Source: a virus. Taken from it: a DNA stretch of 33,496 bases. Within the stretch, counting starts at the first letter, position 1, and each line of letters begins with the position of its first letter. Below the pieces are notes generated by a model. That model worked only from the letters and a program-made list of their open reading frames with translations. It did not search any database and was not told the DNA's origin. The stretch spans positions 1-33,496 of IMG/VR virus record IMGVR_UViG_3300025840_000127, one strand, 5' to 3'. The position numbers were made by a program, and so were the translations under genes. Positions 1 to 33,496 of this stretch are shown piece by piece.

Positions 1-139
1 ATAGCGCTGCCCCTCGAGGTGGCGCAATTCATCAGTTGAGATATTTGGGCCACTCACCATCTCAATCGTAACGCTTCGCAAATATTTTAGAATTTCTTTG
101 CCAGTAGGCTCTGAGAATACAGAAGCAATATTAAGACTG
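1..139. repeat. Terminal direct repeat, left copy (circular overlap)
   Basis: These 139 bases are repeated at 33358-33496. The copies differ at one position only: C at base 13 here, T at 33370. The repeat lies inside a continuous reading frame, and the difference falls on the third base of a Glu codon (GAG/GAA), so it is silent. This looks like the overlap of a circularly permuted or circularly assembled genome rather than a T7-style end, which normally lies outside the structural genes. The unique genome length would be 33,357 bp. Confidence 0.9.
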
Positions 140-204
140 ATCTTGTCTTCATCAGCCTTAGATCTTGTTACTCCGTCTAAACCAATATGGTTATTCTGCG
201 GCAA
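1..204 (-). CDS. Bbp19-like small virion-module protein, 5' part (continues at right end)
   Basis: Joining base 1 to base 33357 gives an uninterrupted 87-aa frame that starts here and stops at 33298. The proposed start is a TTG at 204-202, inside the last codons of the portal gene, with AGGA seven bases upstream; no ATG is available. The product contains SVFSEPTGKEILKYLR, then TIEMVSGPN, then LRHLEGQRYLVGLIER, a pattern I recognise from the small Bbp19-type proteins found between portal and scaffold genes in many podoviruses. Its role is unknown; a head-assembly accessory is an inference from position. The first 68 codons are in this part. The frame overlaps the next gene, the scaffold, by 8 bases. 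Confidence 0.75.
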   Translation of the reverse strand, partial: MPQNNHIGLDGVTRSKADEDKISLNIASVFSEPTGKEILKYLRSVTIEMVSGPNISTDELRHLEGQRY

Positions 205-1735
205 TCTGTGGTCCTGCGATCTGTTCCTGTTGTTGCATCTGAGCCATTTGCTGCATCATTGCAACTATTTGTTTACGCTCATCTGCATCACGAATCAACC
301 CATCAGGTACACCAAATTTTTTCGCAAGGTGAATTGCTGTTTCTTCTGAGTTAATTAGCAGGTTCGTCATATCAGCACCGAAGTATGCGTTTACTAGTTC
401 TAGGAACCTAGATACCGCAGTAATGTCTTGGTTTGACTGCGCTTGTGCAAGTGGTGAAACAGAACGGATCTTTACTTCACGACCATTTACAGTTGGCAGT
501 TCAATGCGTCCTTGTTTCTTTAGGATGTGAATTACACGTTGCAACACTGGCTGAACAAGCTCCGCTTGCAATCGACCAAACGCAGATCCAATGCGACGAG
601 ATAGATCAGCCATACGCTCTGCAACTTCTGTAGCTGATGCTGGCGTTTTATCTGGATTACCTAGCATATCATTGTATAGCGCACGTTTAATATTCAAACG
701 CATGTCACCAAGAACAAGATCCGCAACATCGAAGCGACCCGCTGCTTGTATAGGCTGTAATCCACCAGATTGAGGTGACTTAGGAATGATCGTCCCTGGC
801 ACTAGATTAATTGTATCAGGGTTAATAATGCCATCATCATCCATTTGATAGATGCCAGATATAGCCATCTGCGCATTTTCTAAGATAAGTTGGATAGTAA
901 GGTTGGTTGTTTTGATAGCAGACAGCGCATTGATTAGGGGCCCACGACCATAGACTTCACCCGCACACTTAGACCAACGGAAGCAAACATATGGGTTAGA
1001 TCCAACACCAGTAAAGCTATGCTCAACTAAATATGTTTTAGTAGACATATCAATTACATAATGAAGGTGAGCTTCTTGGTTTTTCTTTGAGTAATCCTTA
1101 CAAACTACCTCAAGTACAGTACACTTACCTTCTGGATCCCGAGCAATACGCTGAGAAACCTTCTCATCAAACTGCCCATCAGGATAAAGATATGTAAGAT
1201 CTGAATTACGAATGCCTTTACGCTCACGAAATACATGATCGATCTTATCATCAGGGCCAGTATCAAGAACAACATGAGGCAACGGAACCGCTGAGAACAT
1301 AACAGGGTTTAATGCATCACCTTCTTCAACACATAGAACACCAGTACCGACAGCAAGATCCATAAAGGATTCGTGTACCTCTTGAGCAAAGTTAGAGTTT
1401 TGAAGGATCTCAAACACATACTCGGTAACTTCATCAAGGTCATTGTTTACTATGTCAGCTTCACTAGCAGGTATCTCTGATCCAGCAGTTAGGTCTGCCC
1501 AACGCGCAAAGTTAGGAACAAGGCCAGACTGTAGGCGAGATGCAAACTCTTGAACGCCAACTACAGCAGTTTCATCAAAGATCTTATCATCTCGACGCTG
1601 ACCTGCCGTTTCATAGTAAAAGGATTCACGCTGCGGTAGCGCGTACTCATAACATTCCTCGAACAAGTCTACGAAGTTTTGCCGATGTGCTTTAGCTTTT
1701 TCGTAGCGCTCAAGGTATTTCTTAGGGTCATGCAT
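191..1735 (-). CDS. Portal (head-tail connector) protein, T7 gp8-like
   Basis: The product is 514 aa, close to the roughly 530 aa of T7 gp8-type connectors. These form the dodecameric ring at one capsid vertex through which DNA is packaged and ejected. It opens with a basic helical stretch (YLERYEKAKAHRQNFVDLFEECYEYALPQ), the usual opening of this family. Residues near 260-300 (YGRGPLINALSAIKTTNLT) and 365-380 (TPASATEVAERMADLSR) match conserved connector motifs. The C-terminal tail is rich in Gln and Met. The ATG overlaps the stop of the 146-aa gene by one base (TAATG), so translation is probably coupled. Its neighbours (terminase, scaffold, capsid) fit the assignment. Family assignment is confident; it was made without an alignment. 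Confidence 0.92.
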   Translation of the reverse strand: MHDPKKYLERYEKAKAHRQNFVDLFEECYEYALPQRESFYYETAGQRRDDKIFDETAVVGVQEFASRLQSGLVPNFARWADLTAGSEIPASEADIVNNDLDEVTEYVFEILQNSNFAQEVHESFMDLAVGTGVLCVEEGDALNPVMFSAVPLPHVVLDTGPDDKIDHVFRERKGIRNSDLTYLYPDGQFDEKVSQRIARDPEGKCTVLEVVCKDYSKKNQEAHLHYVIDMSTKTYLVEHSFTGVGSNPYVCFRWSKCAGEVYGRGPLINALSAIKTTNLTIQLILENAQMAISGIYQMDDDGIINPDTINLVPGTIIPKSPQSGGLQPIQAAGRFDVADLVLGDMRLNIKRALYNDMLGNPDKTPASATEVAERMADLSRRIGSAFGRLQAELVQPVLQRVIHILKKQGRIELPTVNGREVKIRSVSPLAQAQSNQDITAVSRFLELVNAYFGADMTNLLINSEETAIHLAKKFGVPDGLIRDADERKQIVAMMQQMAQMQQQEQIAGPQIAAE

Positions 1736-2175
1736 TATAGATACCTGCTATAGAATCCGATTCCACCAGTAGAGCCAGTAAGAAGTGAACGGCGACCAGA
1801 TCCACGACGCTTTCCAGTTGCGGGAGCAATCATAGAAGAACTAGCCATCATGCCTAGGTCACGTTCTTTTCCTGTAAGAACTTTCTTACCTGAACCATAT
1901 TCCTGTGTGCGCTCTAAGCGCTTACGAAGCAAGGACTGTTTTGAACGTGCGCGTTCAATTCGTTTCTGACGCAGTTCCTCTTGAGCTAGTCGCTCTTGTT
2001 CTTTTGTTGCTGCATCAGGCTCTTTTATAACAGTTGTTGGAGTTACGCTCGTCTGACCAATATTTACAGGCTTTTCAGGTTCAGGCTTTAGGCCCTTTTC
2101 ATCTATTTCATCTTTGATAGCACTGGCCACATCCACTGGGGCCGCAGACGCTTTTTTCTTTTTACCAAAACACAT
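1735..2175 (-). CDS. 146-aa conserved protein upstream of portal, GIGFYSRYL C-terminus
   Basis: This is a Lys/Arg/Glu-rich protein that begins MCFGKKKK and has a long charged helical middle (about residues 58-95). The C-terminus (GKRRGSGRRSLLTGSTGGIGFYSRYL region, residues 120-146) is a glycine-rich tail that I associate with small proteins next to the portal gene in marine podoviruses. It has no enzyme motif. Position between terminase and portal suggests a head or packaging accessory role, but function is unknown. A good ribosome binding site (AAGGAG) precedes the ATG. A TTGTGCGTTG element lies about 50 bp upstream, so this gene may open its own transcript with the portal gene. Confidence 0.8.
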   Translation of the reverse strand: MCFGKKKKASAAPVDVASAIKDEIDEKGLKPEPEKPVNIGQTSVTPTTVIKEPDAATKEQERLAQEELRQKRIERARSKQSLLRKRLERTQEYGSGKKVLTGKERDLGMMASSSMIAPATGKRRGSGRRSLLTGSTGGIGFYSRYL

Positions 2176-2233
2176 CGGATCACTCCTTCTTTGCTATTGC
2201 AAAGCATAGAAAATAAAAAAGTTCAACGCACAA
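2176..2233 (-). promoter_or_regulatory. TTGTGCGTTG element 1 and possible late promoter
   Basis: The 10-mer TTGTGCGTTG reads on the minus strand at 2233-2224, overlapping the last codons of the large terminase gene. It is followed by a T-rich stretch and TATGCT 14 bases after the 10-mer. Taking TTGTGC as a -35 gives an 18-base spacer to a TATGCT -10. The Shine-Dalgarno AAGGAG and the ATG at 2175 follow. The same 10-mer occurs at three other late-gene upstream regions. Promoter activity is inferred. Confidence 0.5.
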
Positions 2234-3770
2234 GTGACCACACACTAGGTTTCTTAGCTGCGTTCTTTGGTTTGCGGTTGAATACATCAAAGTCTTTCTT
2301 TGCGTAAGCAATCTGTGATGGCTTCTGATTTGACATTAAGGCTCTGCCCTCACCAGCCCCAAGAAGTAAATACTGTAAAGCATCGTGAATGTGCGAGTAC
2401 ATATTCTTGTCAGGCTTATCTGCATATCTTTCGCCACTAACTTCCATACGCTTATATGAATACCCACCCTCAAAGCCTTTGATTAGCTGCTGGCAACGGC
2501 GATCAACTAGAAACGCAGGTTTGCCTTCAACCATTTTATTAAGTTGTTGCGAAACTGACTCCAAGCGGAGATCAACCGAATTACTCGGAGCGGGGAATGC
2601 GCGAAGACCAGCACCTCTAAGTATGTGGAAAGGGGTAGATTCGTCCGTTTGCGCCCTAAAATCACCCGCTGGATCCCCATATATGTAGACATCGGAAGTC
2701 GTAGCAAAGCGCGTAGCAATCTCATTTCTTAGAACCTCTGCAAATCTAACTATGCCCATATCAAATGCAACGATCTCAGATTGAATCAACCACCTGTTTC
2801 TAACCTTTTGACCAATAACAGCCGCAGGGGTAAGGCCAAAGTCAATTCCGATATACAACGGAAGGTTAGCCGCAACAGGTATTTCTTCTTTAGCAACGTG
2901 AGTTTCAGTAACAAACATGGGATATACTGGCTTTCCATCCTGAATTGTACCAAGTCTATTCATAACATAGACATCAATCCAAGATTTAGTTTTACCCTGA
3001 ATAAGGTTTGGATAATAGTTTTGCATCATGTTCTTACGGTTTTCAGCCGCATCACTAGGAACATAATCCTCTATTTCCCCATCCTCATTGTAGGTTTCTT
3101 TCATACCTGCGGGTTGCGTAAAAAACTGCCAGTTCTCTGGCTTGACCAACATCTTTGCTTGATCGCGCGGGATGTGATCTGGGATAGGAACTTCACCAGA
3201 CATGATAGGCCACCAGTGATCTTCTTCTGGAGCGTTGGTATCGGCAATAACACCTGTCCAACTTGGGCCACCTTCACGCATAGAAGGAAAACGACCAACA
3301 CGCATTGTACACGCATCGATGATAGACTTTGGAATCTCACGCGCCTCGTTAATCCAAATGCCAGTTAGTTCGAGTGAAAGCAATTTCTTAACATCTTCAG
3401 GTCGATCTAATGCTAAGAAGATGACCTCAAGATCTAAGTCACCCTTCTTGATATGGTGGGTGTATGGCACTGACCAGATAAACTTACCCCATTGATCCTC
3501 GGGAAACCAATCAAGCCAAGTCTTAATAGTGGTAGTTCGTAGCTGTGGGTTGGTGTTACGAATGATTGCCCATCTACTTCGACGGATCCCATCTTCGTTT
3601 TTCTTCTGTGCAAGCGCACGGCGAAACACTTCTACGCAGCAGCCGACAGATTTACCAGAACCAACAGGCCCACGGATCCCACGAAAGAACGTATCGTCCT
3701 TCATAAACTGCTTTAAGACTTCGCCATCTGGTTTGTACTTAAAGGTTGCCAACTTTGTGATCCACTGCAA
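2223..3770 (-). CDS. Terminase large subunit (packaging ATPase and nuclease)
   Basis: This is a 515-aa DNA-packaging motor. Walker A is GPVGSGKS at residues 34-41. A Walker B-like stretch GIWINEARE lies at 137-145, with Glu142 as the likely catalytic acid and Asn in place of the usual Asp, a variant I recall in this subgroup. The C-terminal RNase H-like nuclease shows its three acidic positions: Asp310 in IGIDFG, Asp366 in YGDPAGD and Asp463 in SHIHDAL. The assigned start is a TTG inside the end of the upstream 64-aa gene (32 bp overlap) with a weak ribosome site; a second in-frame TTG six codons on is an alternative. It acts with the small subunit at 5800-6177 and docks on the portal. Confidence 0.93.
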   Translation of the reverse strand: MQWITKLATFKYKPDGEVLKQFMKDDTFFRGIRGPVGSGKSVGCCVEVFRRALAQKKNEDGIRRSRWAIIRNTNPQLRTTTIKTWLDWFPEDQWGKFIWSVPYTHHIKKGDLDLEVIFLALDRPEDVKKLLSLELTGIWINEAREIPKSIIDACTMRVGRFPSMREGGPSWTGVIADTNAPEEDHWWPIMSGEVPIPDHIPRDQAKMLVKPENWQFFTQPAGMKETYNEDGEIEDYVPSDAAENRKNMMQNYYPNLIQGKTKSWIDVYVMNRLGTIQDGKPVYPMFVTETHVAKEEIPVAANLPLYIGIDFGLTPAAVIGQKVRNRWLIQSEIVAFDMGIVRFAEVLRNEIATRFATTSDVYIYGDPAGDFRAQTDESTPFHILRGAGLRAFPAPSNSVDLRLESVSQQLNKMVEGKPAFLVDRRCQQLIKGFEGGYSYKRMEVSGERYADKPDKNMYSHIHDALQYLLLGAGEGRALMSNQKPSQIAYAKKDFDVFNRKPKNAAKKPSVWSLVR

Positions 3771-3933
3771 ACTTTAACATGCGTTCAATAACTTCAGGCC
3801 CAATAACATCTATGATCTTGTCAGCCTCATAGTCGGTCTGAAAGTCCTTGGGGTGGTGCTGCATGTGTACTTTCTTCACCACCCTGCGAAGCAAGTCTCG
3901 CTCATGCTTAGAAAGGGTTTGGGTAAAGCTCAT
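3739..3933 (-). CDS. 64-aa conserved protein preceding large terminase
   Basis: This is a small basic/acidic helical protein beginning with a Lys-His-Glu-Arg-Asp motif (LSKHERDLLRRVVKKVHMQHHP), followed by TDYEADKIIDVIGPEVIERMLK. I associate this arrangement with small genes placed directly before the terminase gene in marine podoviruses; the function is not known. It overlaps the upstream 86-aa gene by four bases (ATGA) and runs 32 bases into the terminase gene, which indicates translational coupling. It could be a packaging accessory, but nothing in the sequence demonstrates that. Confidence 0.75.
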   Translation of the reverse strand: MSFTQTLSKHERDLLRRVVKKVHMQHHPKDFQTDYEADKIIDVIGPEVIERMLKFAVDHKVGNL

Positions 3934-4190
3934 TCGTCTTCTATCTCAATTCTTTTTGGCGCAGCCGACTTCTTTTTCTTAGGCTTCGGCTTAGAATACG
4001 CCTCGTTAATGTCAGTAGTGGAAGGGTCGTCTGCCTTCAGCCGTCCTTTGGAGCTACGAGAACGTGTTGGTTCTGGCCCTTCCACCAAGCGGCGCGAGTC
4101 AGGGGTTCTCGTTTTGCCGCTATACGTTGTACCAGCAAGAACATGTGTCTCGCCAGTATACAATTCACCGCTAGTTAAATACCAAGCCAT
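3930..4190 (-). CDS. 86-aa protein with TGETHVLAGTTYSGKTRT motif and basic tail
   Basis: The N-terminus (MAWYLTSGELYTGETHVLAGTTYSGK, residues 1-26) is a Gly/Thr-rich strand-like segment, followed by a region ending in SRRLVEGPEP. The C-terminal third contains a run of Lys and Pro (KPKPKKKK) and ends in an acidic IEDE tail. I recognise the N-terminal pattern from unnamed small proteins in similar phages but know no function. It starts on the stop codon of the 60-aa gene (TAATG) and ends in an ATGA overlap with the 64-aa gene, so it belongs to the same tightly coupled late operon. Confidence 0.72.
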   Translation of the reverse strand: MAWYLTSGELYTGETHVLAGTTYSGKTRTPDSRRLVEGPEPTRSRSSKGRLKADDPSTTDINEAYSKPKPKKKKSAAPKRIEIEDE

Positions 4191-4372
4191 TACTTCGATG
4201 GCCTTACAGCTTTAGACATCTTAGCACCATCGCCGCGCTTGTTCATATTAGTCAGCGCTTTGTTGACTGCACCACTCTTTAGTGGGCCACCACCCGCTTG
4301 ACCGTTCATTGCTTTAGCTGCTGCTGCGCCCACGGTCGCGCCCATGCTTGCAACTATACTTAATAAAGACAT
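4190..4372 (-). CDS. 60-aa Ala/Gly-rich small protein
   Basis: The first 20 residues (MSLLSIVASMGATVGAAAAK) are a short hydrophobic, Ala-rich segment; the rest is Gly-rich and then basic (LTNMNKRGDGAKMSKAVRPSK). It could associate with membrane or be a small structural protein. No family was recognised. It has the strongest ribosome site in this cassette (AGGAGG seven bases before the ATG), so it may be made in quantity. It is followed directly by the 86-aa gene with a one-base overlap. Confidence 0.65.
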   Translation of the reverse strand: MSLLSIVASMGATVGAAAAKAMNGQAGGGPLKSGAVNKALTNMNKRGDGAKMSKAVRPSK

Positions 4373-4381
4373 AGTAACCTC

Positions 4382-4618
4382 CTACGTTCTGTACTGTCTT
4401 ACTTTCCGAGCAATCGTTTTCGGTTGAGCCACAAACTGCTTACCCTTTGCCTTGCCCTCTCGTTTAGCTCTGGTTGTAGCTGCATATTCAGAATCACTAA
4501 GAGCAGCAATAGCCTTGCTAGGAAGGTAACGCTCACCAGTCTCACTAGACTTCTTACCAGACTTAGTGCGCCACTTTTGCTTTCCCCAGTTAAGTAGAGA
4601 CTTTTGCGGAGCTTTCAT
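4382..4618 (-). CDS. 78-aa basic protein, RTKSGK...GERYLP...GKQFVAQP type
   Basis: This is a very basic small protein. Its ordered motifs are WGKQKWRTKSGKKS (10-23), GERYLPSKAIAAL (28-40), TRAKREGKAKGKQF (49-62) and a final KTIARKVRQYR. I recognise this series from uncharacterised small phage proteins usually carried near the two other basic proteins found here (4984-5154 and 5151-5423). A nucleic-acid-binding or DNA-condensing role would fit the charge but is inference. The Shine-Dalgarno (AGAGGG) lies inside the 28-aa frame that overlaps its 5' end. Confidence 0.75.
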   Translation of the reverse strand: MKAPQKSLLNWGKQKWRTKSGKKSSETGERYLPSKAIAALSDSEYAATTRAKREGKAKGKQFVAQPKTIARKVRQYRT

Positions 4619-4676
4619 CTGCTTCCCTCTGCTTCTTTAGTATGGCATTTAATGTGCCGCGATCTTCGTAGGTCAT
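4590..4676 (-). CDS. Putative 28-aa micro-ORF
   Basis: This frame fills the 57-base gap between the 102-aa gene and the 78-aa gene. It starts with an ATG that overlaps the preceding stop by one base (TAATG), has AAAAGG just upstream, and encodes MTYEDRGTLNAILKKQREAD plus eight more residues, overlapping the 78-aa gene by 29 bases. The predicted peptide is helical and charged. It might be a real peptide or simply a coupling frame that carries ribosomes to the next start. No homologue is known to me. Confidence 0.4.
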   Translation of the reverse strand: MTYEDRGTLNAILKKQREADESSAKVST

Positions 4677-4984
4677 TATCCTTTTGGCGACCTTTTAATC
4701 AAAGAGCGTATCTTTTCTTTTTCGGCAGCATTAAGTCTATTCTGCTCCAAGCGATCAAATACTTTTGCACTTTTTTCTCCATCATCTCCATATTCGTTTC
4801 GAAGGAAATTAGCAAATGCTGCATGATCACCTGCGCGTGCCTTGCTCTGCTTTTGGTAATTTTCGCTATTAATGTTCTTGATAAAATTACGATAAACCTT
4901 ACGAGATAATTTTTCCCACTGCTCAGCTGTACCATATTGCTTTGCACCAGAGGCAGTTGTGTACATCTTTAATTTCTCAGCCAT
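4676..4984 (-). CDS. 102-aa charged helical protein
   Basis: This is a Lys/Glu/Arg/Gln-rich protein without Cys, predicted mostly helical, with an aromatic-containing N-terminus (MAEKLKMYTTASGAKQYGTAEQWEKLSRKVYRNF region). It ends in a basic tail (IRSLIKRSPKG). No family was recognised. Its start overlaps the stop of the 56-aa gene by one base and its stop overlaps the start of the 28-aa micro-ORF by one base, so it is embedded in the coupled cassette between the two terminase genes. Confidence 0.65.
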   Translation of the reverse strand: MAEKLKMYTTASGAKQYGTAEQWEKLSRKVYRNFIKNINSENYQKQSKARAGDHAAFANFLRNEYGDDGEKSAKVFDRLEQNRLNAAEKEKIRSLIKRSPKG

Positions 4985-5154
4985 TATCGGTATCCTCCAC
5001 CTTTCGCTTTGTATTCCTTTGCAAGCAACTGTGCCTTACGCGCCGACCATTGACCAGCTTTAGTTCCATGAGTCGCGCGATTCTTTATAGCTTGAAACAA
5101 ACTCTTGCGCATCTTTGGCTTGGTATAGTTGCCAGCAGCATTAACCGTACTCAT
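4984..5154 (-). CDS. 56-aa NAAGNYTKP...GQWSARKAQLLA...YKAKGGGYR protein
   Basis: This gene encodes 56 aa. Its motifs are VNAAGNYTKPKMRK (4-17), AGQWSARKAQLLAKEYKA (33-50) and a GGGYR terminus. I recognise this as a widespread but uncharacterised small phage protein; the Trp-Ser-Ala-Arg-Lys-Ala-Gln core is its hallmark. It is strongly basic. It begins with an ATGA overlap on the 90-aa gene and ends overlapping the 102-aa gene's ATG. Function is unknown; binding to nucleic acid is plausible from charge alone. Confidence 0.82.
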   Translation of the reverse strand: MSTVNAAGNYTKPKMRKSLFQAIKNRATHGTKAGQWSARKAQLLAKEYKAKGGGYR

Positions 5155-5423
5155 GACTTCTTATTCCTTTTGGCAAAGTTACGAGCAGCCTCTACACTAC
5201 CAAAACCCCAAGCCTTCAACGCTAATGCCTTACGAGTCGGGCGACCCTTCTCATCTTTCATCGGCCCCTTCATACCAGCAAACCGAGCAGCAAAAGAAAC
5301 ACGACGAGGATTAGTCCCGCTCTTAACAGGAGCCTTGAGATTAGCACCCTCAGTCCTTTTAAAATACGCACGACCCGCCGCATTCAAACCACCTTTAGGA
5401 TTCTGATACTCTTTCCTTGGCAT
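5151..5423 (-). CDS. 90-aa basic protein, GGLNAAGRAYF / DEKGRPTRKALALKAWGF type (DUF6321-like)
   Basis: The ordered motifs are PKGGLNAAGRAYFKRTEGANLKAP (9-32), SGTNPRRVSFAARFAGMKGP (35-54) and DEKGRPTRKALALKAWGFGS (57-76). They match my memory of the DUF6321 group, small basic proteins of marine phages and some giant-virus-related elements. No catalytic residues stand out. It is the third of three recognisable basic mini-proteins in this cassette. The start directly abuts the previous stop (TAA ATG) and the end overlaps the 56-aa gene by four bases. Confidence 0.78.
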   Translation of the reverse strand: MPRKEYQNPKGGLNAAGRAYFKRTEGANLKAPVKSGTNPRRVSFAARFAGMKGPMKDEKGRPTRKALALKAWGFGSVEAARNFAKRNKKS

Positions 5424-5684
5424 TTATGGCTCCTGATCTTTCTTAACTTTCTGCGCCATACGATCTTGACGCAACATGTTAGCTTCGATCTTCTTCGCTT
5501 TTTTAAGCAACGAAGCACGCTGAGAAGATGTTACCAACTGACCATCATCCGTACCAAGCATCTCCTTAACCTTACGTCGAAAAGCAGACAGCTTAGAATA
5601 ATCCTTCGGCATACGCTCCAACTTAGCGTCTATCATTTCATATCGAGCCTTCATTAAACTCGCTGGACTTTGACCTTTGGGCAT
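5424..5684 (-). CDS. 86-aa Lys-rich helical protein
   Basis: This is a basic, probably all-helical protein (MPKGQSPASLMKARYEMIDA start; Lys-rich end KKIEANMLRQDRMAQKVKKD). No family was recognised. It is the first gene of the small-protein cassette downstream of the small terminase subunit. An AAAGGT ribosome site precedes the ATG and a plausible sigma70-type promoter lies 50-80 bp upstream, so the cassette could be transcribed separately from the terminase small subunit. Confidence 0.65.
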   Translation of the reverse strand: MPKGQSPASLMKARYEMIDAKLERMPKDYSKLSAFRRKVKEMLGTDDGQLVTSSQRASLLKKAKKIEANMLRQDRMAQKVKKDQEP

Positions 5685-5735
5685 GACGTACCTTTCACCA
5701 AAAAAATCTATCTAAACCTTTGCGTACCTTTTTAG

Positions 5736-5765
5736 CCTATAACTCGGGTTTGGGACTACTGACAA
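5736..5765 (-). promoter_or_regulatory. Possible sigma70 promoter before the small-protein cassette
   Basis: On the minus strand, TTGTCA (5765-5760) and TATAGG (5741-5736) are separated by 18 bases, in the 115-bp intergenic stretch 5685-5799. The motif AAAGGTACG occurs twice between this site and the ATG at 5684, once as the ribosome site. The call rests on match to consensus only. Confidence 0.4.
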
Positions 5766-5799
5766 TCACGCTAGTGCAGTTTTTTAACCCCACCCCCTG

Positions 5800-6177
5800 C
5801 TAGGACAGATCAATTGTTACGCTAATATCCCCAGCAATTTGCACTTGCGAACGATCTATCGGTTTGAACCCAGCCCGATCTAACAGATCCTTGGATGCTT
5901 CCAGCTGCACATACTCGCTCTTAGCTCCACTGGATAACTCCGCTACCCTGCCTAGTGCCCTGACAGCGTGAATCCCAAATGCATCTGCTGTTGCTTGCAT
6001 GAGATACTGTTGCACATGCGGAGTTTTCATAGCTTTGTATGCAGAGGCTCGTCCGCTGTTCCCCGCTGCGTACCCAGCCTCATGTGCAGCTTTTGCTACA
6101 TTGCCACCGTTTGCTACAAACGCATCCACTAGCGCTCGTTGCCTTTCTGTTAGATCACGCTTAATCACACCACTCAT
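5800..6177 (-). CDS. Terminase small subunit (DNA recognition)
   Basis: The product is 125 aa from the ATG at 6177. The N-terminal half reads LTERQRALVDAFVANGGNVAKAAHEAGYA, the helix-turn-helix opening of the Terminase_2 small-subunit family: residues 8-36 contain the ER/Q-x2-FV, N-A-x-AA-x-x-AGY pattern. It is followed by a helical region (TPHVQQYLMQ) and a C-terminal LLDRAGFKP motif also typical of the family. It would select viral DNA and recruit the large subunit. The open frame extends upstream to 6282, but that extension is a G/A-rich translation of the leader and overlaps the presumed promoter, so I prefer the ATG with GAAAGGG upstream. Confidence 0.85.
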   Translation of the reverse strand: MSGVIKRDLTERQRALVDAFVANGGNVAKAAHEAGYAAGNSGRASAYKAMKTPHVQQYLMQATADAFGIHAVRALGRVAELSSGAKSEYVQLEASKDLLDRAGFKPIDRSQVQIAGDISVTIDLS

Positions 6178-6220
6178 GTCTAAAGCCCTTTCGACTGTCT
6201 GTTCATAGTCCTTACTGTCG

Positions 6221-6243
6221 CCCCCCTCTCCCTCTCTCCCCCC
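6221..6243 (-). other. G-run polypurine tract in terminase leader (possible quadruplex or pac-type signal)
   Basis: The minus strand has six G, then AGAGA, three G, AGA, six G: 23 pure purines 44-66 bases upstream of the small terminase start. The spacing of G-runs is compatible with an intramolecular quadruplex in DNA or in the leader RNA. A packaging recognition site near the small-subunit gene is known for several headful phages, so a pac role is conceivable; neither function is shown by sequence alone. Confidence 0.45.
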
Positions 6244-6244
6244 A

Positions 6245-6282
6245 TTGATAGCACTCGATGTAACACCCCTGTCAACGCACAA
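6245..6282 (-). promoter_or_regulatory. TTGTGCGTTG element 2 with TTGACA, late module head
   Basis: The 10-mer reads on the minus strand at 6282-6273, within a longer AATTTGTGCGTTG shared with element 4. It runs into TTGACA (6275-6270), a perfect -35, followed after 19 bases by TATCAA (6250-6245) preceded by TG, an extended -10-like arrangement. The first late gene, the small terminase subunit, starts about 70 bases downstream of it. It also forms the outer end of the left arm of the inverted duplication. Confidence 0.5.
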
Positions 6283-6397
6283 ATTGCACGTTTGCTACAA
6301 CTTTGTACCTGTGCACACTACAAAGGTGATTCAGAACCACAAGTTTTAGTTCTGCCTCGCTTCGGTTTACTGTCTCAGTCAGTACGCTCGTCGGCAC
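6272..6397 (-). pseudogene. Decayed mirror copy of the start of the 134-aa early gene
   Basis: Read on the minus strand, this frame gives LTETVNRSEAELKLVVLNHL followed by 16 more residues and a stop. This parallels MTKKVPTLVELKLAVLNHF...NEQFV of the plus-strand gene at 6644. The DNA is also similar across the leader (see the arm features). The ATG of the functional copy corresponds to CTG here, and the AAGGAGCC ribosome site to GAGGTGCC. It is best read as a truncated, decaying inverted duplicate, not as a working gene; an in-frame GTG at 6397 could still allow a short peptide. Confidence 0.6.
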
Positions 6398-6485
6398 CTC
6401 GTTACAGCTGCGGCCACCTCGCACGTCTTTGTTCATTGCATCGGGCCAAAGACCATTCGCAAGCAGTTTCCTCTTGCTGTTCATA
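6273..6485 (-). repeat. Inverted duplication, left arm
   Basis: The minus strand of this stretch aligns with the plus strand of 6532-6745. Shared blocks, in order, are GGAAAC..CTTGCGAAT, CTTTGGC, GCGAGG, GTAAC.AGG.GCC, TGACT.AG, an exact GAACTAAAACTT, GTTCT.AATCA and GTTG.A.CAAACG. The right arm carries about 15 extra bases containing a hairpin that are absent here. Identity is interrupted by substitutions and small gaps, so the duplication is old. I judged this by eye. Confidence 0.7.
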
Positions 6486-6531
6486 GCTGTGTGATTGTGG
6501 CTGCTGGCGGTGTGTAGTTCGACCTTTTCCT

Positions 6532-6745
6532 TGTGGGGAAACAACTTGCGAATAGCAACCTGATCTGGGGATCAGGCTTTGGCTCCGTGCATGAAGTCGT
6601 CGTTGCGAGGGTGGTCCTCGCACGTAACAAGGAGCCTAGAGCTATGACTAAGAAAGTACCTACACTCGTTGAACTAAAACTTGCAGTTCTAAATCATTTT
6701 CAAGCTACACAGGATGTTGCACCAAACGAACAATTCGTTGCTGGC
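6532..6745 (+). repeat. Inverted duplication, right arm (leader and 5' end of first early gene)
   Basis: This is the functional-looking arm of the inverted duplication: a leader of about 110 bases, an AAGGAG ribosome site and the first ~34 codons of the 134-aa early gene. Its mirror partner is 6273-6485, separated by about 46 bp. The whole 6283-6643 interval (361 bp) holds no other credible gene. I found no convincing sigma70 promoter for the early operon in it, although one is expected. Confidence 0.7.
6559..6621 (+). promoter_or_regulatory. Two hairpins in the early-operon leader
   Basis: Hairpin one is CCTGATC (6559-6565), loop TGGG, GATCAGG (6570-6576). Hairpin two is GCGAGG (6605-6610), loop GTGGT, CCTCGC (6616-6621), ending eight bases before the AAGGAG ribosome site of the gene at 6644. 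Hairpin one is the segment missing from the left arm. They may stabilise the early mRNA or modulate translation; that is inference. Confidence 0.5.
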
Positions 6746-7048
6746 ATTGCCAGAGATGAATGTTACACCTCGCACAACTCACTGGTCTACAAGAAGAAGC
6801 AGATGGCCGACAAGATTGCGGACTACGAGACAGCAGTCGAAGAAGGCAAAGACATTCGAGCGGATGCGATCGCGCGACTGCTCGATAACATGGAAGTCGA
6901 ACTAACGTTGTTAGACGAACGTCATCAAGCAGATCTATCGGTGTACGAGCAGGTCACTGGCACACAGTGGGAACCGATGGCTAAGAAACGCGCACCAGCG
7001 AAGCTATCAGATGATCGCATGAAAGCACTCAGAGCAAAGGTGGCGTAA
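6644..7048 (+). CDS. 134-aa first early protein, unknown function
   Basis: The start is the ATG at 6644, with AAGGAG ending nine bases upstream; longer in-frame starts would translate the structured leader. The protein is charged and helical: VPTLVELKLAVLNHFQAT (residues 5-22), a Lys-rich KKKQMADKIADYETAVEEGKD segment suggesting a coiled coil, and a basic C-terminus (MAKKRAPAKLSDDRMKALRAKVA). No family was recognised. As the first gene of the rightward operon it could be an early host-takeover or regulatory protein, but this is only positional. Its 5' end is duplicated in inverted, decayed form at 6272-6397. Confidence 0.72.
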   Translation: MTKKVPTLVELKLAVLNHFQATQDVAPNEQFVAGIARDECYTSHNSLVYKKKQMADKIADYETAVEEGKDIRADAIARLLDNMEVELTLLDERHQADLSVYEQVTGTQWEPMAKKRAPAKLSDDRMKALRAKVA

Positions 7049-7166
7049 GCCACCCCCGCAAGGGGCAGCACCGTCTGCCTCTTACTTCACCCTTTCGCCC
7101 AATCGGGGTCACGATTCGTGTAGGCTTGTGCGCTGCGGATCCACCCCACAATCAAGGAATAAACGA
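7049..7166 (+). other. Structured 118-bp intergenic region
   Basis: Directly after the stop at 7048 is CCCC-GCAA-GGGG, a four-pair stem closed by a GNRA tetraloop, overlapping GGCAG-CACCGT-CTGCC, an alternative five-pair hairpin followed by TCTTAC. The two are mutually exclusive foldings of the same bases. The plus strand then carries TTGTGCGCTG (7126-7135), a nine-of-ten match to the late-gene 10-mer. The region may be a partial terminator/attenuator followed by a regulatory site for the next gene; I see no gene in it. Confidence 0.4.
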
Positions 7167-7346
7167 ATGAACTTTTCTGACAGCCAACTAATCTCAGCTA
7201 TTCGATCAATCATTGCTGAAGAAGTAGACAGCCGTATCAAAGCAATTGATGAAAATGAATTTAATGTATGGGATCATAGATCTGACATTGAAGACATCAT
7301 TAGTGACTACATCAATTCAAACGTAACCATAACAATCGAGACTTAA
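7167..7346 (+). CDS. 59-aa acidic protein
   Basis: The start is the ATG at 7167, with AAGGA nine bases upstream. The product is acidic and helical (MNFSDSQLISAIRSIIAEEV start, then DIEDIISDYINSNVTITIE). No family was recognised. Small acidic early proteins of phages often inhibit host DNA-binding proteins, but no specific evidence exists here. It is the first of a run of very small early genes. Confidence 0.6.
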   Translation: MNFSDSQLISAIRSIIAEEVDSRIKAIDENEFNVWDHRSDIEDIISDYINSNVTITIET

Positions 7347-7347
7347 C

Positions 7348-7524
7348 ATGCTTAAACCTATCAACTTGTTTCACACACCCAAAGATTGGCATGAACTAAT
7401 GACATGGATCCATGCACACAATGATGAAGACAAAGCGCATCTAACTACGGCTGCTGCTATGGGCTGGAATCTATGCGCAACTATTATCGAAGATTACTTG
7501 GAGACAACCGATGAAGACACCTAG
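7348..7524 (+). CDS. 58-aa early protein
   Basis: A continuous frame runs from ATG 7348 to TAG 7522-7524, starting one base after the previous stop and overlapping the next gene by 14 bases. It encodes MLKPINLFHTPKDWHELMTW and continues through an Ala/Thr-rich helix (TTAAAMGWNLCATIIEDYLE) to an acidic tail. It fills what would otherwise be a 164-base hole in the operon. No homologue was recognised. Confidence 0.6.
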   Translation: MLKPINLFHTPKDWHELMTWIHAHNDEDKAHLTTAAAMGWNLCATIIEDYLETTDEDT

Positions 7525-7729
7525 TTTTACACGCCGTGATTTTGTATTCATTGCAGATCACATTGCACCAATGATGCATTGGCCTACACACATCAATGAG
7601 CTTGCGGATAAACTGAAAGCTACGAATCCTAGATTCAATCGTGAAAGATTTATTGAACGTGCAACCAAAGCATGGGAAGCTAACTATCAGGCACACTTGG
7701 GAGACATCGATGATGAAATACCTAACTGA
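7511..7729 (+). CDS. 72-aa FTRRDFVFIADHI...NPRFNRERF early protein
   Basis: The layout is FTRRDFVFIADHIAPMM (6-22), a linker, then NPRFNRERFIERATKAWE (39-56) and an acidic C-terminus. I recognise the pairing of (T)RxDF-x-x-IA with NPRF-x-x-xRF from small early proteins of many phages; their function is not known to me. The ribosome site overlaps the previous gene (TTGGAGA). Its C-terminal end overlaps the start of the zinc-ribbon gene at 7713. Confidence 0.7.
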   Translation: MKTPSFTRRDFVFIADHIAPMMHWPTHINELADKLKATNPRFNRERFIERATKAWEANYQAHLGDIDDEIPN

Positions 7730-7979
7730 AACTATCCATTGTCCAGAATGTTTGGGCGATGGCACTCTAACATTCGAACGACCTGAACCTTGGGTCAATC
7801 GTGATCTACCTCCAAGCCTTGAGGAGTACAAAGATACATGCTGGAACTGCGGTGGCAGCGGTGAAGTTGAGGCTATGGAGTTTGATGAACCAGATCCTGA
7901 CGATGGGCAACCATCTATGTATGAAGAATATCAGGATCTATACGGAGGCGACGACCCAATTGAATCGGAGGCAATCTAA
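7713..7979 (+). CDS. 88-aa zinc-ribbon-like protein (two CxxC)
   Basis: Two Cys pairs, CPECLGDG (residues 10-17) and CWNCGGSG (about 43-50), spaced by about 30 residues, form a four-Cys zinc site of the DnaJ/zinc-ribbon style (CxxCxGxG). The remainder is very acidic (EFDEPDPDDG, YGGDDPIESE). The start used is ATG 7713, eight bases after GGGAGA; ATG 7710 is an equal option. It may be a DNA-mimic-like acidic or zinc-bound regulator, but the role is unknown. Its last base overlaps the next gene's ATG (TAATG). Confidence 0.7.
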   Translation: MKYLTETIHCPECLGDGTLTFERPEPWVNRDLPPSLEEYKDTCWNCGGSGEVEAMEFDEPDPDDGQPSMYEEYQDLYGGDDPIESEAI

Positions 7980-8275
7980 TGGGATACACACATCAAGGAA
8001 TCGGCTATCAATCTACTGACACCAGTAAGTTTGCAGCCAAATCAAACACTGAACTAAAGATCTCAATACGCGATCAAGTCTTGCAGCTACTAACCAACAG
8101 CGGTGTTGCCATGTCAGCCGAAGCTGTGTCAGAAGCGTTAGGCCGACCACAAGTATCAGTGCAACCACGATTAACTGAATTGAAAAACGCTGGCTTGATC
8201 GAAGACAGTGGCAATCGTCGCCAAACTAAGTGGGGTAAGCCCTCGATTATGTGGCAAATTAAGACTGACGCTTGA
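7979..8275 (+). CDS. Winged-helix DNA-binding protein
   Basis: The 98-aa product has a winged-helix core. It reads IRDQVLQLLTNSGVAMSAEAVSEALGR (30-56), then the recognition-like helix PQVSVQPRLTELKNAGLIED (57-76) and a wing NRRQTKWGKPSIMWQI. This MarR/LexA-like order (helix, helix, Q-x-S-V-x-x-R-L-x-E-L recognition helix, G-L-I, wing) supports sequence-specific DNA binding, likely as an early regulator. A possible promoter overlaps its stop codon. Confidence 0.75.
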   Translation: MGYTHQGIGYQSTDTSKFAAKSNTELKISIRDQVLQLLTNSGVAMSAEAVSEALGRPQVSVQPRLTELKNAGLIEDSGNRRQTKWGKPSIMWQIKTDA

Positions 8276-8302
8276 CATAAAAGCTGCGTATGTGCATATG
8301 CT
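8272..8302 (+). promoter_or_regulatory. Possible internal early promoter
   Basis: A perfect TTGACA (8272-8277) overlaps the stop of the winged-helix gene, and TATGCT (8297-8302) follows after a 19-base spacer. The -10 overlaps the palindrome GCATATGC (8294-8301). Transcription would begin close to the ATG at 8308, giving a very short leader. A long spacer keeps this tentative. Confidence 0.4.
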
Positions 8303-8307
8303 GCGGC

Positions 8308-8571
8308 ATGATACAGAGTTATTGGGATCAGATTCTAGAGAAGCATCGCTATGTTGATCTACCTTTGCACAAGGTATTTATCTTGGCAAAGATACCAACA
8401 TCTACTTACTATCGCACGGTCAATGGCAAGACAGAATTGACCTTAGAAACTGCGAAGAAAGTATATCAAACACTAGATAGATTATCTAAGCGATGGCCTA
8501 CTGGTCTGGTCGAACCAAAGAAAATCAATGCCGCAGTTCCAAAACTACACAAAAGCAACCGAGGTAACTGA
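8308..8571 (+). CDS. Small HTH-like protein
   Basis: From ATG 8308 the product is 87 aa (an in-frame ATG at 8290 would add MCICCG). The segment LPLHKVFILAKIPTSTYYRTVNGKTELTLETAKKVYQTLD resembles a Cro/XRE-type helix-turn-helix: a short helix, a turn at I-P-T-S-T-Y-Y-R-x-x-x-G and a helix T-L-E-T-A-K-K-V. There is no clear Shine-Dalgarno sequence, consistent with a leaderless message from the promoter just upstream. It is probably a transcription regulator. It overlaps the next XRE gene by 44 bases. Confidence 0.6.
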   Translation: MIQSYWDQILEKHRYVDLPLHKVFILAKIPTSTYYRTVNGKTELTLETAKKVYQTLDRLSKRWPTGLVEPKKINAAVPKLHKSNRGN

Positions 8572-8776
8572 TACCTACGTCGAGTTGATCGATGCTTTAG
8601 TTGCAAGAAGGCATGAGCTTGGTCTATCGCAAGAGAGATTGGCTTTGGAAATAGGCTGTACCATTTCATTAATTCACAAATGGGAACAGTATAAACGTGT
8701 GCCATCTGGTTTCATGTTGACATGCTGGCTGGATGCACTTGGCGTTAAGATCAAAGTCTGCTCGTACTCGGATTGA
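8528..8776 (+). CDS. XRE-family helix-turn-helix protein
   Basis: The 82-aa protein is almost wholly a classic XRE HTH domain: LIDALVARRHELGLSQERLALEIGCTISLIHKWEQYKRVPSG, residues about 20-61, with the LSQERLA / I-x-x-WE-x-x-K-R-x-P signature. It likely binds an operator to switch early genes. The frame overlaps the upstream gene by 44 bases; the ribosome site is weak and translation may be coupled. An exact start at 8528 is uncertain. Confidence 0.7.
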   Translation: MPQFQNYTKATEVTDTYVELIDALVARRHELGLSQERLALEIGCTISLIHKWEQYKRVPSGFMLTCWLDALGVKIKVCSYSD

Positions 8777-9062
8777 TTCGGGATCTACAATCTGTGATTC
8801 ATGTGGTGATACCACTCAGTATTTCGTTGCGATCATGGCTTCAATGAAACCTGCGCGTTACCATATGATATGTTTAAACTGCTATGAGGATGGTTCATGG
8901 GAAACAAGAATAAGCAGAAGGGAAGTTACCACGAACGATGGTTCGTTAAGTGGCTCGAAGACCAAGGTATCGAAGCAAAGAAAGTCCCACTCTCAGGATC
9001 CCTCGGAGGAGAATACTCAGGAGACATCCACCTCCCCTCATTGGTCGGACGAAATGTGGTAG
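8733..9062 (+). CDS. Zinc-ribbon-like small protein, partly overlapping resolvase
   Basis: Between the XRE gene and the resolvase the only meaningful frame reads STICDSCGDTTQYF, then HMICLNCYEDGSWETRISRREV: two CxxC pairs about 25 residues apart, as in a zinc ribbon. The assigned frame starts within the XRE gene and runs 165 bases into the resolvase gene, where its composition (Ser/Thr/Gln-rich) looks like a shadow. Either the real protein is shorter than the frame suggests because of a recent frame change, or the overlap is tolerated. The start is uncertain; an internal non-ATG codon is possible. Confidence 0.45.
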   Translation: MHLALRSKSARTRIDSGSTICDSCGDTTQYFVAIMASMKPARYHMICLNCYEDGSWETRISRREVTTNDGSLSGSKTKVSKQRKSHSQDPSEENTQETSTSPHWSDEMW

Positions 9063-9220
9063 TTGAAGTAAAGTATCGTACAACATCTAGTTTCCCCAAT
9101 GCTTTCAAAGTCTTAGAAGGTAGAGACATGGCTTTGTTCAAAAGAAAAACTGGTCAGGATAAAGTCTGTGTGATATTATCGGAGGCACTATTCAAAGAGA
9201 TGATCGAGCAAATGAAATAA
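8897..9220 (+). CDS. Hjc-like Holliday junction resolvase / PD-(D/E)xK nuclease
   Basis: The 107-aa protein has the Hjc order. KQKGSYHERWFVKWLEDQG (residues 7-25) carries the conserved Glu13. KKVPLSGSLGGEYSGDIHLP (28-47) carries Gly-Gly-x-x-x-x-Asp with Asp43. VVVEVKYR (about 54-61) carries the E-x-K pair. These are the residues that coordinate metal in archaeal Hjc-type junction resolvases. In this phage it would resolve branched recombination and replication intermediates ahead of packaging. GAGGATGG precedes the ATG. It closes the first half of the early operon and is followed at once by a strong hairpin. Confidence 0.85.
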   Translation: MGNKNKQKGSYHERWFVKWLEDQGIEAKKVPLSGSLGGEYSGDIHLPSLVGRNVVVEVKYRTTSSFPNAFKVLEGRDMALFKRKTGQDKVCVILSEALFKEMIEQMK

Positions 9221-9251
9221 AAAAGCCCCGCCAAGGGAGAGTAGGCGGGGC
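9215..9251 (-). terminator. Strong intrinsic terminator facing leftward (antisense to early genes)
   Basis: The perfect eight-pair GC stem GCCCCGCC (9225-9232) / GGCGGGGC (9244-9251) has an 11-base loop. On the minus strand it is followed immediately by six T then ATTTC, the textbook layout of an intrinsic terminator. On the plus strand the run after the stem is ATCCAGTG, so it should not stop early mRNA efficiently. It may stop leftward transcripts that run past the endolysin gene (13076) into the early module. Confidence 0.8.
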
Positions 9252-9289
9252 ATCCAGTGAGGCAATATATAACAAGGAGTACATGGACC

Positions 9290-9934
9290 GTGCTATATGC
9301 TGAGATACTACTACGAGAGGTAGTACAATGGCAAGTACCAAACAGTCATGCAAAATTGATTATGCTACTCATAGCGGATCATACGGACTCATACGGTATA
9401 GCTTATCCAACCATCCAAAGGCTGTGTGAATTGTCTGGACTCAGTAAGAGTTCAGTCATTCGTGCTGTCAATTACTGTGTCAAACACGGTTACTTAACCA
9501 AGATCGCAGGTCGCACTGGTGTTTCTACGATCTATCAATTCAACTGTCTAAGAGAGGAGGGTGTCAGTGTGACACACCAAGATAATAATAATGTAACTAA
9601 GTTAAATATATCTAATACTACTTGGGGTGTCAGTGAGACACCTACCTTCGATGAGTTCTGGCAGATCTACCCACGCAAGATTGCTAAAGGCCATGCTCGT
9701 TTGGCATTTGCTAGAGCATTGAAGAAAGCTGATGCAGATACAATCATTCAGGCTGCTTCTAAGTTTGCTCAATCTGTTGAGTACAAAGAGAAGCAATACA
9801 TTCCCCATCCGACAACATGGCTAAACGGTGAGCGTTGGGATGATGACATCGATGATGTGTCTGGTCGCTCCAACACTGACCGACTGAATGACATTATAGA
9901 TTTTGACAAGTATCTATTGGAGGCAAAGAAATGA
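9290..9934 (+). CDS. Winged-helix replication initiator-like protein
   Basis: The N-terminal domain (SHAKLIMLLIADHTDSYGIAYPTIQRLCELSGLSKSSVIRAVNYCVKHGYL) is the helix-turn-helix found in phage O-type and plasmid replication initiators. After a Ser/Thr/Asn linker, the C-terminal domain reads FDEFWQIYPRKIAKGHARLAFARAL...YIPHPTTWLNGERWDDD, a recurring phage replication-protein module. It would bind the origin and load host helicase. The start chosen is GTG 9290, ten bases after AAGGAG; an ATG at 9283 in another frame stops after six codons, and the frame can also open at GTG 9257. The gene ends in an ATGA overlap with its partner. Confidence 0.82.
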   Translation: MLYAEILLREVVQWQVPNSHAKLIMLLIADHTDSYGIAYPTIQRLCELSGLSKSSVIRAVNYCVKHGYLTKIAGRTGVSTIYQFNCLREEGVSVTHQDNNNVTKLNISNTTWGVSETPTFDEFWQIYPRKIAKGHARLAFARALKKADADTIIQAASKFAQSVEYKEKQYIPHPTTWLNGERWDDDIDDVSGRSNTDRLNDIIDFDKYLLEAKK

Positions 9935-10422
9935 ATTACGAGGATCGTACTCGCAGAGTTGGTAGTTGGCTGCAAGATGTATTGCGTAGGTATACCCCGC
10001 CCACTGGTCTTGATAATGAGACACTGAAGAAAGAGATGGTGCTGATTGTTCAGGATGTGAACAAGAACATTCCATCTCAATATGAAGATGCTGACTTTTC
10101 TATGGTGCTCGATAAGATCGACGGACATGTGCGCGCCTTACATGGAGCGCGCACTTGGCCGACGATTAAGATCTTTATTCAGTCAACTAAAGACGCAGTG
10201 AAGGAACACAACAAAGCAATCGATGTACCCAAGATAACTGCACCAACATACAGCATGGATCGAAGCGACACGATTATGGTCAAGCGAATTAAGAACGGTG
10301 AACCAATACCAGATTACATTTTGAATCCTGAATCAGTAACACGCGCTCGACTAATTAATGACGGTCACATTACAGATCACGACTTGCAAAAATATATTGC
10401 ACCTGCTGCACGAATGCAGTAA
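9931..10422 (+). CDS. Replication partner protein, helicase-loader-position, unassigned
   Basis: The 163-aa, mainly helical product contains DKIDGHVRALHGARTWPTIKIFIQSTKDA (residues 62-90), a motif I associate with proteins encoded next to O-type initiators in phages of this type. The C-terminal part has NPESVTRARLINDGHIT. No ATP-binding motif is visible, so a DnaC-type loader is not supported. An initiator cofactor is plausible because the two genes overlap by four bases and are co-translated. Confidence 0.65.
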   Translation: MNYEDRTRRVGSWLQDVLRRYTPPTGLDNETLKKEMVLIVQDVNKNIPSQYEDADFSMVLDKIDGHVRALHGARTWPTIKIFIQSTKDAVKEHNKAIDVPKITAPTYSMDRSDTIMVKRIKNGEPIPDYILNPESVTRARLINDGHITDHDLQKYIAPAARMQ

Positions 10423-10451
10423 ACATAATGTAGATAACTAGTGAGGTAAAC

Positions 10452-11240
10452 ATGGAACGCAAAGGGTTCATCGGCGGCAGCGATGCCGTAAAGATAATGA
10501 ATGGTGATTGGTTAGAGCTTTGGCAGATCAAGACTGGTGTTAAAGAACCAGATGATCTTAGCTCCAATCTCGCAGTACAACTTGGCTCTTACACTGAAGA
10601 CTTTAACCTGTCTTGGTTTGAGAAAGAAAACAATTGTGTACTGAGCAATCATCAGTCTGAGTTTGAAATATCATCAGGTCGAGAGCTACCATTGCGCGGT
10701 ACAGTAGATGCAATGTGGAACGGTCAGATCGTTGAAGCCAAGCATACCAATTCATTCTTCAACATGGATAAGATGCTTGAGATATACATGCCGCAGCTAC
10801 AGTTTTACATGTATCTATCCGATGCAGATGCAGCGCATCTGTCTGTGATCTTTGGCAACAGCAAGTATGAATACTGCAAAGTAAACAGAGATCCATCTTA
10901 CATCGCAGCCATGATGGATATGGTTAATGAGTTTTGTAAGTATGTCATTGATGACATTGAGCCTGTTGGTATTGATGTGCCTGATGCACCATCGATTAAT
11001 AGGATTCCTGTCGATGACATGGTGAAACGTGACGGATCTACTGACAATATGTTTATGGATCGTGTGGTTACATACATCAATGGTCACGAACACAATCGTA
11101 TGTTTGAGAACGCCAAGAAAGATCTCAAAGATATGATGGCTGACAATGAGCGAGAAATATTTTGCGATCAGCTATCAGTCAGACGTGACAAGCGTGGATC
11201 TGTACGGATCTACATTCGCAATCAGAAGGAGGCAAAGTAA
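10452..11240 (+). CDS. YqaJ-type recombination exonuclease
   Basis: This 262-aa PD-(D/E)xK nuclease resembles lambda Exo/YqaJ. Visible motifs are GGSDAVKI (8-15), LGSYTEDFNLSWFEKEN (44-60) with Glu49, RGTVDAMW (82-89) with Asp86, VEAKHTNSF (94-102) with Glu95 and Lys97, and YMPQLQFYMYL (112-122) with Gln115. The enzyme would resect linear duplex 5'-3' and hand single strands to the annealing protein encoded next. Stop and next start overlap (TAATG). No repressor is nearby; this is part of the replication/recombination block. Confidence 0.85.
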   Translation: MERKGFIGGSDAVKIMNGDWLELWQIKTGVKEPDDLSSNLAVQLGSYTEDFNLSWFEKENNCVLSNHQSEFEISSGRELPLRGTVDAMWNGQIVEAKHTNSFFNMDKMLEIYMPQLQFYMYLSDADAAHLSVIFGNSKYEYCKVNRDPSYIAAMMDMVNEFCKYVIDDIEPVGIDVPDAPSINRIPVDDMVKRDGSTDNMFMDRVVTYINGHEHNRMFENAKKDLKDMMADNEREIFCDQLSVRRDKRGSVRIYIRNQKEAK

Positions 11241-11677
11241 TGTCAAACATGAAGGTATGGGACAGCGTATCCAAGTCGGACGCTAAGTTCCTAAAGAAAG
11301 TAAACGTAGGCCGTGGGTTTACAGCAATCGATGCTCACTCTCAGATAATGAAAGCAACCGAAGTATTCGGGCCTGTGGGTGAGGGTTGGGGTTATCATGT
11401 ATCTCACAGCGTTGAAGTGCTTACACCTAACGACAGCGTGATTATAGCGAGTGTCAGCGTATGGCATAGAGAACCATCTAATGTGTTTGGGCCGGTGCTT
11501 GGTTGTAAGACGTTAATGCGCAACGGAAAGACAGATGAAGATGCACCCAAGAAAGCAATGACAGATGGTCTAACCAAAGCGCTGTCACATCTTGGTTTTA
11601 ATGCAGATGTATTCCTCGGTGAATTTGACGGTAACAAATACACTGATGATACACCAAAGCCTAAAGGCGATTGGTAA
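11240..11677 (+). CDS. Rad52/ERF-like single-strand annealing protein
   Basis: The 145-aa product has the N-terminal core VGRGFTAIDAHSQIMKATEVFGPVGEGWGYHV (residues 23-54), with the FGP-x-G-x-GW signature of Rad52/Sak/ERF-type annealing proteins. The closing DEDAPKKAMTDGLTKALSHLGFNADVFLGEFDGNKY also matches this family. It would anneal complementary strands produced by the adjacent exonuclease, with the SSB downstream. The gene starts on the exonuclease stop codon. The stop at 11675-11677 overlaps the TTG of the next long frame. Confidence 0.82.
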   Translation: MSNMKVWDSVSKSDAKFLKKVNVGRGFTAIDAHSQIMKATEVFGPVGEGWGYHVSHSVEVLTPNDSVIIASVSVWHREPSNVFGPVLGCKTLMRNGKTDEDAPKKAMTDGLTKALSHLGFNADVFLGEFDGNKYTDDTPKPKGDW

Positions 11678-12177
11678 CTCTTAAAGAAATAGAAGCCGCC
11701 AAGACCAGCAACGGCGGCTGGACTAGGGAACAGCTCAAGCAATGGGGTGTTCCTTGGCCTCCACCTAAAGGCTGGAAAAAACAACTTACAAAAGGAGCCA
11801 GAAGCATGGCAGATTATGACAACACAAACTCAGGCGCAGCTTTCAAGCCATTTGATAGTCAACGCATGATCCTTCAAGGCAAAGTAAATCTTGAAGGCAA
11901 TGAGCGCAAAGTCGTACTCGTTGCAGATCAAACGCGCGGCGGTGACAAGATCATCGAAGTCTATCAGAAAGTTGGTGTGTTGTTTGACAACGATAAGAAG
12001 GGCAATGAGTCAGCACCAGATTACTCAGGCCCAATCGAAGACTACGCAACCAACAAAGACATGCGGATTGCAGCTTGGAAGCGTCAGAAAGATGGCGGCA
12101 ACTACATGAGTATGCAGATTACAGAGAAACAACAGGGAGGATCTAACAATAAATTGGATGATAAGATCCCGTTCTAA
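11671..12177 (+). CDS. Long frame: GVPWPPPKGW mini-protein in frame with SSB
   Basis: From TTG 11671 an open frame of 168 codons joins a short conserved mini-protein to the SSB-like protein without a stop. The first 45 residues contain GGWTREQLKQWGVPWPPPKGWKK. I recognise this motif from stand-alone 40-50 aa phage proteins of unknown function that end soon after the Trp-Lys-Lys. A Shine-Dalgarno at 11791-11797 lies between the two parts. Two products may be made: a long fusion and a short SSB. The TTG has only AAAGG three bases upstream, so the long form may depend on coupling to the annealase gene. Confidence 0.5.
   Translation: MVTLKEIEAAKTSNGGWTREQLKQWGVPWPPPKGWKKQLTKGARSMADYDNTNSGAAFKPFDSQRMILQGKVNLEGNERKVVLVADQTRGGDKIIEVYQKVGVLFDNDKKGNESAPDYSGPIEDYATNKDMRIAAWKRQKDGGNYMSMQITEKQQGGSNNKLDDKIPF
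11806..12177 (+). CDS. Single-stranded-DNA-binding-like protein
   Basis: From ATG 11806, preceded by AAAGGAG eight bases upstream, the product is 123 aa. It has a beta-rich OB-like middle (RMILQGKVNLEGNERKVVLVADQTRGGDKIIEVYQKVGVLF), a flexible Gln/Gly/Asn stretch and the C-terminal tip DDKIPF, closely like the DD(D)IPF tip by which bacterial SSBs bind partner proteins. Position after exonuclease and annealase supports SSB. I cannot confirm the OB fold without structure prediction. It shares its frame with an upstream mini-protein. The stop overlaps the next gene (TAATG). Confidence 0.7.
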   Translation: MADYDNTNSGAAFKPFDSQRMILQGKVNLEGNERKVVLVADQTRGGDKIIEVYQKVGVLFDNDKKGNESAPDYSGPIEDYATNKDMRIAAWKRQKDGGNYMSMQITEKQQGGSNNKLDDKIPF

Positions 12178-12395
12178 TGGAAACATGGTATGAAATGAAA
12201 GCGCGTCATATGCGCGAACGTGTTGAGCTAGTGGAGTCATTGGCTCAATCACGTTACACACAGACACAGGCATCAAAAATTCTCGGCATGAAATTAAGTG
12301 CACTTAATAATTTTATTAGGCGCAATGAGGTTTACTGGCCTGTTATTGAGCAGGGAAAAAAGAGTGACAAAGAACCAAAGGTTGCAGTATCTTAA
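12177..12395 (+). CDS. Small HTH protein
   Basis: The 72-aa basic protein reads YTQTQASKILGMKLSALNNFIRRNEVYWPV in the centre, a Fis/HTH-like bihelical unit (T-x-x-x-A-x-x-L-G-(x)n-L-x-x-x-I-x-R). It may recognise DNA near the replication genes. The ATG overlaps the SSB stop. Two further small proteins, one with a clear HTH, follow immediately, so this is part of a small regulator cluster at the end of the early operon. Confidence 0.65.
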   Translation: METWYEMKARHMRERVELVESLAQSRYTQTQASKILGMKLSALNNFIRRNEVYWPVIEQGKKSDKEPKVAVS

Positions 12396-12534
12396 ACGAA
12401 TTGTTCGGTTGTGTGCTGCGCACAAAGCAAATCCAAACCAAACAAAAAATGAAGTTGATGAAATACGAGCGCTTGCTCAACACATCATCGATGCAGAAGA
12501 AAAAAATATAGAGATAGAGGGAACGCCAGTATGA
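12364..12534 (+). CDS. 56-aa basic/helical protein, GTG start
   Basis: The frame with best spacing starts at GTG 12364 (AGGGAAAAAAGA upstream). It gives a small basic then acidic helical protein (LQYLKRIVRLCAAHKANPNQ, then ending EEKNIEIEGTPV). A longer frame from GTG 12298 would overlap the upstream gene more heavily. It has a four-base ATGA overlap with the next gene. No family was recognised. Confidence 0.55.
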   Translation: MTKNQRLQYLKRIVRLCAAHKANPNQTKNEVDEIRALAQHIIDAEEKNIEIEGTPV

Positions 12535-12788
12535 GCATAGCTACAGCATGGCTTGAATTAGCCGCCCAAGAACGTGCTAGGCATAATAAAACATGGGGTC
12601 GAATCCCCGAAAAAAGAAAAGATGAAAAATATATTCCAAAGAAAAGAAAAGGTACTCGAGATCCTAAGAGACTAGAACTAATTCGGGAGATGATTCGAGA
12701 AGGCTTTCGCATAGTAGACATAGCTCAAGAATTGGGAGTCAGTGAATCAAGTATTAGATACTGGCGTAAGCATTATAATCTAACATGA
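12531..12788 (+). CDS. 85-aa HTH protein, resolvase-like recognition helix
   Basis: A very basic N-terminal half (GRIPEKRKDEKYIPKKRKGTRDPKR) is followed by LIREMIREGFRIVDIAQELGVSESSIRYWRKHYN, residues about 48-81. This is a clear helix-turn-helix of the Hin/terminase-small type (D-I-A-x-x-L-G-V-S-x-S-x-I-R-x-W). It would bind DNA, perhaps as a late-gene activator given its place near the end of the early operon; that link to the TTGTGCGTTG sites is speculative. Confidence 0.7.
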   Translation: MSIATAWLELAAQERARHNKTWGRIPEKRKDEKYIPKKRKGTRDPKRLELIREMIREGFRIVDIAQELGVSESSIRYWRKHYNLT

Positions 12789-12793
12789 TTCGT

Positions 12794-12852
12794 GTGGGCA
12801 GTGCTATGTGAATGGTCGGGATATAGCTGCTGGCTTGGACGCCACTGCCCAC
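12794..12852 (+). other. Ten-base perfect inverted repeat with 39-nt loop
   Basis: GTGGGCAGTG (12794-12803) and CACTGCCCAC (12843-12852) are exact inverted repeats. The loop can form inner pairs (CTAT with ATAG; GGC with GCC). It lies in the 97-bp gap between the HTH gene and the 74-aa gene. It could be a structured RNA element, an operator or an origin-like cruciform; there is no T-run, so it is not a standard terminator. Confidence 0.5.
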
Positions 12853-12885
12853 TGCGACAATCTATCAAAACAAGAGGCAAAGACA

Positions 12886-13110
12886 ATGGCAACTTATTAC
12901 ATCTTTAGTATTGTTTACATGCTAAATGGCTATGAAATGACTAGCCATATTTTAACTAACAGTGCAGAAAAATGTTACCAGTTAGTTCGGGCAGCCGAAG
13001 AAATATCCAACGTGCTACCCGCTGATCTTTACTGTACTGACACTGGTAGAATCTCAGCGTCAATACGTCCTAAACTTAGACCATCAACTCAAAGTGAGGC
13101 GCATCAATAA
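12886..13110 (+). CDS. 74-aa last early protein
   Basis: The start is ATG 12886, with GAGGCAAAGA upstream. The product begins MATYYIFSIVYMLNGYEMTS, then a helix (SAEKCYQLVRAAEEISNVLP) and DLYCTDTGRIS. No family was recognised. Its 3' end overlaps the 3' end of the leftward endolysin gene by 35 bases, so the two operons converge without an intervening terminator. Confidence 0.6.
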   Translation: MATYYIFSIVYMLNGYEMTSHILTNSAEKCYQLVRAAEEISNVLPADLYCTDTGRISASIRPKLRPSTQSEAHQ

Positions 13111-13528
13111 ACGGACGGCGACCTTGGGATCTGCGTGTATCAATGTAATCATTCATAGCAGATTCCATGTCACCTTCCCATTGCGCAATGTTTGGCACAG
13201 TCCAAGCTGCACCCCAACGAATAGGAACATCAACCGCACGTGCTGCCTCTGCCATTGCATCAGCAATCTCGTCATATAGATTTAGTTCCCAACGCCCACC
13301 ATCTACATACGCCATAAGATCTACAGCAATACCATCCAAGTGCTTTGACTTCATGGTTTGACTTGCGCCCTTGGCTACCAATGCGCGTTGTTCTTCAATG
13401 GTGCGAAGCCCACAGATCACAGAAAAATCTTGCTTGCTAACGCCAATAGCATACTTGACGACAGCAACCATGCGCTCATCAACACCTTCTAGTTTTGACA
13501 GGCTGCGTTTGCCTAGTTTGTAACTCAT
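13076..13528 (-). CDS. Endolysin, M15/VanY-like L-Ala-D-Glu type peptidase
   Basis: The product is 150 aa from ATG 13528, which overlaps the holin stop (ATGA); a longer frame to 13600 would overlap the holin gene and is rejected. The zinc ligands of the M15 family are visible: SKHLDGIAVD (residues 61-70; His63 and Asp70, the SxHxxGxAxD motif) and APHFEL (143-148; His145). GLRTIEEQRALVAKGAS matches the usual preceding segment. It would cut the peptide cross-stem of peptidoglycan at the end of infection. No signal peptide is visible, so it depends on the holin for release. It is the last gene of the late operon. Confidence 0.88.
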   Translation of the reverse strand: MSYKLGKRSLSKLEGVDERMVAVVKYAIGVSKQDFSVICGLRTIEEQRALVAKGASQTMKSKHLDGIAVDLMAYVDGGRWELNLYDEIADAMAEAARAVDVPIRWGAAWTVPNIAQWEGDMESAMNDYIDTRRSQGRRPFIDAPHFELMV

Positions 13529-13869
13529 TTCTTTAACCCTCTCATAGTGCGGATCCCAAATGATGCAGCTATGGAAGCATACATTCCCCATTGAACCCAC
13601 ATTGGTGTTGTCTCCAAATTAGCAAACCCTTGCGCCATTGTCTCTTGCATAGAAGGAATGAAGTTGGCGCACAGAATCAAAACGAAAACTATTGTCCACA
13701 GCTCGTCTTTCCAACTGTCTTTACTAGCCTCGATTGCGGCTTGTTCCCAATCCATTTCGCCAGTGGCTTGCTTTAGTTTGATCTCTGCGTTTGCTTTTTG
13801 AATGGCTGTCTTGCCATCAATATATGATGTAGCAAGGCCACCAATTGCTGATACTATCTGTCCAATCAT
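13525..13869 (-). CDS. Holin, 3-TM GTA-type
   Basis: The 114-aa membrane protein starts MIGQIVSAIGGLATSYIDGK. A charged middle (KQATGEMDWEQAAIEASKDSWKDE) precedes a strong membrane segment (WTIVFVLILCANFIPSM) and another hydrophobic stretch near residues 93-107 (VQWGMYASIAASFGI). This matches the GTA_holin_3TM group (holin of 3 TMs, gene-transfer release). It would form pores in the inner membrane to release the endolysin encoded next. It sits between the 2-TM protein and the endolysin. Confidence 0.82.
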   Translation of the reverse strand: MIGQIVSAIGGLATSYIDGKTAIQKANAEIKLKQATGEMDWEQAAIEASKDSWKDELWTIVFVLILCANFIPSMQETMAQGFANLETTPMWVQWGMYASIAASFGIRTMRGLKK

Positions 13870-14078
13870 GCGCCACGATCCGTCTTAGCTTCTTTGTTCA
13901 TCCAAATTCCAAAGCAACCTGTCAATGCGCCCATGCAAACTGAAACCAAACCAGCCTGTCCATTCGTAGGATCAGGCAATGACATGTACCAGTGTACGCT
14001 TTGGTAAGTTAAAATAGTAACCACTAGCATCATCAGCCGTGGGAATACTTTGTATTCATCAATCACTGTTGCTGGCAT
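13866..14078 (-). CDS. 70-aa two-TM protein, antiholin/accessory holin candidate
   Basis: The ATG at 14078 follows AAAGGA at a long spacing of about 12 bases; a TTG at 14090 abuts the same AAGGA and is less likely. The product begins PATVIDEYKVFPRLMMLVVTILTY, a membrane segment, and has a second hydrophobic stretch near GQAGLVSVCMGALTGCFGIWM, with a short charged tail. Position directly upstream of the holin suggests a lysis accessory or antiholin; I recognise the VIDEYKVFPRL opening from similar marine phages. The stop overlaps the holin start by four bases. Confidence 0.68.
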   Translation of the reverse strand: MPATVIDEYKVFPRLMMLVVTILTYQSVHWYMSLPDPTNGQAGLVSVCMGALTGCFGIWMNKEAKTDRGA

Positions 14079-14107
14079 AATGTTCTGCAATCCTTTTGTT
14101 TGAAGTT

Positions 14108-14135
14108 ATTATAACCACTTTTCCAGATTTGTCAT
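14108..14135 (-). promoter_or_regulatory. Sigma70-type promoter for lysis genes
   Basis: On the minus strand, ATGACA (14135-14130) and a perfect TATAAT (14113-14108) are separated by 16 bases, in the 69-bp gap upstream of the 2-TM/holin/endolysin genes. Of the sites found here this has the best -10. It would let the lysis set be transcribed by host polymerase independently of the fibre genes. Confidence 0.6.
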
Positions 14136-14147
14136 ACACTGTGTACT

Positions 14148-14615
14148 TTACCACCTCTCAAGGTAGACCCCTAAATAATAGATGCACAGAGCCACAACTA
14201 TCACAGCCATGGCAATCCCCGCGAATGTAGCTATCGCTTCCATACGCTCCTCTCTGGCCTTCTCAGCTGCCTTCTTAGCTGCTTGCCTCTGCTTACGAGC
14301 TTCAGCTTGCCATTGCTGCCAACGATCCCATGTGCCGGGGGGCGCATATAAACGACAGTAGGATTCTAATTCTTGCCGCTTCTGTCTTAAATTTTCTAAG
14401 TGTTGAAATTCTTCCCAATCACCTTCAGAACCACCAGTGATTGCAGTAAGTGGACTGTTCTTCTTACGTTGAACAGCCTCTTTTACATCTTCTTCCGCTG
14501 AAAGAAACTTACCGACCGCGCCGATAAGCCCCGCAGTTTCTTTGCCATTACTAAGAGCCTGACGGATAACCGAATAAGCGGCATTCGCAGCCATGATGCT
14601 CTCAAGTATAGCCAT
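14148..14615 (-). CDS. 155-aa protein with C-terminal membrane anchor, lysis/virion accessory
   Basis: The N-terminal half is helical (MAANAAYSVIRQALSNGKE near the start). A middle segment PPGTWDRWQQWQAEARKQRQ is Trp/Gln-rich and a strongly basic helix (KKAAEKAREERMEA) precedes a single hydrophobic membrane span (IATFAGIAMAVIVVALCIYY, about residues 128-147). This C-in arrangement could fit a spanin-like or membrane-bound accessory, but no lipobox or signal anchor is visible, so I leave it unnamed. ATG 14615 lies just after the stop of the XhlA-like gene. Confidence 0.65.
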   Translation of the reverse strand: MAILESIMAANAAYSVIRQALSNGKETAGLIGAVGKFLSAEEDVKEAVQRKKNSPLTAITGGSEGDWEEFQHLENLRQKRQELESYCRLYAPPGTWDRWQQWQAEARKQRQAAKKAAEKAREERMEAIATFAGIAMAVIVVALCIYYLGVYLERW

Positions 14616-14619
14616 GTAA

Positions 14620-14811
14620 TCATCCAGACAGGCTCAGTCTTAGCAGCATAATAATAATAGCTGCCGATGAGCCTATCATAATAGCCTCTAGTCTTTTCAC
14701 ACGATTAAACAGATCCTTAAACTGAATATCCATTTCAGTTTTCATAGCAACTATCTGTTTTTCTATAGTGTCAATGCGCTCATGCGCGGATGCAACAGTA
14801 CGTTTGTCCAT
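14620..14811 (-). CDS. 63-aa XhlA/hemolysin-like coiled-coil membrane protein
   Basis: A coiled coil (AHERIDTIEKQIVAMKTEMDIQFKDLFNRVKRLE, residues 9-42) is followed by a C-terminal membrane segment (MIGSSAAIIIMLLRLSL). This is the size and layout of XhlA-type proteins that sit with holins in phage lysis cassettes. It probably oligomerises at the inner membrane and helps pore formation. The assignment is from architecture. Confidence 0.7.
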   Translation of the reverse strand: MDKRTVASAHERIDTIEKQIVAMKTEMDIQFKDLFNRVKRLEAIMIGSSAAIIIMLLRLSLSG

Positions 14812-14821
14812 CTTCTTCCTC

Positions 14822-15319
14822 TTACGGTGCTACAGGCCAATCATCATCGGCAATGTTAGGCCATGATGCCAAGTCTGACATATCACGAAGCTCTTGGCGA
14901 TAGGTTGCCCATGCTGTCTTGTCCTCATTTGTCAGTGGGCTGTCATTCATTTGCGTCCAATCGCTGTCAGCCAATAGCTTGTCGCGAACCCTGCGCTGAG
15001 ACACGGCTTCTTCTTCATCTAGCTTTTGTTGATAAGCCGCTTCTTTTTCTGCCTTTGTGCTATCATCATCGTCTGCAAACATATCTTGAGCGATATATTT
15101 TTCCACCCAATTACCATTCGCATCTTGCTCAACACCGTCACGAACAGAGTTTTGATACGCTGTTATCGTTGCTGGGGGTGACTTCAATACAGGGTCTAAA
15201 TCAAGTGCGTCTAACGTTGCGGCTTTCCATACGCGCGGCAAGGACATGTTGGGAAAGTCAGATCGCCATTCGCCTTGGCTCTTAACTTCGCCTGTTGTTC
15301 TGTTTCTATATTCGCCCAT
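14822..15319 (-). CDS. Tail-fibre-associated protein with phage tail assembly chaperone domain
   Basis: The N-terminal part (MGEYRNRTTGEVKSQGEWRS) is a short beta-like region; the middle is acidic. The C-terminal region RRVRDKLLADSDWTQMNDSPLTNEDKTAWATYRQELRDM (about residues 110-148) matches the Phage_tail_APC (tail fibre assembly chaperone-like) motif. It directly follows the adhesin genes, where such chaperone-type proteins are usually found. It may assist fibre folding or be a small tail component. Confidence 0.78.
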   Translation of the reverse strand: MGEYRNRTTGEVKSQGEWRSDFPNMSLPRVWKAATLDALDLDPVLKSPPATITAYQNSVRDGVEQDANGNWVEKYIAQDMFADDDDSTKAEKEAAYQQKLDEEEAVSQRRVRDKLLADSDWTQMNDSPLTNEDKTAWATYRQELRDMSDLASWPNIADDDWPVAP

Positions 15320-15350
15320 CAGATTGATCCTTTCCTATGGGGTTGATTTA

Positions 15351-17306
15351 TTAAGCGGCAATCGCCCAATATAAATAAGTAGCGCCACTGTCATTAAGAG
15401 AAACAACTCCCTTTACTGCACTAAATCCAGCAGAATAAGGGTCTACTAAATCAAAGTTGCTACTGTTGCTGTTTCCGTTAAGTTGAAAATATAACTCGTT
15501 TCCTGAAACAATTCCTCTAGTGCTATCAAAAGTAAACCAGTTACCACTATTATCAATTCGCTTAATCATTAACCAATCAACGCCATTGCTGAACCCAAGA
15601 TCAATGTCTTGATTGGTTGCCCCGTTCCCAGTGTATGTCCCTATTTTCTGAAATTCATTTGAGGCAAACATATAAGCTACAAAGTCACCGTTGACTCTAT
15701 TTGTATAATCTTCTGTCCCAACCCTAAAACTCGTTGCAGTAGGAACAGTGCTGTCCCAATAGTTTGCTCCAGTTCTGTAGCCATCATTGCTACCCTGTAT
15801 CATATATTGACTTCCTGTGAGGCCAGTAGACCAAACAGCAAATTGACCACTTTCATCTCTTGCTTTTACGAATAATAATTCTGGGGCAACACCTAGCGAA
15901 TGCTCAATATCTTGCGCTGTTCCAGTTGCTTGATAATCAACCATATCAAAAAAGCCCCTAGCCCTTTTGAAAGCAGCCATACGCTTTGAAGTCGATGCAC
16001 TATTAACATCCCCAACACCATTTTGATAATCCCATTGTCTATTTTCAATGCCTGAATCTTGCTGTTGAAATAAACCAGTGCTTAAAGAAAAATCACAACC
16101 GTTTGTTGACCTGTCTCCAAAGCGATAGTTTACGGTATTACTATCCCGCTGCACATAAAAATCCACAGGAAACCCTGTAACATAGCAAGGTGTTGTAGAT
16201 GTTCTTGTAATCATAGAAAAAACATCACCAACATTTTCAGGTTCTTCATGCAGTGTTTTTCTAATTGCAACGTAAATATACTTAGAACCAGACGGGTAGT
16301 TCACATTACTTTGGGTGCTATTTAATCTAAATCCATCTGTTCTGTGCAAACCAAGTAAAGGCCCAGTTCCACGAGCCAAATCATTTGTATTAACTTCAAA
16401 ATATTCAGAATCTTCCGCAGATGAACCAATGCGGTTTGCAGTTCCCCTTTGAGTGTCAAATAACCACCAATCCGCCGCCGCATTATCAGCTTTTTTAATT
16501 AACAACCATTGAGGTTCAAATCCAACATTAATATCAAAATCACCAGATGATCCATTGCCAGTATAAGTGCCACATTTCACAACATCGTGATCACCGTCTG
16601 GGCCGAAAATTCCTGTGCCATCATTATGCGCCCATAGATAAGCAATGTAAGTCCCGCCCGATGCATTTACATTACTGTCACTGCCTACAGTAAATTGTGT
16701 TGTTGTAGGTGCGGTATTATTAAATCTAGTTGATGATGTTGCCTCAATGTTTGATGACGTAATTGCCAGATACTTTGTTGCGCCCAATGATCTATGGTAA
16801 CAAGTTCCCTCGCTATTTGCACCAATGCGCTTAATAAACATAAAGCCAACTTCATCATTTAAGCTGTGGGAAATGTTTTGAGTTGAGCCTGTTCCTGTAT
16901 ATTGAACCACATCAAAAAACTTTTCGTGCTGCCGAAATGAATAGCAAGCAAAGCTGTCATTATTCCCATTTATGTCAGAGTTAGCGTCTATTTCTATTCC
17001 ATTGGTTTCAAATGAATTAAAATAACCGTTTAGTGGATTAGAGTTCGCAATACTATTTGTGTAAACTGCTACAGTTCCGCTACCAACGCCTCTTATTGTA
17101 TCAACAAGAAAATGATTCCCAGATGTGTTTCTTTGCTTTATCCAAACTAGACCCTCGTTTTCAACAAAGTCTATTCCTGTGTCAATTACTCGATTATAAG
17201 TCTGATTCCCTTCATACAAAGTTATAGAGAATACATCTTCAAAATTTACAATTTCACCACCACCAGAACCCGCAGCCGCTTGGATAAGTTTTTTAGTATT
17301 AGCCAT
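15351..17306 (-). CDS. Second adhesin/tail fibre with repeated DUF7483-like modules
   Basis: The 651-aa beta-rich protein is built of repeated units. Variants of (L/V)(V/L/M)(W/F/L)IK-x-x-x-x-x-G-x-x-x-x-x-D-x-x-RG occur near residues 50-70 (LVWIKQRNTSGNHF), 265-290 (WLLIKKADNAAADWW) and 575-600 (WLMIKRIDNSGNWF). FMFIKRIG and LLFVKARDE variants lie between, and GTYTGNG recurs. This is how I remember the DUF7483 type of marine phage tail proteins. It probably binds the cell surface. It starts three bases downstream of the first fibre gene and shares its transcript. Confidence 0.75.
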   Translation of the reverse strand: MANTKKLIQAAAGSGGGEIVNFEDVFSITLYEGNQTYNRVIDTGIDFVENEGLVWIKQRNTSGNHFLVDTIRGVGSGTVAVYTNSIANSNPLNGYFNSFETNGIEIDANSDINGNNDSFACYSFRQHEKFFDVVQYTGTGSTQNISHSLNDEVGFMFIKRIGANSEGTCYHRSLGATKYLAITSSNIEATSSTRFNNTAPTTTQFTVGSDSNVNASGGTYIAYLWAHNDGTGIFGPDGDHDVVKCGTYTGNGSSGDFDINVGFEPQWLLIKKADNAAADWWLFDTQRGTANRIGSSAEDSEYFEVNTNDLARGTGPLLGLHRTDGFRLNSTQSNVNYPSGSKYIYVAIRKTLHEEPENVGDVFSMITRTSTTPCYVTGFPVDFYVQRDSNTVNYRFGDRSTNGCDFSLSTGLFQQQDSGIENRQWDYQNGVGDVNSASTSKRMAAFKRARGFFDMVDYQATGTAQDIEHSLGVAPELLFVKARDESGQFAVWSTGLTGSQYMIQGSNDGYRTGANYWDSTVPTATSFRVGTEDYTNRVNGDFVAYMFASNEFQKIGTYTGNGATNQDIDLGFSNGVDWLMIKRIDNSGNWFTFDSTRGIVSGNELYFQLNGNSNSSNFDLVDPYSAGFSAVKGVVSLNDSGATYLYWAIAA

Positions 17307-17309
17307 TAT

Positions 17310-20069
17310 TTACCCCAATGCTTGACCAGCCGTGAACCCATACCATGTTGTGCCGCCATCATGCGTGATAAACACAAAGTAATCTACCGCAGATGCAGTA
17401 GCTGTTAAGGTTGGCGCAGTTGCGCTAGGCCAATCAACCGCTGCAGGCCATGCTACTGTATAACCGCTTGCAGATGCATCTTGAACGAGCTTCAGTGTAA
17501 AGCTAGATACCCTTCCAGAAGCCGCTGGGTTACTAAATGTAAACGTGGTGTTTTCTGTTAGCGTGTGGCTAAAATTTGTGCCATCATTTAAATCAATGGT
17601 TGTAGCGTTAGAAGATGAAGTTACAGAGTTGTATCTTTCAGAAAGTAAATCTTCGAATGAGAGGTTGCCGCTTGCATCAGACACAAGGATTTGGTCAGCT
17701 GCGCTAGGGCCAGCGGAAGGCAATGTCATAGTGTATGAAGATGTAATATCCGTTGGGACTGTAATCTCAGAATAATTTGAATTATCAGAATCATAAATTA
17801 CTAAACCATGACGATTATAAAAATGAGTGCCAGTAGAATAAATTCTTATTGTCTCTAAATCATTAACACCATCACCAGTATTACTAATTTTCAAATAAGT
17901 ATAACTGCTTCCAAACCCACTTGCATGAGCAGCAATAGAAGCTTTTACCCCTGCGCCAGGTGTCGTTGAATCAGAACCATAGAAGTCAAAAGTGCCAAGC
18001 TCTTGATCTCCGCTTGCAGCGGTGTCTGTATTTATTAATCTAAATACTGCAGTGCTTGCTGAACTAACTGAAGCGAACCCACCATTAACAAACAAATCAT
18101 CAGATGTTGTCAAATCACCAGTTACATAAACGCCAGTGTTTTGCGTAGCAAGTTTAGCACTGTTGTTGTAGTATAAATTTACAGAACTATCGCTGAGGAA
18201 TGTAGCCATAGTTTCATAACTAGCGCCTGTACCATGCCCAATAATAATGTCATCAGTAGAAACAATCTTTAGGTCACTTGAAGTTGTGGAGCCAGCTTCA
18301 ATGTAGTTGTGTGTTCCATCGTGATAAATTTGTAAATCATCACCATCACCAAGTTTTAATCTATTGACCTCTGCGCCAGAGCTGTCACCAAACTCAATGT
18401 TGTTTCCGCTTGTTGATAAAACGCCGCCAAGCTGCGGTGTGGTATCTTCTACTACCGAGCCAATGCCAGAAACATTTACAGTATTCCACTGAGTGCCATC
18501 ATAAAACTTATAGGTGTTGTCTGTTGTATTGAAAAACAAGTCACCTTCATCAAGGCTCGTTGTTGGATCAGTGCCGCCAACACGATAGCGCTCGGCAAAG
18601 CTATTTACGCCCGTTATGTTGGTCGCAACTGTGTTTACGTTAGTAATGTCAGTCGCAACTGTGTTGATATTAGAGATTCCCGCCGCAACAGTGCCAATGT
18701 CTGTAGCATCAGCCGCTACAGCATCGATATTTGTTGCATTACCAGCCACAGCGTTAATGTTTGTAGAATTGCCAGCTACAGAATTAACATTCGAAATGTC
18801 ACCCGCAACAGTCCCAATCGTATTGCTGCCAGCCAAATCGGCTGCAACTGTTCCAATATCAGTTGCATCCCCAGCAACCGCAGCTATTTCTGTAGAAATT
18901 CCAGCAACAGTGGAAATATTGTTTGTTGGGCTAATTTGCCCCGCTACTGTATTGACGTTTGTTATATCTGTCGCAACCGCACCTACATTTGCATTTGCAG
19001 TAGCAACAGTATTTACATTTGCAATATCAGTAGCAACAGTGTTTACATCTGCAATGTCAGTCGCAACGGTATTTACACTTGTGATGTTAGTACCAACAGT
19101 ATCAACATTTGCAATTGAATTTGAAACCGTATCAATTTCCGAAACTGCTTCGTTTAAATCATTAGCAGCGGTAATAACCGCAGCAATATCATCTGATACT
19201 GTAGAAACATCAGTAATTGCAGTAGCAACAATAGTAACAACACCAGTTACACCAATCTCACCAGCAACAGTATTTACATCTGCAATGTTTGTTGCAGTTG
19301 TGTTTACGTTCGTAATGTCAGTTGCAACCGTATTCACATTGGATATAGAGCCAGCAACAGTTCCAATTGTGTCTGACCCACTTAGATCAGTTGCCACTGT
19401 AGTTACATTTGCATTGTTGCCAGCAACAGTTGTGACATTTCCTGAAATGCCAGACACAGTTGTTACATCAGTGCGGATTGTATTGACATTAGTAATAGCA
19501 TTTGTTGCTAGCGTTCCGTCTTCAATATCAGCAAGCAAAGCAATGTCAGCAGCAGTGTCAGAAACAGACTGAACATCAGCAGTAGATGGGCCAGCTTCAA
19601 CCGCACCAGTTGTTAAATTAAATGCAAGGGTTTTACCTTTGCGATCATCAACAACAGGAAGCGTTAGTCCAACCCCAACATCATAATCAGTAAGTTGTAA
19701 AGCGCGTGAGGCTCTATCATCAAGGTCAGCAGCAATAGCAATGATGCGGTCAAGCTCAGTATTAAGAGCAACAATATTAAAGGAACCAGATACAGGAAAG
19801 TCAGTGGTACGCTCTAATTCAATGTCACGAGTAATAACAACAGTGGATCCACCAGTTGCACCGGTTACAGTAATTGAAACAGTACCAGTAGAGCCATCCC
19901 CACCACTAACAGTATAATCGGCTGTAATGGTTTTAAGAGTACCATCTACATAAACATTAAGATCATCGTTATCAAAAAACTCAAACGGTACAGCAAAACT
20001 AGTTTGCTGAACGCCTTCTGCTACTGAGTAAGATACACGGGCTGTGTTGTCTGCAATATTGATTGTCAT
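17310..20069 (-). CDS. Tail fibre, T7 gp17-type N-terminal domain
   Basis: The product is 919 aa. Residues 1-150 (TINIADNTARVSYSVAEGVQQTSFAVPFEFFDNDDLNVYVDG..., LERTTDFPVSG..LNTELDRIIAIAADLDDRASRALQL) match the T7 tail-fibre N-terminal domain that attaches to the tail tube. Residues about 190-490 are imperfect ten-residue repeats of the VATDITNVNT type. Residues about 545-600 contain LGDGDDLQIYHDGTHNYI, a motif common in marine phage fibres, and the C-terminus is a beta-rich receptor-binding end. A TTGTGCGTTG element lies about 50 bp upstream of the ATG. It would determine host range together with the second adhesin. Confidence 0.88.
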   Translation of the reverse strand: MTINIADNTARVSYSVAEGVQQTSFAVPFEFFDNDDLNVYVDGTLKTITADYTVSGGDGSTGTVSITVTGATGGSTVVITRDIELERTTDFPVSGSFNIVALNTELDRIIAIAADLDDRASRALQLTDYDVGVGLTLPVVDDRKGKTLAFNLTTGAVEAGPSTADVQSVSDTAADIALLADIEDGTLATNAITNVNTIRTDVTTVSGISGNVTTVAGNNANVTTVATDLSGSDTIGTVAGSISNVNTVATDITNVNTTATNIADVNTVAGEIGVTGVVTIVATAITDVSTVSDDIAAVITAANDLNEAVSEIDTVSNSIANVDTVGTNITSVNTVATDIADVNTVATDIANVNTVATANANVGAVATDITNVNTVAGQISPTNNISTVAGISTEIAAVAGDATDIGTVAADLAGSNTIGTVAGDISNVNSVAGNSTNINAVAGNATNIDAVAADATDIGTVAAGISNINTVATDITNVNTVATNITGVNSFAERYRVGGTDPTTSLDEGDLFFNTTDNTYKFYDGTQWNTVNVSGIGSVVEDTTPQLGGVLSTSGNNIEFGDSSGAEVNRLKLGDGDDLQIYHDGTHNYIEAGSTTSSDLKIVSTDDIIIGHGTGASYETMATFLSDSSVNLYYNNSAKLATQNTGVYVTGDLTTSDDLFVNGGFASVSSASTAVFRLINTDTAASGDQELGTFDFYGSDSTTPGAGVKASIAAHASGFGSSYTYLKISNTGDGVNDLETIRIYSTGTHFYNRHGLVIYDSDNSNYSEITVPTDITSSYTMTLPSAGPSAADQILVSDASGNLSFEDLLSERYNSVTSSSNATTIDLNDGTNFSHTLTENTTFTFSNPAASGRVSSFTLKLVQDASASGYTVAWPAAVDWPSATAPTLTATASAVDYFVFITHDGGTTWYGFTAGQALG
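18610..19540 (-). repeat. Thirty-base coding repeats in tail fibre
   Basis: A roughly 930-bp stretch encodes many degenerate copies of a ten-residue unit (NVNTVATDI-like), giving a near-30-base periodicity in the DNA. Such regular Val/Thr/Asn-rich repeats probably fold as a long fibrous shaft. The regular codon pattern also leaves a spurious 318-codon open frame on the plus strand. Repeats of this type can expand or contract by slippage, changing fibre length. Confidence 0.8.
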
Positions 20070-20141
20070 AGATATACCCTCGTTTGAGAGTAAACTACTT
20101 TTACTTTACAAAATCATCAACGCACAAAAACTAACGCACAA
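20070..20141 (-). promoter_or_regulatory. TTGTGCGTTG element 3, tandem pair before tail fibre
   Basis: The exact 10-mer reads on the minus strand at 20127-20118, and a nine-base version (TTGTGCGTT) at 20141-20133, 14 bases upstream. They lie in the only sizeable gap between the 1384-aa protein and the tail fibre. After the 10-mer, TAAAAG falls 14 bases downstream (18-base spacer from TTGTGC), followed by TAGTTT. A tandem arrangement is more like protein binding sites than a lone promoter box. Confidence 0.55.
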
Positions 20142-23100
20142 TTAGAAGGCTTCTTCCAAGGCTTTAGTCATTGCATTCATTTGATCTTTCCATAACCACA
20201 CCCGCATAAATGGCAAGTTTCTAATAAAGGTTTTCATACCCTCACCAGCTTCGCCATTTATAAAACTTTCGAGCGGATCCACAGTAAGACCCACAGCGAT
20301 ACTAGGGCCAGCACCAAGAAGACCTGTCGCAGCATCTACATAGTCTTCGTCTTGTGGAAACTTAGGAGAGATAATCCCATCCATGTAGTTGCCATAACCA
20401 AGCGCCATTGATGTGTTGATCGAGCTGTAAAGAAGATCTGAATACAAAGAAACTAAGCCACTCTGGTCAAATGATCTAGCAAATCTATCTGACCACTCCA
20501 TCTGTTCCCAAGCCCAATCAGGTGTCTTAATCTGCACCGCCAAATAACCAAGACCCATTGCAGCAATAACACCTGTCATTGGATTCTTAATCTGACCTTG
20601 AGTATATGCAGCAGTCACTTTGTTCATTGCAGCCAATGAGTAGCTATAAAACTGGAACGGCAGTCCAAGCAAACCAGACTCAACGCGAGAGTAACCTTTA
20701 ACAAGACTATCTTCTTCGTAACCGAATGTCTTGGCTATACGATGAGGAACATAAACAACACCATCTGTAATGATCGGACGATCCGCAGGTGTACCCATCA
20801 TAACTGTATTAAGGATCCCACTCTGCATCGCAGTACGGAATGCCTCAGTATCATCTGCGCTAATTCGAGGCTGATCTTTTAGTTCTTTAATAGCAAGATC
20901 ATTAATTGCATTTTCATAAGAGGCTTTCCAATTTTTCTTACGCCGATCAATCTTTAGATCTTTTGGTCGATACTTGGTGTGGATGATCTCATGCATCTTA
21001 ATAAACGTCACAAGATCATTAGGCGATTTAATAAAACCATCTGGCAGCGGACGAACACCTTCCGTACGAGGATTTTCCCAACCGCGCTCAAACCACATTA
21101 CATCACGAATGTAATCTTCATCGAGGTAGATAGCTTTTTGTTTAACATTTTTTAACAAAGCTGCTTCATCTGGGCTTAGCTCAAAATTAAATGTAAATCC
21201 TTTTTTTGCAGTTTGCAGTGGATTAAGAGGGTCTGGCATTACTCGTGGATCATTTTCTGGAATGTCCATAAAAAACAATTCGTTTTTTTTGCTACCATAG
21301 TTTTCAGCATAGTCTCGATTTGTACTAACCCATCTGCCAAATTTTCCAACTTCTTCTAAAGAATCTTTTGCACCACCATGATAAACTCTAATAAAACCTT
21401 CTTTTAATGGGGGCTCTCCTTCACGATAGAACGCTGGTTTATATCTATTTCCATCAAATGAATTAGTTGGTCCAGTGATAATCTTAGCTGTGGTATCTGG
21501 GAATTGTATTGTGTCAGTCCATGCAGATGTATTTGGTATGTATAGACCAGACTTTGTTTGCTGCACTGGCGCTCTTGCATATACCTCTGCACGTTCTCTG
21601 GTAATGCCATATCGCGCAAGATACGTTGCATCTTTCTGACTAATAGATCCATCGACCCACTGCTTAGAAAGTTTAATAAGCATGTGACCGCGCAACAACC
21701 CATCAAACTCTTTAGCAATCTGAGTCATAGGGCCAAGAAGGTTAGCTACGTTATATACGTTACGCGCAGTGTCCCATGCAGAATTTTGTAGAGGATTGTT
21801 TGTCATGTTGTCTGTTTGACGAATATGAGCAGACCCTTTCATAATATCAATTGCTTCGCCTAGAGCGCGTGTTTCTTCTAGGCTTAACTTCATCTTATCG
21901 CGCTCAAGAATAGAAGTAAGACCCTTGAGAATATCCCCCATCTCATGTTCCATGATAATGCGAGAGAAGTCAGAGATAGCAGAGAACCCAGCAGATCCAA
22001 GATAATTCATATACGCTAGATCCTTAACCATCTGCGCAGCCTTGAAGTCAATGCGATCAAAGTTATGAACAGGACTACCAACAATGCGATCATACATGTG
22101 AACAAAGTCACGGCGGTATGCATTAATCTCTTTCTGAGAATTACCAGCCATAATCATTTCGTCTTCAAGATCATCAAGAACTTCTGCAATGGACTTGTTC
22201 CCAAACATCTTGTTAAACTGATAAACACCCGCAGTTCTGTGAGTGTAAGCTTTCATAATCGCAATAGGATCCTGAACAATAAAGTCATAGACCAAACGGT
22301 TAGGAATATCTAATTCACGATGGCGCAGGTGCTTAGACTTACCAAATCCATACGCAATGTTTTCTGGGTGCAAAGTATCTTTAAGGCCAAGAATACCATC
22401 AACAGTTTCTTTTGCTCGAGCAGCGGTAGCTTCATCACTCGGGTCTAGCTCAACTCGAGTAAACTTACCGCCCTCTCTTTTGTACACAACAGGATTATTC
22501 TTATACCAATCAGCAATAATCTTTTCTAACTCAGCGCGGTTCTTGCGGATCTTGTTTGTATCCCAATAACGAGGCATGAACACATCCTCATTGGCTGGGT
22601 TTATGGACACATCAGCCAAGCTCTCTACCGACATCTTGTTTTCTTCGATAGCTTGCTCAAATCTTAGAATCTTTTGTTCTTTTCGCTCTCGGATCTCCAT
22701 AGGATTCCGACCAGTTTTCCTTTCCCACTTAACTAGCTTGCCTTCCTTCATAAGTGTTTCCCACTTCTCAAGGTCTTTCTTAGCTGCATCTAGTTTGTAT
22801 TCTTGCTCTCGGACTTTCTTTTCTAAGTTACGACGAGAACCAATAAGGCCAATGTCCTCAAGCCGATCTTCCCAGCGCTTGTAAAACTTGTTCATAATAT
22901 CAATAGCCTGACCTTCCATCTCATTGTCAGGCGCTAAACCATTAATACGCTTACGGCTCACTTCTCTTAACCAAGTGCCGTATGTTCTATCTTTGCCAGT
23001 TTTAATCTTAGATCCGCGTTCAAAAATGTCCGCAACATTGATACCCATTGGCCTTGCTGCGCCTTCCTCAAAGCCTAAAGTCTTAGACCAAAGATCAGTA

Positions 23101-24296
23101 AACGCGCGATCAGCCTGAACCCACTCACCTTCCATGATGACTGACTTCTGATACACAGATGGATCAGAAGACATAGCAAACTTATTCATAGCTAAAGCAA
23201 AGCCACTGTCATGACCTAGTTTTAACATTGCAGCTTTTCCGCTATTTATAATTTTAGACTGCAAAACTCGTTTCATTGGAGTTGTAACAGCTTTAAAGAA
23301 TGGACTATCTACAAAGATATTAGGTGCAATGTCATACATATCAGATGCGCCACCAGCATCCTCAATAGATCTTAGTGCGCGTTCATGTTTGTTTACAGAT
23401 ATGGTTGCTTCTGCCTGATTAATCTTACCAAGAAGCGAAGCTGTTTCGTCGTTTAAATTATCCAACTCATCAGCAGTAAGGCCAGAGCGATCTGTTTCGT
23501 TTATTTCTTTTAGCCGACTTTCATAACCAAAAATATTCTGTTGTTCTGCATCTATAGCAGTACGGATGTCTTGGTCAGTAGCAGCCGCAAATGCACGTTC
23601 ATCTCTCGGCGCTTTGTTAAGAACATCAGCAGGGGAAAGCGAAGATACATCTTCAGATACACCAGCCGCTTCCATAAACTCTTTGTGTGATTGCTCAGTC
23701 TTTCTAAACGCCTCCGCACGACGAGTCACGGGAATACTAATTGCGCCGTTAATTAGACCGCCAAACACCGCAGTTGCGCCAACATTCAACGCAACCTCAG
23801 ATGTAGTACCAAGGGGATCAAACGGTGCGCGAATAGCTTCTAATCCAACTTGAGCAGTACCCGCAGCCAACGCACCTCGACCAGCAGATTTTAATATCCC
23901 AATAGCAGGGCCACCGAAAGGCAAAGCAATAAGATTAACAGGATCAAAGAAACCAGCGCCAACATTTGTCCAGAACCCAGCAGCCGCCATAGTCTCACGG
24001 CGCTTCATGTTTTCATCTAATTGATTTTTAAGAACGCTCATATGCTCTGCATTCTTTGCGTGAGCAAGTGTTTGTATGTAGTCCTCATAACCTACCATGT
24101 CTGGACGAGGATCATATGTAGGATCAAACTCAACATCAGAGTATGTATTGACGTTGCTTATGTAATCAATGATTGGCCTGTAGCTGTAACCAAGCTGTGC
24201 GCCTATAACCTCACCAAATGTGGGATCCTGTTGTTCTACATCTAAAGCATTGAATGGCCCAATCTGGTTTGTTGCAAACCTAATATCTACTGCCAT
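20142..24296 (-). CDS. Large internal/ejection protein, T7 gp16-like, with ART-like insert
   Basis: This is 1384 aa, the third ejection protein by position, matching T7 gp16 (1318 aa). N-terminal residues about 105-190 are Gly/Ala-rich and hydrophobic (FWTNVGAGFFDPVNLIALPFGGPAIG), as expected for membrane-inserting ejection proteins. A long charged coiled-coil part (about 480-560) follows. No N-terminal lytic transglycosylase motif is visible, unlike T7 gp16. Residues about 953-1100 look inserted: FIRVYHGGAKDS (His973) and GRWVSTNRDYAENYG (Tyr996/Tyr1000) resemble ADP-ribosyltransferase-type domains of phage polyvalent proteins. HEIIH (1102-1106) is an HExxH metal-site-like motif. The C-terminus (PIITDGVVYVPHRIAKTFG onward) returns to the conserved ejection-protein pattern. 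Confidence 0.8.
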   Translation of the reverse strand: MAVDIRFATNQIGPFNALDVEQQDPTFGEVIGAQLGYSYRPIIDYISNVNTYSDVEFDPTYDPRPDMVGYEDYIQTLAHAKNAEHMSVLKNQLDENMKRRETMAAAGFWTNVGAGFFDPVNLIALPFGGPAIGILKSAGRGALAAGTAQVGLEAIRAPFDPLGTTSEVALNVGATAVFGGLINGAISIPVTRRAEAFRKTEQSHKEFMEAAGVSEDVSSLSPADVLNKAPRDERAFAAATDQDIRTAIDAEQQNIFGYESRLKEINETDRSGLTADELDNLNDETASLLGKINQAEATISVNKHERALRSIEDAGGASDMYDIAPNIFVDSPFFKAVTTPMKRVLQSKIINSGKAAMLKLGHDSGFALAMNKFAMSSDPSVYQKSVIMEGEWVQADRAFTDLWSKTLGFEEGAARPMGINVADIFERGSKIKTGKDRTYGTWLREVSRKRINGLAPDNEMEGQAIDIMNKFYKRWEDRLEDIGLIGSRRNLEKKVREQEYKLDAAKKDLEKWETLMKEGKLVKWERKTGRNPMEIRERKEQKILRFEQAIEENKMSVESLADVSINPANEDVFMPRYWDTNKIRKNRAELEKIIADWYKNNPVVYKREGGKFTRVELDPSDEATAARAKETVDGILGLKDTLHPENIAYGFGKSKHLRHRELDIPNRLVYDFIVQDPIAIMKAYTHRTAGVYQFNKMFGNKSIAEVLDDLEDEMIMAGNSQKEINAYRRDFVHMYDRIVGSPVHNFDRIDFKAAQMVKDLAYMNYLGSAGFSAISDFSRIIMEHEMGDILKGLTSILERDKMKLSLEETRALGEAIDIMKGSAHIRQTDNMTNNPLQNSAWDTARNVYNVANLLGPMTQIAKEFDGLLRGHMLIKLSKQWVDGSISQKDATYLARYGITRERAEVYARAPVQQTKSGLYIPNTSAWTDTIQFPDTTAKIITGPTNSFDGNRYKPAFYREGEPPLKEGFIRVYHGGAKDSLEEVGKFGRWVSTNRDYAENYGSKKNELFFMDIPENDPRVMPDPLNPLQTAKKGFTFNFELSPDEAALLKNVKQKAIYLDEDYIRDVMWFERGWENPRTEGVRPLPDGFIKSPNDLVTFIKMHEIIHTKYRPKDLKIDRRKKNWKASYENAINDLAIKELKDQPRISADDTEAFRTAMQSGILNTVMMGTPADRPIITDGVVYVPHRIAKTFGYEEDSLVKGYSRVESGLLGLPFQFYSYSLAAMNKVTAAYTQGQIKNPMTGVIAAMGLGYLAVQIKTPDWAWEQMEWSDRFARSFDQSGLVSLYSDLLYSSINTSMALGYGNYMDGIISPKFPQDEDYVDAATGLLGAGPSIAVGLTVDPLESFINGEAGEGMKTFIRNLPFMRVWLWKDQMNAMTKALEEAF

Positions 24297-27200
24297 TATC
24301 TAAATCCTCCAGACATAAACCCGCCGCCGCTAAAGAAAGATCTTGGTGTATCTTTAGATATTACCGATTGATCTGCGGATCCTCGCATCTCAATAATGTC
24401 TTCCATTGTTAGATTATCTAGGCTTACACTTATACCTTTACCCTCTGCGAATGCAGCAACATCAGCCTCAGAAGTTGAGAAGGCAAACGGCATATTGTTC
24501 ATCTTAGGATTAGGAATCGGAACTAAAAGCCCACCCTGCCTTTTAACAGCCAAGTAAGTTACGCCGCCATTATACACACCCATCGGCATTAGGAATGCTC
24601 TGTCTTCAATCTGATCGTCTAGTGGCTTCATAGATATTCTAGGCCCACCAAGCTCATTGTTTACTTTCCTAATAAAGAAGTCTTGAACTTCTTCATCATT
24701 GAAGACTGCATTGAGCGCATAACGAGATCGATCACCAGTTCGTGAGCCACGATCAAGAACATAACCTTGAGTCTTTACAAACGACCTGTCGTAAAAATTC
24801 TTTAACTTTGTTTTAATTGTTTCAGCATCAAGGCTAGAGAAAAGATAATCAGCTAATGGAACTAAAGTGTTTATGGCTTCTGCATTCTGGGCGGCATCTT
24901 CAACCGCTGCCATTACAAACTCAGTAGTGTCGATCCCATTTGGATTTTTAGACTTAACCGCTTTTGCAAATGCTCTCCGTCTTGTGACTGCAAAGCCATC
25001 ATCACGTTCATTGTCTGCCATTTGCGCTGCAACAGCACCAATCTCATCACCAGTGCTATAGTGTATTTGAGCAATAGCTTCTAACTTAGAAATGGTATCG
25101 TCAGGCAATCCTTTAAATGCATTTACAATTGCATTGCCTCGAGGTTGGTTTGCCATCTGCGAATAGAAAGTAAGAACATTCTTTGCGGCTTCTGCGCTAC
25201 CTTGGAAGCTACCGCCAGCAAGATCTTCTAATGAAGTTTTTAATGTCGCAGGTAGAACCCCAGACATTGTTGACTTAAACAAGAACTGAGCCGCAGGGTT
25301 AGCAGGGTTGAACATCTCTGAGCTTTCAAAGAAGTTATCCATACCAGAGATTTGTAACAAGTAATCCTCAACAGTTTCGCTATCTGTTGTTGTTGGATTA
25401 TTAATAATTTGGTTGCTACTTATATTTTTGATTAACGCTTTTTTATCAGCACCAGCTTTTAGATCTGCCTCAACTTTACTAAGAGAAACCTCTTTACGGT
25501 TAATGCTTGCGGCTACAGTTTCTCGATCTGAATAACCTAATGCAGAATCTACAGCATCTTTTAGTTCAGACGGAACACCGCGATCATCACCATTAAGGGC
25601 ATACGCCGCTGCAAGTGCTAAATCTGATGAAGTAACTTTTCTGTTTTTTCCATCCTGACCAATAACATAACCGCGCATAACTTTGCTAACAAATGAAGAA
25701 GCGTATGCTGCATCTAGTTTTTTTTGTTCGTTTGCTTGCTCGACACCAGAAAGATGTTCATTTGCATTTATGAGGGATGATCCTCTTTTGTATGATTCTA
25801 GAATCCCCTCTGAAGCGCCGTTTATGTTATAAGATAATTCCCTATATACATCAGCTTTACTTGCCGCTTTAAATCTAGCAGTGTTTCGTACATCGTTTGA
25901 TTGAAGATCAAGAATAAACTCCTCAATCCGTGCATCATCCTCAACAGGTACAGCAGTTCTAATTAAAGTATCTACAGCAGCTTTTGTTTTACCTTTTAGC
26001 TCACTTGTACTTTTGCGGTTGTATGCATCCAATATTCGCATACGCGCGTCTTCTGGACTGCCGCGATGATTGTCATATGCAACAACCAAAAGGTCTTGAG
26101 CAAGAGCGCCACGAATATCTTGTTTAGCTGAGTTAAGTTGAGCTTGGGTTAATCCAGAAGCAGGGTCTAAATACTTAGCGTCTAGTATTCCAAATGCAGA
26201 GTTTAGTTTTTCATCAATCAGATCTGCCATCTGACTAACTGGCATATCGCTACCAAATACAGCAGAGCCAAGATTCCCAGCAAGACCTACAGACTCATTT
26301 ACAAAAGCATCAGTAACTAATTGTTCTACTGGCAGGTTTACTTGAAAGTCATTTGTAAGCTCTTGGACTTTTGCCTTTGCGGCTCGGGCTACACCATCAA
26401 GCGCCTCATAGTTAAGAACCTTAATATCCTTACCATCAGCACCCTTAACAGTGCGATACATATATTTTGTAGCGCTGTCATAAATCTCTCTAAGATCGTC
26501 TGGGAGATCTGATGGATCACCGTCAGAGAATGCTAATGCTAAGTTTGCTGCGCTGGTAGGATCTAAGCCTTCCATTGCACCAGTAATATACGCTTCACCA
26601 TATACTGTTGAGCTTGCTTGCTGGGTTGCATCAGCAGCGCCATTCTTTAGCAAACGAGATGACTCAGCGTCTTTTGCACTCTCAACTGTTGCCTCTATAA
26701 GAGCAGATAAGTTCGCTTCAACTTGTGTGCGATTTGCACCCTCTGGCATCTTAGAGATATTCATAGCCATTTGACGAATAAGATCTTGTCTATCGTCAAT
26801 GTTGGACAAAACAGATTGAGCAGTCTTTGCGCGATCCAAGCGGATCCGTTCTTGCATCATGTTTAACTTGGTTGCAGTGATGTACTGCGTACCAGTGTTC
26901 ATAATGAAGTTTGTGTATGCTGTATCTTTGCCGTTAGACTTAGATCCTTCGATCATTGAGTCTAAGTATGAAGTCATTTGTTCTTCATACTTCTCAGGAG
27001 AATACGGATCATTCTCAAACTTTAGGGCAATCTCACCAGCTTTTTGTTTAATCTCATTTTCAATAGATTGCTGGAAGCGCTCATTAACTACGCGCTCATA
27101 GGCTTCAGCTTCAACATTACCCATAGCAAGCAGGGCAGTTATTCCATCAAGGGCTTCTGGCTTGCCTGTTTTTGGATTGATTGAGTTGATTCTGGTTGCA

Positions 27201-27388
27201 TCCACTTGCTCTGCGCGTTCCGCACCAACACGCTTAGAAACATTTGCCAAATGCTTTATAGCAGTATTCGTTAGCGTTTGATTGGCTTGCGCTATCTGTT
27301 GATACATCTCAACTTCGCCAGTATTCATTCGGACTACACCGACAGGGCCAACGCTTTCGTACTGACGTTTTTCTCTGATTACTGGCAT
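24296..27388 (-). CDS. Internal virion/ejection protein, T7 gp15-like
   Basis: The 1030-aa, mostly helical and soluble protein sits between a 188-aa and a 1384-aa gene, the 14-15-16 order of T7 internal core proteins. It begins MPVIREKRQYESVGPVGVVRM and contains long Ala/Glu/Lys helices with no membrane span. The ending FFSGGGFMSGGFR is Gly-rich. It is longer than T7 gp15 (747 aa). It should form part of the ejected channel across the periplasm. The start overlap with the 1384-aa gene is one base (TAATG). Assigned by order and type, not by catalytic motifs. Confidence 0.75.
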   Translation of the reverse strand: MPVIREKRQYESVGPVGVVRMNTGEVEMYQQIAQANQTLTNTAIKHLANVSKRVGAERAEQVDATRINSINPKTGKPEALDGITALLAMGNVEAEAYERVVNERFQQSIENEIKQKAGEIALKFENDPYSPEKYEEQMTSYLDSMIEGSKSNGKDTAYTNFIMNTGTQYITATKLNMMQERIRLDRAKTAQSVLSNIDDRQDLIRQMAMNISKMPEGANRTQVEANLSALIEATVESAKDAESSRLLKNGAADATQQASSTVYGEAYITGAMEGLDPTSAANLALAFSDGDPSDLPDDLREIYDSATKYMYRTVKGADGKDIKVLNYEALDGVARAAKAKVQELTNDFQVNLPVEQLVTDAFVNESVGLAGNLGSAVFGSDMPVSQMADLIDEKLNSAFGILDAKYLDPASGLTQAQLNSAKQDIRGALAQDLLVVAYDNHRGSPEDARMRILDAYNRKSTSELKGKTKAAVDTLIRTAVPVEDDARIEEFILDLQSNDVRNTARFKAASKADVYRELSYNINGASEGILESYKRGSSLINANEHLSGVEQANEQKKLDAAYASSFVSKVMRGYVIGQDGKNRKVTSSDLALAAAYALNGDDRGVPSELKDAVDSALGYSDRETVAASINRKEVSLSKVEADLKAGADKKALIKNISSNQIINNPTTTDSETVEDYLLQISGMDNFFESSEMFNPANPAAQFLFKSTMSGVLPATLKTSLEDLAGGSFQGSAEAAKNVLTFYSQMANQPRGNAIVNAFKGLPDDTISKLEAIAQIHYSTGDEIGAVAAQMADNERDDGFAVTRRRAFAKAVKSKNPNGIDTTEFVMAAVEDAAQNAEAINTLVPLADYLFSSLDAETIKTKLKNFYDRSFVKTQGYVLDRGSRTGDRSRYALNAVFNDEEVQDFFIRKVNNELGGPRISMKPLDDQIEDRAFLMPMGVYNGGVTYLAVKRQGGLLVPIPNPKMNNMPFAFSTSEADVAAFAEGKGISVSLDNLTMEDIIEMRGSADQSVISKDTPRSFFSGGGFMSGGFR

Positions 27389-27398
27389 TTTTTATTTC

Positions 27399-27965
27399 CT
27401 AAGTTGATGTAGCTTTGAAGCTCATAAAGTCTGAAACACCTTGAGCAGCAGTCATTACTGGTGCAGATGTCAGGATATTACTCATGTTGCTCATGTAGTT
27501 TGCGTTGCCCGTTGCCCTAATACCAGCGGCTTTATTCTCACCATACTTCTTAGCAATAGATGCTTCGGTAATTCTCTTAGCAGATTCTAGTTCAGACGCA
27601 CGTTCTATTGCTTGCAGGTCAGCACCAGCAAGCTCCCTGTTTCGTCGGAGAAAGGCATCAACAGATCTATCATCCCTACCCATAGCACTAAACTTAGCTA
27701 TGTTTTGATTCTCTGTTTGTTGCATTTCAGCTAATCTTTGATTGCCCCTAGATATTGCTTGCGCTCTGCCTAAAAACATCTCGTTAATAAACTGGCGTGA
27801 CTCTAGTTCACCAACTTCTTTAGCAACTCTAGCAGCTTCTTCTGATGCTTTCTTTTGCGCATTTGCTGAACTCATAGATGAAGCCAAACCAGCAACAGCA
27901 ATACCAGTAGCAAGACTACCTGTAGCTGCTCCAGCAGCCGCGCCAATAATTAAAGGTACTACCAT
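27399..27965 (-). CDS. Internal virion protein, T7 gp14-like
   Basis: The 188-aa protein has a Gly/Ala-rich hydrophobic N-terminus (VVPLIIGAAAGAATGSLATGIAVAGLASSM), then charged Ala/Glu/Arg helices with Arg-Glu motifs (FINEMFLGRAQAISRGNQRL). Size and layout match T7 gp14 (196 aa), the ejection protein that enters the outer membrane. It starts on the stop of the tail tubular B gene (TAATG). Order with the 1030- and 1384-aa genes supports this. Confidence 0.8.
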   Translation of the reverse strand: MVVPLIIGAAAGAATGSLATGIAVAGLASSMSSANAQKKASEEAARVAKEVGELESRQFINEMFLGRAQAISRGNQRLAEMQQTENQNIAKFSAMGRDDRSVDAFLRRNRELAGADLQAIERASELESAKRITEASIAKKYGENKAAGIRATGNANYMSNMSNILTSAPVMTAAQGVSDFMSFKATST

Positions 27966-30235
27966 TAGAAAGACACCTCCGCAGTTATGCCATTAACCTG
28001 ACAGAATAATGGCGCAGTTTGGGTAACGGTAATCTGTGGATCCCGACTATACCCCATTAAATAAAACTCTTTCTTTCCAGTAACCGCCTGTCGTGGTTGG
28101 CTGAAGTCATTGTTTACCTTGCGGATAATTAACTTCTTATTATTAACTGACACAGAAAGAGTGTCATACAAGTCAAGTATAACGCTAGACAAGCTGCGAG
28201 GACGACCAGTTTCAGGCCCAAGGCTTGTCGTTACATCAATGGGATTGGTTTTTAGTTCTACATCAAAGCCAAATCCAGCCTGACAACTTGTAAGCGCTGC
28301 ATCAACAGATGACACATCGATCTCACCGCCAGACACAGTAAACTTACCAAGATAATCTGTAGAGCTAACTACATCTACTTCTGCACCGTCTTGGAAGAAG
28401 TCAGACACATCAAAGACACCAGCCGTACCTGTGTACAAGTTGCCGCAGTCTAAGTTTATATTCTGGTTTAATTCAGCTAAGACAAAGCTCTGAGAGCCAG
28501 AACCAAGGTCAGTCTTGATAATAGTAAACACTCGGTTTTCTACAGAACAAACCGAATAGAAAGATCCTACAGTTTCAAAGTTAGTCCAACCAGCAATGCC
28601 CTCAACTCTATTCAAGTTATAGACTGCAATCTCTCCACTGTAGTTCTGAACAAATACAAATGACTCGGCAGTGTTTACAGCACCACTAATAACGCATTGC
28701 TGAACTGGATCCTTGATAAGATGGGAGGAGAGCAAGGAGATAGGATCAGCCTTATACGCCTGTTCAGAGTCGCTATAGACAAACTGCCGAATCATTTTGC
28801 CACCAATTTGCCCAAATATGGTAGCGCCGTAGAATGGTTGTGGTCGAATGTAGGTAGAGCCAAATGAAGTTTGACGCTTCACTCTGGCATTTGTTGGAGT
28901 AATTGGCTCATTCTGGAAAGTGGGAATATAAAACTCAGATCCAGCAGTAAAGATATGAATGTCACGATTAGAAACAAAGTGACGAATTGTTGCCACTTCA
29001 CCAATACTCATAACAAGCTCAATGCTGTCATTGTCTTCTGCATTACCAATATCAAAGTTGTAATACAAACCAGACTTACTTGCCCATACCGTATCAGGTT
29101 GAGCAAGTGTTCCACCAAACCAAAGTCTATTCTCATGGAAGCCTACGGCTGCGGGATAACCTCGAAGTGCCGAGTAAGATTGCTCTGACCATTCTTGTGT
29201 TGGCGCATGTGTTACAATCTGTGGAATGCCACCACCATCTTCAGATGTGTTAGCAGCAGCACCAGCAGTTACTTTATATCTATTCTCGTCAATAACCTTA
29301 GTTATTGATCTGGTGCCATTAATCTGAGAAGCATTAATACCGCCAACTGTAGATGCATTCCGAATTGTAATGCTGTCGCCAACAGCCATACCGTGATGCA
29401 CATGAGTAAACTCAATATCACTAGAGCTATCAACAGTGCGAATAGCATTGGCATCTAGCTCTACATACAATTCATCAACAACATTACCTGTTGCCTGAGT
29501 CGCAGATTGAACTGATGTAATGTAGATCTCAGCCTCATGAAATAACAATGTCGTTCCAACGTGCTTAGAGTCTAAGTAGTTACCACCAGTTTGAGTACCT
29601 GTTGTATCAAAGTAGTTTGCGCTTGTAGTAACTGTAATGCCAGTACCAGTAGTTGCCGATGGATCCAGCGTTACACCAGCGCTTTGGAATGAATAGTAAG
29701 GCTGATAAATTCGACCACCACCAGCTTGCAACTGAAAGTCAAACTCCTCAACCTGAAAGCTATTTAGGCCAGTACGAATAAGTTGCTGGCACATAAATGT
29801 ATTGTGCGCCAAGAACATAATGTCACCGCCTTGAGCGTATGTAATCTCATGGATGTATGCTTCATCCCAAGGAAGCGCATCACCATTTACATCGGTTGTC
29901 AGGGTTGTCACCAATGTCAGGGTGCCATCAATCGGACTAATGAAGAATATCTCACACGCCTGATGTGATAACGCTATGATGTATTGCTCATCATCAGAAA
30001 AGATAAATGGTATTATGCGGATCTGTTGACGAATGTTTGTATCTTCAGAAAGCCCTGAAAACTTATGAATTGCTTGGAACCCGCCACGCTTAGATACCCC
30101 GCCCTCACTGCGGATAAAGAAATTCTTAACACTCTGAGCAGACGAGTTGTATATAGCAGAATCCGTCCTTGAAACCAAAGACGGACTAATCTCACCATAC
30201 TGGAAGTTTGTTAAAGGTATTCTAGCTTTCTGCAT
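27965..30235 (-). CDS. Tail tubular protein B (nozzle), T7 gp12-like
   Basis: The 756-aa beta-rich product is near the 794 aa of T7 gp12. It opens with PLTNFQYGEISPSLVSRTDSAIYNSSAQSVKNFFIRSEGGVSKRGGF, the typical gp12-type start, where the F-x-x-GE-x-SP motif and the RxGG motif are widely conserved. WFGGTLAQPDTVWASKSGLYYNF near residue 370-395 is another conserved block. It forms the conical tail nozzle to which fibres attach. The ATG overlaps the tail tubular A stop. Confidence 0.9.
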   Translation of the reverse strand: MQKARIPLTNFQYGEISPSLVSRTDSAIYNSSAQSVKNFFIRSEGGVSKRGGFQAIHKFSGLSEDTNIRQQIRIIPFIFSDDEQYIIALSHQACEIFFISPIDGTLTLVTTLTTDVNGDALPWDEAYIHEITYAQGGDIMFLAHNTFMCQQLIRTGLNSFQVEEFDFQLQAGGGRIYQPYYSFQSAGVTLDPSATTGTGITVTTSANYFDTTGTQTGGNYLDSKHVGTTLLFHEAEIYITSVQSATQATGNVVDELYVELDANAIRTVDSSSDIEFTHVHHGMAVGDSITIRNASTVGGINASQINGTRSITKVIDENRYKVTAGAAANTSEDGGGIPQIVTHAPTQEWSEQSYSALRGYPAAVGFHENRLWFGGTLAQPDTVWASKSGLYYNFDIGNAEDNDSIELVMSIGEVATIRHFVSNRDIHIFTAGSEFYIPTFQNEPITPTNARVKRQTSFGSTYIRPQPFYGATIFGQIGGKMIRQFVYSDSEQAYKADPISLLSSHLIKDPVQQCVISGAVNTAESFVFVQNYSGEIAVYNLNRVEGIAGWTNFETVGSFYSVCSVENRVFTIIKTDLGSGSQSFVLAELNQNINLDCGNLYTGTAGVFDVSDFFQDGAEVDVVSSTDYLGKFTVSGGEIDVSSVDAALTSCQAGFGFDVELKTNPIDVTTSLGPETGRPRSLSSVILDLYDTLSVSVNNKKLIIRKVNNDFSQPRQAVTGKKEFYLMGYSRDPQITVTQTAPLFCQVNGITAEVSF

Positions 30236-30825
30236 TAGCTACGCCTATTCGTAATAAACCTCGAGGTAACAAGTTTTCTTGTTGTTTGTTGCTGCCCATC
30301 AATTGATCTAGCCTTAGCAAGTAAGCGATCATATTGATTAGCCATCATTACAGAAAGAGATTGGTCACGCGCCAATGCAGTAGCAAACACAACAGCCATT
30401 GCATACTCAACGCAGACAGAAAAATAAGAAGGCCAGTCGTTTTCCTCAGATCGATATGTGTAATCCACAACTAATTGATCCTGTGGAGATGCATCGCAAA
30501 AGATCTTGTTGCCATAGATTGTGTATTCAATCTGGAAGTCATTAACAGTAACCGCGTGAACAAATAACTGACCAGTGGGCAGTTGATACGCGGAATCAAA
30601 ACGACCAGTAGGTTCGTCGCTTAATCTGTTAAGAACTGCTTGGTTTGTGGCAAAACGCCACCGAGTAGATACTAGGTTCGATCTAGCAATATCTTCATAC
30701 ATATTACCAGCAATCAAAGCCTCAGAGGTATCATCCTCAAAAGAAGTAATTGGCTCTGCACCAATCAAGATCAGAGCGCGACTACAAATGTCGATTGCAC
30801 TATTTGCGGGTGTACTAAGAGCCAT
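30235..30825 (-). CDS. Tail tubular protein A (gatekeeper), T7 gp11-like
   Basis: The 196-aa protein matches T7 gp11 in size (about 196 aa). The N-terminus NSAIDICSRALILIGAEPITSFEDDTSEALIAGNMYEDIARSNLVSTRWRFA is the conserved adaptor start (A-L-x-x-IG..I.SF.D.(T/S)..A..(C/N).Y......L....W.FA). It connects the portal ring to the nozzle and closes the channel. A good ribosome site (AAGAGGT) precedes the ATG, after a GC-rich hairpin. Confidence 0.9.
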   Translation of the reverse strand: MALSTPANSAIDICSRALILIGAEPITSFEDDTSEALIAGNMYEDIARSNLVSTRWRFATNQAVLNRLSDEPTGRFDSAYQLPTGQLFVHAVTVNDFQIEYTIYGNKIFCDASPQDQLVVDYTYRSEENDWPSYFSVCVEYAMAVVFATALARDQSLSVMMANQYDRLLAKARSIDGQQQTTRKLVTSRFITNRRS

Positions 30826-30841
30826 ATTAACCTCTTATATG

Positions 30842-30860
30842 AAAGGGGGCCGTAGCCCCC
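30842..30860 (-). terminator. GC hairpin with UACG tetraloop between head and tail genes
   Basis: On the minus strand GGGGGC-TACG-GCCCCC is followed by TTTCATATAAG. The loop is a UNCG type closed by C-G, so the hairpin is very stable, but the T-run is only three. It may act as a partial terminator or an mRNA 3'-end stabiliser that lets capsid and head-protein messages exceed tail messages. It lies directly between the 89-aa gene and tail tubular A. Confidence 0.55.
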
Positions 30861-30865
30861 AATCA

Positions 30866-31135
30866 TTAGTCTGTGTCAGTATTTGTAATTGCAACACCAT
30901 TTATAATGTCTACGACAGAGCCAGTATTTGAGTTGCAATACGCGTGAGAAACAACAGGTGTACCGCCAGTTGAAGTAACGATAACCATGTAATCGTTTAC
31001 TTTAATCATGCCAGCCGCATCGTTGAAGTAACCCACTGTATTAACATCTGCAATAGCATCCGCTGTAGTATAGTGCCACATTGAAAAGCCAGACGCACCA
31101 GCAACACGAGATAGATTAGCTGAGTTATAAGCCAT
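30866..31135 (-). CDS. 89-aa small head-associated protein
   Basis: The product is MAYNSANLSRVAGASGFSMWHYTTADAIADVNTVGYFNDAAGMIKVNDYM followed by a beta-rich end (VSHAYCNSNTGSVVDIINGVAITN). The W-x-Y-x-(T/S)-x-D-x-x-x-x-(V/I)-x-x-x-G-Y-F-x-D pattern is one I associate with small proteins encoded right after the capsid gene, possibly a decoration or head-surface protein. AAGGAG lies upstream of the ATG. A terminator-like hairpin follows it, so it shares a high-abundance message with the capsid. Confidence 0.75.
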   Translation of the reverse strand: MAYNSANLSRVAGASGFSMWHYTTADAIADVNTVGYFNDAAGMIKVNDYMVIVTSTGGTPVVSHAYCNSNTGSVVDIINGVAITNTDTD

Positions 31136-31147
31136 AGTCTAATCTCC

Positions 31148-31957
31148 TTAGTTGTTGTCTAGAACTTCGTAAATGCCGTTCGCGTCGATAGCGACTGAAC
31201 CCATTGACATCATTGAGGTTGCTAGGTGTGCAACTTTTTGCGGTACATAGTTCACCTCTGTCTGTACGTCAGAGTTGATACCAATACCAACCGCAGTTGT
31301 ATGGTAGGCAAAGTTCTTACCACCAGCTACAGCAGACGTTGAGAAGATCTTGAAGCCCAAGAACTCTTTCATTGTCATGCCGCCAGCAAACGGTAGGTTT
31401 TGTGGGCCTACATAGTCTGATGACGCAAACTCGTTAATGTTAAACAAGTCAGCAAAGCCAGCAGGTGACATTGCTAGGTAACGCTGTCCATCTTCTGGAA
31501 TATCAGCAGTACCAAATGTTTCAAACAATGTTAGCAAGTCTGCTTTAACCAATGCACCAGTTGCATCAGCAATTGCAGTAGCATTTGCACCAGCGTCCAT
31601 TGCAGCAACGATAAGCGCGTCTGTTTGACGACCTAGAGCAGCAGCAGCAGATTGAGCAACAGCTTGACGTTCATTGATGTTGATCTTCAATTCGTCTAGC
31701 TTGTCGATGTACTCAGCTGCATAGTAGTCAGCCATAGTCACTTCGACATTGGTGTGTGCTAGTTCCATTGTTGTAACGTCACCGTTACGTGATTTAGTTG
31801 ATGCGGCACCTGTGCCGATCTTTTGGAATCGAGCTGTTGAGCCTGTCACATTCGTTGAGCGAATAGTGTTCCGTAGCTTGGAACCCATACGCTGATAAGC
31901 CATGTGAACTTCAGTCTCAAACTGCTTGATAAAGGCTTGGTCAATTGTATTAGCCAT
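31148..31957 (-). CDS. Major capsid protein
   Basis: The 269-aa protein has features of T7/phiKMV-type capsid proteins. The N-terminus (ANTIDQAFIKQFETEVHMAYQRMGSKLRNTIRS) is followed by TGSTARFQKIGTGAA and then an ELAHTNVEVTMADYYAAEYIDKLDELKININERQAVAQS E-loop/spine-helix-like region. The C-terminal half has DGQRYLAMSPAGFADLFN and FLGFKIFSTSAVA. It is shorter than T7 gp10A (345 aa). It follows the scaffold gene and the gp13-like gene. AGGA lies seven bases before the ATG. A TTGTGCGTTG element lies about 140 bp upstream, giving it a possible dedicated promoter. Confidence 0.88.
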   Translation of the reverse strand: MANTIDQAFIKQFETEVHMAYQRMGSKLRNTIRSTNVTGSTARFQKIGTGAASTKSRNGDVTTMELAHTNVEVTMADYYAAEYIDKLDELKININERQAVAQSAAAALGRQTDALIVAAMDAGANATAIADATGALVKADLLTLFETFGTADIPEDGQRYLAMSPAGFADLFNINEFASSDYVGPQNLPFAGGMTMKEFLGFKIFSTSAVAGGKNFAYHTTAVGIGINSDVQTEVNYVPQKVAHLATSMMSMGSVAIDANGIYEVLDNN

Positions 31958-32103
31958 TTTAACAGTCCTAAGTTGAGTTTCGGTTTGCTACGGGTATCCG
32001 CACTTTCATCTCAACTCGGGTATCCTGTTAAGGGCCGATCAATGCGTTACGGGCCGCGATGTCAAATTGTAAACATTACTTTTATTTGGATTGCAACGCA
32101 CAA
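31958..32103 (-). promoter_or_regulatory. Capsid upstream region with TTGTGCGTTG element 4
   Basis: The 10-mer reads at 32103-32094 on the minus strand, inside the 3' end of the gp13-like gene and preceded by AAT as in element 2. TAATGT follows at a 19-base spacer from TTGTGC. The remaining 81-bp gap before the capsid ATG also contains GGATACCCG twice in direct orientation (32025-32017 and 31999-31991, 26 bp apart). An inverted pair AGTTGAG/CTCAACT surrounds part of this region. Two short repeats in front of the most abundant gene suggest regulation. Confidence 0.45.
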
Positions 32104-32545
32104 ATTCGACATACTTGCTAATTCCGTTTTGAGAAACACCGACAGCTTCGAACCCCAACCAAGATGCCCAATTAACCATAAACTCATAATCTGCAAGGAT
32201 TGTCATGCTCATTCCATGCTGAGTCTGGTCAAAGAAACTAACTAGCATCTTCGATCCACGCGCTAGTAGTTTGAAGTTTTCTCTTACTTTGTAAGAGAAC
32301 ATCGCAAACATTTGAGGCCATTCTTCATTTGCTTCATGCCAAAGACCACCAGCAAAAACCAGATCCTTGTCTTTGTTGCGAACAATGTAAACCTCAGAAG
32401 AATCATACATATCTTGCAGCGCAGTAGATATGTCTTCATAGCCAAGTAGTTTTAGCTCTCGCTTGTTTTCTATTGAAAGAACTTCTTCTAACTCAGCAAT
32501 GTGATGTTCTTTCATCGGGGTAAGGTAAGCCTCACCCCGAGTCAT
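32039..32545 (-). CDS. T7 gp13-like protein (DUF2833, acetyltransferase-like fold)
   Basis: The product is 168 aa from ATG 32545 (GAGG eight bases upstream), four bases after the scaffold stop; the longer frame to 32584 overlaps the scaffold gene and is less likely. Motifs MTRGEAYLTPMKEHHIAELEEVL, VYIVRNKDKDLVFAGGLW and NWASWLGFEAVGVSQNGISKYVEFVR match DUF2833/T7 gp13-type proteins. These often look like degenerate GNAT acetyltransferases and in T7 are needed for internal protein incorporation. Here it is between scaffold and capsid. Confidence 0.75.
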   Translation of the reverse strand: MTRGEAYLTPMKEHHIAELEEVLSIENKRELKLLGYEDISTALQDMYDSSEVYIVRNKDKDLVFAGGLWHEANEEWPQMFAMFSYKVRENFKLLARGSKMLVSFFDQTQHGMSMTILADYEFMVNWASWLGFEAVGVSQNGISKYVEFVRCNPNKSNVYNLTSRPVTH

Positions 32546-32549
32546 AATC

Positions 32550-33305
32550 TTAACCTCGTCCTGAATATAACTTCTGGAAACCATCGTTTACCTCTTTGAT
32601 GTAGTCATTGTTGCGACGAGCGGGATGCCAGTAACGTTCATCCTCCATCATAGCGCGTAAACTTTCCTCAGTAATCTGACCAACAGGATTGGAGTCAGCA
32701 TTTACAGAAGGCGATTTTAGTTTTTCCATAATAAATTCAAGGGCTTCCAATCCGTCAGCAGTCTCAGTCAATCGTTCGATTGCTGGCATATGTTGCTCTC
32801 CAAAGAACTGATTAGAAAACAAAGCAGCAGCTTCAATACGAGCAGATGCGTTATCACCTAGCTTTGCTATCTCAGCATCCATGTCAGGCACATCTGCATT
32901 TACAGCTTGCATATACATTTCAAGTCCCTTCTGGAACTCGTCTTGGCTGTATCCATTTTCAAAGGAATGCTCAGACCACCACTGTAGAAGCTCGTTATCA
33001 ACCGCCATATCTTCATCTACAAAGTCAGGAAGCTGGTAATCACCAGCACTTTCAGGTCGATCCTTAAATGCTTCGTTCTGAATCTCCTCCATAAACTTAG
33101 CGCGAAAGTCTTCTTCTTTAGATCCCAGTTTGGATTCTAATTCTTTATACGCTTTAGCCAGATCTTCAGCGGTATTATACTTTTCTGGTAGCCACTCAGG
33201 ACGTTCTTGCGATGGTTGCTCAAGGTCTTCAGCAACAACAAAGTCGCGTTCTTCAGCAGGTGGCAAGCCTTCGTTTACTGGTGCTTCTGTTTGTTCTTCA
33301 GCCAT
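32550..33305 (-). CDS. Scaffolding (capsid assembly) protein
   Basis: The 251-aa acidic protein opens with a disordered Glu/Pro-rich stretch (MAEEQTEAPVNEGLPPAEERDF). It contains RPEWLPEKYNTAEDLAKAYKELESKLGSKEED (residues about 35-66), the usual P-(E)-W-L-P-x-K-(F/Y)-x-(T/S)-x-E-(D)-LAK-AY-xEL motif of T7 gp9-like scaffolds. The C-terminus ends in a basic helix (RRNNDYIKEVNDGFQKLYSGRG) that could bind the capsid protein. It assembles the prohead and then leaves. The ATG lies eight bases before the end of the Bbp19-like gene. Confidence 0.88.
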   Translation of the reverse strand: MAEEQTEAPVNEGLPPAEERDFVVAEDLEQPSQERPEWLPEKYNTAEDLAKAYKELESKLGSKEEDFRAKFMEEIQNEAFKDRPESAGDYQLPDFVDEDMAVDNELLQWWSEHSFENGYSQDEFQKGLEMYMQAVNADVPDMDAEIAKLGDNASARIEAAALFSNQFFGEQHMPAIERLTETADGLEALEFIMEKLKSPSVNADSNPVGQITEESLRAMMEDERYWHPARRNNDYIKEVNDGFQKLYSGRG

Positions 33306-33496
33306 CTTTCTTTATCCTATGTCCTCTTTGCACATGACGTTCTATTAGTCCGACAAGATAGCGCTGCCCTTCGAGGTGGCGCAATTCATCAGTTGAGATA
33401 TTTGGGCCACTCACCATCTCAATCGTAACGCTTCGCAAATATTTTAGAATTTCTTTGCCAGTAGGCTCTGAGAATACAGAAGCAATATTAAGACTG
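33298..33496 (-). CDS. Bbp19-like small virion-module protein, 3' part (start at left end)
   Basis: This is the other side of the contig break. The 139-base repeat supplies the middle of the protein (NIASVFSEPTG... through GQRY) and bases 33357-33298 supply the last 19 codons (LVGLIERHVQRGHRIKKDG) and TGA. The first 21 codons are present only at the left end. The TGA lies just inside the scaffold gene. The only base that differs from the left copy (33370) gives GAA instead of GAG in HLEGQ. Confidence 0.75.
   Translation of the reverse strand, partial: SLNIASVFSEPTGKEILKYLRSVTIEMVSGPNISTDELRHLEGQRYLVGLIERHVQRGHRIKKDG
33358..33496. repeat. Terminal direct repeat, right copy (circular overlap)
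   Basis: This matches bases 1-139 with one substitution at 33370 (T here, C at base 13). Removing either copy leaves a continuous circular sequence with all genes intact. Reads from a population with minor variation, or a single sequencing error, would explain the mismatch. Confidence 0.9.

What the first reader, a model, noticed from the sequence alone, without database searches (positions are those of the whole stretch)
6273..6745. Inverted duplication with decayed mirror gene at the early/late divide
The minus strand of 6273-6485 aligns with the plus strand of 6532-6745 through the leader, ribosome site and first ~34 codons of the first early gene: exact GAACTAAAACTT; GTAAC.AGG.GCC; TGACT.AG; GGAAAC..CTTGCGAAT. 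The left copy encodes AELKLVVLNHL against VELKLAVLNHF but has lost its ATG (now CTG) and stops early. One TTGTGCGTTG site occupies its end, so a decayed early-gene copy may have been turned into the late promoter. Large inverted repeats at a divergent junction could also act as an origin, a recombination or inversion site, or a source of RNA that pairs with the early leader.
Basis: partly seen in the sequence, partly recalled or inferred. Interest (0 to 1): 0.75.

Follow-up and report, generated by a model that had tools for sequence, protein, structure and literature searches.

The report
Phage gene with co-evolving mirror copy
In a group of marine phages the first early gene lies back to back with an upside-down, non-coding copy of itself, and the two copies change together over evolution so that one DNA strand's RNA could fold into a giant hairpin; this looks like a new kind of phage control element, but its function is untested.

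Summary
The inverted duplication is real (Smith-Waterman 62; 2000 shuffles mean 18, maximum 33) and extends to about 6238-6797. It is not a one-off relic. An inverted repeat with score 38 or more sits at the same terminase-small-subunit/early-gene divide in 68 of 108 distinct related loci, including the cultured Pelagibacter phage Hodr; none of 101 control regions reaches 38. Each lineage's left arm mirrors its own early gene, even where that gene is from another family, and in seven lineages it spans the whole gene to just past its stop codon. Start codon, reading frame and terminator stem are broken in the mirror, but complementarity is kept: two-sided changes in 179 cells versus 56-83 when slid. 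Mismatches are strongly strand-biased (G.U-type on the minus strand 315 versus 52). The minus strand folds far better than the plus strand (window z -12.9 versus -4.3). Best reading: a selected giant fold-back on the late strand, probably an RNA containing antisense to the early gene. Polymerase template switching is the main rival. No transcript data exist.

The parts
6235..6473 (-). Left (mirror) arm: inverted, non-coding copy of the early leader and the start of gene 1; core 6279-6451
   Evidence: Smith-Waterman with shuffles; fold pairs it with the right arm out to about 6238
6535..6797 (+). Right arm: leader and first ~50 codons of gene 1 (core 6577-6738)
6474..6534 (.). Spacer (loop) between the arms; no sigma-70 consensus promoter found
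6644..7048 (+). Early gene 1, 134 aa; predicted long helical hairpin (helices 29-66 and 70-105); no confident family
6546..6558 (+). TTGC-GAATA-GCAA hairpin in the early leader; its 3' half is absent from the mirror
   Evidence: sequence; the mirror-to-leader gap is seen in relatives
6559..6576 (+). Leader hairpin CCTGATC-TGGG-GATCAGG; stem sequence differs between lineages; missing from the mirror arm
   Evidence: sequence and alignments
6604..6622 (+). Leader hairpin TGCGAGG-GTGGT-CCTCGCA just before AAGGAG (6629-6634) and ATG (6644)
   Evidence: sequence
6316..6324 (-). TTTGTAGTG, member of a TTKTAGTA element present in mirror arms only (tandem ~10-nt repeats in L017, L177, L187)
6245..6275 (-). 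Candidate late promoter TTGACA (6275-6270) - 19 nt - TATCAA (6250-6245), preceded by TTTGTGCG; TTGACA conserved near TerS in most lineages
   Evidence: comparison only, no TSS data
6221..6243 (-). GGGGGGAGAGAGGGAGAGGGGGG purine tract just after the late promoter, near-invariant in most lineages shown; also pairs into the fold
5800..6177 (-). Terminase small subunit (first late gene)
   Evidence: PHROG and Pfam Terminase_2 hits on 5800-6282

Best explanation
Across this marine phage clade the first early transcription unit (leader + gene 1, in some lineages through its terminator) lies back to back with an inverted, non-coding mirror of itself, and evolution keeps the two arms complementary. 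Shown by sequence: conservation, lineage-specific tracking, two-sided changes, loss of all gene-like signals in the mirror, and minus-strand-biased mismatches. Inferred: selection acts on a fold-back of the minus (late) strand, most likely as RNA. The transcript would read antisense through gene 1, then the loop, then the mirror, and fold into a long hairpin rich in G.U pairs. Proposed action: the antisense half has two possible partners, the gene 1 mRNA (perfect match) or the mirror (imperfect, in cis). The mirror would be a built-in competitor that gates silencing of gene 1 when late-strand transcription begins, while the mirror's outer end doubles as the late promoter's control region. The existence of that transcript and this gating step are not shown.
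For: Inverted repeat at the divide in 68/108 loci versus 0/101 control regions at score 38 or more. In 23 lineages the own-arm match far exceeds the match to any other lineage's mirror (L104: own mirror 355; early arm versus L158 early arm 382; versus L158 mirror 43). Formal pair count, 17 sequences: 65.3% of cells paired versus 38-42% slid; 179 two-sided cells versus 56-83 slid and 92+-7 shuffled; similar in two other clades. 39 sites changed in both arms and stayed identical, mostly in tracts bounded to under 10 nt. Mismatches G.U-type on the minus strand 315 versus 52 on the plus strand; the G.U term is still needed after strand composition and transitions are modelled (deviance 30.2 to 16.5). 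Window fold: minus -249.7 kcal/mol, z -12.9; plus -193.2, z -4.3. Minus MFE is lower in 17 of 18 lineages, z to -39; up to 488 cross-arm pairs. In all seven full-length lineages the arm ends 7-66 nt past the gene 1 stop, and the terminator stem is weakened or broken in the mirror.
Against: No transcript data; no minus-strand promoter was identified outside the right arm. In Hodr the plus and minus strands fold equally well. Between close relatives one-sided changes show only a weak strand preference (48 versus 34 and 19 versus 17). The same mismatch ranking would be expected for minus-strand ssDNA. Exchange of the whole junction as a cassette between relatives can make both arms change together. 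Identity is only 65-88%. A long RNA hairpin should be cut by RNase III.
Confidence: 0.48

Rival explanations
1. Quasipalindrome maintenance: once an inverted duplication exists, DNA polymerase template switching between the arms keeps copying short tracts from one arm to the other, so the arms evolve in concert without any function.
For: Known process: it homogenises inverted-repeat arms over stretches as short as a few bases (PMC8604942). Short tracking tracts, including transversions, fit it.
Against: It predicts spacer inversions; none was credible in 126 close-pair comparisons (two weak flags on spacers that align neither way). Identity is flat out to about 550 nt and falls at the gene end rather than declining with distance from the centre. 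It does not by itself predict the 315:52 strand bias of mismatches or arms staying at ~75% identity.
Confidence: 0.26
2. Recurrent neutral inverted duplication followed by decay.
For: The mirror is non-coding with stops and indels; arm length varies, from partial to full-length copies.
Against: No intact young mirror was seen in any locus with both arms. Site-by-site co-change occurs between close relatives. Substitutions are strongly strand-biased. Independent duplications would be needed in about 20 lineages at exactly the same place.
Confidence: 0.1
3. DNA-level element: the arms form a hairpin on the minus strand as ssDNA (replication origin, primosome or priming site, lagging-strand structure) or hold paired regulatory sites for the divergent promoters.
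For: G.T pairing in minus-strand ssDNA would give the same mismatch bias. TTKTAGTA repeats and TTGACA promoters are conserved in the mirror. A TTGCGAAC motif flanks the loop in most lineages shown.
Against: Operators or origins do not require 170-560 nt of colinear complementarity ending at the gene's terminator.
Confidence: 0.14

Closest known systems
Plant MIRNA / eukaryotic hpRNA loci born by inverted duplication of their target gene (e.g. PMC3237417)
   Same: An inverted copy of a gene gives an imperfect hairpin with one strand antisense to the target.
   Different: Here the gene itself is one arm, in a phage; complementarity is maintained along the whole arm; no Dicer or Argonaute pathway is known.
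Quasipalindromes under template-switch homogenisation (PMC8604942)
   Same: Imperfect inverted repeats whose arms evolve in concert.
   Different: Arms of hundreds of nt, stable ~75% identity, strand-biased mismatches, no spacer inversion, and a boundary at a gene end.
Phage antisense and leader RNAs: P4 CI RNA, P1 c4, lambda OOP/paQ, HK022 put, lambda nut (own knowledge)
   Same: RNA elements at phage control junctions; put and nut occur on both divergent early transcripts.
   Different: Those are short and fixed; here the element is a full gene mirror that follows whichever gene occupies the slot. No Rfam match.
ColE1 RNA I / RNA II with Rop (own knowledge)
   Same: Antisense control of an RNA; gene 1 has a helical-hairpin fold with weak Rop-like Foldseek matches.
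   Different: Foldseek matches are not significant (best E 0.04; Rop E 0.29-1.7); helical hairpins match many proteins.

Membership tests
Inverted-duplication hairpin RNA locus (MIRNA/hpRNA-like) | Inverted copy of a protein gene able to fold into a long hairpin | tested here: met
Inverted-duplication hairpin RNA locus (MIRNA/hpRNA-like) | Hairpin is transcribed and processed into small RNAs that act on the target | not testable with these tools
   no RNA data
Structured RNA under selection | Pairing conserved through changes on both sides, beyond slid and shuffled controls | tested here: met
Structured RNA under selection | Strand specificity of fold and G.U | tested here: met
   Hodr is an exception (equal on both strands)
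Template-switched quasipalindrome | Arm homogenisation | tested here: inconclusive
   Arms track each other in short tracts but stay at 65-88% identity
Template-switched quasipalindrome | Spacer inversions between relatives | tested here: not met
   no credible inversion in 126 pair comparisons
Pseudogene relic | Gene-like signals decay with no constraint on the sequence | tested here: not met
   Signals are lost but complementarity is kept
Invertible element | Both orientations of the spacer found | tested here: not met
Known Rfam RNA | Match to a curated family | tested here: not met
   no hit at E<=5 in 5700-7200
cis-antisense RNA | A promoter and transcript antisense to gene 1 | not testable with these tools
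   Promoter scans inconclusive; no RNA data

The most novel reading that the evidence does not exclude
A phage gene is controlled by a self-made, evolution-maintained mirror: a late-strand transcript several hundred nt long that is antisense to the gene and carries its own imperfect partner, so that cis fold-back competes with silencing of the gene at the early-to-late switch. The rule is independent of the gene family in the slot.
Probability: 0.33. Interest if true: 0.92.

Novelty: categorically new. Interest (0 to 1): 0.8.

Why it matters
If selection maintains it, this is a control principle I know of in no phage or bacterium: a gene tied base by base to a non-coding mirror of itself, over up to ~480 pairs and across dozens of lineages of abundant marine phages. 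It would be a large, previously unlisted RNA structure at the early/late switch, with a cultured phage and host (Hodr on HTCC1062) in which to test it. If instead it is template switching, it is an unusually long, clade-wide case of concerted evolution of inverted-repeat arms that reshapes a coding gene and a promoter.

Tried and rejected
Rfam scan: nothing. Diversity-generating retroelement idea (A-specific change): rejected, because C changes as often as A and the mirror is non-coding. Pure composition drift: a term for G.U on the minus strand is still needed in the log-linear fit. Capped perfect runs: significant in some lineages (L115, L057, L059, L119), not in others, and alignment choice may contribute, so not used as a main argument. 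Twin divergent sigma-70 promoters at the inner edges: suggestive in Hodr only; no site by consensus in the window. Spacer inversion: none credible. More distant cultured phages (BcepC6B, MEP301, VA-RY-3, Pmp11, Ss1, Mwe-JY08, HTVC035P, Lederberg, Skadi-1, HTVC031P): in the stretches fetched no inverted repeat above 36. Gene 1 function: no significant family, sequence or fold match. Literature: no paper in the library names this phage or feature. Searches were input errors.

Full report
Observation. The window is a 33.5-kb virus record encoding a podovirus-like phage: terminase, head-tail adaptor and capsid on the minus strand, early genes on the plus strand. The minus strand of the stretch left of the early/late divide aligns with the plus strand right of it at score 62, against a shuffle mean of 18.2 and maximum of 33 in 2000 shuffles. 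It is the only place in the window with such a match. Looser gap costs and RNA folding extend the relation to about 6238-6797.

Relatives. Searching with gene 1, the large terminase, the small terminase and Hodr's early gene gave about 200 loci. Of 108 distinct loci that hold the small terminase and enough sequence on the early side, 68 have an inverted repeat of score 38 or more there. The same scan in 101 control regions of those contigs has mean 22 and maximum 33. The cultured Pelagibacter phage EXVC031P Hodr (OQ414635) has one of the strongest (165). This also excludes assembly or amplification artefacts, as do arm identities of 65-88%.

Each lineage mirrors its own gene. In 23 lineage representatives the early arm matches its own mirror far better than any other lineage's mirror, even where the early arms are alike (L104: own mirror 355, L158 early arm 382, L158 mirror 43). 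Gene 1 of L119-L129 (Hodr clade), L042 and L174 gives no hit to the profile of the window's gene 1 family, yet these lineages too have mirrors, so the mirror follows whichever gene occupies the slot.

Extent. Two classes exist. In seven full-length lineages (L183, L167, L115, L104, L057, L059, L158) the arm runs through gene 1 and ends 7-66 nt after its stop codon, and identity is flat to that point in those profiled. In the short class, including the window and Hodr, the left arm reaches the late promoter or the terminase leader. In Hodr it even covers the start of the terminase gene.

What is kept and what is lost. In the mirrors examined the start codon and reading frame are lost. The leader hairpin after TTGCGAAC is missing. 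The terminator stem-loop that follows gene 1 in the full-length class is weakened or broken in the mirror although its sequence still aligns. What is kept is complementarity to the other arm. On a 17-sequence alignment 65.3% of cells pair against 38-42% when slid. Cells with changes on both sides number 179, against 56-83 slid and 92+-7 shuffled; the covariation score is 0.140 against 0.102+-0.002 shuffled and 0.057-0.084 slid. Two other clades agree. Among 13 close pairs (early arms at least 92% identical) 52 columns changed in both arms where about 14 were expected. In 17 close pairs 39 sites changed in both arms and stayed identical, mostly in tracts bounded by unchanged mismatches to under 10 nt, 27 transitions and 12 transversions. 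Caveat: exchange of the whole junction as a cassette between relatives, suggested by two leader alleles within the window clade, moves both arms together, so some of these are old rather than recent changes.

Strand. Pooled over 20 lineages, mismatches that are G.U on the minus strand number 315 and on the plus strand 52. Transversions leaning the same way number 177 against 59. A log-linear model with base composition of both arms and a transition term still needs the minus-strand G.U term (deviance 30.2 to 16.5, one parameter). The order of frequency resembles the stability order of mispairs on the minus strand, and is the reverse of what the plus strand would favour; this reading of mispair stability is from general knowledge. 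Folding agrees: the window minus strand gives -249.7 kcal/mol, z -12.9, and the plus strand -193.2, z -4.3. It is the most extreme of the 600-nt windows sampled, every 1000 nt on both strands. In 18 lineages the minus strand has the lower energy in 17, z down to -39; Hodr is the exception, with equal strands. Cross-arm pairs reach 488.

Late promoter. TTGACA with an 18-19-nt spacing to a TA-rich hexamer lies just upstream of a near-invariant GGGGGGAGAGAGGGAGAGGGGGG tract in most lineages. It is preceded by TTGTGCG or by GTGACGYTACGTCAC, and in many lineages there are TTKTAGTA elements farther upstream within the mirror. In Hodr the mirror of early codons itself forms TTGACA-17-TATACT. It is not shown by transcription data.

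Mechanism. Best reading: a fold-back of the minus strand is selected, most likely as RNA that includes antisense to gene 1 with the mirror as its built-in competitor. Steps shown: the arms, their conservation, co-change and strand bias. Steps inferred: the transcript and its effect on gene 1. Main rival: polymerase template switching, known to homogenise inverted repeats over tracts as short as a few bases and to invert spacers (PMC8604942). No credible spacer inversion was seen in 126 pair comparisons, and the flat identity, gene-end boundary and strand bias speak against it, but it is not excluded. Minus-strand ssDNA structure is also possible.

Gene 1 product. AlphaFold (mean pLDDT 87) gives a long helical hairpin. 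Foldseek matches to Rop/Rom and others are not significant, and no family matches at a useful level. Its role is unknown.

Novelty. Rfam has no match and the open literature searched has no description. The nearest analogues, plant MIRNA loci and quasipalindromes, share single features only. The label 'categorically new' describes the distance from known kinds; the function remains unproven.

Noticed in passing
window 2224-2233, 20118-20127, 20132-20141 (one mismatch), 32094-32103 (minus strand): Further copies of TTGTGCGTTG on the late strand, some near late gene starts; possible phage-specific promoter element. The count is only modestly above chance.
   Followed up: partly
window 7126-7135 (+): TTGTGCGCTG inside a conserved GTGTAGGCTTGTGCGCTGCGGATC-like block between gene 1 and the next early gene, kept in all twelve close relatives compared; likely a second early promoter.
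   Followed up: partly
L167, outer ends of both arms: GTGACGTTACGTTACATG occurs on both outer ends of the junction in L167; related palindromes GTGACGCTACGTCAC precede the late TTGACA in L174, L175, L195 and L085: possible activator site.
   Followed up: no
loci L020, L022, L024, L104, L110: The purine tract lies farther from the small terminase, and an extra leader of about 100-150 nt with its own inverted sequence (AATCCTTCTT...AAGAAGGATT) separates them.
   Followed up: no
window 17310-20069 (-): Large late protein with many repeats of the type NVNTVATDI.
   Followed up: no
loci L172, L157, L185, L205, L065: Low arm-alignment scores but very strong predicted folds beside the small terminase, on the plus strand in some (z to -18.6; only 6 shuffles each): perhaps a different hairpin arrangement.
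   Followed up: no
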